Assembly (NCBI GenBank): GCA_024636315.1
Contig: JAGXHJ010000036.1
Span: forward strand, 23,885-87,884
Source: Methylophaga sp.
GTDB taxonomy: Bacteria > Pseudomonadota > Gammaproteobacteria > Nitrosococcales > Methylophagaceae
Length of the DNA stretch: 64,000 nucleotides
Direction of reading: 5' to 3'
This document shows, piece after piece, positions 1-64,000 of the stretch; position 1 is the first letter of the stretch, and each line of letters begins with the position of its first letter. The position numbers and the translations under genes are program-made. The notes under the pieces are model-generated. The model did no database searches, was not told the DNA's origin, and saw nothing but the letters and a program-made list of their open reading frames with translations.

Positions 1-658
1 AGATAGCACTTATTTTTGTCGCGTTTTCAGATTTAAACATTAATCCTTGGTTTCTTTTTACGACATAGATAAGTTGATGTTGTTGAGCGTTGATGAGATC
101 GAGATACTGCGGTCTTAAATTGTTCGCTAGAGGCCCGATAGGAATATGAAAACCTGCGATATGGCAGTGGCCACTATTTAGTGCCCGCAAGCTTTCTAAA
201 CTGCCGTGAAAATGTAAATCCAACTTAAAATTAGACTGTTGATTTATCAGATCACGCAGTGTGCTAATAGCCAGCCCGTGACTCGCAAAAATATTTAAGG
301 AAGGTTTCTTTCCTGTGTCTAATAGCAATTCAAAATCTCGTTTGAATTGCGTAGCAAAGTTATCTAACTCAGGCGTAAAACGTGCCAGTAGTTGGACATT
401 TGCATTGAGCAACTTTTCACCTGTTGGCGAAAGATTAGCACCACGACCCCGTTCAAGTATAACTAAGGGTTGCCCCAGTAATTGCTCCCATTTTGCCAGT
501 AAACCCCAGGCAAAACGATATGAAACTTTGACCTCATCAGTTGCGTGTCTTAATGAACCTAAGTGATGAATTGCCGTGAGCAAAGGAAACAACACAGGAT
601 CAATATTCTGTTTTTCCGATTGACTGATTTGCCAGTTAAGTGATAGTTGGATATTCAT
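1..658 (-). CDS. ModE/LysR-type regulator with substrate-binding domain (3' end outside window)
   Basis: The ORF track omits this gene because it runs off the left edge. Reading the minus strand from the ATG at 658 (an in-frame ATG at 667 is also possible) gives an uninterrupted reading frame to position 1. The N-terminal ~100 residues look like a ModE/LysR winged helix-turn-helix: 'AIHHLGSLRHATDEVKVSYRFAWGLLAKWEQLLGQPLV' style, followed by 'GRGANLSPTGEKLL'. The following part ('LNIFASHGLAISTLRDLI', 'GSLESLRALNSGHCHIAGFHIP') resembles the periplasmic-binding-protein-like effector domain found in regulators of molybdate/tungstate uptake. It is divergent from the porin-tupA pair, so I infer that it controls them in response to an oxyanion. 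The end of the protein and any downstream genes lie beyond the window. Confidence 0.8.
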   Translation of the reverse strand, partial: MNIQLSLNWQISQSEKQNIDPVLFPLLTAIHHLGSLRHATDEVKVSYRFAWGLLAKWEQLLGQPLVILERGRGANLSPTGEKLLNANVQLLARFTPELDNFATQFKRDFELLLDTGKKPSLNIFASHGLAISTLRDLINQQSNFKLDLHFHGSLESLRALNSGHCHIAGFHIPIGPLANNLRPQYLDLINAQQHQLIYVVKRNQGLMFKSENATKISAI

Positions 659-697
659 AATAGGCATAGTTAAACATATTTTCTATTGGTTTAATAC

Positions 698-747
698 TAT
701 TTAAACTGTCATTTATTATCAATACTATATGCACTGTCATGCATATA
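698..747. promoter_or_regulatory. Candidate operator pair for the ModE-like regulator
   Basis: Positions 726-747 form a perfect inverted repeat, TATATGCA-N6-TGCATATA, in the gap between the divergent regulator and the porin gene. The same sequence context recurs 28 bp upstream: AATACTAT..ACTGTCAT at 693-712 and 721-740, 17 of 20 bases identical. The upstream copy (698-719) is a poorer palindrome with the same CTGTCA spacer. ModE operators are known to have two ~8-bp AT-rich half sites separated by 6-8 bp, so this is a natural binding site for the adjacent ModE-like protein. Binding is inferred, not shown. Confidence 0.5.
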
Positions 748-796
748 TGAGGTGGTATTAATTAATATGTTTATTATCTACTTAGGAAGTAAGGCA

Positions 797-2152
797 ATGA
801 TGTTAAAAAAAACACTAATAGCTGGCGCAATATTTTCATCTTTTATAGGATCTGCTTATGCAGGTTCTGAGATAGAAACTTTGATCACTATGTTGCATGA
901 AAACGGCATGGTTAATGATGCACAATTTGGTCGTTTACAAGCAGAATTAAAACAGAATCAAGCAAATACAAACCAAGAAAAACAACAAGTACAAAAACAA
1001 CTAGCGGAAGCGACGAAACCTTCTGATGTAGAAGTGCAGGTAAAAGGTGGCGTGACCGTCAAAACACGTGATGGTAAGTTCTCTACTAAAATTGGTGGCC
1101 GAGTACAAGCTGATGCCGCTACTTATAGTGGCGATCCTACAATTGGAGATGGTACTGAAATCCGCCGTGCTCGTATGTATTTAAATGGTGTTATGTATAC
1201 CGATTGGGCATATAAATTGGAATATGATTTTGCTAGTACAGGCGCTAATGGAAAAGGTATTGCCGATGCATTTCTTGCCTACAATGGTTTTGATGATTTA
1301 GAAATTAAAGTCGGTCACTTTAAAGACCCTTTCAGTTTAGAGCAGCAAACTAGTTCTAATAATGTGTCGTTTATGGAACGTTCATTAACCAGCGCTTTTG
1401 CTGCTGGTCGTCATATCGGTGCTATGGTGAGTACAAAACAGCAGCATTGGTCATTAGCGGGTGGTGTATTTGGTGATTCTCTGACAGCAACTAATGGTGC
1501 TTCACATGATCAAGATGAAGGTTGGGGTCTTGGGGCGCGGGCAACATTTGCACCAATAAATGAAAAAACCAAAGTGGTGCATTTCGGTTTAGGTTTGAAC
1601 TATCGTGATACAGGTGGTGAGGGTAATAAGACATCGTTTAAACAACAGCCTGAAACGCATATTGGCGGCATTAATATTGCTGATACGAAGGACACTATTT
1701 TAAACGTTACAGACTTTTATAAAGTCGGTGCTGAAGTCGCTACAGTTATGGGCCCTTTCTCTGCACAAGCTGAATATATTATAACATCAGTGAGCCGCAA
1801 CACCGCTACTGATTTGGATTTTGATGGCTGGTATGCTCAAGCGGGTTATTTCTTTACTGGCGAGTCGCGTAACTATAAAAACGGTTCTTTTGGTAGCATT
1901 ACACCTAAAGCGAGTGTTGGCGAAGGCGGTATCGGTGCGTGGGAGTTGGCATTACGTTACAGCACGCTTGATTTGATTGATAAAGATATCGACGGTGGTG
2001 ATGTTGATTCATACACCGTGGGTGTGAATTGGTTTGCGACACCTAGTTTACGTTTCAGTGCAAATTATGTTGATGTGCTAAATGTAAAAGGTGGTACTTA
2101 CGATAACCAAGAACCTAGTTTGTTCCAAGTACGTAGTCAGTGGGCATTTTAA
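797..2152 (+). CDS. Phosphate-selective porin O/P-like outer-membrane porin
   Basis: A 451-residue outer-membrane beta-barrel related to the OprO/OprP (porin_O_P) family of anion porins. I moved the start from the ORF-track position to the ATG at 797, which follows a GGAAGTAAGG ribosome-binding stretch and gives a clean signal peptide (MMLKKTLIAGAIF..GSAYA). After cleavage there is a short helical/coiled segment rich in Gln and Lys, then a glycine- and aromatic-rich barrel starting near 'FSTKIGGRVQADAATY'. The protein ends in aromatic Phe ('QVRSQWAF'), as outer-membrane porins usually do. It is followed 32 bp later by tupA, so I infer that it admits tungstate, molybdate or a similar oxyanion rather than phosphate. 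The family assignment is good; the substrate is inference. Confidence 0.8.
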   Translation: MMLKKTLIAGAIFSSFIGSAYAGSEIETLITMLHENGMVNDAQFGRLQAELKQNQANTNQEKQQVQKQLAEATKPSDVEVQVKGGVTVKTRDGKFSTKIGGRVQADAATYSGDPTIGDGTEIRRARMYLNGVMYTDWAYKLEYDFASTGANGKGIADAFLAYNGFDDLEIKVGHFKDPFSLEQQTSSNNVSFMERSLTSAFAAGRHIGAMVSTKQQHWSLAGGVFGDSLTATNGASHDQDEGWGLGARATFAPINEKTKVVHFGLGLNYRDTGGEGNKTSFKQQPETHIGGINIADTKDTILNVTDFYKVGAEVATVMGPFSAQAEYIITSVSRNTATDLDFDGWYAQAGYFFTGESRNYKNGSFGSITPKASVGEGGIGAWELALRYSTLDLIDKDIDGGDVDSYTVGVNWFATPSLRFSANYVDVLNVKGGTYDNQEPSLFQVRSQWAF

Positions 2153-2184
2153 TTAATAACGTTGTAATATTTAAGGAAAACACA

Positions 2185-2997
2185 ATGATAATGAAAAAAT
2201 GGCTATCTATAGCTACTGTCGTCACCATTTCACTGCTCTCGGTGACCGCACAGGCTGTTGAGCATTTAAAAATGTCAACGACAACCAGTACTGAAAATTC
2301 AGGCCTATTGGCGGTATTAGATCCTGCGTTCGAAGCTAAATATAATGTAAAAGTTGATGTTATTGCCGTCGGTACAGGCAAAGCCCTGAAAATTGGTAGT
2401 AATGGCGATGTGGATGTGGTGTTTGTTCATGCGCCAGCGGCAGAATTGAAATATGTTGAAAATGGTGACTTTATTGACCGTAAAGCAGTCATGCATAATG
2501 ATTTTGTTATAGTTGGTTCGGTAACTGATCCCGCAAATATTGCTCAAGCAAAATCGGCAACTGAAGCTTTACAACGTATTGCAATGACGAAGGCAGATTT
2601 TATCTCACGAGGCGATGATTCAGGTACGCATAAAAAAGAAAAACTATTATGGCTGGCGGCTGATGTCAAACCTGAAGGCAGTTGGTACATCCAAGCGGGG
2701 CAGGGAATGGGGGCGGTTTTAACCATTGCTGATGAAAAACAAGCTTATGCAATGGCTGACCGCGGTACTCAAATCGCATACGCCGATAAAATGAGCTTAA
2801 AAGTGTTATTTGAGGGTGATGAGGCATTATTTAATCCCTACCATGTGATGGCAGTTAATCCCGCCAAACAGCCTCATGTCAAATATGACCTTGCCAAAAA
2901 ATACATTGAATTTGTGACTAGCGAGGAAGGGCAGGCAATTATCGCTGGTTTCAATAAGTCGGGTCAGCAGTTATTTTATCCAGACGTAGTGAACTAG
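2185..2997 (+). CDS. tupA: Tungstate/molybdate ABC transporter periplasmic binding protein TupA
   Basis: A 270-residue periplasmic solute-binding protein. The ATG at 2185 is preferred because AAGGAAAA lies just upstream and a signal peptide follows (MIMKKWLSIATVVTISLLSVTAQA). The mature N-terminus carries the TupA signature 'STTTSTENSGLL', and 'GTGKALKIGSNGDVDVVFVHAP', 'FISRGDDSGTHKKE' and 'GQGMGAVL' are the expected ligand-pocket segments of this family. TupA binds tungstate with very high affinity and hands it to the TupBC membrane complex. No tupB or tupC follows: a strong terminator comes immediately after. They may lie beyond the left edge, past the regulator, or elsewhere in the genome. 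Confidence 0.9.
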   Translation: MIMKKWLSIATVVTISLLSVTAQAVEHLKMSTTTSTENSGLLAVLDPAFEAKYNVKVDVIAVGTGKALKIGSNGDVDVVFVHAPAAELKYVENGDFIDRKAVMHNDFVIVGSVTDPANIAQAKSATEALQRIAMTKADFISRGDDSGTHKKEKLLWLAADVKPEGSWYIQAGQGMGAVLTIADEKQAYAMADRGTQIAYADKMSLKVLFEGDEALFNPYHVMAVNPAKQPHVKYDLAKKYIEFVTSEEGQAIIAGFNKSGQQLFYPDVVN

Positions 2998-3009
2998 TTT
3001 GAACTGATT

Positions 3010-3048
3010 AAAAAAGCCGGTAATGAATTAAACATTACCGGCTTTTTT
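3010..3048 (+). terminator. Rho-independent terminator after tupA
   Basis: A long stem AAAAAGCCGGTAATG pairs with CATTACCGGCTTTTT around a short AT-rich loop, with a T-run on the plus strand and an A-run on the other side. It ends the porin-tupA unit and could also work for the minus-strand gene that converges on it. Confidence 0.9.
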
Positions 3049-3129
3049 ATTGAGGCATTACTTAGTTGTATTAGTGCTTTTTAGGCATTGCCTCATCCAT
3101 AACATACCCAGATCTGGGTATGTAAGCAT

Positions 3130-3453
3130 TTAATCTTCTGTTTTGTCTTCTTCCATCATTTTATCTTTCATTTCGATAGCAGAATCAGCAACATCATTTG
3201 CCATTTCAGTGGTTGCATCTACTGCATCATCAATCACTTCTGATGTACTCTCAGCGACATCTTCAGCCATTTCTTTTGTGGCGTCATAAGCATTAGATGT
3301 GCTGTCACTAATTGATTCAGCGGCATGCTCAGTCATTTCTACAGCGCTATCCATAACTGATTTGTCTGCATCAGCAGTGTCGTCAGCGCTTTCTCCGCAG
3401 GCAGAGATAAGTAAAAAAGAAGCCATTAAAGCTGACAATGTTAATTTGTTCAT
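3130..3453 (-). CDS. Small low-complexity lipoprotein (Ala/Glu/Asp/Met/Thr-rich)
   Basis: I place the start at the ATG at 3453 (107 aa) because it gives a perfect lipoprotein signal, MNKLTLSALMASFLLISAC, with a lipobox Cys. The longer ORF in the track starts at a GTG and adds 16 residues without signal character. After 'CGES' the chain is a highly acidic amphipathic helix built from variations on 'A-D/E-S-T-S-x-A-x-D-A-T-x-E-M-A-x-D-V', reminiscent of LEA-like or Lpp-like rods. It ends 'MKDKMMEEDKTED'. There is no recognisable enzymatic motif and the function is unknown. It probably sits in a membrane leaflet facing the periplasm. It lies directly downstream of the DUF2333 gene, so the two may be co-transcribed. 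Confidence 0.75.
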   Translation of the reverse strand: MNKLTLSALMASFLLISACGESADDTADADKSVMDSAVEMTEHAAESISDSTSNAYDATKEMAEDVAESTSEVIDDAVDATTEMANDVADSAIEMKDKMMEEDKTED

Positions 3454-3506
3454 GGTAAAAAAACTACTAGGTTGAATTGTAGAATAAACGTTGTAACCCA
3501 CATAGC

Positions 3507-4571
3507 TTATCCTTGACTGAGTAAGCTACGCAAATCAATTATTGCGGCGTTAGCGCGAGAGATATAAGACGCCATGACTAATGAATGATTAGCCATTAAA
3601 CCAAAGCCGCTACCATTTAAAATGACGGGGCTCCAAATGGCTTCTTGACTTGCTTCGAGTTCACGAATGATCTGCCGTAAACTAATCAAGGCATTCTTCT
3701 TAACTAAAATATCGGAAAAATCATATTCGACGGCTTTTAATAAGTGGATTAATGCCCAAGCTGAGCCGCGAGTTTCATAGAAGACATCATCAATCTGGGT
3801 CCATGATGTTTGAGTGGTCAGCTCAGCGGGGGCAGGAGTTGATTGATTAGCTGCGGGATCACCTGCCAAATCAGTGTTAATACGAATTTGTCCAACACTA
3901 GCGCTTAAACGCTGTGACAAACTGCCGAGGCGTTTTTCTACAATGGCTAACCAAGCGGCTAAGTTATCAGCACGTGCATAAAATTGAGCGTCATCTTGTT
4001 CAATATTACTTAGGCGCGTTAGATAAGATTCGAGCGCCGTAATGGCTTTTCGATATTCATTTTCAGTGGGAGGAAACATCCATGATTCTGAGTTGAAATT
4101 AAATTGCGGTTCGGCAATCGCAAGATCAGGATCTTCCAGTGACTGAGATTGCGAACGACTTATATCATTGCGCAAAGCACGAGCATAATCACGAATTTGT
4201 ACCAACACACCAAACTCGAAGTTTGGTACATTATCCATCCAGATTGAAGGCGGCATAACATCGTTACTGAGGTAACCTCCTGGTTTATCTAGTAATGAGT
4301 TGCCAAGTGCAATTAAGGTCGAAGTCGAGACATAGCCGGTAACTAACTGTTGATGTTTTTCGGCGGCTATCTGTTTTGCTTGTTCAACAGGATCGAAATC
4401 GTTAGGTCGACGATCCCACCACAACATGATGATGAGTAGTATTAAAATAATGCTAGTAATCAGAGCTACTGAGAATTTTAATGTTTTTTTACGTGAGCTA
4501 GAGTCATTAAAATTACCAAGAATGTTGTAGCCAATATCTCGTCCGAGTTGAATAAATTGTTTTAATGCCAT
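3507..4571 (-). CDS. DUF2333 family inner-membrane protein
   Basis: A 354-residue protein with one N-terminal transmembrane helix (residues ~33-50, 'FSVALITSIILILLIIMLWW') and a large periplasmic domain. The segment 'LLDKPGGYLSNDVMPP' followed by 'DNVPNFEFGVLVQIRDYARALRNDISRSQSQS' is characteristic of the DUF2333 family, which is widespread in gammaproteobacteria and has no established function. The C-terminal half is helical and contains 'NHSLVMASYISRANAAIIDLRSLL'. The start ATG at 4571 gives a normal family length. The next minus-strand gene begins only ~50 bp away. Confidence 0.85.
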   Translation of the reverse strand: MALKQFIQLGRDIGYNILGNFNDSSSRKKTLKFSVALITSIILILLIIMLWWDRRPNDFDPVEQAKQIAAEKHQQLVTGYVSTSTLIALGNSLLDKPGGYLSNDVMPPSIWMDNVPNFEFGVLVQIRDYARALRNDISRSQSQSLEDPDLAIAEPQFNFNSESWMFPPTENEYRKAITALESYLTRLSNIEQDDAQFYARADNLAAWLAIVEKRLGSLSQRLSASVGQIRINTDLAGDPAANQSTPAPAELTTQTSWTQIDDVFYETRGSAWALIHLLKAVEYDFSDILVKKNALISLRQIIRELEASQEAIWSPVILNGSGFGLMANHSLVMASYISRANAAIIDLRSLLSQG

Positions 4572-4747
4572 GTTGGATTTATTGTCCTAAATACAAAAAT
4601 GTGTGAATAAGTAGGTTATGCCCTTAAGTGAATGATGGCAATACTAATTATATGATAATTAGTAAATCAAACTTGACTTGTAGTGCCTAACCTCAGAATA
4701 ATGTGCGGTTACGAAGAATATTGATAGGGCGGGGAGAAGCTTTTATT

Positions 4748-5707
4748 ATGACATTGAGAATTGAGATCGAAGATCTGGCTAAGCATTTTGGTGCTATTAA
4801 AGCCGTGGATGGTGTGTCATTTTCAGTCAGAAAAGGTGAGGTTTTAGGTTTTCTAGGGCCAAATGGTGCAGGAAAATCAACGACGATGAAGATGATTACC
4901 GGATTTTTGGCTCCTACACGAGGCACCGTAAGGGTATGTGGTCATGATGTATTAACCGATCCTATTTCAGTCAAAGCGTGCTTGGGCTACTTGCCAGAAG
5001 GTGCGCCAGCCTATGCAGATATGACGCCCGATGGTTTTTTACGCTTTATAGCCGATATCCGCGGCCTAACGGGCGCTGATAAAAAACGAGCCGTTGCTTC
5101 TGCTGCAGACCGAGCCCAAATTAAAACCGTGATGTTCCAACCCATTGAAACCTTATCTAAAGGCTACAAACGTCGCGTTGGGCTAGCGCAAGCTATATTA
5201 CATAATCCACCAGTTTTGATTTTAGACGAGCCTACGGATGGTTTGGATCCTAATCAAAAATATGAAGTACGTACCTTAATTAATGAGATGGCACACGATA
5301 AAGCGATCATCATTTCAACGCATATTCTTGAAGAAGTGCATGCCTTATGTACGCGTAACGTGGTTATTGCAAATGGACAGATCCAATTTGATGGCACACC
5401 GAGTCAGCTGGAGGCTATGTCTGATTACCATAATGCCGTATGTGTATCGGTAGCCAATATTGATGGTAATGCATTTACAGCCTTCCTGAATGGTCTTGAT
5501 TTTATTGCTAAGGTTGAAACGCTATCAGCAAACCGCGGTTTTCGTATTTATCCTTCAAACGGCCGACAAATTACACTTGAATTAGCACAAGTCATTCGTG
5601 GTAATGGCTGGGAAATAGATTCGCTTTATGCTGAAAATGGTCGTTTAGATGAAGTTTTCCGCACTATCACTATGGGTGCCACGGGCAGTTTACGGAGTAG
5701 CATTTAA
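4748..5707 (+). CDS. ABC transporter ATP-binding protein (GldA-like)
   Basis: A 319-residue ABC ATPase of the multidrug/ABC-2 type. Walker A is GPNGAGKST (residues ~40-48), the signature is LSKGYKRRVGLAQAI, and Walker B is VLILDEPTDGLDP, followed by a switch His in 'IISTHILEE'. The start was set at the ATG at 4748, after a GGGGAGAAG ribosome-binding site; the longer ORF lacks support. It is the first gene of a four-gene unit (ATPase, ABC-2 permease, GldG-like protein, DUF4340 protein). This set is named for gliding motility in Bacteroidota but is common in non-gliding gammaproteobacteria, where its substrate is unknown. The stop overlaps the next start (TAATG). Confidence 0.92.
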   Translation: MTLRIEIEDLAKHFGAIKAVDGVSFSVRKGEVLGFLGPNGAGKSTTMKMITGFLAPTRGTVRVCGHDVLTDPISVKACLGYLPEGAPAYADMTPDGFLRFIADIRGLTGADKKRAVASAADRAQIKTVMFQPIETLSKGYKRRVGLAQAILHNPPVLILDEPTDGLDPNQKYEVRTLINEMAHDKAIIISTHILEEVHALCTRNVVIANGQIQFDGTPSQLEAMSDYHNAVCVSVANIDGNAFTAFLNGLDFIAKVETLSANRGFRIYPSNGRQITLELAQVIRGNGWEIDSLYAENGRLDEVFRTITMGATGSLRSSI

Positions 5708-6447
5708 TGAATATGCGTAACATCTGGTTTATTATGAAACGTGAGCTGAGTGGCTATTTTGCTACGCCAGTTGCGTATGTTTTTATTATTATCTTTTTAT
5801 TACTGACTGGTTTTTCAACCTTTTTTGTCGGCAATTTCTTTGAACGTGGCGAAGCAGATTTATATCCATTTTTCTCTGTTCACCCGTGGATTTATATCTT
5901 GTTAATTCCTGCAATCTCGATGCGTTTATGGTCAGAAGAGCGCAAAAATGGCTCGATTGAATTACTGATGACCTTACCTGTATCGGTGTTTGAAGCCGTT
6001 TTAGGTAAGTTTCTTGCGGCATGGGCGTTTACAGGCCTAGCTTTGCTGTTGAATTTTCCATTATGGATTACGGTTAATTATTTGGGGACACCTGACAACG
6101 GTGTCATTTTTGCTGGTTTCTTAGGTAGTTTATTGATGGCGGGTGGTTTCTTAGCTATTGGTGCCTGTATCTCTGCGACAACAAAAAATCAGGTTATAGC
6201 CTTTGTATTAAGTTTGATTGTCAGCTTAATCTTCGTATTGAGTGGTTATGGCATTGTATTGGACTTTTTTAGTGGTTGGGCGCCAACAACGTTGATTCAT
6301 GCGATTAGCTCTTTCAGCTTCTTGACCCATTTTGATGCAATTTCAAAGGGTGTCATTGATATACGAGATATGCTGTATTTCGCTTCCGTCATCATGGTTT
6401 GGCTATTTGCTAATGCCATTGTTGTTAATGCCCGTAAGGCCGATTAG
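5707..6447 (+). CDS. ABC-2 type permease (GldF-like)
   Basis: A 246-residue integral membrane protein with about six hydrophobic helices, beginning 'FATPVAYVFIIIFLLLTGFSTFFVG'. The segment 'IYILLIPAISMRLWSEERKNGSIELLMTLPVSVFEAVLGKFLAAW' is the conserved ABC-2 permease signature (the 'WSEERKNGT-E-L-LLT-P' loop). Translation starts at an ATG overlapping the ATPase stop codon, so the two are translationally coupled. It forms the membrane half of the exporter with the ATPase upstream. The substrate is unknown. Confidence 0.92.
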   Translation: MNMRNIWFIMKRELSGYFATPVAYVFIIIFLLLTGFSTFFVGNFFERGEADLYPFFSVHPWIYILLIPAISMRLWSEERKNGSIELLMTLPVSVFEAVLGKFLAAWAFTGLALLLNFPLWITVNYLGTPDNGVIFAGFLGSLLMAGGFLAIGACISATTKNQVIAFVLSLIVSLIFVLSGYGIVLDFFSGWAPTTLIHAISSFSFLTHFDAISKGVIDIRDMLYFASVIMVWLFANAIVVNARKAD

Positions 6448-6462
6448 GAATTTAAGCTCACT

Positions 6463-8373
6463 ATGAATAAACAACTATTATCGACCCTTGGTCTAGTACT
6501 GGCCATTATCCTATTTTTGTCATTTAACATTGTCACTAACGGCAATTTAAAATCAGCACGTATCGATTTGACTCAAGATAATTTATATACCTTGTCAGAA
6601 GGTACCTTAAATATTATTAAGTCATTAAAAGAGCCGCTGACACTGAGATTTTATTATTCAGATAAAGTCGCACAGGAATTGCCTAGCGTAAAAGCCTATG
6701 CACAGCGTGTTCAAGAATTGTTAGAAGAATACCAGCGTGCAGCAGATGGCATGATCAATTTGATTGTGCTTAATCCTGAACCTTTTTCTGATAATGAACA
6801 ACGTGCTGAAGACTACGGCTTACAGGCAGTGCCTATCGATGGTAAAACTGATCAACTGTATTTCGGTTTGGTCGGCAGTAACTTATTAGATGGCGTCGAA
6901 AACATTTCTTTTTTCCAACCAGAAAAAGAAGATGTACTTGAATATGATTTAACTAAACTCGTTTATAAACTATCTAGTGCCGATAAGAAAACGATCGCTA
7001 TTGTTAGTTCTTTGCCAGTAGATGGCGAAGGATATGACCCTTTAAAAGGTTATGCACCAACAAATGATGGGCCTAAACCTTGGGCGGTAATGGCTGAATT
7101 ACGCCAGATGTTTAATGTGTCAGTGTTGCCTATAGATATCAAACGAATTCCATCTAGCATTGATGTGTTAATGGTTATTCATCCGAAAGAATTAGAAGAT
7201 GGTATTTTATATGCTATCGATCAGTATGTTTTGGGTGGCGGTAAATTGATTACGTTTGTTGATCCTTATGCTGAAATAGATATTCCAGAAAAAGATCCTG
7301 ATAATCCGATGAATGCGATGTTGGCGTCACACAGTTCAAACATGCCTTTGTTATTCAATGCTTGGGGGTTTGAACGTTCACCTACTGATGTCGTAGCTGA
7401 TCGTAAAACAGCGATAAAAGTTGATTTTGGTGCTAGAACTAATAATCAACCGATTGATTATGTATTGTGGCAGTCTATTCCATCAGAACAGATGAATGCA
7501 GAACAAGCGATTACCAATCATCTGAAAAAAGTTGAAATGGCCACTGCTGGCCGCTTCCAAACTATCGAAGGTGCTACAACGCAGTTTATTCCACTTATCT
7601 CGTCTAGTAATGAAGCGATGATGGTTGATAAACGGGTAGTACAGTTCCGTAATGATCCGATGGCTCTATTAACTAAGTATCAAGCAGGAACCTTAAGTTA
7701 TCCTATTGCTGTTCGCGTTACTGGCGCTGTTAAATCAGCGTTTCCTAATGGTTTAAAAAATGAGGCTGGAATTGCTGAAAAACCATCTGGTTACTTGAGT
7801 GAATCTAAACAGGACATCGATGTTATCGCGATTGCCGACGTGGACATGCTACAAGACCGGTTCTGGGTGCAATTACAAGATTTTTACGGAAAAGAGATTG
7901 CTTACAGTACGTCTAATAATATTGATTTTTTAATCAATGCTATTGATGAATTAACAGATAGTCATGGTTTGATTAGTGTTCGCTCTCGTGTTGGTTTCTC
8001 TCGACCATTTGAACGCGTTTTAGATTTACAGCGTGAGGCAGAAAAAAACTACCGTACTAAAGAACGTGAGTTACAAAAAATATTAACAGAAACTGAGCAA
8101 CACATCGCTAGAATGCAAGTTGAACGTAGTGGTAGTGGTGAAGAACTTCTGAATGATGACCAGAAGCAAGAAATTGCAGATCTACGAATGATGAAGAATA
8201 AAACCCAACAACAATTACGTGAAGTACAGGGAAAATTGCGTCAGGATATTGATAAGCTTGATACGCAGCTTAAATTCTTCAATATTGGTCTGGTACCTAT
8301 ACTGGTCGCATTTTTGGCCGTGCTCACAGGCTGGATGCGTGTTCGTAAACGTACTAAAGGTCGTCATCAATAG
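6463..8373 (+). CDS. GldG-family ABC-type uncharacterised transport auxiliary protein
   Basis: A 636-residue protein with an N-terminal membrane anchor ('LLSTLGLVLAIILFLSFNIV') and a large extracytoplasmic domain. The early segment 'ARIDLTQDNLYTLSEGTLNIIKSLKEPLTLRFYYS' is typical of the GldG/COG3225 family. Around residues 535-605 there is a charged coiled coil ('EKNYRTKERELQKILTETEQH'), followed by a C-terminal transmembrane helix ('IGLVPILVAFLAVLTGWM') and a basic tail. It sits 15 bp after the permease and presumably works with it outside the membrane. Family membership is clear; the biochemical role is not known. Confidence 0.88.
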   Translation: MNKQLLSTLGLVLAIILFLSFNIVTNGNLKSARIDLTQDNLYTLSEGTLNIIKSLKEPLTLRFYYSDKVAQELPSVKAYAQRVQELLEEYQRAADGMINLIVLNPEPFSDNEQRAEDYGLQAVPIDGKTDQLYFGLVGSNLLDGVENISFFQPEKEDVLEYDLTKLVYKLSSADKKTIAIVSSLPVDGEGYDPLKGYAPTNDGPKPWAVMAELRQMFNVSVLPIDIKRIPSSIDVLMVIHPKELEDGILYAIDQYVLGGGKLITFVDPYAEIDIPEKDPDNPMNAMLASHSSNMPLLFNAWGFERSPTDVVADRKTAIKVDFGARTNNQPIDYVLWQSIPSEQMNAEQAITNHLKKVEMATAGRFQTIEGATTQFIPLISSSNEAMMVDKRVVQFRNDPMALLTKYQAGTLSYPIAVRVTGAVKSAFPNGLKNEAGIAEKPSGYLSESKQDIDVIAIADVDMLQDRFWVQLQDFYGKEIAYSTSNNIDFLINAIDELTDSHGLISVRSRVGFSRPFERVLDLQREAEKNYRTKERELQKILTETEQHIARMQVERSGSGEELLNDDQKQEIADLRMMKNKTQQQLREVQGKLRQDIDKLDTQLKFFNIGLVPILVAFLAVLTGWMRVRKRTKGRHQ

Positions 8374-8408
8374 TAAGTTAGACTCGATACTCTACTAGGT
8401 TTGTAAAC

Positions 8409-9524
8409 ATGATAAAAAAATTAAATAGTCTCACAATATTATTCCTTATCACCATGGTAATGGTGGTCCTAATGTTAATCACTATCCAAGCTCCGAGTGA
8501 TAATAATGACGATGAGGGTTTATTGTTCCCAGACTTATTTGGGCAATTGAATCTTATTGATACGCTTAAGTTTAAAAGTGCACAAGATGAATTCACCCTG
8601 TTTAAAAAGGGTGAGGATTGGTTTATTAAGGAGCGTTTAAATTATCCTGCAGATTTTGATTTGGTCAAACGTGCATTAATTGACCTTAGTGATACTAAAA
8701 TTCTGGAACGTAAGACTGATAATCCTGAACAATATCCGTTGTTAGGTGTCGCTGGACTTGACGAAGGTGGTGATTCGTTAACCTTAACCATGTTAAAAGG
8801 TGACAAAACCATAGCTGGGTTAATTCTAGGTAATGAGCGAGAAACTACCGTAACAATGGGTGCAAAACAGTTTTATGTACGTAGAGAAGGCGAAGCAAGG
8901 GCTTGGTTAGCTGAAGGTTATTTGAATATTAATCCATTAATGTTGAACTGGATTAAAAGCGAAGTCATCAATATTGCTCGTGAACGCATTGCTGTGGTCA
9001 ATATTATCCAGCCTAATGGTCAAATAGCCACGCTGGTTAATTTAGGTGAAAAAGATAAGTTTGGTACTCCGCAATCGTTGGAAAAAACAGTATTTAAATA
9101 TGAGCAACTCGGTTATGACATCGCAGGTACTTTATTTCAATTACGAATGGAAGATGTTAAGGCCGCTAAAGATTTCTCAAGAAATGGTGCAGAAGTTGTT
9201 ACTGCAGAATTTACTACTTTTGATGGTTTGAAAGTTATCACCAAAACATCATTTAATGATGGTTTCTACTTTACTACTTTTCATGCTGAGTTTGATGCCT
9301 CAGCGATCAAAGCTGCGCCAAGTGATATACAAGAATTGAATGTGTTACAGACACCTGAACAAGTACAAGCAGAAGTTGCAACGATTAACAGTGACTTGCA
9401 GGATTGGGTGTATCGTTTTGGTGGCTTCGTTGGTACGAATATGATGCGTGCAAAAGCTGATATGGTGACGGAATCTGAGAATGTTATTCCGATGCCAGCC
9501 GACGTAATGGGCTTTGGTTCGTAA
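8409..9524 (+). CDS. DUF4340 domain-containing protein
   Basis: A 371-residue protein anchored by an N-terminal transmembrane segment ('SLTILFLITMVMVVLMLITIQ'). The body matches the repeated beta-rich DUF4340 pattern: 'EFTLFKKGEDWFIKERLNYPADFDLVKRALIDLSDTKILERKT', 'LGVAGLDEGGDSLTLTMLKGDKTIAGLILGNE'. This domain regularly follows gldG in Gld-type ABC clusters, as here. The C-terminus ends shortly before a strong bidirectional terminator shared with the convergent cheV gene. No enzymatic activity can be assigned. Confidence 0.87.
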   Translation: MIKKLNSLTILFLITMVMVVLMLITIQAPSDNNDDEGLLFPDLFGQLNLIDTLKFKSAQDEFTLFKKGEDWFIKERLNYPADFDLVKRALIDLSDTKILERKTDNPEQYPLLGVAGLDEGGDSLTLTMLKGDKTIAGLILGNERETTVTMGAKQFYVRREGEARAWLAEGYLNINPLMLNWIKSEVINIARERIAVVNIIQPNGQIATLVNLGEKDKFGTPQSLEKTVFKYEQLGYDIAGTLFQLRMEDVKAAKDFSRNGAEVVTAEFTTFDGLKVITKTSFNDGFYFTTFHAEFDASAIKAAPSDIQELNVLQTPEQVQAEVATINSDLQDWVYRFGGFVGTNMMRAKADMVTESENVIPMPADVMGFGS

Positions 9525-9541
9525 AGTAGCTCATAAGCATC

Positions 9542-9584
9542 AACTGCAAAAAAAGCGCTGTAATAGGCGCTTTTTTTTGCAGTT
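9542..9584. terminator. Bidirectional rho-independent terminator
   Basis: AACTGCAAAAAAAGCGC pairs with GCGCTTTTTTTTGCAGTT around a short loop. It lies between the convergent DUF4340 gene and cheV and has T-runs on both strands. Confidence 0.9.
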
Positions 9585-9593
9585 AAATAATCA

Positions 9594-10532
9594 TTATCGT
9601 TCTAGTTTCCACTCTTCAATTAATGCTTGTACGGTGATGGCGAGATCATCAGGTGAAAATTTTGGAATGAATTTATCCGCCCCAACTATGTCGACCATCG
9701 TATTGTTGAAGTCTCCACTCATCGACGAATGTAATAAAATCTTAATATCTTGTAAGCGGGGATCTTTACGTATTTCGCTGGTCAGGGTGTAACCATCCAT
9801 TTCAGGCATTTCGATGTCAGAGATCAACATTGCGATATGCTGTTTAACATCGATGTCATCATCAGCCCATATCTGGAGTTGTTGCAAGGCTTCTTTACCA
9901 TCACGGGTTATAGTGGTGTCGATTCCCAGTTGTTCCATCGTACGTTTGATTTGATTTCGGGCAACGCTAGAATCATCAGCTACTAAAATATGGGGGCGAT
10001 AGTCAGCATTTTGACTCGTAAAATTATCGACTAAGTTATCAGATACTCTTTCATCAGCCCCGACTACTTCAGAAATGACTTTTTCAACATCGATAATCTC
10101 AATCACTTCATCATCAAGTTTAGTAAATGCTGTCATATAACTGTCATTACCTAATGCCGAAGGCGGGGGTAAGATATCTGCCCAACTAGTATTAACGATC
10201 CGCTCAATATTGCTGACTAAAAAGCCCTGAACGGAGCGATTGTATTCAGTAATGATGACAAAAGCTTTAGTGAGATCGTTAACCGGTTGGCCACCAATAC
10301 CCAATGATAAATCAAAAATACTAATAGCTTGTCCACGGATGCGGGCTGCGCCACGGATAACGGGGTGTGAAAATGGCAATTTAGTTAAAACTGGGCAAGG
10401 AATAGCTTCACGCACCTTAAATACATTTATACCAAATGTTTGTGTTGTGCCTAACTTAAAAAGTAATAATTCAAGGCGATTGTGACCTACTAGCTGTGTT
10501 CGTTGATCTACTCCCTCAATCATACTGGCCAT
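9594..10532 (-). CDS. cheV: Chemotaxis coupling protein CheV
   Basis: A 312-residue CheW-receiver fusion. The N-terminal CheW domain (residues ~15-160) contains 'LLLFKLGTTQTFGINVFKVREAIPCPVLTKLPFSHPVIRGAARIRGQAISIFDLS'. The receiver domain (~175-310) starts 'PHILVADDSSVARNQIKRTMEQLG', with the phospho-acceptor Asp in 'MLISDIEMPEMDGYTL' and the conserved Lys in 'DKFIPKFSPDDLA'. CheV couples chemoreceptors to CheA and buffers phosphoryl flow. An AGGAGCG ribosome-binding site precedes the ATG. It is divergent from flgA, as in many gammaproteobacteria, but the usual cheR-flgB gene run does not follow here. Confidence 0.95.
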   Translation of the reverse strand: MASMIEGVDQRTQLVGHNRLELLLFKLGTTQTFGINVFKVREAIPCPVLTKLPFSHPVIRGAARIRGQAISIFDLSLGIGGQPVNDLTKAFVIITEYNRSVQGFLVSNIERIVNTSWADILPPPSALGNDSYMTAFTKLDDEVIEIIDVEKVISEVVGADERVSDNLVDNFTSQNADYRPHILVADDSSVARNQIKRTMEQLGIDTTITRDGKEALQQLQIWADDDIDVKQHIAMLISDIEMPEMDGYTLTSEIRKDPRLQDIKILLHSSMSGDFNNTMVDIVGADKFIPKFSPDDLAITVQALIEEWKLER

Positions 10533-10684
10533 TATCTTACGCTCCTCTGAATCATTTTTGGTCGTTATCTGTTAGTTGAAATTTCTTATTAAATAATGAT
10601 GATAGGCATACTAATTGCTTTGTTCATTATAAATCTGTTGAATGCCAGAAAAATGACATCACGATAAATAATGAGGATACCGTC

Positions 10685-11389
10685 ATGGTTGTTAATTGGA
10701 AGTATAAACTAAGCCTAGTCTGTGGCATATTTGCGTCATTTACTCTTTCTGCCGATACTTTACATGCTCTAGATAGAATTGAGCAAGTGGCCTATGAGTA
10801 CGCACTAAAGCAGGCGCAAGCAAGTTACGACAATCCACAAATTGCCATGGATTCATTAGATGATCGATTGCGGCTACAAGCCTGTGAGGGACCACTTGAT
10901 GTGTTCTCATCTAATGGCGTTGTTGGTTTAGGCAATCAGACAATAGGCGTTAAATGCAACTCTCCGGTAGCGTGGACAGTGTATGTACCTGTTAAGGTTA
11001 AAGTGATGAAATCAGTTGTGGTGGCGAGTAGACCTCTATCATCAAATCAATTAATCACACAAGGCGATATCAAATTACTGCAATGGGATATCGGTAGTTT
11101 GCAACATGGTTATTTGAATAACACTCAATTAGTCATTGGCCAACAATTAAAGTACTCCGTGTCCATGGGATCAGTTATTAAACCGAATAGTCTTCAAGCT
11201 CAAAAAATAGTTCATCGTGGTGAACAGATTATGCTGGTGGCAATGGCGGGACAAATGGAAGTAAGAATGAGTGGCACGGCTCTGGATGACGCAACATTGG
11301 GTGAACGTGTAAAAGTTAAAAACAGCACTTCTAAACGTATTGTGGAAGGTGTCGTTGATGCTCCAGGCATCGTTAAAGTATCGCTGTAA
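10685..11389 (+). CDS. flgA: Flagellar basal-body P-ring chaperone FlgA
   Basis: A 234-residue exported protein with an N-terminal signal sequence (MVVNWKYKLSLVCGIFASFTLSA). The C-terminal SAF-type region has the FlgA hallmarks 'VVVASRPLSSNQLITQGDIKLLQWDIGSL', 'GQQLKYSVSMGSVIKPNSL' and 'VHRGEQIMLVAMAGQMEVRMSGTALDDATLGERVKVKNSTSKRIVEGVVDAPGIVKV'. FlgA helps assemble the FlgI P ring in the periplasm. The ATG has a GAGGAT ribosome-binding site. It lies upstream of flgM-flgN, with a separate sigma-28 promoter between them. Confidence 0.95.
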   Translation: MVVNWKYKLSLVCGIFASFTLSADTLHALDRIEQVAYEYALKQAQASYDNPQIAMDSLDDRLRLQACEGPLDVFSSNGVVGLGNQTIGVKCNSPVAWTVYVPVKVKVMKSVVVASRPLSSNQLITQGDIKLLQWDIGSLQHGYLNNTQLVIGQQLKYSVSMGSVIKPNSLQAQKIVHRGEQIMLVAMAGQMEVRMSGTALDDATLGERVKVKNSTSKRIVEGVVDAPGIVKVSL

Positions 11390-11419
11390 ATAATTGAGGT
11401 AAAAAGTGTACAAAAAAAC

Positions 11420-11446
11420 TCAAGTTTTTATTATTCTGGCCGATGT
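11420..11446 (+). promoter_or_regulatory. Sigma-28 (FliA) promoter for flgMN
   Basis: TCAAGTTT-N11-GCCGATGT lies 28 bp before the flgM start. The FliA consensus is TAAAGTTT-N11-GCCGATAA, so the -35 element matches 7 of 8, the spacer is exactly 11 and the -10 element matches the GCCGAT core. This is the expected feedback promoter for the anti-sigma-28 gene. Confidence 0.75.
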
Positions 11447-11474
11447 ATTAATCAGACTCTGAAGGAGACAAATA

Positions 11475-11786
11475 ATGTCAGAAATAAATACGATAAAAAC
11501 GACGAGCCAACTAGGGCTAAATACCAACCGAAATACCAATGCTCCAGTGAATTCTGCTAGTGATAAAACGCAAGGCGTAGCAGTAAATTCATCAGCGGTT
11601 GATACGGTGAGTTTAACCGATACTGCAACCCAGTTGCAGTCACTACAACAAACTTTAGCCGATGCGCCTGTGGTCGATAATGACCGTGTATCAGCTTTAA
11701 AAGCCGCTATTGCAGAAGGCTCTTATAATGTGGATCCTGCTGAACTAGCCAATAATATGATCAATTTCGAGCAACAGCTCGGTTAG
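11475..11786 (+). CDS. flgM: Anti-sigma-28 factor FlgM
   Basis: A 103-residue protein with a low-complexity, disordered N-terminal half ('TTSQLGLNTNRNTNAPVNSASDK') and a helical C-terminal half that carries the FlgM sigma-binding pattern 'VDTVSLTDTATQLQSLQQTLADAPVVDNDRVSALKAAIAEGSYNVDPAELANNMINFEQQL'. It binds FliA until the hook is complete and is then exported. A GAAGGAG ribosome-binding site lies just upstream, and a sigma-28 promoter precedes it. flgN follows after 10 bp. Confidence 0.95.
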   Translation: MSEINTIKTTSQLGLNTNRNTNAPVNSASDKTQGVAVNSSAVDTVSLTDTATQLQSLQQTLADAPVVDNDRVSALKAAIAEGSYNVDPAELANNMINFEQQLG

Positions 11787-11796
11787 GTGAATACCC

Positions 11797-12285
11797 ATGA
11801 CAATGACTTCATTACAGAAACTACATAGCATTTTGCAGGCAGAACAGACCACAGCTTCTCAGTTGCTGGCAATGCTTAAATATGAACGTAGTGCGCTGAC
11901 GAAGTCGGATGTTGATGCAATGACTGATTTAACAGCTAAAAAACAGCCCTTAGTTGTCACCTTAGAACAGTTGGGACGGCAACGTGAAACACTATTACAA
12001 GCGGAAGGTTTTTCGGCAGGTAAAGATGGCTTAGCGGCTTTTATTGCCAATCAAACAGAACAGCATTCACGTATATTGAATAGTATGGTAGATGGATTAA
12101 AAATTACTGCTAAGGCTTGTCGAGAACACAATCAAGTTAACGGTGGTATTGTTAATGTTAATCGCCAATATCTTCAACAAGCAATGAATATCTTGCGGGG
12201 ACGTGACATGGCGCCTAGTGCTTACGGACCTGGGGGCGAATATACTAACCAAGTGGTGCGGCAACCGCTATTAGGAAGAGTGTAA
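11797..12285 (+). CDS. flgN: Flagellar export chaperone FlgN
   Basis: A 162-residue, mostly helical protein of the FlgN family, a cytoplasmic chaperone for the hook-filament junction proteins FlgK and FlgL. Family-like features are the helical N-terminal 'LQKLHSILQAEQTTASQLLAMLKYERSALTKSDVDAMTDLTAKKQPLVVTLEQLGRQRE' and the C-terminal 'GGIVNVNRQYLQQAMNILRGRD'. It is directly downstream of flgM, the normal gene order. The short tail 'GPGGEYTNQVVRQPLLGRV' is probably disordered. Confidence 0.9.
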   Translation: MTMTSLQKLHSILQAEQTTASQLLAMLKYERSALTKSDVDAMTDLTAKKQPLVVTLEQLGRQRETLLQAEGFSAGKDGLAAFIANQTEQHSRILNSMVDGLKITAKACREHNQVNGGIVNVNRQYLQQAMNILRGRDMAPSAYGPGGEYTNQVVRQPLLGRV

Positions 12286-12500
12286 GTCGACGTTAAGATT
12301 AGAAAATGGCCTTCAATATTATTACTTGACTAGCATTTTCTGTGAAACTAGCAATGGCACTATTCATTCGCCAATCTGATTTAAGACGTTACTTAGATTA
12401 ATCCTAACTATTCTCAACCAATTGATTTAGATAATTTCATTTTGACGCGATATCGTTAATTCTCCACTACTAAATTATTTTATTGATCAAGTAGTCAGTA

Positions 12501-12842
12501 TTAGTTAAAAATGCCATCATCATCCGCCATTAAGTTATCCAGGCTCGTTAAATGCTCACGTATTTTCTCACGATTTGCGAGTTTGCCTTGTGCTGCTAAT
12601 GGGAGCTCAGTGAATTGAATGATATTTTTATCAATTAGGGTATTGATTAGATCTTCAAGGACACGAACTAGCGCCACATCGGATGAGGACAGTACCGTCT
12701 TAACATCATGATTACTGGCGGCCTGTTTGATAAAATCAATAAGCTCTGCATTATCTAGAGAAATGTATTCCTGATCATCATTTTGCCGTGTTTCAAAAAC
12801 TTCGGTTATTTCGCCATTAATATTGCGATTTATATAGGCCAT
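12501..12842 (-). CDS. Small conserved protein of the family often mislabelled 'tryptophan synthase beta-like'
   Basis: A 113-residue acidic protein. The N-terminal 'MAYINRNINGEITEVFETRQ' forms a short beta-hairpin-like start. The C-terminal part 'VALVRVLEDLINTLIDKNIIQFTELPLAAQGKLANREKIREHL' is the conserved core of a small proteobacterial family whose members often carry the database name 'tryptophan synthase subunit beta-like'. It has no PLP lysine motif and is far too short to be TrpB, so that name should not be read as a function. It is a lone gene with ~200-bp gaps on both sides. Confidence 0.7.
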   Translation of the reverse strand: MAYINRNINGEITEVFETRQNDDQEYISLDNAELIDFIKQAASNHDVKTVLSSSDVALVRVLEDLINTLIDKNIIQFTELPLAAQGKLANREKIREHLTSLDNLMADDDGIFN

Positions 12843-13078
12843 TTTTATACCTGTAATGTTAGATGTAAGGATATTCTAGCATTCGAATTCCATTCTTAGG
12901 TTAAGTTGTAAAGAAGAGATAAAATATCAACGTTGAACTGTTATAAGACCTAATTCCATTGATAATCTATCAAATCAGACAGAATGATGATATTCATTTT
13001 TGTATACTGTGATAAAGTTCACGCTTAATTTTATTTAGCCATATGTGAATTTTCGTTGCCAAGGATACCAATGTAAAT

Positions 13079-15256
13079 ATGTCTGAACAATCAATACCAT
13101 TAGAAAAAGCTAAGCAGTGGCAAGCTGATGACGGTCAGCAGACATTGGATGATCCACTACTTAATTGCCTAACGCTACTCAGTAAGTTGTTAAATAAACC
13201 TCATAGTGAAGAATCATTAATTCATGGCTTGCCTTTAGTTGACAATAAGTTAACGCCTAAGCTATTTGAACGTGCAGCTGAGCGAGCCGGTTTAACATCA
13301 AAAGTTGTTAAACGTCCCCTTCGGCGAATATCTAATTTAGTTTTACCGGCAGTGCTATTACTAGAAAATAGTAATGCTTGCATCGTGTTGGAATTCAAGA
13401 AAAAAACGGCGAGGGTTATTTTTCCTGAAATTGGAGAAGCTGAGTCTGAGATCCCGCTCGAGGATTTAAATGCCGTCTATGCAGGTTATGCCATTTTTAT
13501 CAAATCAGTTCATTCGTTTGATAAACGAACAGACGCTTCAGTAATCCCCAAGACTAAACACTGGTTTTGGGGAACAATATTACGCTTTTGGCCGATTTAT
13601 GGTGAAGTATTTATTGCTTCAATCTTGCTCAATTCATTTGCACTAGCATCACCATTGTTTATCATGAACGTTTATGATCGCGTAGTACCTAATCGTGCTA
13701 TTGAAACCTTGTGGGTATTAGCGATAGGTGTGGCAACCGTGTTTATTTTCGACTTGCTACTACGATCCTTGCGAGGTTATTTCATTGATATGGCTGGGAA
13801 GAAAGCAGATGTAATTCTATCTGCCACTATATTTGAAAAGGTGATGGGCATTAAAATGGCCTCACGATCAAATTCAGTCGGTTCATTTGCCAACAATATG
13901 CATGAGTTTGAGTCGTTTCGAGATTTTTTTACCTCTGCGACATTGACCACATTGATAGATTTACCATTTATGTTCTTATTTATCTTTGTTATTTGGACAA
14001 TCTCAGGTGAACTAGCCTACGTGCCATTAATTGCCATTCCATTGGGGATTCTAGTTAGCCTTATCATTCAGGTTCCACTTAGCAAAACAATTCAAAATCT
14101 ATTTCGTCATTCTGGACAAAAAAGTGCCACTTTAATAGAAACATTAACGGGATTAGAGACAATTAAGAGTATTGGCGCCGAATCTCAAATTCAGCGTAAA
14201 TGGGAACAAACAATAGGGTTTATTGCAAAATATAGTCAACGCTCACGGTTGTTATCTTCAATGGCTGTAAATTTCACTGCATTTTTACAGCAAATGGCCT
14301 CAGTAAGTGTCGTGGTATTTGGTGTTTATAAAATAGCTGAAGGTGACATCACCATGGGTGCCTTAATTGCCAGTACTATTTTAACAGGTAGAGCGTTAGC
14401 TCCGCTGGGTCAGGTGGCTGGGATTTTGACGCGCTACCACCAATCAAAAGCAGCATTAAGCTCATTAAATCATTTAATGAATCTACCTGTAGAACGGCCA
14501 TCTGGTAGAGAATTTTTACATCGCCCCGATTTTAAAGGCAATATCGAATTTAAAAAAGTTTCATTCCGCTACCCTGAACAACCTATGGATGCACTCTCTG
14601 AAGTATCATTTAGTATTAAGGAGGGTGAGAAAGTTGCTTTCATCGGTCGGATCGGTTCAGGAAAAAGCTCAATTGAAAAATTATTATTGGGTTTATACGA
14701 ACCTATGGACGGTTCTATCTTGTTAGATGGAACGGATATTAGACAAATTGATCCTGTCGATTTACGCAGGAATATAGGTTATGCGCCACAAGATGTCGTG
14801 CTGTTTTTTGGCAGTATACGTGACAATATTGTTATGGGTGCGCCATTTGCTGATGATGATGCGGTGATTAAGGCGGCTGATATAGCAGGTGTTACTGAAT
14901 TTGTTAACCGACATCCCGCAGGTTTTGATTTACCTGTTGGTGAGCGGGGAGAAGGACTCTCCGGTGGGCAACGGCAGAGTGTTGCTGTTGCTAGAGCATT
15001 GCTACTAGATTGCCCTGTATTAGTACTGGATGAACCTACTAATGCGATGGATAATAGTACCGAAGATCAATTTAAATCAAAATTGAAGGCTCATTTAGCA
15101 GACAAAACAATGATATTAGTGACTCATAAAGCATCTTTACTTAGTTTAGTTGATAGAATTATCGTGATGGATCAAGGGCGATTAGTTGCTGATGGTCCTC
15201 GAGAGCAAATACTAACTGCTCTTAAAAACGGTCATATTAAAGTTTCGAAAGGATAG
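13079..15256 (+). CDS. LapB/LssB-type type I secretion ABC transporter
   Basis: A 725-residue exporter with three parts. The N-terminal domain (~20-150) resembles a C39 peptidase fold but reads 'NACIVL' where a catalytic His motif would be, so it is probably a non-cleaving C39-like domain. The membrane domain (~165-460) has about six helices. The ATPase (~490-720) has Walker A GRIGSGKSS, signature LSGGQRQSVAVARAL, Walker B VLVLDEPTNAMD and the switch 'LVTHKASLL'. 'DPLLNCLTLLSKLL' and 'LPLVDNKLTPKLFERAAERAGL' are typical of the LssB/LapB branch that exports giant RTX adhesins. It is the first gene of the secretion operon, with 4 bp to the next gene. The adhesin at the window's right end is a probable substrate. 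Confidence 0.93.
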   Translation: MSEQSIPLEKAKQWQADDGQQTLDDPLLNCLTLLSKLLNKPHSEESLIHGLPLVDNKLTPKLFERAAERAGLTSKVVKRPLRRISNLVLPAVLLLENSNACIVLEFKKKTARVIFPEIGEAESEIPLEDLNAVYAGYAIFIKSVHSFDKRTDASVIPKTKHWFWGTILRFWPIYGEVFIASILLNSFALASPLFIMNVYDRVVPNRAIETLWVLAIGVATVFIFDLLLRSLRGYFIDMAGKKADVILSATIFEKVMGIKMASRSNSVGSFANNMHEFESFRDFFTSATLTTLIDLPFMFLFIFVIWTISGELAYVPLIAIPLGILVSLIIQVPLSKTIQNLFRHSGQKSATLIETLTGLETIKSIGAESQIQRKWEQTIGFIAKYSQRSRLLSSMAVNFTAFLQQMASVSVVVFGVYKIAEGDITMGALIASTILTGRALAPLGQVAGILTRYHQSKAALSSLNHLMNLPVERPSGREFLHRPDFKGNIEFKKVSFRYPEQPMDALSEVSFSIKEGEKVAFIGRIGSGKSSIEKLLLGLYEPMDGSILLDGTDIRQIDPVDLRRNIGYAPQDVVLFFGSIRDNIVMGAPFADDDAVIKAADIAGVTEFVNRHPAGFDLPVGERGEGLSGGQRQSVAVARALLLDCPVLVLDEPTNAMDNSTEDQFKSKLKAHLADKTMILVTHKASLLSLVDRIIVMDQGRLVADGPREQILTALKNGHIKVSKG

Positions 15257-15260
15257 CGTT

Positions 15261-16592
15261 ATGGCATGGTTAAAACGTACCCATCCTGATGATGCTGAGT
15301 TTATGTCAGAAGTAAGTGCCGCTACATTGGAATCAGCACATCGAGCGGGCCATTCATTATTGATATTAAGTGTGGCCTTTTTCCTTGTTGCGGGCTGGTG
15401 GGCTTATATTACAAGCCTTGATGAAGTGACTAGGGGAGAGGGCAAGGTTATACCTTCGAGTAAAATTCAAGTAATACAGAATTTAGAAGGTGGAATATTG
15501 TCTGACGTTTTGGTGACTGAAGGTCAAATTGTTGAGAAGGATCAGGTGTTATTGAAAATTGATGACACACGTTTCTCATCATCAGTGAGAGAAACAGAGC
15601 TTAAATATTACGAGCTATTAGCACGTAGTACACGATTAAAAGCTGAAAGTGACGGTGTCGATTTTATTGTGCCAGAAGAAGTCATAAGCGCTAATCCTAT
15701 ACTAGCCGCAAATGAAAAAGCATTATATCTCTCACGACAACGCGAATTGAGATCTGCCATTCAAGTATTAGAGCAGCAACTGGTACAACGTAGGCAAGAA
15801 CTGATAGAACGACGAGCAAAGCAGTCACAATTAACAGAAGGCTATGATCTCAGCAATAAAGAATTAAAGATGTCTGAACCCTTAGTTGACCTTGGTGTGA
15901 TCTCACCAGTGGAGGTGTTACGCTTGAAGCGAACGGTAAATCAATTATATGGTGAAATGGAAGCTAATCGTTTGGCCATTCCGCGCACACAGTCGGCATT
16001 AAATGAAGCGCAACAAAAAGTAATAGAACAAACAATTCAGTTTAAGACCGATGCAGCCAGTCAGTTCTCAGAAGTGAATGCTGAATTGAGTAGAACCAGA
16101 GAAACTATCTTTTCTGCAAAAGATCGAGTAACACGCACTCAGGTTCGCTCGCCATTAAAGGGTACGATTAAGCAGTTAAAAATTAATACCGTTGGTGGTA
16201 TTATTCAACCAGGCATGGATTTGCTCGAGATTGTACCGATAGAAGATAATCTGTTGATTGAAGCTAAAATCAGACCTTCAGACATTGCTTTTTTACGCCC
16301 TGGCCAAGAGGCGATGGTTAAGTTGACGGCCTATGATTTTTCAATTTACGGAGGATTACCGGCTAAATTGGAGCGGATTAGTGCCGATACAATTAAAGAC
16401 GAAAAAGATGAAAGCTTTTATTTGATTTACTTGCGTACAGATAAGAACTATATTTTTCATAAAAATGTTAAGTTAAATATTATTCCAGGGATGACCACTA
16501 CAGTAGATATCTTGACAGGTAAAAAAACAGTCTTTGATTATTTACTGAAGCCGATACTTAAAGCCAAAAATGAGGCATTGAGGGAACGATGA
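15261..16592 (+). CDS. HlyD-family type I secretion membrane fusion protein (LapC-like)
   Basis: A 443-residue periplasmic adaptor. A single transmembrane helix lies at ~30-50 ('SLLILSVAFFLVAGWWAYI'). It is followed by the biotinyl-lipoyl half-domain 'GEGKVIPSSKIQVIQNLEGGILSDVLVTEGQIVEKDQVLLKIDDTRF', a long helical hairpin (~100-290) and the second lipoyl half 'VRSPLKGTIKQLKINTVGGIIQPGMDLLEIVP'. The C-terminal barrel includes 'PGMTTTVDILTGKKTVFDYLLKPI', the HlyD family ending. It bridges the ABC exporter to the TolC-like outer-membrane channel. The stop lies in a CGATGATGTT motif that is repeated 17 bp later at the next gene's start. Confidence 0.95.
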   Translation: MAWLKRTHPDDAEFMSEVSAATLESAHRAGHSLLILSVAFFLVAGWWAYITSLDEVTRGEGKVIPSSKIQVIQNLEGGILSDVLVTEGQIVEKDQVLLKIDDTRFSSSVRETELKYYELLARSTRLKAESDGVDFIVPEEVISANPILAANEKALYLSRQRELRSAIQVLEQQLVQRRQELIERRAKQSQLTEGYDLSNKELKMSEPLVDLGVISPVEVLRLKRTVNQLYGEMEANRLAIPRTQSALNEAQQKVIEQTIQFKTDAASQFSEVNAELSRTRETIFSAKDRVTRTQVRSPLKGTIKQLKINTVGGIIQPGMDLLEIVPIEDNLLIEAKIRPSDIAFLRPGQEAMVKLTAYDFSIYGGLPAKLERISADTIKDEKDESFYLIYLRTDKNYIFHKNVKLNIIPGMTTTVDILTGKKTVFDYLLKPILKAKNEALRER

Positions 16593-16605
16593 TGTTGAGA
16601 GAGCG

Positions 16606-17280
16606 ATGATGTTAATAAATGCTAGGATAACCCCCGAGTTATTAAAAACAAGTGTGTGTGTTGCCATTCCTAATGAGGATGAGTGTAATGCGATTTCCAT
16701 AAACTTACCTGCTCATTATGTCGCCTCGCATTGTTATACCTTGGCAGATTTATTGGACACTATTATTACTACACAACCTGATCTTGTCTTATGTCATGAG
16801 GACCTAATTAGAGATCAACAAATTTCTTTGATATCGGCGATTAAAGAAGCAAGTCCTGCTACGCGCATTTTAGTCTTGGGAGTTGGCCGGACTATTGAGA
16901 GTCAAATCGCACTACTTAAACAAGGGGCTCGTGGTTATTTTGATAATCATTTACCCCCAGAAAAATTGCACTTTGCCATACATTCGATATTAAATGGTGA
17001 AGTTTGGGTTGAACGTTATGTTATCTCGAGTTTGATTGATGAGTTAACGGATGCTACCATCCCTAAAATATCATTGGAACAGCAACAGTCCCTAGCCTTA
17101 CTGTCACCTAAAGAGATTGAGGTGGCGACATTGGTCAGTCATGGGGCAACAAATAAAATGATTGCTTATAAAATGGCAATAACAGAACGTACAGTTAAAG
17201 CCCATTTAACGACAATTTTTCAAAAGCTAGCCATTTCGGATCGACTTGCACTGGCTATTTTCTTTAGAGATTTGCGTTAG
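16606..17280 (+). CDS. LuxR-family regulator with degenerate receiver domain, inside the secretion operon
   Basis: A 224-residue protein. The C-terminal LuxR/FixJ helix-turn-helix is clear: 'LSPKEIEVATLVSHGATNKMIAYKMAITERTVKAHLTTIFQKLAISDRLALAI'. The N-terminal ~120 residues have receiver-like spacing ('QPDLVLCHEDLIRDQQISLISAIKEASPATRILVLGVG', 'LLKQGARGYFDNHLPPEKL'), but the usual phospho-acceptor Asp after the third strand ('PDLVLLD') appears to be Cys in 'PDLVLCHED'. The acidic N-terminal cluster is also weak ('IPNEDE'). It may therefore act without phosphorylation. It lies between the HlyD-like and TolC-like genes, so local control of adhesin export is a reasonable inference. ATG codons at 16606 and 16609 are both possible starts. 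Confidence 0.85.
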   Translation: MMLINARITPELLKTSVCVAIPNEDECNAISINLPAHYVASHCYTLADLLDTIITTQPDLVLCHEDLIRDQQISLISAIKEASPATRILVLGVGRTIESQIALLKQGARGYFDNHLPPEKLHFAIHSILNGEVWVERYVISSLIDELTDATIPKISLEQQQSLALLSPKEIEVATLVSHGATNKMIAYKMAITERTVKAHLTTIFQKLAISDRLALAIFFRDLR

Positions 17281-17372
17281 GGCGATATACGGATAGAATA
17301 TTGGTATTGTCGGATGTCAGGAAACAATGCATATAATTTTAGTTTATGATTTAGCATATTCACGGAATAGTA

Positions 17373-18710
17373 ATGAAAGTAATAAAATCAACAAAACTTA
17401 TAATGAGCGTAGCTTTGTGTATGAGCTCAGCTTCATTGTCAGCAACTACCTTAGAGCAAGCGGTTGATGCTACGATAAAAACTAATCCAGATGTGCTGGC
17501 AGCTAGCAATGAACGAAATGCTGTGGCAGAAGAGGTTAATCAAGCTAAGGCAGGGTACCTGCCTACAGTTGACCTAGCAATTGGAACTGGTTGGGAGTCT
17601 AGCGATAATCCTACTACTCGCTCGCAAGGCTCACACAAAGACGTGCATATGAATCGCGATGAAGCGAGCATAAATTTACGTCAAATGTTATTTGATGGCA
17701 TGGCAACTAAAAATGAAACCCGCCGACAAACTGCTCGAACGGACTCACGAGCTTACGGTGTATTTGGTGCCGCTGAAAACACCGGCTTAGAAGCCGTTGA
17801 TGCTTATTTAAATGTATTGCGTCAACAAAAACTAGTGGACTTGGCGACAACTAACCTTGAAGCCCATGAGCGTACACATGATCAAATTAGATTACGTAGC
17901 GAGCGTGGTGTAGGACGTGGCTCGGACATGGACCAAAGTAAAGGTCGTGTAGCATTAGCTAAAGCCAATCAAATTGCAGAGCAAAGTAATCTACGTGATG
18001 CAGAAACGACTTATTTACGGGTTATAGGATTAGCAAGTGAATCATTAAGCGAACCGCAATCACCGTTAAATCTAATTCCTGCCTCGCTAGAAGAAGCTAT
18101 TAGCCGAGGCCTAGATAATCACCCTACTTTAAAGTCTGCCCAAGCGGATGTTGAATCCGCAAATGCTCAACATGACACGGCTGTATCGCCTTTCTACCCG
18201 CGTGTTGATTTTGAATTAGGTGCAACAGCAAATAATGATCTTGACGGTGTTGACGGTCACAATAATGATGTTACCGCTATGTTTCGCTTACGCTACAATT
18301 TGTTAAATGGCGGTAAAGACAGTGCACGTCGCCAAGAAACTGGCTATCTAATCAACCAAGCTTCAGAAATTCGCAATAATACTCACCGCCAAGTCGAACA
18401 AAGTGTGCGATTGTCGTGGAATGCCTTACAAACAGTTACCAATCAAATGGAGTATTTTAAGCTACATGTTGATTCAAGTGTAAGTTCACGAGATGCTTAT
18501 CAACAACAATTTAGTCTTGGCCAACGTACTTTGTTAGATTTATTAGACTCTGAAAATGAAGTTTTCACAGCGCGTCAAGATTTAGTAAATGCGCAATACG
18601 ATCAATTGTTTGCGATGTACCGAATTCTAAATAGCATGGGCGGTTTGTTGCAAGGACTTGTTGTGGCATTGCCTGAGGCAGCTATGACGTTGACAAGTGC
18701 TGAACAATAA
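17373..18710 (+). CDS. TolC-family outer-membrane channel of the type I secretion system (LapE-like)
   Basis: A 445-residue protein with a signal peptide (MKVIKSTKLIMSVALCMSSASLSA), then the typical two-fold repeat of outer-membrane efflux proteins: 'TTLEQAVDATIKTNPDVLAASNERNAVAEEVNQAKAGYLPTVDLAIG' and, in the second half, 'SLEEAISRGLDNHPTLKSAQADVESANAQHDTAVSPFYPRVDFELGA'. The 'GQRTLLDLLDSENEVFTARQDLVNAQYD' motif near the C-terminus is characteristic of TolC. It completes the inner membrane-periplasm-outer membrane conduit with the two transport genes upstream. It ends just before a strong terminator. Confidence 0.94.
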   Translation: MKVIKSTKLIMSVALCMSSASLSATTLEQAVDATIKTNPDVLAASNERNAVAEEVNQAKAGYLPTVDLAIGTGWESSDNPTTRSQGSHKDVHMNRDEASINLRQMLFDGMATKNETRRQTARTDSRAYGVFGAAENTGLEAVDAYLNVLRQQKLVDLATTNLEAHERTHDQIRLRSERGVGRGSDMDQSKGRVALAKANQIAEQSNLRDAETTYLRVIGLASESLSEPQSPLNLIPASLEEAISRGLDNHPTLKSAQADVESANAQHDTAVSPFYPRVDFELGATANNDLDGVDGHNNDVTAMFRLRYNLLNGGKDSARRQETGYLINQASEIRNNTHRQVEQSVRLSWNALQTVTNQMEYFKLHVDSSVSSRDAYQQQFSLGQRTLLDLLDSENEVFTARQDLVNAQYDQLFAMYRILNSMGGLLQGLVVALPEAAMTLTSAEQ

Positions 18711-18730
18711 ATAATTTCCCAAAATATCTT

Positions 18731-18760
18731 AAAAAGCCACTATTTTTATAGTGGCTTTTT
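18731..18760 (+). terminator. Rho-independent terminator after the secretion operon
   Basis: AAAAAGCCACTAT-TTTT-ATAGTGGCTTTTT is a perfect 13-bp stem with a 4-nt loop and a T-run, 20 bp after the TolC-like stop codon. Confidence 0.93.
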
Positions 18761-18862
18761 TATGTCAGATAGTTGAAATCGTTTTATGTTACTTTTTAGT
18801 TTTACTAGGTCGTGATATCATGAAACGATTGCCCAATTAGAGGCGTTTTTAAAGAAGAATCT

Positions 18863-19378
18863 ATGAGTAAACAGTCATCATTTTCATACGAAGAGCTTTT
18901 GCAGTGCGGTCGCGGCGAAATGTTCGGCCCTGGCAATGCACAATTACCTACCCCGAATATGCTGATGATGGATCGTATTATTCATATTTCTAATGAGGGC
19001 GGAAAATACGGCAAAGGTGAAATTATTGCCGAATTAGACATTACCCCAGAATTGTGGTTTTTTGCATGTCATTTTCCTGGTGATCCTGTAATGCCCGGTT
19101 GCCTTGGTTTAGATGCAATGTGGCAATTGGTTGGATTTTTCTTAGGCTGGGATGGTAACCCTGGCCGTGGTCGAGCCTTAGGTTCAGGAGAAGTTAAATT
19201 CTCTGGACAAGTCGTACCAACAGCGAAAAAAGTGACGTATAAACTTGATTTAAAACGTGTTATTGCACGTAAATTAGTTTTAGCGATAGCGGATGGCTCT
19301 GTCTCTGTCGATGGCCGCGAAATATACACAGCAAAAGACCTAAAAGTAGGTTTATTTACTTCCACTGAAGATTTTTAG
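18863..19378 (+). CDS. fabA: 3-hydroxydecanoyl-ACP dehydratase/isomerase FabA
   Basis: A 171-residue enzyme that dehydrates 3-hydroxydecanoyl-ACP and isomerises trans-2- to cis-3-decenoyl-ACP. The catalytic His70 and Asp84 are in '[23 protein letters not shown]', at the same residue numbers as in E. coli FabA. The length is normal for the family. It is paired with fabB 9 bp downstream, which together mark the anaerobic unsaturated fatty-acid pathway used by gammaproteobacteria. Confidence 0.97.
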
Positions 19379-19387
19379 GAAATAGCA

Positions 19388-20605
19388 ATGAAACGTGTAG
19401 TAGTCACAGGTTTAGGTATTACATCTTGTTTGGGTTTAGATGCGGCAACCGTTACTGAATCATTACGTTTAGGGCGTTCAGGTATTCGATTTAAACAAGA
19501 ATATGCTGATATGGGGTTTCGTAGTCATGTTGCTGGTAGCGTTGATATCGACTTTAAAGAGTTTATCGACCGCAAAACATTGAGGTTTATGGGTGATGCA
19601 GCAGCGTACGCTTATATTTCGATGCGACAAGCCATTACTGATTCTGGTTTAACTGATGAGCAGGTGTCTAATCCACGTACTGGGCTCGTCATGGGGTCTG
19701 GTGGTGCATCATCATCCAATCAAGTTGAAGCCGCTGATATTTTGCGTGAAAAAGGTATTAAACGTGTTGGACCATATCGCGTAACGCAAGTTATGGGAAG
19801 TACAACATCTGCATGTTTAGCAACACCATTTAAAATTAAAGGTGTGAATTACTCAATGTCATCAGCATGTGCGACAAGTGCACATTGCATTGGTAATGCC
19901 ATGGAACAAATTCAAATGGGCAAGCAAGATATCGTTTTTGCTGGCGGTGCTGAAGAAGAGCATTGGACGATGAGTTCATTGTTTGACGCTATGGGCGCTT
20001 TATCAACCAAATATAACGACACACCTGAAAAGGCTTCTCGCGCTTATGATGCTGACCGTGATGGCTTTGTTATCGCGGGTGGTGGTGGTGTATTAGTATT
20101 AGAAGAATATGAACATGCTAAAGCACGTGGCGCAAAAATTTATGCTGAATTAACGGGTTATGCCGCGACATCAGATGGCTATGACATGGTTGCTCCTTCA
20201 GGTGAAGGTGCTGTGCGTTGTATGCAACTTGCAACTGCAACCGTAAAAGCACCCATTGATTACATAAATGCACATGGTACAAGTACACCAGTAGGTGATT
20301 TGGCCGAGCTAGGTGCTGTAAAAAAAGCCTTTGGTGACAATGTTCCTATAGTCGGTTCTACTAAGTCATTATCAGGACATTCATTAGGTGCCGCAGGTGT
20401 ACAAGAAGCAATTTATTGTTTATTGATGATGGAAAATGATTTTATTGCCGCATCAGCAAACATTGATAATCTTGATCCTCAAGCATCAGGCGTTCCTATT
20501 ATTCGTGAACGTAAAGACAATGCAGGCTTAAAAACCGTAATGTCGAATAGCTTTGGTTTTGGTGGTACTAACGCCAGTTTAGTATTTGAAAAAATCGTTG
20601 ATTAA
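19388..20605 (+). CDS. fabB: Beta-ketoacyl-ACP synthase I FabB
   Basis: A 405-residue condensing enzyme. The active-site Cys is in '[16 protein letters not shown]' and the two His residues are in '[14 protein letters not shown]' and '[17 protein letters not shown]'. The C-terminal glycine-rich '[18 protein letters not shown]' is also present. FabB extends the cis-3-decenoyl-ACP made by FabA. The GGAAATAGC ribosome-binding region overlaps the end of fabA, and a strong terminator follows. Confidence 0.97.
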
Positions 20606-20650
20606 GTTGATTAACTGATTCGTTAATTCATCTTTCAGTTACATACAATT

Positions 20651-20680
20651 AAAAAGGCCACCTAACAAGGTGGCCTTTTT
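20651..20680. terminator. Rho-independent terminator after fabB
   Basis: AAAAAGGCCACCT-AACA-AGGTGGCCTTTTT is a perfect 13-bp stem with a 4-nt loop. The A-run/T-run symmetry means it can serve both fabB and the convergent small minus-strand gene. Confidence 0.93.
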
Positions 20681-20702
20681 ATTTAATCAATTACGTGTTT
20701 AT

Positions 20703-20876
20703 TTAAATAAGATCTTCATCAGTGACAGGGCCACGTTTGCCAGAAAGTGATTCTTGAATCAGGCCAATTAGTTTAGCTTTCTTCTCTGGATCATCCAAAT
20801 GTTTTGAGCTAAAAGTAATGCCAAATTTACTCGCATATTGTTGAACTATCATCACTAAAACAGTTTCATCTTCCAC
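20703..20876 (-). CDS. Unlisted 57-aa small protein
   Basis: The ORF track misses this because it is shorter than 60 codons. The minus strand from a GTG at 20876 to a TAA at 20703 reads VEDETVLVMIVQQYASKFGI..., ending 'ESLSGKRGPVTDEDLI'. An in-frame TAG directly precedes the GTG, which fixes the start, and GGGGAT sits about 9 nt upstream as a ribosome-binding site. The helical middle ('HLDDPEKKAKLIGLIQESL') and the ordered C-terminus look protein-like rather than random. The gene fills an otherwise empty gap and ends at the fabB terminator. I do not recognise its function; it appears to be a cytoplasmic acidic protein. Confidence 0.7.
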   Translation of the reverse strand: MEDETVLVMIVQQYASKFGITFSSKHLDDPEKKAKLIGLIQESLSGKRGPVTDEDLI

Positions 20877-20942
20877 CTAAATATCCCCAATTGTCATAAA
20901 ATGACACCATTATAAACATACGACACAATAAATTATCATTCA

Positions 20943-21707
20943 ATGAAATTATATTATCAAACCATCGGTACAGGTCAGCCCCTAGTTATCCTGCATGGCT
21001 TGTTCGGTTCCTCAGATAATTGGCGGGCCGTGGCCAAACAATTAGCTACGCAGGCGCAGGTAATAACGGTTGATTTACGCAATCACGGTCATTCACCTCA
21101 TAGCTCAGAACAAACTTATGCTTTGATGGTTGAAGATTTGGCCGAATTATTTGAGCGATTAAAGTTAGATAAGGTCGATATCATTGGCCATTCGATGGGG
21201 GGGAAAGTCGCGATGGCTTTTAGTCAGCGTTATCCACAATGGCTACGTAGACTAGTTGTGGTGGATATTGCTCCGAGACAATATGATGATGAACATAGTG
21301 CTATTTTTAGAGCTTTATTAGCTTTAGACTTATCCTTATACACGAGTCGTAATGAGGTTGATGATGCATTAAAAATTGCATTGCCCAATAAAACGGTACG
21401 GCAATTTTTATTAATGAATCTCGCCATAAACGGCGAACAACTGAGCTGGCGAAACAATTTACAGGCTTTGTATGATAATTATTCTCAACTACTGGTAACC
21501 GTTTGTGAAGATGAAACAATAATGATTCCAAGTTGTTTTATTCGTGGTGGTCAATCAGATTATGTCGGGGATGAGGATGAGGATTTAATTAGAACCTGCT
21601 TTCCATATGCAGAACTAGCAACCATTGAACAAGCAGGTCATTGGGTACATGCTGAAGCGCCACAACAATTTTTGACTAAAATAACTGAGTTTCTTGATTA
21701 TGATTAA
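20943..21707 (+). CDS. Alpha/beta-fold hydrolase (YbfF-like esterase)
   Basis: A 254-residue alpha/beta hydrolase. The oxyanion-hole region is 'LVILHGLFGSSDNWRAVAKQLA', followed by 'VDLRNHGHSPHS', the nucleophile Ser84 in 'DIIGHSMGGKVAMAF', and the catalytic His in 'IEQAGHWVHAEAPQQFL'. The whole pattern is close to E. coli YbfF, an acyl-CoA/ester thioesterase of uncertain physiological role. The next gene starts within its last codons (ATGATTAAA overlapping the TAA), which implies co-translation. Confidence 0.9.
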   Translation: MKLYYQTIGTGQPLVILHGLFGSSDNWRAVAKQLATQAQVITVDLRNHGHSPHSSEQTYALMVEDLAELFERLKLDKVDIIGHSMGGKVAMAFSQRYPQWLRRLVVVDIAPRQYDDEHSAIFRALLALDLSLYTSRNEVDDALKIALPNKTVRQFLLMNLAINGEQLSWRNNLQALYDNYSQLLVTVCEDETIMIPSCFIRGGQSDYVGDEDEDLIRTCFPYAELATIEQAGHWVHAEAPQQFLTKITEFLDYD

Positions 21708-22050
21708 ACCGGAAATATTAGAAAGACTTATTGCATTTCGACGTGAGCGCGATTGGGAACAGTTTCATAACCCCAAAGATTTAGCCATTTCATTGTCTAT
21801 CGAAGCTTCTGAATTATTAGAATGGTTTCAATGGAAAACTAATGATGAAATTAACAGCCAACTCAAGTCCGAAAAACGACAAGCACTGGAAGACGAACTA
21901 GCTGATGTAACAGCATATTTAGCTTATCTCTGTCATGATCTTGGCGTCGATATCAATAAAGCCTTGGCGACTAAAATAGACAAAAATGCGGCAAAATATC
22001 CTGTTGCTCAAGTCAAAGGCCGGGCAGATAAATATACAGAATATTCATGA
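21700..22050 (+). CDS. MazG-like nucleotide pyrophosphohydrolase
   Basis: A 116-residue protein; I take the ATG at 21700, while the track uses a TTG two codons earlier. It carries the all-alpha NTP pyrophosphohydrolase metal-binding pattern: 'LSIEASELLEWFQWK' (E-x-x-E) and 'LEDELADVTAYLAYLCHDLGVD' (E-x-x-D). It ends 'NAAKYPVAQVKGRADKYTEY', typical of the small MazG-like/MazG-related family. These enzymes hydrolyse non-canonical or excess NTPs. The start overlaps the upstream hydrolase gene by 8 nt. Confidence 0.9.
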   Translation: MIKPEILERLIAFRRERDWEQFHNPKDLAISLSIEASELLEWFQWKTNDEINSQLKSEKRQALEDELADVTAYLAYLCHDLGVDINKALATKIDKNAAKYPVAQVKGRADKYTEYS

Positions 22051-22110
22051 GTGCCAGCAATAATGCTACGATACGACAAAATTAAATATGTTTGAAGGTA
22101 GTAGTGATTT

Positions 22111-22968
22111 ATGAACGCCATTGTTTTTCTTATTCAATGCCCTGATCAAAAAGGTTTGGTCGCTGGCATAACCAGTTTTTTTGCCGAACGAGATTTTAAT
22201 ATTTTGCATTGCCAACAATATACCGACGTTCAAGATGGTCAGTATTTCATGCGGATAAAGTTGGAAGATGATGCACCGTCAGACCGAACATTATTAGAGC
22301 AAGAATTTACCGTGTTTGCTAAGCGCTTGGGGCTAACATGGTCAGTACGCTATTCTGATCAGCCTTACCGCGTTGCCTTGTTGGTAACAAGGGCGTCACA
22401 TTGTCCTTATGACTTGTTATTGCGAGAATTGGAAGGTGAATTGAAGTGTGAGATTCCACTGATAATCGCTAATCATAACGATCTTGCCAACATGGCAAAA
22501 CAATTTGATAAACCTTTTTATCATCTACCGATTACTAAAGACACCAAAGCGCAACAAGAATCTCAAATAAATGCCTTACTGGATGAATATAAAATTGATT
22601 TGATCGTGATGGCGCGCTACATGCAAATCCTCTCTGAACAGTTCGTCCAGCAACATGCGGGGAGTGTCATTAATATACATCATGGATTTCTACCTGCGTT
22701 TCAGGGGGCAAAACCCTATCATCAAGCTTATGATCGCGGCGTGAAAATAATTGGTGCGACATCTCATTATGCAACAGCAGACTTAGATGAAGGCCCAATA
22801 ATCGATCAAGGGGTCGAGCGCGTCATGCACGACAACAGTCCCGAAGACTTAGTGATGATAGGTAAAGATATCGAACGATTAGTATTAGCGCGTGCTGTTA
22901 AAGCCCATATTGAACATCGAATTATTATCTCCGGTCGTCGGACGATTGTCTTTTCTGAAGGTGCTTAG
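22111..22968 (+). CDS. purU: Formyltetrahydrofolate deformylase PurU
   Basis: A 285-residue enzyme that releases formate from 10-formyl-THF. The N-terminal ACT domain (~1-80) begins 'IVFLIQCPDQKGLVAGITSFFAERDFNILHCQQYTD'. The hydrolase domain (~85-285) has 'VALLVTRASHCPYDLL', the catalytic 'VINIHHGFLPAFQGAKPYHQAYDRGVKIIGATSHYATADLDEGPIIDQ' and the C-terminal 'NSPEDLVMIGKDIERLVLARAVKAH'. The Asn-His-Asp triad of the family is present. PurU balances one-carbon units, a role that would matter in a C1-using organism. Confidence 0.96.
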   Translation: MNAIVFLIQCPDQKGLVAGITSFFAERDFNILHCQQYTDVQDGQYFMRIKLEDDAPSDRTLLEQEFTVFAKRLGLTWSVRYSDQPYRVALLVTRASHCPYDLLLRELEGELKCEIPLIIANHNDLANMAKQFDKPFYHLPITKDTKAQQESQINALLDEYKIDLIVMARYMQILSEQFVQQHAGSVINIHHGFLPAFQGAKPYHQAYDRGVKIIGATSHYATADLDEGPIIDQGVERVMHDNSPEDLVMIGKDIERLVLARAVKAHIEHRIIISGRRTIVFSEGA

Positions 22969-23038
22969 TGCCTTCAACGAGCCGCTTATCAATAAGCATC
23001 AATATGTTTAATAAATTTTAGTGAACCGGAATCATGTT

Positions 23039-23902
23039 ATGAGTACAGAAGGGAATACCTTATCTAGCCAAGCGCAATTACTGGCTGAACCCTTAGAACA
23101 TTTAATTAATCGTGGTGGTGTAGAAGTACCTATGTTGCCTGAAGTGGCCAATAAGGCACTTTTATTGGCACAAAATTCAGATTCAGATGCTAGTGAAATG
23201 GCCTAACTCATTCAAAGTGATCAATCATTAGCCGGTCATGTTATGCGGATTGCTAATTCAGCAGCTTATACACCGATGTCTAATTTAGTCTCATTACAAC
23301 AAGCCATTGCACGCCTTGGAATGGGTGTTATTAGTGAAATTGCATTAACAGCGGCTATCGGTGCCAAGATGTTTAATACACCTGGCTATGAAACACATAT
23401 TGCTAGTGTCTGGCGTCATGCTTTGGCAACATCACTATGGGCAAAAGAAGTGGCACGACATTGTCGAAGTAATGTCGAGGTGGCTTTTCTAGCTGGTCTA
23501 CTTCATTCCATAGGCCGACCTGCTATATTGCAGACAATTATTGAATTGGCTAAAAAAGAGCAAGTAGTTCTAACTGCAGAAGATATCCATCAACTGGAAA
23601 ATACATATTGTCATCGACTTAGTGTGGCGGTTGTTAATTTATGGAAAATGCCGACGTTAGTGGTTGAAGCGGTCAGTTCTTATACTGATTACAATAACGC
23701 TTTAACGACAAGTGCACAGACCGCACAGCTTACTGTTGGTGCTAGATTTGCCACTCATATGTTGACGCCAGAAAAATTAGATAAAGAAACCTTATTTGTA
23801 CTACCCGCCCTTACGACATTGAATCTCTATCAGGATGAGGTGGAAAGTTTATTAAAACAGACGGATACCATTAAAACCCGTTTAGAGGGGTTATCATCAT
23901 GA
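23039..23902 (+). pseudogene. HDOD-domain protein interrupted by an in-frame stop codon
   Basis: Two ORFs in the track (23021-23206 and 23243-23902) are one gene in the same frame, split by a TAA at 23204. Reading through gives '..SDASEMA*LIQSDQSLAGHVMRIANSAAYTPMSNLVSLQQAIARLG', a continuous HDOD signature (compare 'LIQxDQSLAGHVLRxANSA' in intact relatives). A C-to-T change of CAA to TAA explains it most simply. The ribosome-binding site and ATG at 23039 and the reading frame downstream are otherwise intact to the stop that overlaps sthA (ATGA). Either the gene has recently been inactivated, this is a sequence error, or a shorter product starts at the ATG at 23243. Confidence 0.75.
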
Positions 23903-25293
23903 GTGATGCAGAGTTTGATTACGATGTGCTTGTTATTGGTAGTGGTCCAGCCGGTCAAAAATCTGCAATTCAAGCAGCTAAAGCCGACCAGCGTGTTGCT
24001 ATTGTTGAACTTGATAGTTTATTTGGTGGTGCATGTGTTCATCGCGGCACGATTCCATCAAAAACACTGCGTGAGAATGCGCTTCGTGTAAAAAATATGC
24101 GCCAAAATGCTGCTCTAGCTGATTTTAAGCTGGGTGAAGATACCGAGATGGTGACTTTGATCGATCGTCTGGACGAAGTGCTTAAATCCCATGATAAGTA
24201 CATGCGCAAGCAAATGGATCGTAATAAAGTTGAACGGATTCATGGCCGTGCTAGTTTTATTGATAATCAAACAATTAGAATTACTAAGGTCGGTGGTGAC
24301 ACGAGTGATGTGCGTTCGAAGACAATTATTATCGCCGCTGGCTCTTATCCGCGTACGCCAGATAATATTCCTATCGATCACGAGCATATCTTTGACAGTG
24401 ATTCAATCTTGTCTATGTTGTACTTACCATCGAGCCTCACTGTATTAGGTGGCGGTGTCATTGCCAGTGAATATGCCACCATCTTTCAGGCTTTAGGCGT
24501 TAAAGTCACCATGATTGATCGTTACCCAACCCCGTTGGGTTTTTTAGATAGTGATATGACGGATATTTTTGCCAAAGCCTTTACCAATATGGGTGGTACA
24601 TGGATGGGTAGCCAAAATGTCGAAAAGGTCTATTGGGATGGTATAAGTGAGGTCGTTACTGAGTGTGCTGATGGCACGGTAATCCGTAGTCAGAAATTAT
24701 TATGTGCGGCAGGTCGTCTTGCCAATGTTAAAGGCTTACAGCTTGAAAATGCTGGTTTGGCACTAAATGACAAGGGCTTAATCAGTGTTGATGAAAACCT
24801 TCGGACTATTGTTGCTAATATTTATGCTGCTGGTGACGTGATTGGCCCACCTTCATTGGCTTCAGCATCGATGGAGCAAGGGCGTCGTGCCTCGTGTAAT
24901 GCATTGGGAATAAATACCGGCACGATGGGTCAGCTTATTCCTGCCGGTATTTATTCTATCCCTGAGTTGTCCTCAGTAGGCTTGACTGAAAAACAAGCGC
25001 GAGAACAATATGGCGATGTAATTGTGGGGATAGCCTCGTTTGCAGAAGTTGCTCGCGGCCAGATCTCAGGTAATACTGAAGGAATGTTAAAAATTGTTGC
25101 TGATCCACAAGGTAAAAAAATCCTTGGCGTGATGCTAGTGGGCGAGGGCGCAACCGAAGTAGTCCACATTGGTCATATGGCGATGTTATGTGATGCTGAT
25201 GTTGATATCTTTGTCGAAAGCACTTTTAACTTCCCGACCTTGGCAGAAGCATACCGTATCGCGGCTTTAGAAATTTTAGCAAAACGACCCTAG
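23899..25293 (+). CDS. sthA: Soluble pyridine nucleotide transhydrogenase SthA
   Basis: A 464-residue FAD-dependent enzyme that moves reducing equivalents between NADPH and NAD+. The FAD-binding motif is 'DVLVIGSGPAGQKSAIQAAK', the active-site region is 'GGACVHRGTIPSKTLRE' (SthA-type, with the second redox Cys of dihydrolipoamide dehydrogenases replaced), and NAD binding is at 'LTVLGGGVIASEYATIFQALGVKVTMID'. The C-terminal dimer domain includes 'FNFPTLAEAYRIAALE'. The ATG overlaps the stop of the HDOD gene, so the two are transcriptionally linked. Confidence 0.95.
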   Translation: MSDAEFDYDVLVIGSGPAGQKSAIQAAKADQRVAIVELDSLFGGACVHRGTIPSKTLRENALRVKNMRQNAALADFKLGEDTEMVTLIDRLDEVLKSHDKYMRKQMDRNKVERIHGRASFIDNQTIRITKVGGDTSDVRSKTIIIAAGSYPRTPDNIPIDHEHIFDSDSILSMLYLPSSLTVLGGGVIASEYATIFQALGVKVTMIDRYPTPLGFLDSDMTDIFAKAFTNMGGTWMGSQNVEKVYWDGISEVVTECADGTVIRSQKLLCAAGRLANVKGLQLENAGLALNDKGLISVDENLRTIVANIYAAGDVIGPPSLASASMEQGRRASCNALGINTGTMGQLIPAGIYSIPELSSVGLTEKQAREQYGDVIVGIASFAEVARGQISGNTEGMLKIVADPQGKKILGVMLVGEGATEVVHIGHMAMLCDADVDIFVESTFNFPTLAEAYRIAALEILAKRP

Positions 25294-25319
25294 TAATACG
25301 TTAGGAGTAAAAAGTAATA

Positions 25320-26078
25320 ATGAAAACAATTATGATTACTGGTGCAACATCTGGTTTTGGTGAGGCCACGGCTAGATTATTTGCAAGTTATGGCTGGAAA
25401 TTGATTCTTACAGGCCGCCGCCAGCAACGATTGGCGGCGCTACAGTTAGAATTAGGAGGGCCTAAACAAGTACATATTTGTTGTTTCGATATTACGGATC
25501 GTAATGCAGTAGAACATGCATTTGAGACTTTACCTGACTCATTTTCCAATATTGACGTTTTACTGAATAACGCAGGGCTTGCTCTCGGCTTAGATCCCGC
25601 GGATAAGACTGATCTTGATGATTGGGAGAAAATGGTTGATACCAATATTAAAGGTTTAATGTATTGCACTAGAACAGTGTTGCCAAAGATGAAGCAACAA
25701 GGAAGTGGCTATATTATTAACATCGGTTCCGTTGCGGGTAATTGGCCCTATCCAGGGGGCAATGTTTATTGTGCGAGTAAAGCTTTTGTAAGGCAGTTTT
25801 CATTGGCTATCCGTGCTGATCTATTGGGTACGGGAATTAGGGTTACTAATATCGAACCAGGCAATGCTGAAACTGAATTTTCGATGGTACGTTTTAAAAA
25901 TGATGAACAACGCGCTGAAGGTGTTTATCAACAAACGGTCGCATTAACGGCTCAAGATATCGCTGATACAGTATTTTGGTTAGCAAGTACGCCAGCCCAT
26001 GTTAATGTCACTACGATGGAAATAATGCCCACCGAGCAAGCAACTGGGCCATTGGCTATTTATCGCAAAGAAAAATAA
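25320..26078 (+). CDS. NADP-dependent SDR oxidoreductase (YdfG-like)
   Basis: A 252-residue classical short-chain dehydrogenase. The Rossmann glycine motif is 'MITGATSGFGEATARLF', the NNAG motif is 'LLNNAGLALG', and the catalytic Ser-Tyr-Lys set sits in 'INIGSVAGNWPYPGGNVYCASKAFVRQFS'. The 'NIEPGNAETEFSMVRF' stretch and 'YQQTVALTAQDIADTVFWLASTPAHVN' strongly resemble YdfG, an NADP-dependent 3-hydroxy acid/serine dehydrogenase. Substrate specificity cannot be read directly. A ribosome-binding site (TTAGGAG) precedes the ATG, and the gene ends just before a terminator. Confidence 0.92.
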   Translation: MKTIMITGATSGFGEATARLFASYGWKLILTGRRQQRLAALQLELGGPKQVHICCFDITDRNAVEHAFETLPDSFSNIDVLLNNAGLALGLDPADKTDLDDWEKMVDTNIKGLMYCTRTVLPKMKQQGSGYIINIGSVAGNWPYPGGNVYCASKAFVRQFSLAIRADLLGTGIRVTNIEPGNAETEFSMVRFKNDEQRAEGVYQQTVALTAQDIADTVFWLASTPAHVNVTTMEIMPTEQATGPLAIYRKEK

Positions 26079-26086
26079 AGACAAAT

Positions 26087-26113
26087 AAAAAACGCGCTTA
26101 AAGCGCGTTTTTT
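26087..26113. terminator. Rho-independent terminator
   Basis: AAAAAACGCGCTT-A-AAGCGCGTTTTTT is a perfect 13-bp stem with a minimal loop between the converging SDR and DUF4870-like genes. It can act on both strands. Confidence 0.9.
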
Positions 26114-26138
26114 ATGTCAGTAAATATGGCGTAACGAG

Positions 26139-26483
26139 TTAAGAGAAAAACCAACTGGTTGGGTTTGGTTGAGCTTGTCCGGCATCTAAATACTTCATGC
26201 CTTTAACACAGCGAATGACCACCCAAATCACAGCAAAAAAAATGACTAAGTAGCCAATGAAGATCATGGTTAATAAGGCACCGATAAAGAAGTATAAAAA
26301 GCCAATCCAAAATGTACGAATTTGAAACTGATAATGTGTTTGTAACCATTCTGGAGCATCAGCTTTATTTATATAAGCCATTACAACAGCAATTAAGCCA
26401 AGAAAAGGGATGAGGATATTGGCTAAAAACAAAATATAAATTAGTTTCGAAGTAGTTTGAGTATTTTCTGAAGCTTCAACCAT
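26139..26483 (-). CDS. DUF4870-like small membrane protein
   Basis: A 114-residue protein with three hydrophobic segments: 'LIYILFLANILIPFLGLIAVVMAY', 'TFWIGFLYFFIGALLTMIFIG' and 'YLVIFFAVIWVVIRCVKGMKYLDAG'. The order 'NILIPFLGLIAVVMAYINKADAPEWLQTHYQFQIRTFWIG' matches the DUF4870/YvlD-like small membrane protein pattern found in many gammaproteobacteria. The function is unknown. It is a single gene preceded by AAGGAATAC, upstream of a ~70-bp gap to the TonB receptor gene. Confidence 0.8.
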   Translation of the reverse strand: MVEASENTQTTSKLIYILFLANILIPFLGLIAVVMAYINKADAPEWLQTHYQFQIRTFWIGFLYFFIGALLTMIFIGYLVIFFAVIWVVIRCVKGMKYLDAGQAQPNPTSWFFS

Positions 26484-26553
26484 GTTGTATTCCTTGAAGG
26501 TTAATAATTCACCAATAATTTAACAAATTTTAGCGTGTCATAACTAATATAAA

Positions 26554-28671
26554 TTAATCGCCAAATTGAAAGCGTAAGCCGGTCATAATAGTTCGACCAG
26601 TAATAGGCGCTTCATCCTTTAAGAAACTTTGATGATGTCGGCCATCTTCATTGAGTAAATTACGGCCTTGGATAAACAGCTCGCCACCTTCAAAGTTATT
26701 AGGTCGCCAGAATAAATCAAAGGAAAGCAGGTTATAGCCATCAGTTGAATCTTCTGAAATAGCAGTGTTGGTTTGCTTAAATACATGACGGTAATCGATA
26801 CTCAAGTCCCAGTCCGCATAAGCAGTATCAATGCCAAAACCTAAACGCGTGGGACTCATTCTAGGTAAGTTATCACCATTTCTTAATTTCGCTGTGACAT
26901 GATCACCAGACAGTCTCAAGCTAAGCGGATTAGCCCCTTTTATAATATCCGCGATAGCGGTGAACTCAGCGCCATAGAACTCGGCATCATCTTGCTGATT
27001 AAATACTAGTTGGTCGCCTTCTATCTCTATGCTGTTACCAGAATTATCTTGCGCTGAAGCAAGGTAAATAAAGTCTTTAACCTGATTATAAAAAACAGTG
27101 GCATCGTACCTGATTAAACCGGTATGACGCTCAAAACCTAGCTCAAGATTTGTGTAAGTTTCTTTACCAAGACTGGGATCACCAATTTCAATGGTGCGGG
27201 CAGCAGCATGTGAGCCGAAGGCATATAATTGTTCGGCTGATGGCGCTCGTTGTGAACGGGTTAGACTCAACCTTAAGTGATGTGCCAAACCAACATCTAT
27301 CAACGTACCAGCAGATAAACTAAAAGGGGTAAAACTACGCTCACCCAAATTAGCGTCCTGTATTAATTCCGTACCACTAGGTAGGTCAATATCTCGAGAT
27401 TCGGTAAGCGATTGTGGGGATGAATCTATTTGATCGACGCGAGCAGAAAATTCGAGATACCCAAAGTCGGTCAGCCGTTCCTCGAGTAAAAATAAACCAT
27501 AGCTTTCCGTACTATTGGGTCTGACATAAAACTCGCCACCATGACCACCCGATATACTTGTAGCAGTAAAGTCACGGTCGTTAAACTGCAAACCGATAAC
27601 ACCTTGCCATAAACCTATCGCCTGATGGAGCATCTCCACGCGAATTTCGGATTCATTATTTTCAAAATCAGCCTCGACACCACTATCTGCTAGCCGTCCA
27701 TTATCAAACTCAAAGCCCACTTCTTGCTGAGTGTAATTGGTATGGGATAGTTTGAGGCGGACACTGTCGAAGCCTGCAAGAGGGTTGTTCAGTTGACCAC
27801 GAAAATCTATACGGTCATAGTTGGCGAGAATACGCTCTTGTTCCTCTTCACCGATACCTAGCGATACTTCAGGAATGGCATAATCGGTATGCCAAGTACT
27901 AAATCCTAAACCGGCATAACCCCAATTATCCTTATATAATGCAGTGATAGAAGCTGATTCAGTATCCGTATCACTATTTTGTAAGCGGTCTTTGTCACCT
28001 ACCGTTTGATGCTTTTGTTGAAAGCCTTTAATATCAGAATCATCGTTACTTTGGCGATTATAATCGGCACGAATCACTAGATTTTCAGTTAGTGGTAATG
28101 CCAAACCGACATTGCCTTGCCGAGTATTGCCATTAGTGCCATATAGCATTTGTCCTTCGAGAGTCGGGCTGTCAGCAAAGTCAGGATCAAAACGCTTAGT
28201 TTTAACGTTAATAACACCGCCGGCAGCACCACTTCCATAAAGTAAAGTGGCCGGACCTCTGAAAACTTCAATTTGATCGGCCCGTGCTGAATCAATAGCA
28301 ATGGCATGATCGGCACCTTCTCCGGCAATATCTGCTGTCTTTAAGCCGTCTTCTAACACTTGTACACGCGAACCTTGCAAGCCGCGAACGACAGGTCTCC
28401 CTACACCCGGTCCAAAATCTGAATTAGCTACGCCGGGTAGACTATCTAAAGTATCGCCCAGTGTTAAAGCTTGCTGCTTGGCTAGATCTTCACCAGCTAA
28501 CACACTGACTGGTAGAATAATTTCATCGGGGCTTCGTTCACCAAGTGGATCAGCGATGACGGTAATACTCGAAAAAGTAATAATTGGTTCAACAGTTTCT
28601 TCTGCGTGTGCAAGTGAGCTTGCAACGTAGGCGGCGCTTAATAGTACAGCTAATTTTGCTTTTTTGATCAT
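26554..28671 (-). CDS. TonB-dependent receptor, ZnuD-like (probable zinc receptor)
   Basis: A 705-residue outer-membrane receptor. I chose the ATG at 28671 because it gives a GGGAAA ribosome-binding site and a signal peptide (MIKKAKLAVLLSAAYVASSLAHA). The plug domain has 'LGDTLDSLPGVANSDFGPGVGRPVVRGLQGSRVQVLEDGLKTADIAGEGADHAIAIDSARADQIEVFRGPATLLYGSGAAGGVINV'. The 'AGEGADHAIAID' run is characteristic of ZnuD-type zinc receptors. The barrel ends with 'GRTIMTGLRFQFGD', whose C-terminal aromatic residue is not at the very end. The small His-containing exported protein and zinc-enzyme DapE genes just upstream are consistent with zinc. I found no clear Zur box, so zinc specificity is inferred from the family. 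Confidence 0.85.
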   Translation of the reverse strand: MIKKAKLAVLLSAAYVASSLAHAEETVEPIITFSSITVIADPLGERSPDEIILPVSVLAGEDLAKQQALTLGDTLDSLPGVANSDFGPGVGRPVVRGLQGSRVQVLEDGLKTADIAGEGADHAIAIDSARADQIEVFRGPATLLYGSGAAGGVINVKTKRFDPDFADSPTLEGQMLYGTNGNTRQGNVGLALPLTENLVIRADYNRQSNDDSDIKGFQQKHQTVGDKDRLQNSDTDTESASITALYKDNWGYAGLGFSTWHTDYAIPEVSLGIGEEEQERILANYDRIDFRGQLNNPLAGFDSVRLKLSHTNYTQQEVGFEFDNGRLADSGVEADFENNESEIRVEMLHQAIGLWQGVIGLQFNDRDFTATSISGGHGGEFYVRPNSTESYGLFLLEERLTDFGYLEFSARVDQIDSSPQSLTESRDIDLPSGTELIQDANLGERSFTPFSLSAGTLIDVGLAHHLRLSLTRSQRAPSAEQLYAFGSHAAARTIEIGDPSLGKETYTNLELGFERHTGLIRYDATVFYNQVKDFIYLASAQDNSGNSIEIEGDQLVFNQQDDAEFYGAEFTAIADIIKGANPLSLRLSGDHVTAKLRNGDNLPRMSPTRLGFGIDTAYADWDLSIDYRHVFKQTNTAISEDSTDGYNLLSFDLFWRPNNFEGGELFIQGRNLLNEDGRHHQSFLKDEAPITGRTIMTGLRFQFGD

Positions 28672-28747
28672 GATTATTTCCCATAACACAATAAACCGCT
28701 CCATCAGAAATAGAGCAGTTGTATAAAAATATAAATTTTAGAATTGT

Positions 28748-29038
28748 TTAGGAAATAACTGGCGGGGCACGAATCGCATGGTTATCACGTAAGCGTTTTG
28801 ATACGTACGTGCTAGTGATAACTGGCTCAGCGGTACTATACTGAGCAGTTAGTTGAGGAAGTATTGATGCGACTAGATCCAGTGAAGGAGTATGACTGAT
28901 ACTCTCAAATCGTTGACATTGATCACTGGCAATGTGGAAAGCATGTGAAGCATCATGCCAAATAGCAAATGACTGCATTAACAGCACGAGTGCTGTTAGC
29001 AGGTAAAGCCATTGAGGTTGTTTAATGATGCGATTCAC
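28748..29038 (-). CDS. Small exported histidine-containing protein preceding the ZnuD-like receptor
   Basis: A 96-residue protein with one N-terminal hydrophobic segment ('WLYLLTALVLLMQSFAIW') followed immediately by 'HDASHAFHIASDQCQRFESISH', a His/Cys/Asp cluster suited to metal binding. It ends 'AIRAPPVIS'. Small exported proteins with a His/Cys patch and a C-terminal 'RAPP' motif are often found beside metal-related TonB receptors. This one has a single Cys where related proteins have a Cys pair. It lies 14 bp after dapE and ~75 bp before the receptor on the same strand. A periplasmic metal-handling or receptor-accessory role is a guess. Confidence 0.7.
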   Translation of the reverse strand: MNRIIKQPQWLYLLTALVLLMQSFAIWHDASHAFHIASDQCQRFESISHTPSLDLVASILPQLTAQYSTAEPVITSTYVSKRLRDNHAIRAPPVIS

Positions 29039-29052
29039 GGGGAAGATTTAAT

Positions 29053-30198
<1,146 letters not shown>

Positions 30199-30214
30199 TT
30201 AATTCCACATATTA

Positions 30215-30691
30215 TTATAAATCTAAGCCAACAGTCAGTAACAGACCTGAAAGACCTAGCATGTGAACATCGACGCCATAGCGACCTGTTTTATAGCCAA
30301 CGCTGGGAATAAGTGCTGGCGCGGTACCATAGTTATTGAGCGGTATCTTGTCCTCGTATTTACCACGGTAACCATGAAGTAAACCTGCGGTTAACTTGGT
30401 ATTAAAACCTTCAAATGCTCCGTGGTAGTTCCATTTTTTACCCAAATATAAATATTGAGAAAACTGTCCGAAGGAGTTATCAAATAATGCTAAGCCATAT
30501 AACCAGTCATTATCTTTTATTGCTTCTAAACTGATCAAAATTTTAGAACCCTTATAATCATCACTGGCGGTGTAATGGGTATAAGTACCACCTTGCAAAT
30601 ACAGGTGGTCATAGTTGTACCAGTGTTCCTCTGCTTGAGAGACTAAAGGGCTAAGCAATGCTATATATAAGAAAAATCGAATAATTTTCAT
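30215..30691 (-). CDS. Small outer-membrane beta-barrel-like protein (unknown)
   Basis: A 158-residue exported protein with a signal peptide (MKIIRFFLYIALLSPLVSQA). The mature part is rich in Tyr, Gly and alternating hydrophobics: 'HLYLQGGTYTHYTASDDYKGSKILISLEAIKDNDWLYGLALFDNSFGQFSQYLYLGKKWN'. It ends 'LSGLLLTVGLDL'. The strand-turn pattern suggests a small beta-barrel of the PagP-like size class; related proteins are sometimes called 'sn-glycerol-3-phosphate transporter' without evidence. The start overlaps the stop of the arsC-like gene (ATGA), so it is part of the dap operon. Confidence 0.7.
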   Translation of the reverse strand: MKIIRFFLYIALLSPLVSQAEEHWYNYDHLYLQGGTYTHYTASDDYKGSKILISLEAIKDNDWLYGLALFDNSFGQFSQYLYLGKKWNYHGAFEGFNTKLTAGLLHGYRGKYEDKIPLNNYGTAPALIPSVGYKTGRYGVDVHMLGLSGLLLTVGLDL

Positions 30692-31041
30692 ATTGATCCT
30701 TTTAGTAGGAGGGATTTGTAATGATCTTCATTAAATCCAACCAAAATAGTGTTATTTTTCACTAATACTGGCCGTTTAATAATCGAAGGTGAAGCTAACA
30801 TCAGTTTTATAGCATTTTCTCTATTAATGGTATCGCGTTGTATTTGGTCAACTTGTCGCCACGTAGTGCTACGTTTATTGAGCAAGGTTTCCCAGTTAAC
30901 AGATTGTAACCAAAATTGGATTGTTTGTTCATCTATTCCATCATCTCGAACGTCATGGAATTGAAAAGCCACGCCGTTGGCTTCTAACCAACGGCGTGCT
31001 TTTTTAACGGTATCGCAGTTTTTAATGCCGTATAGAATCAT
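30688..31041 (-). CDS. ArsC/Spx-family reductase (YffB-like)
   Basis: A 117-residue protein; the ATG at 31041 is used because the longer track ORF adds residues that do not fit the family and because AAGAAG lies upstream. It has the thioredoxin-like ArsC pattern 'ILYGIKNCDTVKKARRWLEANGVAFQFHDVRDDGI', with a single active Cys, and the C-terminal 'SPSIIKRPVLVKNNTILVGFNEDHYKSLL'. YffB-like members sit between dapD/dapC and dapE in many gammaproteobacteria, exactly as here. It is unlikely to be a true arsenate reductase. Confidence 0.9.
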   Translation of the reverse strand: MILYGIKNCDTVKKARRWLEANGVAFQFHDVRDDGIDEQTIQFWLQSVNWETLLNKRSTTWRQVDQIQRDTINRENAIKLMLASPSIIKRPVLVKNNTILVGFNEDHYKSLLLKGSI

Positions 31042-31054
31042 AAGTTTCTTCTTT

Positions 31055-31104
31055 GTCGGACTGAAGTCCGACCCACCTATATGTAGGTCGAATTTCAATT
31101 CGAT
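31055..31104. repeat. Tandem REP-like palindromes in the dapD-arsC gap
   Basis: Two adjacent inverted repeats fill the gap between dapD and the arsC-like gene: GTCGGACT-GA-AGTCCGAC (31055-31072) and GTCGAATT-TC-AATTCGAT (31087-31104), separated by a third small palindrome, CCTA-TATG-TAGG. The stems share the frame 'GTAGGTCG..CGAC', which looks like a repetitive extragenic palindrome pair. Confidence 0.6.
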
Positions 31105-31107
31105 AAA

Positions 31108-31929
31108 TTAAATATCGCGTAATAATTCGTTAATGCCTACTTTACCGCGTGTTTTAGCATCAACTTGTTTTACGATAACGGCGCAATACAGACTGTAAGT
31201 ACCACATTTAGACGGTAAGTTGCCAGATACTACGACAGAGCCAGCAGGGATACGGCCATAAGTAATTTCGCCCGTCATACGGTTGAATATTTTAGTGCTT
31301 TGGCCAATGTAAACACCCATTGAAATAACCGCACCTTCTTCAACAATTACACCTTCAACTACTTCAGAACGAGCACCGATGAAACAGTTGTCTTCAATGA
31401 TAGTTGGACCAGCTTGTAAAGGTTCTAAAACACCACCGATACCTACACCACCAGAAAGGTGAACGTTTTTACCAATTTGAGCACATGAACCGACGGTTGC
31501 CCATGTATCTACCATGGTGCCTGAATCAACATAAGCGCCAATGTTGACGTATGAAGGCATCAAGACAACGCTTGGCGCAATATAAGAACCACGACGGACA
31601 TTGGCTGGTGGCACAACACGGATACCGGCTTTATTGAAATCTTCTTCATTAAAGCTAGCGAATTTAGGTTCGACTTTATCGTAGAAGTTAGTTTCGCCAC
31701 CATTCATGATTCTGTTGTCGTTCAAACGGAAAGACAGTAATACGGCTTTTTTTAGCCACTCATTAACAATCCAGTCGCCATTTTGTTTTTCTGCAACGCG
31801 CGCTGTACCGTTATCTAGCATAGCTAATGCTTGGTCTACGGCATTTTTAACGTTTGCTTCAGCATTGGCAGGCGTGATGTCGGCACGGCGTTCAAAGGCT
31901 TCTTCAATAATTTGTTGAATATCGCTCAT
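31108..31929 (-). CDS. dapD: 2,3,4,5-tetrahydropyridine-2,6-dicarboxylate N-succinyltransferase DapD
   Basis: A 273-residue left-handed beta-helix succinyltransferase. '[108 protein letters not shown]' contains the hexapeptide repeats and is diagnostic of DapD. The length matches E. coli DapD. It is the second gene after dapC on the minus strand. Confidence 0.98.
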
Positions 31930-31972
31930 TTTGTTTCTCCAATTAGGGACGTAGGGGTGTAATAGTCGTCGT

Positions 31973-33169
31973 TCATAAGGTTTTAATTAATTTTACAATT
32001 CGGTGGGCAGCATCGATACATTCTTCTATGGGCGCAACTAAAGCCATGCGGATACGATGTGAGCCAGGATTACTATTGTTATTATCTCGCGCTAAATAAC
32101 TACCCGGTAACACGGTGACATTTTGTTCATCAAATAAGCGACGGGCAAAATCAGTGTCAGATATTGTCGTTTCAGCCCAAAGGTAAAAACTGGCCTCGGG
32201 TAAAGTGACATTCATTACGGGTGATAGTATGGCCAGAACAGCGTCAAATTTTTCCCGATAAAGTTGGCGGTTAGTGACCACATGTTGTTCATTATTCCAT
32301 GCGGTTATTGAAGCCGCTTGAGTTGATGGTGGCATGGCACAACCATGATAGGTACGGTATCGTAGAAAGTCTTTCATTATTTTAGCATCGCCAGCCACAA
32401 AACCAGAACGTAGGCCGGGAGCATTAGAACGTTTTGATAAGCTATGAAAAACGACACAACGACTTAAATCGGTATAACCGGCTGCAACAGCGGCCTGTAA
32501 TAAGCCGACAGGAGGATGTGCCTCATCAAAATATAGCTCGGAATAACATTCATCAGAAGCAATGATAAAGTTATGTTTGTGAGCAAGTTCGATTAGCTTA
32601 GTTAATGTGGCTTGTTCAATGACAGCGCCAGTCGGGTTGCCTGGGCTACATAAATATAATAACTGACAACGATCCCAGACATCATTAGACACCGCATCAA
32701 AGTCAGGCATAAAGTTGTTGTCAGCGGTGCAATTAAGAAAATAGGGATGCGCACCTGCTAAAATCGCCGCGCCTTCATAGATTTGATAGAAGGGATTTGG
32801 CATCACAATGAGTGGTGTATGTGCTGTGCGGTCAACCACTGCTTGAGCAAATGCAAACAGCGCTTCACGAGTACCATTAACGGGTAATACTTGCGTCGTT
32901 GGGTCAATATTACCAGCAAGATGAAAACGCTTATCTAACCAGGTGGCGATAGCTTGACGCAATTCAATTGAACCCGCGGTAGTGGGATAATTAGATAAGC
33001 CGTGTAAATGCTCGATGACTGCCTCGGTAATGAATCCCGGGGTTGGATGTTTAGGTTCACCAATCGATAACGCGATATGAGGCAGATTAGACGGCGGTGT
33101 GCATCCAGCTTTTAGTTGCGCAAGTTTTTCGAACGGATAAGGATGCAAGTGAGCTAGATCTGGATTCAT
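31973..33169 (-). CDS. dapC: Succinyldiaminopimelate transaminase DapC
   Basis: A 398-residue fold-type I PLP aminotransferase. The PLP lysine is in '[23 protein letters not shown]', and the substrate region includes '[22 protein letters not shown]' and '[11 protein letters not shown]'. The N-terminus '[22 protein letters not shown]' is typical of the DapC branch that precedes dapD, rather than of other aspartate aminotransferases. It heads the minus-strand DAP operon. Confidence 0.93.
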
Positions 33170-33238
33170 AAGAAGTAAACATTAAATAAAGCCGACTATT
33201 ATAACGGGTTATAGCTTAGTCGTGGTATAAGGTTCGCC

Positions 33239-34114
33239 ATGAATACACAACATACAACTCACAATCGCTTAGCTATCGCCGCCTTGTTATTTTCATCAAG
33301 CTTATGGGGGATAATTTGGTACCCCTTACGCTGGTTAGATGAAGCCGGCATGTCTGCGGTGTGGAGTTCCTTAGTGATGTATCTTGCTGCTGGTGCGCTA
33401 GCGCTGCCTTTTCTATTCAAACGAAATATTTTTAACGCAAGCAATCGCAGGGATTTATTATTTTTGGCCATTGCCGCCGGCATTACCAATATTGCTTTTC
33501 TGGTGGCATTGACGGAAGGTCAAGTGATGCGCGTCATGTTGCTGTTTTATTTGTCACCAATATGGTCTGTTTTACTCAGTCGTTGGTGGTTAAAAGAGCA
33601 CTTGTCTTCATCTGCCATTGCAATGTTGTGCTTAGCAATGACGGGTTCTTTGGTGATGTTATGGGATACCAGTGTTGGCTGGCCTTGGCCTCGTGATTTA
33701 GCTGATTGGTTGGCCATCACCGCGAGCCTTGCTTTTTCGGTAAATAATGTTTTGGCTCGAAAATTGGCTAATGTATCAATGGCCGCTAAAACGGGCGTTA
33801 TTTGGTGGGGTGTTGTTATAGCATCGATACTTGTCCTCGTTTGGCAACAGGCACCAGTACCCGCTGTGACGATAAATGTTTGGGTCGTTGCTGGCTTAGT
33901 AGGGCTTCTAGGTATCGTGGTCATGACTGTAACTGTGTTGTACGGCATAGCTCGCATGCCTATCTATCATTCATCAGTTATCATGTTATTCGAGTTAGTG
34001 GTGGCCGCTATAGCCGCTTGGGCATTAACAAATGAGGTGATGTCATTGCAAGAATGGTTGGGTGGCGGTCTTATCATGTTAGCTGCCTATGGTGTCGCCA
34101 AATCAGAAGCTTAA
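33239..34114 (+). CDS. EamA/DMT-family transporter
   Basis: A 291-residue inner-membrane protein with about ten hydrophobic helices in two EamA repeats. The first repeat begins 'LAIAALLFSSSLWGIIWYPLRWLDEAGMSAVWSSLVMYLAAGALAL', and the second follows 'WPWPRDLADWLAITASLAFSVNNVLARKLANVS'. It ends 'EWLGGGLIMLAAYGVAKSEA'. DMT transporters export metabolites or amino acids, but the substrate cannot be read. It is divergent from dapC with ~70 bp between them. Confidence 0.9.
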   Translation: MNTQHTTHNRLAIAALLFSSSLWGIIWYPLRWLDEAGMSAVWSSLVMYLAAGALALPFLFKRNIFNASNRRDLLFLAIAAGITNIAFLVALTEGQVMRVMLLFYLSPIWSVLLSRWWLKEHLSSSAIAMLCLAMTGSLVMLWDTSVGWPWPRDLADWLAITASLAFSVNNVLARKLANVSMAAKTGVIWWGVVIASILVLVWQQAPVPAVTINVWVVAGLVGLLGIVVMTVTVLYGIARMPIYHSSVIMLFELVVAAIAAWALTNEVMSLQEWLGGGLIMLAAYGVAKSEA

Positions 34115-34285
34115 ACTGGCGATATTATTATGACCAGATAATGTTTTCGACATTAGCTACATTAATAAAAATGTGACCTTATGGTGTTGCGGTGAAGCAT
34201 CATAATTCCGCTGATTATTATTACCCAATGAACTAAGCAAAGTTAAATGCTACCGCTTAAACATATACAATAAATAGAGGTTTTT

Positions 34286-34672
34286 ATGATTAAATCAATT
34301 GCTCATGCTAGCTTTTTAGTGGCTGATGTTGCTCGCTCGTTAGAGTTTTATTGCGGCGTATTAGATATCCATTTAAATCAACATCGACCTAATTTTCCAT
34401 TTGATGGCGCTTGGTTAGATCTTAATGCCGAAGGCCAGCAATTACATTTAATGCAATTACCTAATCCTGATTCGACGGAAGGCCGCCCTGAACATGGCGG
34501 AAAAGATAAACATATTGCATTGGTTGTTGATGATTTAGATGCTTTAGCTGAAAGATTAGAAGCGGCCAATGTGACATTTTCCAGAAGTAAGTCTGGTCGC
34601 GCAGCTTTCTTTTGTCGTGATCCAGATGGTAATGCCTTGGAATTTGCTGAAGACTTTACCCCTCGAAAGTAG
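34286..34672 (+). CDS. VOC/glyoxalase-family protein
   Basis: A 128-residue small metal-enzyme fold. 'IAHASFLVADVARSLEFYCGVLDIHLNQHRPNFPFDGAWLDLNAEGQQLHLMQLPNPD' and 'KHIALVVDDLDALAERLEAANVTFSRSKSGRAAFFCRDPDGNALEFAED' show the two beta-alpha-beta-beta-beta modules and metal-ligand His/Glu positions of the vicinal-oxygen-chelate superfamily. No substrate can be assigned. The ATG follows AGAGG. The gene is followed by the long non-coding gap. Confidence 0.9.
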   Translation: MIKSIAHASFLVADVARSLEFYCGVLDIHLNQHRPNFPFDGAWLDLNAEGQQLHLMQLPNPDSTEGRPEHGGKDKHIALVVDDLDALAERLEAANVTFSRSKSGRAAFFCRDPDGNALEFAEDFTPRK

Positions 34673-34697
34673 GGAGTGAAGTCTTCAGATTTTCCTA

Positions 34698-34815
34698 GAT
34701 CAATGACTTACAGAGTTACTCACAGTATCTGTGGATAACTCTGTGGTTAACTTATGGGGAAATCGCTAAGTCTTTAATCTGTAACAATCTATAGTATATG
34801 GTTAAAAATCAACCA
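34698..34815. repeat. Direct repeat copy A with paired DnaA-box-like sites
   Basis: About 118 bp that recurs ~800 bp downstream with roughly 80-85% identity by eye. It begins GATCAATGACTTACAGA and ends at GGTTAAAAATCAACC. It contains TGTGGATAA at 34730-34738 (a perfect reverse complement of the DnaA box TTATCCACA) and a near match, TGTGGTTAA, at 34742-34750. The left part, CAGAGTTACTCACAG-TAT-CTGTGGATAACTCTG, is a 15-bp inverted repeat with two mismatches. An AT-rich palindrome, TATAAAA-T-TTTTATA, follows at 34846-34860. Confidence 0.8.
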
Positions 34816-35010
34816 TTAAGTTAAAGTTCAACATAAACAGATGGTTATAAAATTTTTATAGACGTTACAAACGGTATAAGATGAGTTAAGACTTGTTCCT
34901 ACTTTAAAACTCTAAAGTGTATAACTTACTTAGATGTCAAGCATTAAGTCGCAATTCTAGTGATATTTATATTAATGCTGACAAGTATATTGATGGTGCA
35001 GATTTTATCT

Positions 35011-35330
35011 CTCGCCGCACTACATGGAACGATGCGATAGCGAGTAAGTAGTGCAAGCCGCTAGTAGGAGTTGGTGATTACAGCAGCTTTCGTAGCGTAG
35101 CGAAGAATAGTGCAGTAATTACATCCTCACTCCGTCGGTCGCTTGATAGCCTAAGCGTTAGCGAGGTGACGAGGACGTCTGGTGCAAATTGGTCGTCGCC
35201 GAACGGAGTTGAATTAAACCATGGATGGGTTAATTCTCTCACGAGTACGGTGACATGCTGGAAATGACCATTCTAAGCTTGGGTATGATTCAATGACCTG
35301 ACTTAGTCAGCTGGTCGCCGATTATTTTTT
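35011..35330 (+). ncRNA. Candidate structured RNA in the 1.08-kb gap
   Basis: This segment is GC-richer than its surroundings, has no ORF of meaningful size and is full of nested inverted repeats. GCACTAC (35017-35023) pairs with GTAGTGC (35048-35054); CTCGC/GCGAG interleaves with it as a possible pseudoknot. GTGATTACAGCA (35074-35085) pairs with TGCAGTAATTAC. ACTCCGTCGG (35129-35138) pairs with CCGAACGGAGT (35199-35209), enclosing GACG-AGGA-CGTC and TCGCT/AGCGA. GAATTAAACC-ATGGAT-GGGTTAATTC is at 35211-35236. CGGTGAC/GTCGCCG closes the last domain and is followed by ATTATTTTTT, terminator-like on the plus strand. At least two loops present GGA. No known RNA family was recognised. Transcription is inferred. 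Confidence 0.4.
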
Positions 35331-35493
35331 GCTACTAACGATAGTAATAAATGTAAGTGAACAATCCTTTGTTAGCTGTCTTTATTCCATCTCAATGATC
35401 GTTGACCAATATATTGATTTTAGCTAGATTTTACCTAGACTATTATGAGAAGAATAGCCACTAGATAGTGGCTAATTGAGTCGTAAATTTCAT

Positions 35494-35612
35494 GATCAAT
35501 GACTTACAGACTTACTCACAATATCTGTGGATAACTCTGTGGGTAACATGCCGACAAATCGCTAAGTCATTATTTTGTAACAATCTACCTCAGTTTGGTT
35601 AAAAATCAACCA
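35494..35612. repeat. Direct repeat copy B with paired DnaA-box-like sites
   Basis: The second copy of the 118-bp repeat, with TGTGGATAA at 35526-35534 and TGTGGGTAA at 35538-35546, in the same 12-bp spacing as copy A. It keeps GATCAATGACTTACAGA, CAAATCGCTAAGTC, TGTAACAATCTA and GGTTAAAAATCAACC. The two copies flank the structured segment. The motif CAATGACTTA occurs again near 35665. The rest of the gap up to ttcA holds nothing I can name. Confidence 0.8.
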
Positions 35613-35753
35613 CTATAATAATATTGATAAAAATCAATAAGATAGCGTGCAGCCTAATAGTTTCAATGACTTAGCGACGACTCTTGTGACAGTTATGCGA
35701 TAGTGAGCCTTACTGGTGCATAACTCTCTTATTGGGTTAACAGATTATGGTGA

Positions 35754-36626
35754 TTATTGTCTAGATAATGCTGGAAATTGCTTGTCATCGTGGGCCGCAT
35801 CTTCTTGGCCCGATGGTGCTAGTCGATGTAACTCAAGATCTTTGAAGTTAAATAATTCATTATCAGCCAATTGTGAGGGTGAAATATTTTGAAAACTTCG
35901 GAAAATATTTTCTAATCGACCAGGTTGCTGTTTTTCCCAACCTTGTAACATGTCTTTAATGACTTGCCGTTGTAAGTTCTCTTGTGATCCACATAAATTG
36001 CATGGAATGATCGGAAACTGTTGATGATCAGAATAGCGAATAATATCTGATTCTTTGCAGTAAGCTAGTGGGCGAATCAAAATGTTTGTTTTGTCATCAC
36101 TCAATAACTTGGGTGGCATAGCTTTAAGTTTGCTGCCATAAAACATATTGAGAAAGGCCGTTTCGATAATATCATCACGATGATGGCCTAAAGCTATTTT
36201 AGTGATGCCATTTTGACGTGCATATCCATAAAGCGAACCGCGACGCAGGCGAGAGCAGATACCGCAGGTGGTTTTGCCTTCTGGTACGATCTCTTTAACG
36301 ATGCTGTAGGTGTCTTTTTCAATAATATGAAAAGGCACACCAATGGAAGCCAGATACTCAGGTAAAACGTGTTCAGGAAAGCCCGGCTGTTTTTGGTCGA
36401 GATTAACTGCGATGATGTCGAATGTAATGGGCGCATGTTTTTGAAGGTTCAGTAAAATATCTAGCATGGTGTAACTGTCTTTACCACCTGACAGGCAAAC
36501 CATTACCTTGTCGCCATCTTCTATCATATTGTAATCAGCAATTGCTTGACCAACGTTACGGCGAAGTCGTTTACGTAATTTATTAATTTCGAGTGTTTGT
36601 TTTGCTGTAGTGGCTAATTCTGACAT
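35754..36626 (-). CDS. ttcA: tRNA 2-thiocytidine(32) synthetase TtcA
   Basis: A 290-residue PP-loop ATPase that thiolates C32 of tRNA using an iron-sulfur cluster. The PP-loop is '[26 protein letters not shown]', the cluster Cys pair is '[19 protein letters not shown]', and '[21 protein letters not shown]' carries another Cys pair used by the family. The ATG immediately follows the TAA stop of moeA, so the genes are co-transcribed. Confidence 0.96.
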
Positions 36627-37886
36627 TTAAATAAGACCTGAAAAGGGTTGTACTGTAACGAGGCTATTAGCGGCTATTCCATCGCATTTCTCATCTAATA
36701 GTATAAAACAGTTGGCTGTGCTCATTGAGCGTAAGATACCTGAACCTTGGCTACCCGTTATTTTTACTTTTGTGGTGCCATCATCATCTTTGAATAAAAT
36801 GGCACGTTGATATTCGAAGCGGCCTGGTCGTTTACGAATAGCATCAGTACAGTTCACTTGAAATGTAGTTACATCAGGTTCTGTTTCGCCCATCAATTTT
36901 CGAAGAGCGGGTGCCACAAACTGATAGAACGTTACCATGACAGAAACAGGATTGCCGGGAAGACCAAAAAAGAGCGCATTATTAATTGTGCCAAAAGCAA
37001 GAGGGCGGCCAGGTCGCATTGCAATTTTCCAGAAATCGACTTGACCTAATTCTGCTAACATTTCTTTTACGTAGTCGGCATCACCTACTGAAACACCACC
37101 TGAAGTGATAATGACATCAGCCTGCTCAGCCGCTTGCAGTAAGGTTTGGCGTAGCGGATCTTTTTGATCGGGCACCACGCCCATATCCAGCACTTCTACA
37201 TCGAGGCGTTTTAACATGCCATAAAGAGTGTATCGGTTACTGTCATAGATTTGACCTGTAGCCAATGTTTCACCAATGGATCTAAGTTCGTCGCCAGTGG
37301 AAAAAAAGGCGATACGTAGACGCCGAGAGACATTAACTTCAGCAATACCAAGTGAAGCTATCAGACCAAGATCTGCTGGAATAATGCGACGACCGGCAGT
37401 AAGAACGACATCGCCAGTTTTTAAATCTTCGCCTATATAGCGGACGTGGTTGCCTTTGGGGTGTTTTCCATGAATGGTTATAATGTTGTCAGTCACCGCA
37501 ACTTGTTCTTGCATGACGATAGTATCGCATTCGCTTGGCACCACAGCGCCGGTCATGATTCGTATACATTCACCCGTATTGACCGTGCCTTGAAATGGTT
37601 GGCCAGCAAAGGCAATCCCAACCTGTTTAAGACTAAATGAATCATTAGTGATGTCACCGCTTCTAATGGCATAGCCATCCATTGCCGAGTTGTTATGAGC
37701 GGGTACATTGATTGGTGAAACGATATCATTAAGTAAAATACGATCTAATGCATCGCGTATTGGACAACGTTGCCAAGCGGTTAATGGTGTGATTAACGAA
37801 GCAATACGTTGTCTAGCGGTATCAATACTAAGTCTATTTTGATCTTCTGGATCAGCACAGCTGGGTTGCGGAATAAATTCTGACAT
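36627..37886 (-). CDS. moeA: Molybdopterin molybdenumtransferase MoeA
   Basis: A 419-residue enzyme that inserts molybdate into adenylylated molybdopterin. I start at the ATG at 37886; the track's upstream start adds 8 residues without support. Typical motifs are 'NVPAHNNSAMDGYAIRSGD', 'GTVNTGECIRIMTGAVVPSECDTIVMQEQV', 'IAFFSTGDELRSIGETLATGQIYDSNRYTLYGMLKRLDVEVLDMGVVPDQ', 'IITSGGVSVGDADYVKE' and 'MRPGRPLAFGTINNALFFGLPGNPVSVMVTFY'. It lies between the MobA-MobB fusion and ttcA and fits the tungsten/molybdenum theme set by tupA at the left end. Confidence 0.96.
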   Translation of the reverse strand: MSEFIPQPSCADPEDQNRLSIDTARQRIASLITPLTAWQRCPIRDALDRILLNDIVSPINVPAHNNSAMDGYAIRSGDITNDSFSLKQVGIAFAGQPFQGTVNTGECIRIMTGAVVPSECDTIVMQEQVAVTDNIITIHGKHPKGNHVRYIGEDLKTGDVVLTAGRRIIPADLGLIASLGIAEVNVSRRLRIAFFSTGDELRSIGETLATGQIYDSNRYTLYGMLKRLDVEVLDMGVVPDQKDPLRQTLLQAAEQADVIITSGGVSVGDADYVKEMLAELGQVDFWKIAMRPGRPLAFGTINNALFFGLPGNPVSVMVTFYQFVAPALRKLMGETEPDVTTFQVNCTDAIRKRPGRFEYQRAILFKDDDGTTKVKITGSQGSGILRSMSTANCFILLDEKCDGIAANSLVTVQPFSGLI

Positions 37887-37890
37887 GGTG

Positions 37891-39009
37891 TTAATGAGTC
37901 CAACTTTCAATAAAATGTGCTAGATAATCGGCGATAGCATCGATATTGTTAATATCAAGTTGTTCGATACTACGTTCAAGATCAAGTGGCTGATCGCAAG
38001 CTATCGCAATAATATTTTGGTCTGTGGGGTAGAGAAAAGGCTTATCTAAACTACATCGATGTAATTCAACTTTAGCAATAGCCTCATCTTTAAAGCCTTC
38101 GACTAAAATGAGATCGAGTTTAGAACAATCAAGTCTAGGAATCAGCATAGATAAACTAGGTTCGATTTGATCCGCTGATTGTACTTCCACCAAGGCCATT
38201 AATCGACTTGATGAGACCAATACTTGTTGGGCACCGGCTTGGCGAATTTCATAGCTATCCTTGCCTGGTACATCAATATCAAAATTATGATGGGCATGTT
38301 TGATTACCGCAACTTCCAAGCCTTTAGCTTTGAGCACTGGGATTAATTGGCGTAATAAGGTTGTTTTACCAGTGCCACTAAATGCCGCGAAACCAATTAG
38401 AGGTATCGGCGACTGAACACTAGTCTGATGTGTAACTAAATCTTCAGGATGATTAACATTGATAAAGGAGTTAGGTTGATCAGAAAAATCAACGACAGCC
38501 ATGGTATGACTTTCTAACCACACATCAATTTTGCGACCACCTTGTTGTAGATAGCTTTCGAGATCAGCCTTTAGTCGGCAGGGGATCAGGCAAAATACGG
38601 GTTGTAATCGTTCGCCATTGTGGGCGACGGCAATATCTGCACGCTCAATTAATAATGTTTCCATCATTCGTTGACGCAATTGAGGGGAAATATTCGGTGA
38701 GTCACAAGGTGCAGTCAAAATATAATCAGTATCGACTGTCTGCATGGCGCTCAACATACCTGCCAGTGGTCCGCAAAAATTATCTAAACTGTCACTAATA
38801 ACCGGATAGTTAAATGTCTCATACTGATCAATATTACGATTAGCATTAATGACTATTGCATCTACTTGCGACTTTAAAGTGGCAATGACATGTGCAATCA
38901 GCGGTTTATGATTGAATAGAATAAGGCCTTTATCTTCGCCACCCATGCGGCGAGCTTGTCCACCTGCCAAAATGACACCGGTAACAGAGGGAGTAGATGA
39001 TGTATTCAT
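37891..39009 (-). CDS. MobA-MobB fusion: molybdopterin guanylyltransferase plus MobB GTP-binding domain
   Basis: A 372-residue fusion. Residues ~10-200 are MobA: 'GVILAGGQARRMGGEDKGLILFNHKPLIAHVI' (nucleotide-binding signature) and 'TDYILTAPCDSPNISPQL'. Residues ~206-372 are MobB: the P-loop 'IGFAAFSGTGKTTLLRQLIPVLKAKGLEVAVIKHAHHNFDIDVPGKDSYEIRQAGAQQVLVSS' and 'DLILVEGFKD'. The two activities make and handle the guanylylated molybdenum cofactor. Such fusions are known in other bacteria. moeA follows after 4 bp. Confidence 0.94.
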   Translation of the reverse strand: MNTSSTPSVTGVILAGGQARRMGGEDKGLILFNHKPLIAHVIATLKSQVDAIVINANRNIDQYETFNYPVISDSLDNFCGPLAGMLSAMQTVDTDYILTAPCDSPNISPQLRQRMMETLLIERADIAVAHNGERLQPVFCLIPCRLKADLESYLQQGGRKIDVWLESHTMAVVDFSDQPNSFINVNHPEDLVTHQTSVQSPIPLIGFAAFSGTGKTTLLRQLIPVLKAKGLEVAVIKHAHHNFDIDVPGKDSYEIRQAGAQQVLVSSSRLMALVEVQSADQIEPSLSMLIPRLDCSKLDLILVEGFKDEAIAKVELHRCSLDKPFLYPTDQNIIAIACDQPLDLERSIEQLDINNIDAIADYLAHFIESWTH

Positions 39010-39064
39010 GATGATTCGCTGTTATTCTCTATAGAGTAAACTAAAAAAGATGAGGGATACACCC

Positions 39065-39718
39065 ATGCAAAAATCATGGATATCATGGGCTTTGGCACTT
39101 ATTATACTGATAAACTCACCACTCGTATGGTCGGGCTCACTGAACATTGTTGTAGTGGGTTTATTTAGTGATCAAGCTGTACTGACTATCAACGACCAAC
39201 AACGTTTATTAAAAGTAGGTAATACTAGCCCAGAAGGCGTAAAACTCATTTCTGCGACAAGTCAGAGCGCAATTATTGAAGTGGATGGGGTTCAAAAAAA
39301 ATACCTTTTAGGTTCACAAGTCGGAGGATTTTTCGCCCCTCCTGCTGAGCAACCAATGGTGAGTATATGGCCAAATGATGGTTTGTATCTAACGGTTGGT
39401 AGTGTGAACGGCTATAGTGTCGATTTTCTTGTTGATACTGGGGCGTCAGTTGTTGCTTTTAATGCCGCAACAGCAAAACGTTTGGGTTTGGACTATCTTA
39501 ATGGGCCAGCCGTTATGGTACAAACTGCATCTGGTGTAGAAAAGGCCTATCAAGTCACCTTGGATCAGATACAAATAGGCGCTATTAAACTACATAATAT
39601 TAATGCGATGGTCCTTGATGGTCCACAGCCCGAATATGCTTTATTAGGCATGACATTTTTGGGGCAAGTTGAAATATTGCGATCGGATGAACGTATGGAT
39701 TTGAAAAAAAAATATTAA
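39065..39718 (+). CDS. Retropepsin-like aspartic protease (TIGR02281-type)
   Basis: A 217-residue exported or membrane-anchored protein. The ATG at 39065 is preferred because AGGGA lies upstream and an N-terminal hydrophobic signal follows (WISWALALIILINSPLVWSG). The active-site motif is 'VDFLVDTGASVVAFNAATAKRLGLDY', a retropepsin D-T-G-A, followed by 'VMVQTASGVEKAYQVTLDQIQIGAIKLHNINAMVLDG' and the flap-like 'LLGMTFLGQVEI'. These clan AA proteases occur widely in proteobacteria and their substrates are unknown. It is divergent from the mob operon with ~40 bp between. Confidence 0.9.
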   Translation: MQKSWISWALALIILINSPLVWSGSLNIVVVGLFSDQAVLTINDQQRLLKVGNTSPEGVKLISATSQSAIIEVDGVQKKYLLGSQVGGFFAPPAEQPMVSIWPNDGLYLTVGSVNGYSVDFLVDTGASVVAFNAATAKRLGLDYLNGPAVMVQTASGVEKAYQVTLDQIQIGAIKLHNINAMVLDGPQPEYALLGMTFLGQVEILRSDERMDLKKKY

Positions 39719-39787
39719 CAGCTTGAAAATAGGACTGGCTTGTTTAGGCTTAAGTAGGTCACGTGTTTTCTTATTCGTACATAAGGC

Positions 39788-40549
39788 ATGATTATGCAGT
39801 GGAATAGAAAAATTGCTGGCTATTTAGCCTTATGCTTCATTGTTCTAATTATATTCGTATTTATAACACGCAATATGATGGTTAATGATTTACCTGACTT
39901 TAAATCATTTTCCGACGTCAAAGATAAAAAACAGCACTTCTTTGATTTTATACGGCCGATAGTTGAGGCTGAAAATAAAAAGGTACTTATTAATCGAAAG
40001 AAATTACTGATGCTTGAACAGCAATACAGTAATGTTAGTTCTATACATCCAAATGATGAAAAATGGCTAAAGAATTTGGCTAAAATATATAAAGTCAGGA
40101 TCGATATTTTGGATGATCAAGCGGCTTGGAACTCCTTAAAGTATCGTGTTGATATCGTGCCTGTGCCGCTGGCATTAGCACAATCTGCCAATGAGTCAGG
40201 CTGGGGAACATCACGTTTTGCACAGGAAGGAAATAATTTTTTCGGCCAATGGTGTTTTATTGAGGGCTGTGGTCTTGTTCCTGATAGAAGAAACAGCGGG
40301 GCAACGCATGAAGTAGCTGTCTTTAATTCCGTCGAGGAATCAGTAGCTTATTATATTCTAAATTTGAATACCTTAATCGCTTATCAGCCATTACGAACAA
40401 TACGCCAAGAACAACGAGAGGAAGGTAAAACATTGACTGGTTCGGCATTGGCCGTAGGATTAATCAATTACTCTGAACGTGGCGAAGAATACGTGGAAGA
40501 CATTCAGGCGATGATTCGTGTCAATAAACCGTTAATGTTGAGTCAGTAG
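39788..40549 (+). CDS. Glucosaminidase-domain protein (Bax-like)
   Basis: A 253-residue protein with an N-terminal membrane anchor ('IAGYLALCFIVLIIFVFIT') and a periplasmic glucosaminidase domain. 'VDIVPVPLALAQSANESGWGTSRFAQEGNNFFGQWCFIEGCGLVPDRRNSGATHEVAVFNSVEESVAYYILNLNTL' is the Bax-family signature, including the presumed catalytic Glu in 'ANESGWGTSRFA'. It probably trims peptidoglycan. ATGs at 39788 and 39794 are possible starts. A terminator follows. Confidence 0.9.
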   Translation: MIMQWNRKIAGYLALCFIVLIIFVFITRNMMVNDLPDFKSFSDVKDKKQHFFDFIRPIVEAENKKVLINRKKLLMLEQQYSNVSSIHPNDEKWLKNLAKIYKVRIDILDDQAAWNSLKYRVDIVPVPLALAQSANESGWGTSRFAQEGNNFFGQWCFIEGCGLVPDRRNSGATHEVAVFNSVEESVAYYILNLNTLIAYQPLRTIRQEQREEGKTLTGSALAVGLINYSERGEEYVEDIQAMIRVNKPLMLSQ

Positions 40550-40562
40550 AACGTATACAAAT

Positions 40563-40606
40563 AAAAAAGCCTCCTGCTAAAGTTTATTAACAGGAGGCTT
40601 TTTTTA
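40563..40606. terminator. Rho-independent terminator, usable from both strands
   Basis: AAAAAAGCCTCCTG and CAGGAGGCTTTTTTT form a 14-bp stem around a 14-nt loop, between the converging Bax-like and folE2 genes. Confidence 0.9.
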
Positions 40607-40625
40607 AACTGACGTGATTTCGCTT

Positions 40626-41435
40626 TTAATCAAAACCTTTGCTAATTAAGGCATAAGCAGAGTGGTTATGAATTGATTCAAAGTTTTCTGATTCAACGGT
40701 ATAAGCATTAATACGCTTGTCATCATTGAATCGAGCTGCAATATCACGCACGATATCTTCAACAAACTTTGGATTGTCATAGGCTTTTTCTGTGACATAT
40801 TTTTCATCTGGTCGTTTAAGAAGACCATATATTTCACATGAAGCTTCTGACTCGACTACGTCAATTAAGTCTTCAATCCACATGAAGCTTTCAACGCGAA
40901 CTGTTACGGTAACGTGTGAACGTTGATTATGTGCGCCATAGTCAGAGATGTTTTTTGAACATGGACAAAGGCTGGTAACAGGCACGACAACTTTGACGGT
41001 CATCATCGTTTTTTCGCCAGTGATTTCACCGATAAAGCTAACTTGATAATCCATCAAACTTTTTACTTTACTGATCGGCGCTTCTTTATTAACAAAATAA
41101 GGGAAGTCCATCTCAATGTAACCAGAGTCGGCTTGTAAGCGTTCAGTCATTTCGCCTAACATTTCACGGAATGATTTCACGGTGATTTCACGCTCATGTT
41201 GATTTAAGATCTCAACAAAACGTGACATATGTGTACCTTTAAATTGGTGAGGCAAGTTCACATACATATTAAAGTTAGCGATAGTATTTTGTTCACCAGT
41301 GGTACGGTCGCTGACTTTTATCGGATGTTGAATATCTTTAATACCAACTTTATCTATTGCAATATGGCGTTTATCAGCGATATTTTGTACATCTTCGATT
41401 TCATCGCAGCAATCTGTTTTTTTAGCAGTAGTCAT
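40626..41435 (-). CDS. folE2: GTP cyclohydrolase FolE2 (type IB)
   Basis: A 269-residue COG1469 enzyme that turns GTP into dihydroneopterin triphosphate; this type is not the zinc-dependent FolE. I start at the ATG at 41435 (the track's longer form adds ten residues). Key motifs are '[32 protein letters not shown]', '[33 protein letters not shown]', with the metal-binding Cys, and '[14 protein letters not shown]'. It follows queD, so it probably supplies the pterin precursor for queuosine and folate. FolE2 is often used when zinc is scarce. Confidence 0.95.
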
Positions 41436-41442
41436 GTCTTTC

Positions 41443-41826
41443 TTAGTCCTCACTGTAACGTACACAGGCGCGATCAGTTTCCCAAAGGGTCACACCAGAG
41501 ATTTTAGCTGAGTCGATATTTAAGGTTTCGCTCAGATTTTGATAAAAATATTGGGCAATATTTTCTGCTGTAGGATTAACGGTATTGAAAGGTGGAATAT
41601 CATTTAGATAACGGTGATCAAGCTTTTTAGCTAGTTCACGAGCGGCATTTTTGATAGTTTTAAAATCCATGCCCATGGCATGTCCATTCAGAGCAGTTGC
41701 GGTCACTTCAACTTCTAACTTCCAGTTGTGACCATGCATACGGCTACAATCACCTGGGTAATTTCGTAGGGTATGTGCTGAGGCAAAATCTGCCAATATT
41801 TTTAAGGTATAGGTTGGGCTACTCAT
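41443..41826 (-). CDS. queD: 6-carboxytetrahydropterin synthase QueD
   Basis: A 127-residue pterin-synthase fold. The zinc ligands and catalytic Cys occur in '[30 protein letters not shown]', and '[45 protein letters not shown]' is the rest of the QueD signature. It acts in queuosine biosynthesis, converting dihydroneopterin triphosphate. It is 7 bp upstream of folE2. Confidence 0.95.
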
Positions 41827-41868
41827 AGTTGACTATTATACTCGGGAATTAGGACGACTAACAGGATA

Positions 41869-43707
41869 TTATGCCGGAAAATGATTATTGACTGTATCAA
41901 TAATGCCTTGAGCATCTAAACCACAGTTACTTAACATTTTTTTATGTTCGCCATGATCGATGAATTTATCGGGCAACCCCATGATTTTAATGGCTGTAGT
42001 ATTGCCGATAGCGAGTAGGTATTCCGCTACTGCACTGCCTGCCCCACCAAGATGGGTATTTTCTTCAATGGTAATAATTAAATCGTGCGTGGTTGCCATT
42101 TTATCAATTAGTGCATTATCCAATGGTTTTACAAAACGCATATTGACTACTGTTGCATTGAGCCGTTCTGCCGCATCAAGCGCAGGTTGTACCATGCTGC
42201 CAAAAGCAAGAATTACAACTTTTTCACCTTGACGTTTTAGTTCGGCCTTGCCAATTTCAATGGTTTCTAAGCTTGGCGAGATCAATGAGCCATTACCTGA
42301 GCCGCGTGGATAACGCACTGCAGTTGGTCCATTATGTTTATAGCCTGTGGTGAGCATTTGACGACATTCATTTTCATCTGCAGGTGCCATCACCACCATA
42401 TTAGGAATGCAACGTAGGTAACTCAAATCGAAGGTGCCGGCATGTGTCGCACCATCAGCACCCACTAATCCACCTCGGTCGATGGCAAATAAAACCGGTA
42501 AATTTTGCAAGGCAACATCATGAATCAACTGATCGTAAGCACGTTGTAAAAACGTAGAGTAAATAGCAACAACTGGTTTTTTACCTTCACAAGCCATACC
42601 AGCAGCTAGGGTAACCGCATGTTGTTCGGCAATACCAACATCAAAATAACGGTCAGGATAAAGTTTCGCAAACTCATTTAAACCTGAACCATCACTCATG
42701 GCGGGTGTAATACCAATTAAATCTTCTGATTCCCGCGCCATGTCACATAACCATTGGCCAAAGACTTGTGTGTAACTTGGACCCGTTGATGCGGCGCTGC
42801 CAGCAGGACTTACACCATGATATTTACCAGGCTGTTGTTCGGCAGGTTCATAACCTTTACCTTTTTTGGTTACGATGTGAAGAAATTGTGGGCCTTTTCG
42901 TTCGCGTAAATTGCCTAAGGTTGTCATTAAAATATCAAGATCGTGACCATCAATCGGACCTATATAATTAAAGCCCATTTCTTCAAATAAAGTGCCCGGA
43001 ATCACCATGCCTTTAACATGCTCTTCGGCTCGACGAGCAAATTCCCATGCTGAAGGTAATTTTTCAAGTACTTTTTTACTACCTTCGCGGGCAGATGCGT
43101 AAAACTTGCCTGATAACAAACGAGCAAGATAATTGGACATGCCGCCAACATTTTTGGAAATAGACATTTCGTTATCATTAAGGATAACCAGTAAGTTGGC
43201 ACTTAAATCACCAGCATGGGCTAAAGCTTCATAAGCCTGGCCGGCGGTGAGTGCGCCATCGCCAATGATAGCGACTGCGCGGCGAGAATCACCATTAGCT
43301 TGGGCGGCAATCGCCATACCTAATGCAGCACTGATTGATGTGCTGGAATGGCCAACACCAAAGTGATCATAGTGACTTTCGCTACGTTTTGGAAAACCCG
43401 ATAAGCCACCTGCTTGGCGCATGGTATGCATTTGATCGCGGCGACCAGTAAGAATTTTGTGAACGTAACTTTGATGACCTACATCCCAGACAAAACGATC
43501 ATCAGGCGTGTTAAATATATAATGCAACGCGATCGTTAATTCAATTACACCCAAGTTAGATGAAATATGTCCGCCGGTTTGTTGCACGCTGTTTACGATT
43601 AGTGATCTAATTTCTTCGGCGAGTTGCGGCAACTGTTTTTTATCCAGTTTACGTAAATCCGCTGGACTATTAATGTGAGCGAGTAGGGTATCCATAGGTG
43701 TCGCCAT
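41869..43707 (-). CDS. dxs: 1-deoxy-D-xylulose-5-phosphate synthase Dxs
   Basis: A 612-residue thiamine-diphosphate enzyme for the first step of the non-mevalonate isoprenoid pathway. '[46 protein letters not shown]' and '[40 protein letters not shown]' carry the active-site and ThDP-binding motifs, and the C-terminal transketolase-like region includes '[20 protein letters not shown]'. It lies just after ispA and xseB, a common isoprenoid cluster. Confidence 0.97.
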
Positions 43708-43709
43708 AT

Positions 43710-44615
43710 TTAGTGTGACCGTTGCACCACAAAGCTGGCTAACGCCGCAAGTGCTTGTGTATTGAAGGGTAAATCATCAAGTTGGGCTAAAGCTTCATCT
43801 CTCAAATCGATAGCTTTTTGTTGCGCAACCGCTAAGCCCATGAGAGCTGGATAGGTTGGCTTATTCAATGCGAGATCCGCGCCTTGAGTTTTGCCTAGGG
43901 TATCAGTGTCAGCAATAAGATCAAGGACATCATCTTGCACCTGAAAGGCTAAGCCTATGCACTGTGCATATTTATCAAGTTTAGCTAAGATTGCGTTGTC
44001 TATTTGTGGGAAGGCTAATGCCCCGAGTCGTACACTAGCACAGATCAAGGCCCCCGTTTTAAGCTGATGCATGGACTGTAATGTATCTAGAGTGAGTGTT
44101 TTTCCGACAGATTCAAGATCGATCGCTTGCCCGCCTGCCATGCCTAAAACGCCAGATTGTTGAGCGAGAGTTTTGACCATTTGACATAGTTGATCAGTTG
44201 CCAAATTATTTTCGCATAGTGTTTCAAATGCTAATGATTGCAAGGCGTCACCCACCAATAATGCTGTGGCATCATCATATTTTTTGTGACATGTTGGCTG
44301 ACCTCGACGTAAGTCGTCATTGTCCATGATTGGCATGTCATCATGGACTAATGAATAGGCATGAATCATTTCTACAGCACATGCTGGTGCATCAAGCTGA
44401 TCTAAATCTACCCCTAAGGCTTCGCCGGTTGCATAAACCAATAAGGCGCGCATACGTTTACCGCCGTTAAGACAGGAATAACGCATAGCTTCAACCAAGC
44501 GGTTTGAAGTGGTTTGGCTGAGGTGGCTATTATCTGGCAGTCGAGCAGTAAGTGCTTGTTCGATGCGCAGTTGGCGCTGTTGTCGCCAATTAGAAAGAAT
44601 AAAAGTGTCGGTCAC
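43710..44615 (-). CDS. ispA: Farnesyl diphosphate synthase IspA
   Basis: A 301-residue prenyl synthase. The first Asp-rich motif is '[31 protein letters not shown]' and the second is '[40 protein letters not shown]'. The start is a GTG whose bases overlap the stop of xseB (GTGA), giving translational coupling. It makes the C15 chains for ubiquinone and undecaprenyl synthesis. Confidence 0.96.
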
Positions 44616-44857
44616 GATTCAGTGGCATTACTATCAAAATCTACTAAGTTTGATTGACCTGATTGTTGAATTAACATTTGCACTTTTTGTTCGGCAGCTT
44701 GCAAGGCATCCTGACAATCACGGGTAAGCAATACGCCACTTTCATAAAGTTTCAGTGATTCTTCGAGGCTAATATCACCTTGTTCAAGGCGATTAACCAG
44801 GGATTCTAGCTCAGTTACTGAGGCTTCATAATTCAGTTTTTTTCGTCTTACGGCCAT
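44612..44857 (-). CDS. xseB: Exodeoxyribonuclease VII small subunit XseB
   Basis: An 81-residue protein; 'EASVTELESLVNRLEQGDISLEESLKLYESGVLLTRDCQDALQAAEQKVQML' is the XseB family signature. It pairs with XseA (not in the window) to degrade single-stranded DNA. It is the first gene of the xseB-ispA-dxs unit. Confidence 0.95.
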   Translation of the reverse strand: MAVRRKKLNYEASVTELESLVNRLEQGDISLEESLKLYESGVLLTRDCQDALQAAEQKVQMLIQQSGQSNLVDFDSNATES

Positions 44858-45005
44858 GCCCGTCTCTACACAAAGTTTAATCAGCTAGTATTATATGTTA
44901 AACAACGTTTTATTGCCCACTGGATTGTTTTGCCGCTAGCCGTTAGGCTTAACAGCTTTAATTACGCTTACAACTACAACTAAACAGATTTGATATAACA
45001 GAACT

Positions 45006-45959
45006 ATGCAAAAAATAATTCGTGGGTTTTATAATTTACCTTCATCAGCTGATGGTCGACTCGACGGTTGTGTTGCCACTATTGGTAATTTTGATGGCGT
45101 ACATTTAGGTCATCATGCGGTATTAAATCAACTAGCTATGAAAGGCGATGCACTCGGTTTGCCAGTTGTAGTGGTTACATTTGAACCCCAGCCGAATGAG
45201 TTTTTTTCTCCTGATAAAGCGCCAGCTCGCTTAAGTCGTTTCCGTGAAAAAATAGAGGCATTGCGCTGTTATGCTATTCAACAGCTGTGTGTATTGCGTT
45301 TCAATCATAAATTAGCGCAAATGTCCGCGGAAGAATTTATTGATCAATTGCTTGTTACTGGCTTGAATGTTCGGTATTTAGTTGTGGGTGATGATTTTAA
45401 ATTCGGCAAAGATCGTCAAGGAAATTTTGCTTCACTACAACAAGCGGGTAAGGAAAAAGGTTTTCAAGTCGTTAATATGCACACCTTTTCTATTGAAAAT
45501 AGGCGAGTAAGTAGCACCCGAATTCGCCAAGCATTAGAAACCGGTGATTTGATACTCGCTGAGAAGCTACTAGGTCGTCCTTATCGTATGAGTGGTCGAG
45601 TGGCGCATGGTGATAAACGAGGCCGTACAATGGGGTTCCCCACTGCTAATATCCACCTTCATCGGCATAAAGTGCCGTTGAGTGGCGTTTATGCTGTGCG
45701 CTTGTTTGGTATTGAAGACGAACCTATTCAAGGTGTCGCAAATGTTGGTATTCGGCCGACAGTGGGATCGGAACGTGCTTTGTTAGAGGTGCATTTGTTT
45801 GATTTTAAACGTGATATTTATGGCGAACATGTACAAGTGCATTTTTTACGAAAATTACGTGATGAGCAAAAGTTTGAGAGTTTAGATTCGTTGATTGCAC
45901 AAATTAATTTAGATTGTAAACAAGCCAGGCTATTTTTTGCTGAACCGCCTGTAGAGTGA
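45006..45959 (+). CDS. ribF: Bifunctional riboflavin kinase/FAD synthetase RibF
   Basis: A 317-residue enzyme making FMN and FAD. The N-terminal FAD-synthetase half starts 'GCVATIGNFDGVHLGHHAVLNQL' with 'LVVGDDFKFGKDRQGNF' and 'STRIRQALETGDL'. The kinase half has 'GRVAHGDKRGRTMGFPTANIHL' and 'GVYAVRLFG..GVANVGIRPTVGSERALLEVHLFDFKRDIYGEHVQV'. I see no FMN riboswitch in the 148-bp gap upstream. The gene is single, before surE. Confidence 0.96.
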   Translation: MQKIIRGFYNLPSSADGRLDGCVATIGNFDGVHLGHHAVLNQLAMKGDALGLPVVVVTFEPQPNEFFSPDKAPARLSRFREKIEALRCYAIQQLCVLRFNHKLAQMSAEEFIDQLLVTGLNVRYLVVGDDFKFGKDRQGNFASLQQAGKEKGFQVVNMHTFSIENRRVSSTRIRQALETGDLILAEKLLGRPYRMSGRVAHGDKRGRTMGFPTANIHLHRHKVPLSGVYAVRLFGIEDEPIQGVANVGIRPTVGSERALLEVHLFDFKRDIYGEHVQVHFLRKLRDEQKFESLDSLIAQINLDCKQARLFFAEPPVE

Positions 45960-46039
45960 ATAGAACATTAGTATTCTTGTCGGCAATATTATTGATAAGA
46001 TATGTAGTATAAAAAAACAGATAAGTAGGCACTAACACT

Positions 46040-46792
46040 ATGAAGATCCTAATTAGTAACGACGATGGTTATATGGCTAAAGGCATTCGTGCTTTAGCTG
46101 ACGCGATGTCAAGCATTGGCGAGATCACTGTCGTTGCGCCAGACCGAAACCGCAGTGGCGCGAGTAATTCCCTAACGTTGGAAAATCCGCTACGAGTAAA
46201 CAGGCTGGAAAATGGTTATTATCGTGTTGAAGGTACGCCAACAGATTGTGTCCATTTAGCGATTACAGGTTTGTTAGATGAAGAGCCAGATATGGTGGTA
46301 TCAGGCATTAATGCCGGTGCTAATTTAGGTGACGATGTATTGTATTCTGGTACGGTAGCGGCAGCCATGGAAGGGCGATTTTTAGGTTTGCCAGCGATCG
46401 CAATTTCGCTTAACGGTCATACTGCAACGCATTATGAAACGGCTGCTTGGGCGGCGAAAAAAATCGTCATGCACCTACAACAATCATCGCTACCTGCAGA
46501 TACAATTTTAAATGTTAATGTCCCTGACTTACCGATTGATCAGATTATCGGTTTTGAAAGTACACGCTTAGGCCATCGTCATAAAGCGGCGCCGCTGATC
46601 AAGGAATTTGATCCAAGAGGCCGTGAGATGTTTTGGATAGGACCTGCGGGTGCAGAACAAGATGCAGGGCCTGGCACTGATTTTGATGCGATTCGTCGTG
46701 GCGCAATATCGGTGACGCCATTGCAAATCGATTTGACCAGTTATAGTGCCATTGACGGTGTTGCTAAATGGTTGCAAGGCGTAGTCATATGA
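46040..46792 (+). CDS. surE: 5'/3'-nucleotidase SurE
   Basis: A 250-residue phosphatase. '[23 protein letters not shown]' gives the Asp-Asp metal site, '[23 protein letters not shown]' the Asn ligand, and '[29 protein letters not shown]' the active-site loop. It is followed by pcm with an ATGA overlap, the classical stationary-phase survival cluster. Confidence 0.97.
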
Positions 46793-47448
46793 GTGATGCG
46801 TTCCAAGGCATTGGCATGACATCACAGCGGACAAGAGATCGATTAATCGGGCGTTTAAAAGAACAAGGCATACACAACATAGATGTTTTGGCAGTAATGA
46901 AATCTTTGCCACGACATTTGTTTGTAGAAGAAGCCTTAGCAAGCCGTGCTTATGAAGACACGGCCTTACCAATAGGACATGGTCAAACGATTTCACAGCC
47001 TTATATCGTTGCCCGAATGACGGAAATTTTGTTAGAAGATTCTCCTAAGAAAAAAGTACTGGAAGTAGGTACCGGCTCCGGTTATCAAACGGCGGTTTTG
47101 TCACGATTGGTTGACCGAGTATTTAGTGTTGAACGTATTTCGTTACTACAAAATCAAGCACGTGAACGTTTTTACAATTTGAAATTAAATAATATTCGTT
47201 TAAAACACAGTGATGGCAACTGGGGTTGGGAGGAAAATGCGCCTTACGACAGCATTATAGTAACGTGCGCGCCGGAACATGTTCCGGAAAATTTATTGAA
47301 ACAATTAGCACCCGGTGGACGTTTAGTTATTCCCGTAGGCGGCAGTGTTGGTCAATCATTACGAGTGATAGACCGGAATGGTAATAGCTTTGAAGAAACA
47401 ATATTAGACGATGTTAGTTTTGTGCCTTTTTTGAATGGCCAAATTTAA
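46789..47448 (+). CDS. pcm: Protein-L-isoaspartate O-methyltransferase Pcm
   Basis: A 219-residue SAM methyltransferase that repairs isoaspartyl residues. The start is moved to the ATG at 46789, which overlaps the surE TGA. '[30 protein letters not shown]' and '[32 protein letters not shown]' are the Pcm signature and SAM site. The stop overlaps the next start (TAATG). Confidence 0.97.
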
Positions 47449-48023
47449 TGAGTTTATTTTCCAAATTATATGATCAGGTTATGCAATGGTCTCGGCATAA
47501 ATATGCCGTTTATTGGTTAGCCTTAGTCAGTTTTACTGAGTCGTCGTGTTTTTTGATCCCGCCAGATGTAATGTTGGCGCCAATGACCTTAGCTAAACCT
47601 GAAAAAGCATGGTTTTATGCCGGGCTAACAACCGCAAGCTCGGTGTTGGGTGGTTTATTAGGCTATGTGATAGGTATGACCGCTTTTCAATTTATCGAGC
47701 CTTGGTTAGTGTCCTTGGGCTATATCGATGCCTATTATCTCGCTGAACAATGGTTTGCACAATGGGGATTTTGGGCAATATTTTTAGCAGGGTTTACACC
47801 TATACCTTATAAAATATTTACCATTGCTTCTGGTGTGGCAGGTATGGCTTTAGTCCCTTTTATCATTGGTTCATCCATTGGTCGTGGGATACGTTTTTTC
47901 TTAGTTGCCGGCTTAATGCGCTGGGGTGGCGTGCGCTTAGAGGCTGTATTACGCACCTGGATTGATCGTATAGGTTGGGCAATGGTTATATTATTGATTA
48001 CAGGCTATTTGATCTTCGCATAA
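47448..48023 (+). CDS. DedA/YqaA-family inner-membrane protein
   Basis: A 191-residue membrane protein with about five hydrophobic helices. 'YWLALVSFTESSCFLIPPDVMLAPMTLAKPEKAWFYAGLTTASSVLGGLLGYVIG' and 'FAQWGFWAIFLAGFTPIPYKIFTIASGVAGMALVPFIIGSSIGRGIRFF' are typical of YqaA, a DedA/SNARE-associated (VTT) homologue. It lies between pcm and nlpD, where YqaA is usually found in gammaproteobacteria. The molecular role is not established. Confidence 0.92.
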   Translation: MSLFSKLYDQVMQWSRHKYAVYWLALVSFTESSCFLIPPDVMLAPMTLAKPEKAWFYAGLTTASSVLGGLLGYVIGMTAFQFIEPWLVSLGYIDAYYLAEQWFAQWGFWAIFLAGFTPIPYKIFTIASGVAGMALVPFIIGSSIGRGIRFFLVAGLMRWGGVRLEAVLRTWIDRIGWAMVILLITGYLIFA

Positions 48024-48025
48024 TT

Positions 48026-48826
48026 ATGAAAATCATTTTAATACTGCTTATGTTAACGTTGACCGCCTGTGGTGGTAGCCGAGCAGTGGTTCCTGTTGGT
48101 AGTTATGGCGACAACTCAAAAACAGCTAGTAATTTCGGATCAGCTTCAAGGTCAGGATCCGTATACAAGGTTAAAAAAGGCGATACCTTATATTCAATCA
48201 GTTTTCGTTATGGGATGGATTACAAAGAACTAGCTGAAATTAATCATATTCGATCACCCTATAATATTTATGTCGATCAAAAAATATATTTTAAACAGAC
48301 TAAACAAGCGACTCATTACAACAAACCCGTTGTGAAACAAAAGGTCGAGACCAAAACAAAATCAACAAAATGGCAGCCTGCATCACAAGCTAAGCAGTCA
48401 ACGACATCAACACCTAGCCATTCAGCTACTCCAACGAACAGTTCTGCGAATCAAAATCTAAATTGGCGCTGGCCAACAGTAGGCAAGGTAATTTCAACCT
48501 ATTCCATCTCGTCTGCAGGTAGGAAAGGGATAGATATAGCGGGGAAATCAGGGCAAGCAGTGATCGCATCAGCATCCGGCAAGGTCGTTTATAGTGGAAA
48601 TGGCTTGGCAAGATACGGTAATTTATTGATTATTAAACATAATGATGTCTATCTGAGTGCCTATGCCCATAATAAAACCTTATTAGTTAAAGAAGGGCAG
48701 TATGTAACGGCCGGCCAAAATATCGCAACGCTTGGTCGTAGCGGTGCCCAGCAGGAACAGTTACATTTTGAAATTAGACGTAATGGTAAGCCGGTTGATC
48801 CTTTACGATTCTTACCTAAACAATAA
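48026..48826 (+). CDS. nlpD: NlpD-type LysM/M23 lipoprotein
   Basis: A 266-residue lipoprotein; the ATG at 48026 gives 'MKIILILLMLTLTACGG', a clear lipobox. The LysM domain is 'YKVKKGDTLYSISFRYGMDYKELAEINHIRSPYNIYVDQKIYF', followed by a Lys/Thr/Ser-rich linker and an M23 fold ('WRWPTVGKVISTYSISSAGRKGIDIAGKSGQAVIASASGKVVYSGNGLARYGNLLIIKH'). The M23 part lacks the His-x-His metal site, as in NlpD, so it activates an amidase rather than cutting. The usual downstream rpoS is absent; prfB follows. Confidence 0.93.
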   Translation: MKIILILLMLTLTACGGSRAVVPVGSYGDNSKTASNFGSASRSGSVYKVKKGDTLYSISFRYGMDYKELAEINHIRSPYNIYVDQKIYFKQTKQATHYNKPVVKQKVETKTKSTKWQPASQAKQSTTSTPSHSATPTNSSANQNLNWRWPTVGKVISTYSISSAGRKGIDIAGKSGQAVIASASGKVVYSGNGLARYGNLLIIKHNDVYLSAYAHNKTLLVKEGQYVTAGQNIATLGRSGAQQEQLHFEIRRNGKPVDPLRFLPKQ

Positions 48827-48910
48827 TTAATATGTCGAATACGCTACAATAACGAGCTTTACGCTAGTTATAGTAGCTATCTTATACTGATTTTCAAGAG
48901 GATTACCCCG

Positions 48911-50006
48911 TTGGAACTAGGCGCAACAATGCAACGAATTAAAGAACTCCGAGGTCGTTGTGACGATCTTAGGGGGTATCTTTGACTATGATGTAAAAGC
49001 TGAACAATTAATTGAAGTCACACGCGAACTGGAATCACCTACCGTATGGGACAATCCCGAGCGTGCACAATCCTTAGGTAAGGAACGCGCTAGCTTAGAA
49101 CGGATTGTGACCACCTTATCAGGTCATCACACGACACTCGATGATGCCAAAGAATTACTTGAAATGGCGGTAGAAGAGCAAGATCAAGATACTTTCGATG
49201 TGGTGAAACAGGATCTGGATACGCTAGAAAAAGCCTTGGAGAAACTTGAATTTCAACGCATGTTTTCCGGCAAAATGGATATCAATAATGCCTATTTAGA
49301 TATTCAATCTGGTTCAGGTGGTACGGAAGCACAAGATTGGGCCAATATGATTTTGCGCATGTATCTTCGTTGGGGGGAAGCACAAGGTTTTAAGGTTGAG
49401 CTGGTTGAAGCTTCATCTGGTGAGGTTGCAGGCATCAAAAGTGCGACGATTCATTTTGAAGGTGAATATGCCTTTGGTTTACTAAGAACTGAAACGGGTG
49501 TGCACCGTTTAGTGCGTAAATCACCATTTGATTCTGGGGCACGCCGCCATACCTCATTTGCATCAGTATTTGTATATCCTGAAGTCGATGAAAATATTGA
49601 AATAGAAATTAATAAAGCTGATTTAAGAGTCGATACCTACCGTGCCAGTGGCGCCGGTGGTCAGCATGTAAACAAAACCGATTCGGCCATTCGTATAACG
49701 CATATTCCGACCAACACTGTAGTGCAATGTCAGAACCAACGTTCTCAGCATCAAAATAGAGATACGGCAATGAATCTGTTGCGTGCCAAGCTATACGAGC
49801 TGGAATTACACAAACAGAATGAAGAAAAACAATCAGCTGAAGATGCTAAATCAGATATCGGTTGGGGTAGCCAAATTCGTTCTTACGTTCTAGATCAATC
49901 GCGGATCAAAGATTTACGCACTAATGTAGAAACGGGAAATACCCAAGCAGTTTTAGATGGTGATTTAGACTTATTTATTGAAGCATCCCTAAAGTCGGGA
50001 TTGTAA
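48911..50006 (+). CDS. prfB: Peptide chain release factor 2 PrfB (with programmed +1 frameshift)
   Basis: The ORF track shows only the second frame. The first frame starts at TTG 48911, with GAGGA 8 nt upstream (an ATG at 48929 is an alternative), and reaches an in-frame TGA at 48983-48985. Shifting +1 at CTT (48980-48982, skipping base 48983) joins 24 codons to the main frame, 364 aa in total. It reads '..[16 protein letters not shown]' across the junction, as in E. coli RF2. The protein shows the SPF motif '[15 protein letters not shown]' and the GGQ motif '[16 protein letters not shown]'. It recognises UGA and UAA. lysS follows, as in many gammaproteobacteria. Confidence 0.95.
48971..48985 (+). 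promoter_or_regulatory. RF2 programmed frameshift site
   Basis: The sequence AGGGGGTATCTTTGA contains an internal Shine-Dalgarno-like AGGGGG, the slippery CTT and the UGA stop in the canonical spacing. RF2 shortage favours the +1 shift, so RF2 regulates its own synthesis. This is established for the family and directly visible here. Confidence 0.95.
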
Positions 50007-50015
50007 AAGAGACCA

Positions 50016-51512
50016 ATGATGACAAACGAAATTGAACAAGACGAAAACCGATTAATTGCCCAGCGTCGTGAAAAATTGGCAGCTTTGCGTGAACAGGGTA
50101 ATCCCTTTCCAAATGATTTTCGTCGTAACGTAGTCAATGCTGAATTAACAGTTGAGTATGAACATACTTCTGCTGAAGAATTAAGTGCTACACCGCGACG
50201 GGTAAAAATTGCTGGTCGCTTGATGACCAAACGCGTGATGGGGAAAGCCAGTTTTGCCAATATTCGCGATATGTCGGGCGACATGCAGTTATACGTTAAG
50301 CGTGATGATTTAGCCGAAGGTGTTTATGGTGAATTTAAACGTTGGGACTTAGGCGATATTATTGCCGCCGAAGGCGTGATGTTTCGTACTCAAAAAGGCG
50401 AATTATCGGTGCTGGTGGATGATATCCGTCTATTAACAAAATCATTACGTCCGCTACCTGAAAAATTTCATGGTTTGTCTGATCAAGAAACACGTTATCG
50501 TCAACGTTATGTTGATTTGATTATGAACGAAGCAAGCCGTAAAACGTTTATTATTCGTACGCGTATTATTGACGGCATTCGTCGGTTTTTGATGGCAAAA
50601 GATTATTTAGAAGTCGAAACGCCGATGATGCAGGCAATACCGGGTGGTGCAACAGCAAAACCGTTTACGACTTTCCATAATGCCTTAGATATGGACTTAT
50701 TCCTGCGTATCGCACCTGAGTTATATCTAAAACGTTTAGTAGTCGGTGGTTTTGAGCGGGTGTTTGAAATTAATCGTAATTTCCGCAATGAAGGTTTATC
50801 AACACGTCATAATCCTGAATTTACCATGGTCGAATTTTATCAGGCTTATGCTGATTATAATGACTTGATGGATCTGACAGAAGAAATGTTACGCACGGTA
50901 ACTCAAGATGTATTGGGTACATCACAAGTTCATTATCAAGGAACGGATTTAGATTTTGCAAAACCGTTCCATCGTATGACCATCATTGAGTCGATATTAG
51001 AATTTAATGCGGATATCTCTGCCGAGCAATTGGCAACAATAGAAGCGGCAACTGTTGTTGCCGAAGGTCTAGGCATCCCATTAAAAGCAAGTTACGGTTT
51101 AGGTAAAATTCAAATCGAAATCTTTGAAAAAACAGTTGAACATCGTTTGATGGAACCGACCTTCATCACTGCATATCCAACAGAAGTTTCACCATTGGCT
51201 CGTCGCAGCGATGCTGATCCTTTTGTGACAGACCGTTTTGAATTTTTTGTCGGCGGTCGTGAAATCGCCAATGGTTTCTCCGAGTTAAATGACGCTGAAG
51301 ATCAAGCGGAACGTTTCCAAGCACAAGTAGCGGATAAAGACGCAGGTGATGATGAAGCGATGCATTTTGATGCTGATTATATTCGCGCATTAGAATACGG
51401 AATGCCACCTACAGCCGGCGAGGGGATTGGTATTGATCGCTTGGTGATGTTGTTAACTGACTCTCCATCGATTCGAGATGTCTTATTATTCCCTCATATG
51501 CGACCTGAATAA
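50016..51512 (+). CDS. lysS: Lysyl-tRNA synthetase (class II) LysS
   Basis: A 498-residue class II synthetase. The N-terminal OB-fold contains '[33 protein letters not shown]'. Motif 2 is '[41 protein letters not shown]' and motif 3 is '[33 protein letters not shown]'. It charges tRNA-Lys. It is 9 bp after prfB. The gene ends before a strong terminator. Confidence 0.97.
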
Positions 51513-51530
51513 AATTTATATTTAAGCATA

Positions 51531-51567
51531 AAAAAAAGGCTATTTCCGCAAGGAAATAGCCTTTTTT
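51531..51567. terminator. Rho-independent terminator after lysS
   Basis: AAAAAAAGGCTATTTCC-GCAA-GGAAATAGCCTTTTTT is a perfect long stem with a GCAA tetraloop, between converging lysS and the HDOD gene. Confidence 0.95.
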
Positions 51568-51598
51568 ATGACATAAACGTTTAGTGTCGAATGACCAC

Positions 51599-52441
51599 TT
51601 ACATAGCGGCAAATAACGCTAGGGCTTCAGCGTATTCGGCACTGTTTTCATCAAGTTCGACGACATTGATATTGGTATCAATATTGAGTTTTGAAAATGC
51701 TTTAATATTTTGTAGTTGTTGTTCAGAGAGTGCTTTATCGGTATTTATATAGCTTTGTAAATTGGCCACTTGAATAATATCAACTAAGTCTGGACTATCT
51801 CCTGTATCACGATGATAATTTTCGTGTTCAGCAGCAACGGCAATCAAACTTTCTGGAAATTTCCAACTTCTTAAAATAGCTGCACCAATACGGGTATGTA
51901 ATCGGATGATCAAACTGTCTAATAGCGATGAATCTTTGAGGATTTCTGGTGACTCTTCCGCTTTCATTAATATAGGTAAAACGCCAATATCATGGATTAA
52001 GCCAGCGAGCATGGCTTCGTCAGCTTTAATACCAGGTTGTTTAGCGGCAATGACCTGACTAATCGCCGCAACTTCTGTACTGTGATTCCACAAGTCATGC
52101 AGGCGTTTTTCCAAACGATTTGACGTGGCCTGAAACATTTGTTCCATCACTAAGCTGGTCACTAGATTCTTGACCATTGTCAGCCCTAATCGAGAAACAG
52201 CCATTTGAACGCTTTCAACAGGTACTCGACCACGGTATAACGCGCTATTGGCTACTTTGAGAAGACGTGTAGATAAGGCGGGATCGGTGACAATGATGTC
52301 AGCTAATTTTGCTGACGTGGTATCTGGATCATCTACAACGTCTCGAACTTTTAATGCGACTTCAGGTAAGGTCGGTAAGACCAAAGTACCATTTTCTAAA
52401 TCAGCTAAAATTTCTTTATAAAAAGTTTCTTGTTCAGTCAT
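51599..52441 (-). CDS. HDOD-domain signalling protein
   Basis: A 280-residue protein made almost entirely of an HDOD domain: 'LPTLPEVALKVRDVVDDPDTTSAKLADIIVTDPALSTRLLKVANSALYRGRVPVESVQMAVSRLGLTMVKNLVTSLVMEQMF' and 'DEAMLAGLIHDIGVLPILMKAEESPEIL', with the HD-like His-Asp. It is a related but intact counterpart of the broken HDOD gene at 23.0-23.9 kb. HDOD proteins act as regulators of signalling or c-di-GMP pathways; the target here is unknown. Confidence 0.92.
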   Translation of the reverse strand: MTEQETFYKEILADLENGTLVLPTLPEVALKVRDVVDDPDTTSAKLADIIVTDPALSTRLLKVANSALYRGRVPVESVQMAVSRLGLTMVKNLVTSLVMEQMFQATSNRLEKRLHDLWNHSTEVAAISQVIAAKQPGIKADEAMLAGLIHDIGVLPILMKAEESPEILKDSSLLDSLIIRLHTRIGAAILRSWKFPESLIAVAAEHENYHRDTGDSPDLVDIIQVANLQSYINTDKALSEQQLQNIKAFSKLNIDTNINVVELDENSAEYAEALALFAAM

Positions 52442-52538
52442 TATGATAACTTCTGTAGAATGTTAAGATTGTAGTGCTGACCATTTTCAATTATTTTGCT
52501 TGGTTTGCCAACCATTATTGCTATTTTCAGGTACTAAA

Positions 52539-53717
52539 GTGAACGACGACTTCCCTAGAATCAAACGCCTTCCGCCCTATGTGTTCAATATCGTTAACGA
52601 TTTGAAGGCAAAAGCCCGTGCGCGCGGTGAAGATATTATCGACTTTGGTATGGGTAATCCGGACCAACCTGCGCCGCCGCATGTTATAGAAAAATTAATC
52701 GAAGCAGCCCAGCGTCCAGATACCCATCGTTACTCTGTATCGCGCGGAATCCCTCGTTTACGCAAAGCCATTTGCGATTGGTATCAACGTCAGTTTGATG
52801 TGACGCTTGATCCTGAGACGGAAACTATCGTTACCATTGGCTCGAAAGAAGGTCTAGCGCACTTGGCATTGGCCACTGTAGGGCCGGGAGATGCCATATT
52901 AGTTCCGAATCCAGCTTACCCGATTCATCCCTATGGCTTTGTGATTTCTGGCGCAGATATCCGTCACGTACCTTTAGTTCCTGGCGGTGATTTTTTCGCT
53001 GAACTCGAAAAATCAGTAAAAGATTCATGGCCAAAACCAAAAATGCTGGTATTAAACTTTCCCGGCAATCCGACAACACAGTGTGTTGATTTAGAATTTT
53101 TTGAAAAAGTTGTCGCATTTGCTAAAGAACACCAAATTTGGGTAGTACATGATTTAGCATATGGCGAAATTACCTTTGATGGTTATAAAGCACCATCGAT
53201 TTTACAAGTGCCAGGTGCCATTGATGTCGCTGTAGAGTTTTATACCTTATCTAAAACTTATAATATGCCTGGTTGGCGTGTTGGTTTTATGTCAGGTAAC
53301 CCAACATTAGTTGCCGCTTTAGCAAGAATGAAATCTTATCTTGATTATGGCATGTTTACTCCGATTCAAGTTGCCGCTATTGCTGCTCTGGATGGCCCAC
53401 AAGAATGTGTCGCTGAGATAGTTGAAACCTATAGAAAACGTCGCGATGTACTCTGCGACGGTTTAAATTCGATTGGTTGGAAAGTGGAAAAACCAAAGGC
53501 TACGATGTTTGTTTGGGCCCAGATCCCCGAGAGATATCGTGAAATGGGCTCATTAGAATTCACTAAGAAATTATTACAAGAAGCAAAAGTAGCGGTATCA
53601 CCAGGCATTGGTTTTGGTGAATATGGCGATGATCACGTCCGTTTTGGTTTAATTGAAAATGAACACCGCACCCGTCAAGCGATCCGTGGGATCCGTGACA
53701 TGTTTAAGAATAGTTAG
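52539..53717 (+). CDS. alaC: PLP aminotransferase AlaC-like (alanine/aspartate family)
   Basis: A 393-residue fold-type I aminotransferase. The GTG at 52539 is the better start, with AGG 8-9 nt upstream and the family N-terminus '[52 protein letters not shown]'. The PLP Lys lies in '[22 protein letters not shown]', and '[40 protein letters not shown]' is typical of AlaC. It is 9 bp before hom and is commonly found upstream of hom-thrC. Confidence 0.88.
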
Positions 53718-53726
53718 GGGATAGTT

Positions 53727-55037
53727 TTGCACTCAGTAAAAATCGGAATTTTAGGCTTAGGTACAGTGGGCGGTGGTACGGTTAATGTACTGACCCGCAA
53801 TGCATTAGAAATTAGCCGCCGAGCAGGTCGTGATATTGAGATTGCACGGGCTGCTGTTCGTGATTTGGATTCACAGAAAATTTGTAGCACCGATGGTATC
53901 TTATTGACAGAAGATGCCATGGATATCATTAACGATCCTGAAATTGAAATTGTTGTTGAATTGATTGGCGGTACCGGCATTGCACGTGAATTAGTAATGA
54001 AGGCTATTGAAAATGGCAAACATGTTGTTACCGCCAATAAAGCATTGATTGCATTACACGGTAATGAGCTATTCGCTAAAGCGCAGGAAAAGGGCGTTAC
54101 GATAAGTTTTGAAGCCGCGGTTGCCGGTGGCATTCCGATTATAAAAGCGATGCGTGAAGGTTTAGCTGGTAATCGAATTGAATGGTTGGCCGGTATTATC
54201 AATGGCACGGGTAACTTTATTCTTACCGAAATGCGTGATAAAGGACGTGATTTTGCTGAAGTGTTAACGGAAGCTCAAGCTTTAGGTTATGCCGAAGCTG
54301 ATCCGACTTTTGATGTTGAAGGCATTGATGCCGCGCATAAATTGACCATCATGGCATCGATTGCTTTTGGTATACCGTTGCAATTTGAAAAATGCTACAC
54401 CGAAGGCATTAGCAAAATATTGCAGGATGATGTTAAAAATGCAGGTGAATTAGGTTACAGAATTAAACATCTAGGTATGGCCAAAAAAACACCACAAGGT
54501 ATTGAGTTACGTGTTCATCCAACATTAATTCCTCATCGTCGGTTAATCGCTAATGTTGATGGCGTGATGAACGCTATTTTAGTGCATGGTGATGCTGTCG
54601 GCTCGACACTTTATTACGGTGCTGGTGCGGGTTCTGATGCAACGGCTTCAGCAGTAGTTGCCGATATTGTTGATGTTGTGCGCGCTTTGACTTCCGATCC
54701 TGAAAATCGGGTGCCGCATTTAGCCTTCAAACCAGACTCATTAGATAACACACCTATAATGCCAATGTCTCAAGTGGTTACCTCCTATTATTTACGGATC
54801 GCTACAGAAGATAAATTAGGTGTACTCGCTGATATCACCCGTATCTTAAGTGTCAATGGCATTAGTATTGAAGCTATCGTGCAAAAAGAACCAGAACAGC
54901 AAGGTGGCATGGTTCCGTTGATCATGCTGACCCATGAGGTTTTAGAAAAAAATATGGATGCAGCGATTACGCAAATCGAGGCATTAAGCACCGTTAAGGA
55001 TTCAGTCATGCGAATTCGCATGGAATCATTAGGATAG
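53727..55037 (+). CDS. hom: Homoserine dehydrogenase Hom
   Basis: A 436-residue enzyme that reduces aspartate semialdehyde to homoserine. The nucleotide-binding start is 'VKIGILGLGTVGGGTVNVLTRNALEI'. The catalytic region is 'AAVAGGIPIIKAMREGLAGNRIEWLAGIINGTGNFILTEMRDKGRDFAEVLTEAQALGYAEADPTFDVEGIDAAHKLTIMASIAFG', and a C-terminal ACT domain ('YYLRIATEDKLGVLADITRILSVNGISIEAIVQKEPEQQ') provides feedback control. The start is a TTG with GGGGA just upstream. Confidence 0.96.
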   Translation: MHSVKIGILGLGTVGGGTVNVLTRNALEISRRAGRDIEIARAAVRDLDSQKICSTDGILLTEDAMDIINDPEIEIVVELIGGTGIARELVMKAIENGKHVVTANKALIALHGNELFAKAQEKGVTISFEAAVAGGIPIIKAMREGLAGNRIEWLAGIINGTGNFILTEMRDKGRDFAEVLTEAQALGYAEADPTFDVEGIDAAHKLTIMASIAFGIPLQFEKCYTEGISKILQDDVKNAGELGYRIKHLGMAKKTPQGIELRVHPTLIPHRRLIANVDGVMNAILVHGDAVGSTLYYGAGAGSDATASAVVADIVDVVRALTSDPENRVPHLAFKPDSLDNTPIMPMSQVVTSYYLRIATEDKLGVLADITRILSVNGISIEAIVQKEPEQQGGMVPLIMLTHEVLEKNMDAAITQIEALSTVKDSVMRIRMESLG

Positions 55038-55092
55038 AGCTGACGTAAGTTAAGCACTCCCAATACAGATAGATATTTAAAGAGGAAATTTT

Positions 55093-56238
55093 ATGCCATT
55101 TCGTCCACGTTACACAGGTCTAATTGAACGTTACCGTGACCGCTTACCGGTCAGTGCCGATACCAAAATAATCAGCTTGGGTGAAGGTAATACGCCGTTA
55201 TTAAAACTGAATAATATTCCAAAACACATTGGGAAAAATGTTGAGATTTATGTCAAATATGAAGGTTTAAATCCTACTGGCTCATTTAAAGATCGTGGTA
55301 TGACCATGGCGGTGACTAAAGCAGTTGAAGCGGGTAGTAAGGCAATTATTTGTGCTTCAACGGGTAATACTTCAGCCGCCGCAGCTGCCTATGCCGCACG
55401 GGCTGGTATTACAGCATTTGTATTGATTCCTGATGGCAAAATTGCCTTAGGTAAATTAGCGCAAGCGATGATGCACGATGCGGTTGTTATTCAAATCAAA
55501 GGTAACTTTGATGAAGGCATGCAATTAGTAAAAGATGTGGCTGAACATGCGCCCGTCACCATTGTTAACTCAATCAACCCTTATCGTTTACAAGGCCAAA
55601 AAACAGCGGCATTTGAAATCGTTGAAGAATTAGGCCGTGCCCCAGATTATCACTGCCTGCCAGTTGGTAATGCCGGTAACATAACCGCGCATTGGATTGG
55701 TTATAGTGAATATGCATCAAAATGTGGTGACCACGTTACCGATGCATGTGCACTGTGTCATGGTGAGTGTAAATTTACTAAAGATGCAGTTATTAGTAGT
55801 CGCCCTAAAATGGTTGGCTATCAAGCTGCTGGCAGTGCGCCATTTATGCGTGGTGAAATGGTTGATAATCCTGAAACAGTGGCAACCGCAATTCGTATCG
55901 GTCATCCTCAAAGCTGGGATATGGCTTGGAAAGTTAAAGAAGAATCAGAAGGTTGGTTCGATGAGTGTGATGATGACACTATTTTAGCGGCACAAAAATT
56001 ATTAGCTGAAAAAGAAGGTATCTTTTGTGAACCTGCTTCAGCTACCTCATTAGCCGGTGCAATTAGAGATATCCAATCAGGTAAAATTCCTGAAGGTAGT
56101 GTCGTGGTGTGTACTTTGACTGGACATGGTTTGAAAGATCCTGATATCGCCATTAAACAAAGCTCATCCCCTCTTATTACCGTCGATGCCAATCTTGATG
56201 CTGTACGTGATGCTATTTTGGGTAACTTGGCTAAATAA
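55093..56238 (+). CDS. thrC: Threonine synthase ThrC
   Basis: A 381-residue PLP enzyme. The Lys and substrate motifs are 'VKYEGLNPTGSFKDRGMTMAVTKAVEAGSKAIICASTGNTSAAAAAYAARAGI' and 'PVGNAGNITAHWIGY'. 'CDDDTILAAQKLLAEKEGIFCEPASATSLAGAIRDI' completes the family pattern. It converts O-phosphohomoserine to threonine. It follows hom in the threonine unit, with an AGAGG ribosome-binding site before its ATG. Confidence 0.97.
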   Translation: MPFRPRYTGLIERYRDRLPVSADTKIISLGEGNTPLLKLNNIPKHIGKNVEIYVKYEGLNPTGSFKDRGMTMAVTKAVEAGSKAIICASTGNTSAAAAAYAARAGITAFVLIPDGKIALGKLAQAMMHDAVVIQIKGNFDEGMQLVKDVAEHAPVTIVNSINPYRLQGQKTAAFEIVEELGRAPDYHCLPVGNAGNITAHWIGYSEYASKCGDHVTDACALCHGECKFTKDAVISSRPKMVGYQAAGSAPFMRGEMVDNPETVATAIRIGHPQSWDMAWKVKEESEGWFDECDDDTILAAQKLLAEKEGIFCEPASATSLAGAIRDIQSGKIPEGSVVVCTLTGHGLKDPDIAIKQSSSPLITVDANLDAVRDAILGNLAK

Positions 56239-56747
56239 TGGATAAGGTCGAGATTCCAGACCCCGATGAGGCGGAAATAAAAGCGGCAAAAATACCTCAT
56301 GATATTTTCTTAAGCAACTTGATTATGAACCATATTTTGTTGTTTACTGGGATCTCGACTTTTGGTCCGCAATACTTGTATTTTATGGCCTTAGTACCTA
56401 TATTTTCAGTTATGGCACTTGCCTATACATTCTACCGAGCAAGTACAGTAAAACGTGAAGATAGTGAGTATGTCTATATTCATTGGCAAATCGCAAGGCG
56501 CTGGAGCTTATTATTTACTTATGCTTTGTTATTACTCAGCTCGGTATCATTGCTTGGCTGGTTAGCTAATCAGCACCTTGGTCTTATGAAAGAAGCTGTT
56601 TATGGCTTGATTGGTGGTTTTGGAATATTACCCACATTAGTCACTGTTTTGGTACTGATTGTGATTGAATCTGATTCATTGCATCATGCCCGAGTAGGCA
56701 CGCTTCCAAAGTGGGCCTTACGACGATTTCTTGGTATTGAAACCTAG
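56238..56747 (+). CDS. Small multi-spanning membrane protein (unknown)
   Basis: A 169-residue protein with about four hydrophobic segments: 'FLSNLIMNHILLFTGISTFGPQYLYFMALVPIFSVMALAYTFY', 'WSLLFTYALLLLSSVSLLGWLA' and 'AVYGLIGGFGILPTLVTVLVLIVIESDSLHHARVG'. The N-terminus is acidic. I do not recognise the family. The ATG overlaps the thrC stop (TAATG), so it is co-translated with threonine synthase. Its stop and the stop of the convergent MOSC gene share the tetranucleotide CTAG. Confidence 0.75.
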   Translation: MDKVEIPDPDEAEIKAAKIPHDIFLSNLIMNHILLFTGISTFGPQYLYFMALVPIFSVMALAYTFYRASTVKREDSEYVYIHWQIARRWSLLFTYALLLLSSVSLLGWLANQHLGLMKEAVYGLIGGFGILPTLVTVLVLIVIESDSLHHARVGTLPKWALRRFLGIET

Positions 56748-57391
56748 GCCTTAGCTAATCGTTCTAAAACTTTCTCACGCCATTCGTCAGATAATTCTGG
56801 CGTTTTGGCGGCAGTTTTCATGACTTTTTCAGCATCTATAAAGTCTTCATCAAAGTAGGCCGAAAACAAGGTTTTTAATGACAACTGATTTGGGTGTTGA
56901 TAAATACGCGTAACGTTATCACCAGCCGTAATAGAACCCATTTTAAGTACTTTAAAATAAATACCAGTGTGACCATGCTGAATAAACTGTTTCGGCATGG
57001 TTTCAAGCGCTAACGCTATACCGAGTTTGAAGCAAGGCACTCGTGGTTGGGTCGCCTCTAAAATACAGTCACCGATTTGTATTTGATCACCTATACATAA
57101 TGAAGCCTCATCTAAACCACTAATGGTGAGGTTTTCTCCAAACTGACCGTAGTGTAGATCAGATCTAGCAAGTGTTTGTCGCCAAAAATCATACTGTTCA
57201 GTAGCAAAGGCATAAACGGCTTTATGCCCACCACCATGATTTTCTAAGTCGGCTTGTTGATCGCCAGCTAATTTAAACTGGTGAACAGCCACTTTGCCCG
57301 CAATGGGCTTTTTAAAAATACTGGTCGAAATTCGGGTGTCATTGTAGTCAACCTCAACAGGAAGTGAGACATTGACTGAAACGAGTTTCAT
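56744..57391 (-). CDS. MOSC-domain protein (YiiM-like)
   Basis: A 215-residue protein. The MOSC core includes 'DQQADLENHGGGHKAVYAFATEQYDFWRQTLARSDLHYGQFGENLTISGLDEASLCIGDQIQIGDCILEATQPRVPCFKLGIAL', with the conserved Cys in 'QPRVPCFKLG'. YiiM-type MOSC proteins are thought to bind the molybdenum cofactor and reduce hydroxylated bases, which would again draw on the molybdenum genes in this window. It ends a long minus-strand operon; the ATG overlaps the preceding TGA. Confidence 0.9.
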   Translation of the reverse strand: MKLVSVNVSLPVEVDYNDTRISTSIFKKPIAGKVAVHQFKLAGDQQADLENHGGGHKAVYAFATEQYDFWRQTLARSDLHYGQFGENLTISGLDEASLCIGDQIQIGDCILEATQPRVPCFKLGIALALETMPKQFIQHGHTGIYFKVLKMGSITAGDNVTRIYQHPNQLSLKTLFSAYFDEDFIDAEKVMKTAAKTPELSDEWREKVLERLAKA

Positions 57392-57684
57392 TGTTTATGT
57401 GGCACAACCGAATGTATCACTAAATTATTTTCAAAGAACACCACAAAATTGGTATAGATCCAGCGAGCGATCGGCGGTTGACCGACGGCGGCGATTTTTT
57501 GCTCAGGTTGACCGAATTTTTGTTCAACAGTAGCCATCGACATGCCCTGTATTGGACGTAATACGCCTTCGGCACTGTTGGCTACCTGATGAGTAGGATC
57601 GGTGATAGAAATGACTTCTGCTTGGCTAAGCGATGTTGTCGATAGTAATACGCAAGCAAGCAAGGTAAATGTACATTTTTTCAT
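57388..57684 (-). CDS. Small exported SmpA/OmlA-like protein (unknown)
   Basis: A 98-residue exported protein; the ATG at 57684 is preceded by AAGGAG and yields a signal peptide (MKKCTFTLLACVLLSTTSLSQA). The core 'GVLRPIQGMSMATVEQKFGQPEQKIAAVGQPPIARWIYTNFVVFFENNLVIHSVV' matches the SmpA/OmlA-like 'RP..GM....V...FG.P....VG.PPI.RW.Y..F.V.FE...VIHSVV' pattern found in many gammaproteobacteria. The function is not known. The track's longer version adds 19 residues upstream that I reject. Confidence 0.8.
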   Translation of the reverse strand: MKKCTFTLLACVLLSTTSLSQAEVISITDPTHQVANSAEGVLRPIQGMSMATVEQKFGQPEQKIAAVGQPPIARWIYTNFVVFFENNLVIHSVVPHKQ

Positions 57685-57718
57685 GGGCAGAACTCCTTTC
57701 GATAATATAAACAGCATA

Positions 57719-58879
57719 CTATTCTGGCAAGAATAGCTCAATCAATACATTTAGATAACGCTGACCTTTTTCTGTCGGACGAATAAAGTGGATATCCCTA
57801 GTCAATAATCCTTCTTGTTCAGCATATTGTAAGGCTTTGTCGATATGAGAAATAGGCAAACCGGCATGTTGATAAAATAATGGGGTAGGGAAACCATCGG
57901 TTAGTCTTAAAGCATTCAACATAAACTCAAATCCGATATCCGCTTTACTAATGATTTCCTCCGTTAATATAACTGAAGGTGAACCAGCGGTATCGATAAA
58001 CGCTTGCGGTTGCTTTTGTTTAGAACGGCGAGTAATAGTTTGTTTCGCCGCATCGGTTATTTTGCCGTGAGCACCCGCACCAATGCCTAAATAATCACCA
58101 AATTGCCAATAATTGAGATTATGTTGGCAGCGATTTTTACCTTTAGCGTAAGCAGATACTTCATATTGCTGATAACCCGCTTCGGCAAGTTGTTGTTGAT
58201 TGGCTATCTGCCAGTCAATGATCGGATCTTCATCTGGCAAGGTAGGCGGGTTTTGATAAAACAAGGTGTTGGGTTCAAGGGTTAGTTGATAATAGGAGAT
58301 ATGACTAGGGTCGAGTGCTATTGCCGTAGCAACATCATGGCGAGCGGTTTTTTCAGTTTGATGTGGTAAGCCAAACATTAGATCCAAATTAAAATTATCA
58401 AAGCCTACTTTATGGGCTGTTTCAATGGCTTTGATGGCTTGTTTGCTGTCGTGAATGCGACCTAAAGCAGTCAGCGATTGATCATTAAAACTTTGTACGC
58501 CGATGGATAAACGGTTAATTCCTAAATCACGATAGTCGGCAAAACGCTGAGCCTCAAAGGTACCAGGATTCGCTTCCAAGGTAATTTCGGCATGAGGACT
58601 TAATGGAATTAATGCTCTGATTGATGAAAATAAACGCTCATAAGCTTCAGCTGAGAATAGACTGGGAGTACCACCACCGATAAATATATTTTGCACTGTG
58701 CGGCCCCATACTGAGGGCATTTCTTGTTCCAAATCTCGGATTAAGGCGTCAATATAAGCCGCTTCGGGCAAATTGTCAGGTGACTTGTGTGAGTTGAAGT
58801 CGCAATACGGACATTTACGCACACACCAAGGCACATGAATATAAAGGCTAAGTGGTGGTAGGGCAGTGAAATTAAACAT
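57719..58879 (-). CDS. hemW: Radical SAM haem chaperone HemW
   Basis: A 386-residue radical SAM protein. The cluster motif is 'SLYIHVPWCVRKCPYCDFNSH' (CxxxCxxC), followed by 'NIFIGGGTPSLFSAEAYERLFS', 'EITLEANPGT' and 'LSIGVQSFNDQSLTALGRIH'. The C-terminal 'GDYLGIGAGAHGKIT' matches HemW rather than coproporphyrinogen oxidase HemN. It carries haem to apo-proteins such as respiratory enzymes. Confidence 0.93.
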   Translation of the reverse strand: MFNFTALPPLSLYIHVPWCVRKCPYCDFNSHKSPDNLPEAAYIDALIRDLEQEMPSVWGRTVQNIFIGGGTPSLFSAEAYERLFSSIRALIPLSPHAEITLEANPGTFEAQRFADYRDLGINRLSIGVQSFNDQSLTALGRIHDSKQAIKAIETAHKVGFDNFNLDLMFGLPHQTEKTARHDVATAIALDPSHISYYQLTLEPNTLFYQNPPTLPDEDPIIDWQIANQQQLAEAGYQQYEVSAYAKGKNRCQHNLNYWQFGDYLGIGAGAHGKITDAAKQTITRRSKQKQPQAFIDTAGSPSVILTEEIISKADIGFEFMLNALRLTDGFPTPLFYQHAGLPISHIDKALQYAEQEGLLTRDIHFIRPTEKGQRYLNVLIELFLPE

Positions 58880-58888
58880 AGTTATTTA

Positions 58889-59575
58889 TTAGTTCCAAAT
58901 TTCCAGTCGGGTTTCCAGCCAGATTTCCATCCATCGTGTTAATGGAATAATAGCCGGTGGTTCGCCATTGTTATCAAACCATGAATCAACGGCATATCGT
59001 GTATTGGATTCGATTTCGATGATGGTTGCAGTATTATGCGGTGAAAATAACCCGCCGCGAGATGTTCTTGATGCCTGCTGATGAAATATCAGCAAATTAG
59101 CCTCAGACAGCATACGTAAATAAACGGTCGTATTGGTCGCTTCGTCTATGCAATCTAGCTGCCCATTCAAACCATTAGAAATATCGTTTTCTGCCCGATC
59201 TTTATAGGTGCCAGCTTGTTGTCCTGTCATCGTTTCGAGTAAGGAAATAGCTAATTTAATTTGCTTACGTTCTTGTTGTGCATTAGCTGCTGGCGGAGTA
59301 AATAATGCCTTTACCGTTGACCATTGTGGGACTGATAAGTGGATAAAGGCAATTTTAGAGCAGGTATGTCCATGACAGATCGAATAATGATTGGGCGTTG
59401 GAAATCCAATAAAAGGTCGATTGATACTGGTTGTTAGTTCATGGATATTATCGATGACGAAAATAGGTTTTATAGGTGCGAGTGCTATGTTGTTAGCACT
59501 ACAGCCGACTACAGCTATAAGACTGGTAATAGCAACAAGCAGTTTTACATTCTTAATGAGGCAGCGTTTTATCAA
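58889..59575 (-). CDS. Predicted lipoprotein of unknown function
   Basis: A 228-residue protein with an N-terminal signal ending in a lipobox ('LLVAITSLIAVVGC'). The start is a TTG at 59575, overlapping the end of the previous gene by 23 nt; no better ATG is present. The mature part contains 'FIGFPTPNHYSICHGHTCSKIAFIHLSVPQWSTV', 'LLETMTGQQAGTYKDRAEN' and 'GLNGQLDCIDEATNTTVYLRML'. Two Cys close to His ('ICHGHTC') may bind metal or form a disulfide. I do not recognise the family. It is part of the rph-rdgB-hemW operon. Confidence 0.75.
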   Translation of the reverse strand: MIKRCLIKNVKLLVAITSLIAVVGCSANNIALAPIKPIFVIDNIHELTTSINRPFIGFPTPNHYSICHGHTCSKIAFIHLSVPQWSTVKALFTPPAANAQQERKQIKLAISLLETMTGQQAGTYKDRAENDISNGLNGQLDCIDEATNTTVYLRMLSEANLLIFHQQASRTSRGGLFSPHNTATIIEIESNTRYAVDSWFDNNGEPPAIIPLTRWMEIWLETRLEIWN

Positions 59576-60071
59576 GTTTATTGACCAAATTACCTACTGC
59601 ACCAGGAATAGCCACTTTAGGATCACCTTTCACTTCACTGCGAAACTCTTTGACTAATTTATTTTCATGGGTATCAAACACCCGTACGATAAGATAAGAA
59701 AATAAGTAGGTCGGCTTGTGTAAACGACCAATTAGGATGTAATCAGCATCATGGCTCAGCCCTAATTCGGCGGCACATTTAGCACAGTCAAAGAGGTAAC
59801 CGGTACTTTTGTCGGCAGCATTTTTAGATTCGCTTGAGATTTCAACAACAGTAAAACCTTCTTTATTGCTTAGCCCTTGGCGAAGAAAGAGTTCAATGTC
59901 ACGCAGTTTTTGTTGGTCTTCAGCGTCAATTTCTGCGACTTTTTGTGGATCAGATAATTTCATCGTTAAATTTAGTAATTCAAAATCTGGCACAGCAATT
60001 TTAGTGTCCGCCCATGCTGAATGGCTGATTAATAGCAAAGATAATAATAAGAACTTAATACTTATTTTCAT
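59553..60071 (-). CDS. DUF2380/DUF3280-like exported protein
   Basis: A 172-residue periplasmic protein; the ATG at 60071 provides a signal peptide (MKISIKFLLLSLLLISHSAWA) that the longer track ORF hides. 'KIAVPDFELLNLTMKLSDPQ', 'YLFDCAKCAAELGLSHDADYILIGRLHKPTYLFSYLIVRVFDTHENKLVKEFRSEVKGDP' resembles the DUF2380/DUF3280 group of exported proteins, which carry a CxxC ('CAKC'). The function is unknown. Its start overlaps rdgB by 17 nt, so the genes are co-translated. Confidence 0.8.
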   Translation of the reverse strand: MKISIKFLLLSLLLISHSAWADTKIAVPDFELLNLTMKLSDPQKVAEIDAEDQQKLRDIELFLRQGLSNKEGFTVVEISSESKNAADKSTGYLFDCAKCAAELGLSHDADYILIGRLHKPTYLFSYLIVRVFDTHENKLVKEFRSEVKGDPKVAIPGAVGNLVNKLDKTLPH

Positions 60072-60657
60072 GTTGTATTTCCTTAATAAATTTTTGTATG
60101 GCTCTACCACGATGACTTATGGCATGTTTTTGTTTAGCGGATAATTCTGCGGCGCTGCATTGTAGTTCGGGTACCCAAAAAATCGGATCGTAACCAAAGC
60201 CACCATCACCCATAGGCGCATTTAAAATTCGCCCTTGCCAATCTGCTTGGCAAATAAGCGGGGTAGGGTCTTTAGAGTGACGCATCAGAACCAATAGACA
60301 CTGATAGCGAGCATTTCGTTCACGATCAGGTACGCCAGTCAGGGCCGACAAAAGTGCATTGAGATTATCTTGATCACTAGCATTGTCGCCGGCAAAGCGT
60401 GCAGAATAAATCCCCGGTGCGCCGAGTAAATAATCGACTTCAATACCCGAATCATCAGCGATGGCAGGTAATCCGGTATGTTCGCAAGCATTGCGTGCTT
60501 TGATAATGGCGTTTTCTACAAACGTTAAACCGGTTTCTTCGGCCTCAGGCACATTAAACTCAGATTGTGGTACAACTTCGATATCTAATGGTGCAAACAG
60601 CTCGGCAAACTCGCGGAGCTTGCCCTTATTACCACTGGCCAAAACTATTTTATTCAT
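60055..60657 (-). CDS. rdgB: XTP/dITP pyrophosphatase RdgB
   Basis: A 200-residue house-cleaning enzyme that removes non-canonical purine triphosphates. 'KIVLASGNKGKLREFAELFAP' and 'GLPAIADDSGIEVDYLLGAPGIYSARFAGDNASDQDN' are the family motifs, and the end 'AELSAKQKHAISHRGRAIQKFI' is typical. It is 13 bp after rph, a frequent gene pair. Confidence 0.97.
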   Translation of the reverse strand: MNKIVLASGNKGKLREFAELFAPLDIEVVPQSEFNVPEAEETGLTFVENAIIKARNACEHTGLPAIADDSGIEVDYLLGAPGIYSARFAGDNASDQDNLNALLSALTGVPDRERNARYQCLLVLMRHSKDPTPLICQADWQGRILNAPMGDGGFGYDPIFWVPELQCSAAELSAKQKHAISHRGRAIQKFIKEIQHENKY

Positions 60658-60670
60658 GATAAAACTACTT

Positions 60671-61387
60671 TTATAGTGCTAAGGCATCACGTTGATGCTG
60701 CATTAAATTCTCAATACCTTCACCCGCCAGAGCTAACATTGCGGTTAATTCTTCAGGGCGGAAAGCATGGCCTTCAGCAGTACCTTGTACTTCAATATAT
60801 GCGCCAGCTTCATTCATCACCACATTCATATCGGTTTCAGCATTTGAATCTTCTGCGTAATCAAGATCCAGTACTGGTATACCGTTATAAATGCCAACGG
60901 ATACAGATGCCACTTGTCCATGTAATGGATTTTTTTTGATTTTTTTCTTAGCAAGGAGATATGTCATAGCGTCATGTAACGCCACAAAAGCACCAGTGAT
61001 TGACGCCGTACGTGTGCCACCATCAGCTTGAATAACATCACAATCAATAGTAATGCTACGTTCGCCTAGTGCTTTCAAATCAATTGCCGCCCGTAAAGAA
61101 CGAGCAATTAAACGTTGGATCTCCTGGGTACGACCACCTTGTTTACCACGAGCAGCTTCACGTTGCATCCGGCTACCCGTTGAACGTGGCAACATGCCAT
61201 ATTCTGCTGTAACCCAACCTTCACCTTTGCCACGCAAGAAATGTGGAATACGTTCTTCAACTGAAGCAGTGCATAAGACCTTAGTATCGCCAAATTCGAC
61301 TAAAACCGATCCCTCAGCGTGTTTGGTGTAGTTACGAGTGATAATGATTTCGCGAAGTTCATTGGCTTGACGACCGCTTGGACGCAT
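60671..61387 (-). CDS. rph: Ribonuclease PH
   Basis: A 238-residue phosphorolytic 3'-exonuclease that trims tRNA. The ATG at 61387 is preceded by AAGGAAAG and gives the canonical N-terminus '[104 protein letters not shown]'. The track's longer start adds 41 residues that belong to the divergent promoter region. It heads the minus-strand operon. Confidence 0.97.
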
Positions 61388-61496
61388 AGATCTTTCCTTA
61401 AATAACAAAAATATTGTCTTCATTATACGTGGCTCAATGTTATTACTGACGCTTTTCGTTAAGATGTCTTGTTTACAAACAAATTCAGGAATAATC

Positions 61497-62363
61497 GTGA
61501 CACGAAGCATGACCGCATTCGCTCGCCAAGAAGCGCCAACAGAACAAGGTGATTTAACATGGGAAATCCGTAGTGTTAATCATCGTTATCTTGAAGTCTC
61601 ACTCCGCTTGGATGAACGTTTTCGCCCATTAGAGATGAAAATAAGGAAATTATTCTCTGATAAATTAACGCGCGGTAAAGTCGATGCTGTATTACGTTAT
61701 AAAGCACCTGAACAACAGCAAGCTGCATTAGACATTAATCAGGATTTAGCTAAATCACTTATCGCAAGTTGTGATGAATTGGCCATGATGACCACTCGCC
61801 CAGCGCCAATTAATATGCTTGATGTTTTGCAATGGCCCGGTGTATTAAAAGCCAATACACCCGATCAAAAAACGCTTGATAAAGCGATAATGACCTCGGT
61901 AAATAAAGCGATTAAAGAGTTAATCGAGACTCGAGAAACAGAAGGTGCGGCTTTGCAAAAAATGATCGAACAGCGCTGTAGCGATATAAATAATATCGCC
62001 ATTGAAACCCGTAAAAACATGCCGGTTATTCTAGAACAACACCGCCAACGTTTGGCTGAACGTGTGGCTGATCTGCAAGTGAACCTTGACCCAGAACGTT
62101 TTGAACAAGAAATGGTTGTGTTAGCTCAAAAAAGCGATGTCGCTGAAGAATTAGATCGACTACAAAGTCATATTATCGAAGTGCAAAAGGTCTTGCAGCG
62201 TGACGAACCCGTTGGACGCCGTTTGGACTTTTTAATGCAAGAATTGAATCGGGAAGCCAATACCTTGGCATCTAAATCGATCGATACTGGCACCACACGC
62301 AACTCGGTTGACTTAAAGGTGTTGATTGAACAGATGCGCGAGCAGATCCAGAATATAGAATAA
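61497..62363 (+). CDS. YicC-family endoribonuclease
   Basis: A 288-residue protein; the start is set at the GTG at 61497 because it gives the conserved N-terminus '(M)[42 protein letters not shown]', and AGGAAT precedes it. The C-terminal '[50 protein letters not shown]' is the YicC signature. It is divergent from rph, the usual arrangement. YicC proteins are metal-dependent endoribonucleases. Confidence 0.93.
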
Positions 62364-62390
62364 CTTTTACTATCTAGATAAGTTCAAGGG

Positions 62391-62418
62391 TTGAAAATAT
62401 CAAACAATGTCAAATAAT
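62391..62418 (+). promoter_or_regulatory. Sigma-70-like promoter for the adhesin gene
   Basis: TTGAAA (62391-62396), a 16-bp spacer and AATAAT (62413-62418) lie ~120 bp before the adhesin start. Both hexamers match the consensus in 5 of 6 positions. The remaining leader has no obvious hairpin or known riboswitch. Confidence 0.4.
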
Positions 62419-62537
62419 GTCGAATTAGTACCAAAGTACAATAGATTTATTATTTACTCTGGGTAGAATCTTAACCTAAGTTATGGGTTCAAGTATCTAT
62501 GAATTCATGGATTGAAATTTTTCTTGGGAGAGAAATC

Positions 62538-64000
62538 ATGGCTACTCAAATTGGTATTATCAAAGCACTAATCGGTACAGCAACAGCAACTGCTACTGAT
62601 GGTACAAGTCGTAATCTACAAGTTGGCGATAGTGTCTACGCTAACGAACTCGTCACTACAGGTGCTGGCGGTGCCGTTGAGCTTGAATTTGCAGATGGTA
62701 GCGTTATGGATCTTGGGCGTGATTCCCAAGCCTTACTTGATAATGCGGTGTTCAATCCAGAAGCTGTAGCAGAAAATTCCGCAACGGTAGAATCAGATGC
62801 TGATGCCATTCAAGCTGCTATTTTAGCAGGCGCCGATCCTACTCAAGTCACAGAAGCAACCGCTGCAGGTGCAGGTACGCAAGCCGATGGTAATGAAGGC
62901 CACCAACCTGTTGTTGTAGATTATCTTGCGCCACAAGTTACACCAGAATCTGGTTTTGATACCACAGGTATTGCAGTTGAGTTTCCTGTTATTGAAGAAG
63001 AGTTGCAAGCGCCTATTGAAGAAGGACCTATTGTCAGTGTTTCTGTCCAAGTTGAAGTGCAAATTGATCCAGAAAATCCTGATTCACAACCCCCAACGGA
63101 CGGCATTCCTACCCCAGAATACCCACTAGTTGTAACACCAGAAGGTGTATTCATCTTAGAAGGTACATCACAAGTTGGTGAAAGCAGTGAACCTGGAACT
63201 CGTGTAGTTGCTTTCACACTAACACTCGATAAAGTTTACACACAAGATGTTCAAGTAACTTACACGTTCCGACCTGTAGGAGCTGATAATGGTGCCAATA
63301 CCTATGGTGATGACTGGTTCGATGGCGATGGCCCTATTACGGTCACAATTCCTGCCGGCACACTTACATTCCCGGTTTATGTCAACATTGTTGAAGATAG
63401 TATTGTAGAAGAAAATGGCCAATTTGAAATCGTCTTGATTGATGCGGTTAATGCAACAATTAACCCAGATGCTTCATCAGTAATGGTTACTATTGTTGAT
63501 GATGATGCATTTACAACCAATGTTAGTATCAGTACATCAGATATTACTGAAAATGATCAAGGCATCACTTTTACTGCAACACTTACAACGCCAGGAGACA
63601 CTGATGTTACTGTTGCCACAACACAGGGTAATATATTAATTGCTGCTGGAGAAACATCTGGTTTTATATTTGTAGAAAGCTATGATCCAGATGTTTATAT
63701 TGATCCTGACAGTTTTACAGCAGAAATTACCGATGTAACTGGTGGTGAATTTGATCAAGTAAATATTGTATCAGGTATCGCAACAGCGAATATTGCTGAT
63801 GTAAATGATGTCGTGACTGTCGTATTGACTGCGACAGCAACAACTGGCGAAGACGGTGGTTCAATTGTTTACACCGCGAGCTTAGTGGATGCAAACAGCG
63901 ATCCTGTAACCAGCAACAACGCGATCACCGTGACATTAGCAGATCAAACGCAAATCACCATTGCCGCGAATGCAAGCAGTGGTGACTCAGCGCCAGTAGC
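62538..64000 (+). CDS. LapA-type RTX adhesin, N-terminal part (continues past window)
   Basis: The ORF track lists nothing here, but the ATG at 62538 (GGGAGAG just before it) opens a frame with no stop through 64000, at least 487 residues. The first ~115 residues are the LapA retention module: 'MATQIGIIKALIGTATATATDGTSRNLQVGDSVYANELVTTGAGGAVELEFADGSVMDLGRDSQALL', with TAAG at residues 108-111, where the LapG protease cuts related adhesins. Next come an acidic linker and a Calx-beta-like domain (~200-315, ending 'VMVTIVDDD'). Ig-like repeats begin after that ('GEDGGSIVYTASLVDANSDPVTSNNAITVTLADQTQITIAA'). It is the probable cargo of the secretion operon at 13-18.7 kb. Confidence 0.92.
   Translation, partial: MATQIGIIKALIGTATATATDGTSRNLQVGDSVYANELVTTGAGGAVELEFADGSVMDLGRDSQALLDNAVFNPEAVAENSATVESDADAIQAAILAGADPTQVTEATAAGAGTQADGNEGHQPVVVDYLAPQVTPESGFDTTGIAVEFPVIEEELQAPIEEGPIVSVSVQVEVQIDPENPDSQPPTDGIPTPEYPLVVTPEGVFILEGTSQVGESSEPGTRVVAFTLTLDKVYTQDVQVTYTFRPVGADNGANTYGDDWFDGDGPITVTIPAGTLTFPVYVNIVEDSIVEENGQFEIVLIDAVNATINPDASSVMVTIVDDDAFTTNVSISTSDITENDQGITFTATLTTPGDTDVTVATTQGNILIAAGETSGFIFVESYDPDVYIDPDSFTAEITDVTGGEFDQVNIVSGIATANIADVNDVVTVVLTATATTGEDGGSIVYTASLVDANSDPVTSNNAITVTLADQTQITIAANASSGDSAPV

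Follow-up and report, generated by a model that had tools for sequence, protein, structure and literature searches.

A folded intergenic segment of Methylophaga sp. as a copy of a small non-autonomous mobile element

A gene-free gap in the genome of Methylophaga sp. raises the question of whether a folded intergenic segment represents a non-coding RNA gene or another kind of sequence. The segment lies in a window of 64,000 nucleotides, i.e., the whole stretch of DNA analysed here (positions 23,885 to 87,884 of contig JAGXHJ010000036.1, assembly GCA_024636315.1), to which all positions without a contig name refer. A sequence-only reading had interpreted the roughly 320 bp at positions 35011-35330 as one structured RNA transcribed from the plus strand and ending near 35330.

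The gene-free gap and its folding energy

As judged from the ORF list, the gap noted around the segment indeed exists: it extends over 1.08 kb without genes (34673-35753), and its neighbours are presumably a small ORF resembling glyoxalases and a ttcA-like gene, names that follow our own reading of the ORFs. The proposed comparison with dinucleotide shuffles also came out in favour of a fold, segment 35011-35330 reaching a z value of -2.12 with 1 of 100 shuffles equally good, though the opposite strand behaves likewise (z -2.32) and the energy therefore decides little and picks no strand. For the 249-bp element described below, taken alone, the corresponding values are -1.48 as RNA and -2.08 as DNA. 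Folding energy alone is thus modest evidence and shows no strand preference. The segment contains no tRNA or tmRNA, a search against Rfam at gathering scores and at E values up to 1 gave no convincing match to any curated covariance model, and a promoter scan found no sigma-70-like promoter upstream of the element.

Some further features of the gap should be recorded. Both of its sides carry a 94-bp direct repeat (87% identical) together with a further matching stretch of 41 bp (34698-34839 and 35494-35636). This repeat contains a perfect DnaA-box-like sequence, TTATCCACA, within an inverted repeat, and part of it is found again in the genome, with a third partial match at G000:C111:4990-5048. 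A replication origin was considered on account of these boxes and rejected, since their number in the window equals the chance expectation and no lasting GC-skew switch occurs there. A terminator-like hairpin on the minus strand, TAGCCACTATCTAGTGGCTA (35455-35474), possibly marks the end of the transcript of the ttcA-like gene.

A dispersed 249-bp element and its empty sites

Searching the host genome with the gap as query yielded 25 matches, nearly all of them to about 35012-35262 and with identities up to 98%, and the draft genome (2.36 Mb) holds roughly 20 full or partial copies of the element. Many copies coincide with contig ends, several of them breaking off after about 141 bases, which is the pattern expected of an assembler that stops at multi-copy sequence. 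The limits of the unit were obtained from the copies, their boundaries and an exact empty site in a relative (G006:C6), which shares the same intergenic region at 83-88% identity and lacks exactly the 249 bp of 35013-35261 (plus strand, CGCCGCACTAC...GACATGCTGG), reading CTCT^AAAT instead. The tetranucleotide CTCT to the left (35009-35012), with its C at position -4 relative to the element, is host DNA present in the empty site, where it adjoins the host flank at 35262-35330 with a palindrome and a T-run. The terminal stem followed by ATTATTTTTT (about 35280-35330), which had been taken as the 3' end of the RNA, is accordingly located outside the element, occurs in the relative without it and is unlisted by the terminator scan. 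The element itself has no ORF and no terminal inverted repeats, its two ends not being inverted repeats of each other.

Two more empty sites were recovered, CTGCCCC^TTTTC for the copy in C93, which sits between a terminator-like stem and its T-run, and CATT^CCCA for a copy in G021, and a target-site duplication is absent from all three clean sites. The right side of the copy in C63 fits a site in G005 (CAGT^GATT), which we take to lie inside an insertion-sequence gene, while its left side is rearranged. As to the target, 20 of the 21 left junctions carry C at -4 (p=2e-13 for a count of 19, copy C59 being placed one base off); a mild preference for T exists at -1 and -5, only the C at -4 being strong, and the same junction survey revealed no comparable base preference close to the right end. 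These data identify 35013-35261 as a copy of an element that is mobile but non-autonomous and inserts cleanly, without target duplication, just after C-N-N-Y.

Shorter copies of 132, 176 and 189-190 bp keep both ends and have lost the middle wholly or in part, some of the deletions lying between short direct repeats. An identical deletion with unrelated flanks is present in two species (G000:C56 and G021:C4), which suggests from the sequences that the short form itself has moved, the alternative being recurrent deletion at the same short repeat. Given the many copies, the exact empty site and the internal-deletion derivatives, the unit is a dispersed mobile repeat, and a single RNA gene of about 320 nt finds no support; the sequence-only reading had itself named a mobile repeat as the finding that would speak against its proposal, and this is what the segment turned out to be.

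Two fragmentary arrangements were seen among the copies. In a composite copy (L040; G000:C4, about 6428-6625), the left half of an element is joined to the right half of a second one in inverted orientation, as would result from insertion of one copy into the other, and a lone 40-bp left end (L050; G021:C30:2483-2522) neighbours what we take to be an insertion-sequence transposase fragment.

Among 58 relatives, matches occur in only three genomes, which represent three other species of the same genus and add a few copies. Covariance models of the two element halves contributed only few decayed relics, in further species of the genus, and the same type of search found the element absent from most of its species. 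The left-half model gave no match in other genera of the family, searches of plasmids, phages and E. coli genomes gave none to the element, and GTDB genomes and viral contigs scanned for patterns yielded, apart from chance matches, only copies already known, in two MAGs of the genus. As far as the searches reach, the family is thus restricted to a single genus of gammaproteobacteria. Two weak model matches, L095 (G005:C15:28985-29047) and L091 (G013:C11:66574-66638), were not counted as copies, since they resemble another hairpin behind a gene. Each is a perfect hairpin with a CAAGGATGG top, much like the apical hairpin of the element, situated directly behind the same gene in two species, and may be a terminator or perhaps a distant relic.

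Consensus fold and covariation

An alignment of 20 rows, some of them incomplete copies, failed to yield a useful consensus fold owing to missing ends, and the consensus was instead derived from nine near-complete copies. It consists of a left-end hairpin GCACTAC...GTAGTGC with an inner hairpin (35017-35054, helices 1 and 2), a middle domain (35057-35185, helices 3-10) whose closing stem encloses hairpin A (35067-35133) and hairpin B (35138-35176), and a right-end domain (35191-35259, helices 11 and 12) formed by a long imperfect hairpin; all are given on the plus strand, and 94.7% of the cells are paired. The compensatory changes asked for by the sequence-only reading are indeed present among the nine copies, in 10 of 77 pairs, six of which belong to helices 3-5 of the middle domain. 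There are 18 two-sided cells compared to 5.0 in shuffles, and none of 500 shuffles scores as high, with the proviso that the shuffle test takes the copies as independent while they are related, so that the counts overstate the independent events. Slid structures score far lower than the consensus.

The strand of the fold may be judged from the departures from pairing. G-T departures outnumber A-C ones by 11 to 2 distinct events when a decayed copy is left out (p=0.02) and by 16 to 7 when it is included (p=0.09); this excess hints at folding of the plus strand, although predicting the structure on that strand itself favours G-T.

The individual helices proposed earlier fared unevenly. The 10-bp hairpin at 35211-35236 is retained as the apical hairpin of the right-end domain, with compensatory changes among the copies, and its AUGGAU loop is conserved in a 16-copy alignment. 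The AGGA hairpin, in contrast, is not conserved: in at least three copies the GACG-AGGA-CGTC stem (35168-35179) is disrupted. Of the two GGA loops that had been likened to CsrA/RsmA-binding RNAs, for which several such hairpins retained among the copies would be expected, one is thus preserved. The proposed closing stem (35129-35138 with 35199-35209) had to be abandoned, as ACTCCGT is changed to GCCCCGT or GGCCCGT in other copies while the 3' partner ACGGAGT stays unchanged. This stem breaks in the second subfamily and conflicts with covarying pairs, its 5' bases forming covarying pairs with GGAGT (about 35067-35071). The fold is real, but its limits and nature had been set wrongly: a nucleic-acid fold of the plus strand under selection is supported by the covariation and more weakly by the G-T excess, and an RNA gene of about 320 nt with a terminator at 35330 is not.

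The covariation and the hint of plus-strand folding would also suit a genuine regulatory RNA, i.e., a plus-strand transcript kept for its RNA function and copied by duplication. A crude ORF survey points the same way, in that the upstream gene is co-oriented in 12 of the 16 copies with a readable upstream gene; no copy lies inside an ORF of at least 80 codons. Insertion tolerance could account for such an intergenic, co-oriented placement, and the unrelated sites with clean empty counterparts, the tolerated deletions of the middle domain, the lack of a promoter-like site upstream and the many species of the genus without the element argue against a regulatory RNA, which we regard as highly improbable.

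Candidate movers and relation to known systems

The best overall explanation, which we hold to be probable, is a non-autonomous mobile element whose folded strand would be transposed in trans by an HUH enzyme. The absence of terminal inverted repeats and of a target duplication, the near-terminal palindromes, the one-sided target and the lack of an ORF, as known for PATEs, point to HUH single-strand transposition, and by this analogy an HUH-type single-strand transposase acting in trans is the somewhat favoured mover. It would recognise the folded plus strand, cleave both ends after C-N-N-N (CNNY^ in the left flank, CTGG^ at the right end) and insert the excised strand into target DNA in single-stranded form, as with IS200/IS605 elements and their PATE derivatives; the fit of both ends to such a cut is suggestive only. 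The covariation of the hairpins would then reflect selection for a folded transposition substrate. Several points stand against this reading. An autonomous partner with the ends of the element was not found via the Y1, Y2 and reverse-transcriptase families, in an assembly that is incomplete and may miss such a copy (a reverse transcriptase gave no match in the host genome and one in G021), and the Y1 (RAYT-like) genes of the genus carry their own flanking repeats and show no sequence match to the element. Moreover, a target rule of one base is less strict than the 4-5-base targets known for IS200/IS605, and the relatedness of the copies inflates the number of independent compensatory changes.

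A Y2 rolling-circle transposase of the IS91 type, acting in trans, would likewise leave no target duplication, a known trait of IS91 elements, and the only Y2 gene among five genomes tested (G000:C2:14634-15119) belongs to the host genome G000, which has by far the most copies. However, copies also exist in G006 and G021, both without a Y2 gene, the Y2 locus shares only short chance matches and no common ends with the element, and IS91 targets are of the GAAC/CAAG type and thus differ from CNNY, making this mover very doubtful. The Y2 gene (locus L165, with flanks) adjoins a tyrosine-recombinase ORF, and nearby sequence resembles the attC sites of a cassette array.

Unlike classical MITEs, with their terminal inverted repeats and usual target duplication, the element shows neither feature. 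It resembles bacterial MITE-like intergenic elements in its size range and intergenic spread, in having strong hairpins and internal-deletion variants, and in being likely transcribed as part of mRNAs; ERIC, NEMIS and RUP are examples listed in PMC3733652. Closer in anatomy are the IS200/IS605-related PATEs of Haloquadratum walsbyi, which have no terminal inverted repeats or target duplications, show near-terminal palindromes, encode no transposase, for which they are too short, and provide core-deletion derivatives and between-strain empty sites (PMC3119063). All of these traits recur in the element, the missing duplication being seen at three empty sites. In contrast, PATE termini resemble those of autonomous, TnpA-encoding IS605-type elements of the same genome, while no Y1 locus with the ends of the element was found in the incomplete assembly; PATEs also follow a well-conserved terminal oligonucleotide rather than a single strongly conserved C at -4, and their host is haloarchaeal and not bacterial (PMC3119063). 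Note that the cut sites of IS200/IS605 elements are selected through pairing with guide sequences beside the hairpins (PMC8266576).

A mobile repeat of the REP/BIME type, moved by a RAYT transposase of the genus, was also weighed. REPs, BIMEs and REPINs are dispersed intergenic palindromes thought to be mobile as single-stranded DNA, as is proposed here, but REPs measure 20-40 bp and are tagged at one end by GTAG or CGTC, while the element has 249 bp and three domains (PMC3733652, PMC8266576); TnpA-REP enzymes cleave at CT or CA (PMC8266576). RAYT genes are found in all three genomes with good copies, and most copies have a GTAG at the base of hairpin A. Nevertheless, such genes also occur in genomes without the element, none is flanked by it or matches it in sequence, and the RAYT gene of G000:C74 is flanked by separate GTAG-type palindromes of 20-25 bp, which renders a RAYT mover unlikely. 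This locus (L080; G000:C74:26446-26778 plus flanks), a 152-aa RAYT-like Y1 gene between arrays of GTAG-tagged palindromes (GTAGGTCGGGTTTCAACCCGAC), is a typical REPtron.

With HUH transposition as the preferred reading, copies that landed between genes would often be transcribed as structured 3'-UTR segments, any effect on the mRNA being secondary and putative. A more far-reaching version, to which we assign a low probability, is that the mobile fold serves both as single-stranded DNA for transposition under an essentially one-base rule (C at -4), moved by an HUH enzyme of unusual specificity, and as a structured 3'-UTR RNA altering transcript ends or stability; if true, the transposon family would spread ready-made 3'-UTR modules.

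Rather than as an "undescribed structured RNA", the segment is more aptly seen as belonging to a new family of mobile elements, small, non-autonomous and PATE-like in anatomy, and thus as a mobile repeat of a known general kind and not as a single new RNA gene. This cautions that a covarying intergenic fold can mean selection on mobile DNA instead of a non-coding RNA gene. What had seemed to be a lone RNA gene is now a family for which natural empty sites, deletion derivatives and covariation are all available, and as such it provides a handy system for asking what a single-strand transposon minimally needs.
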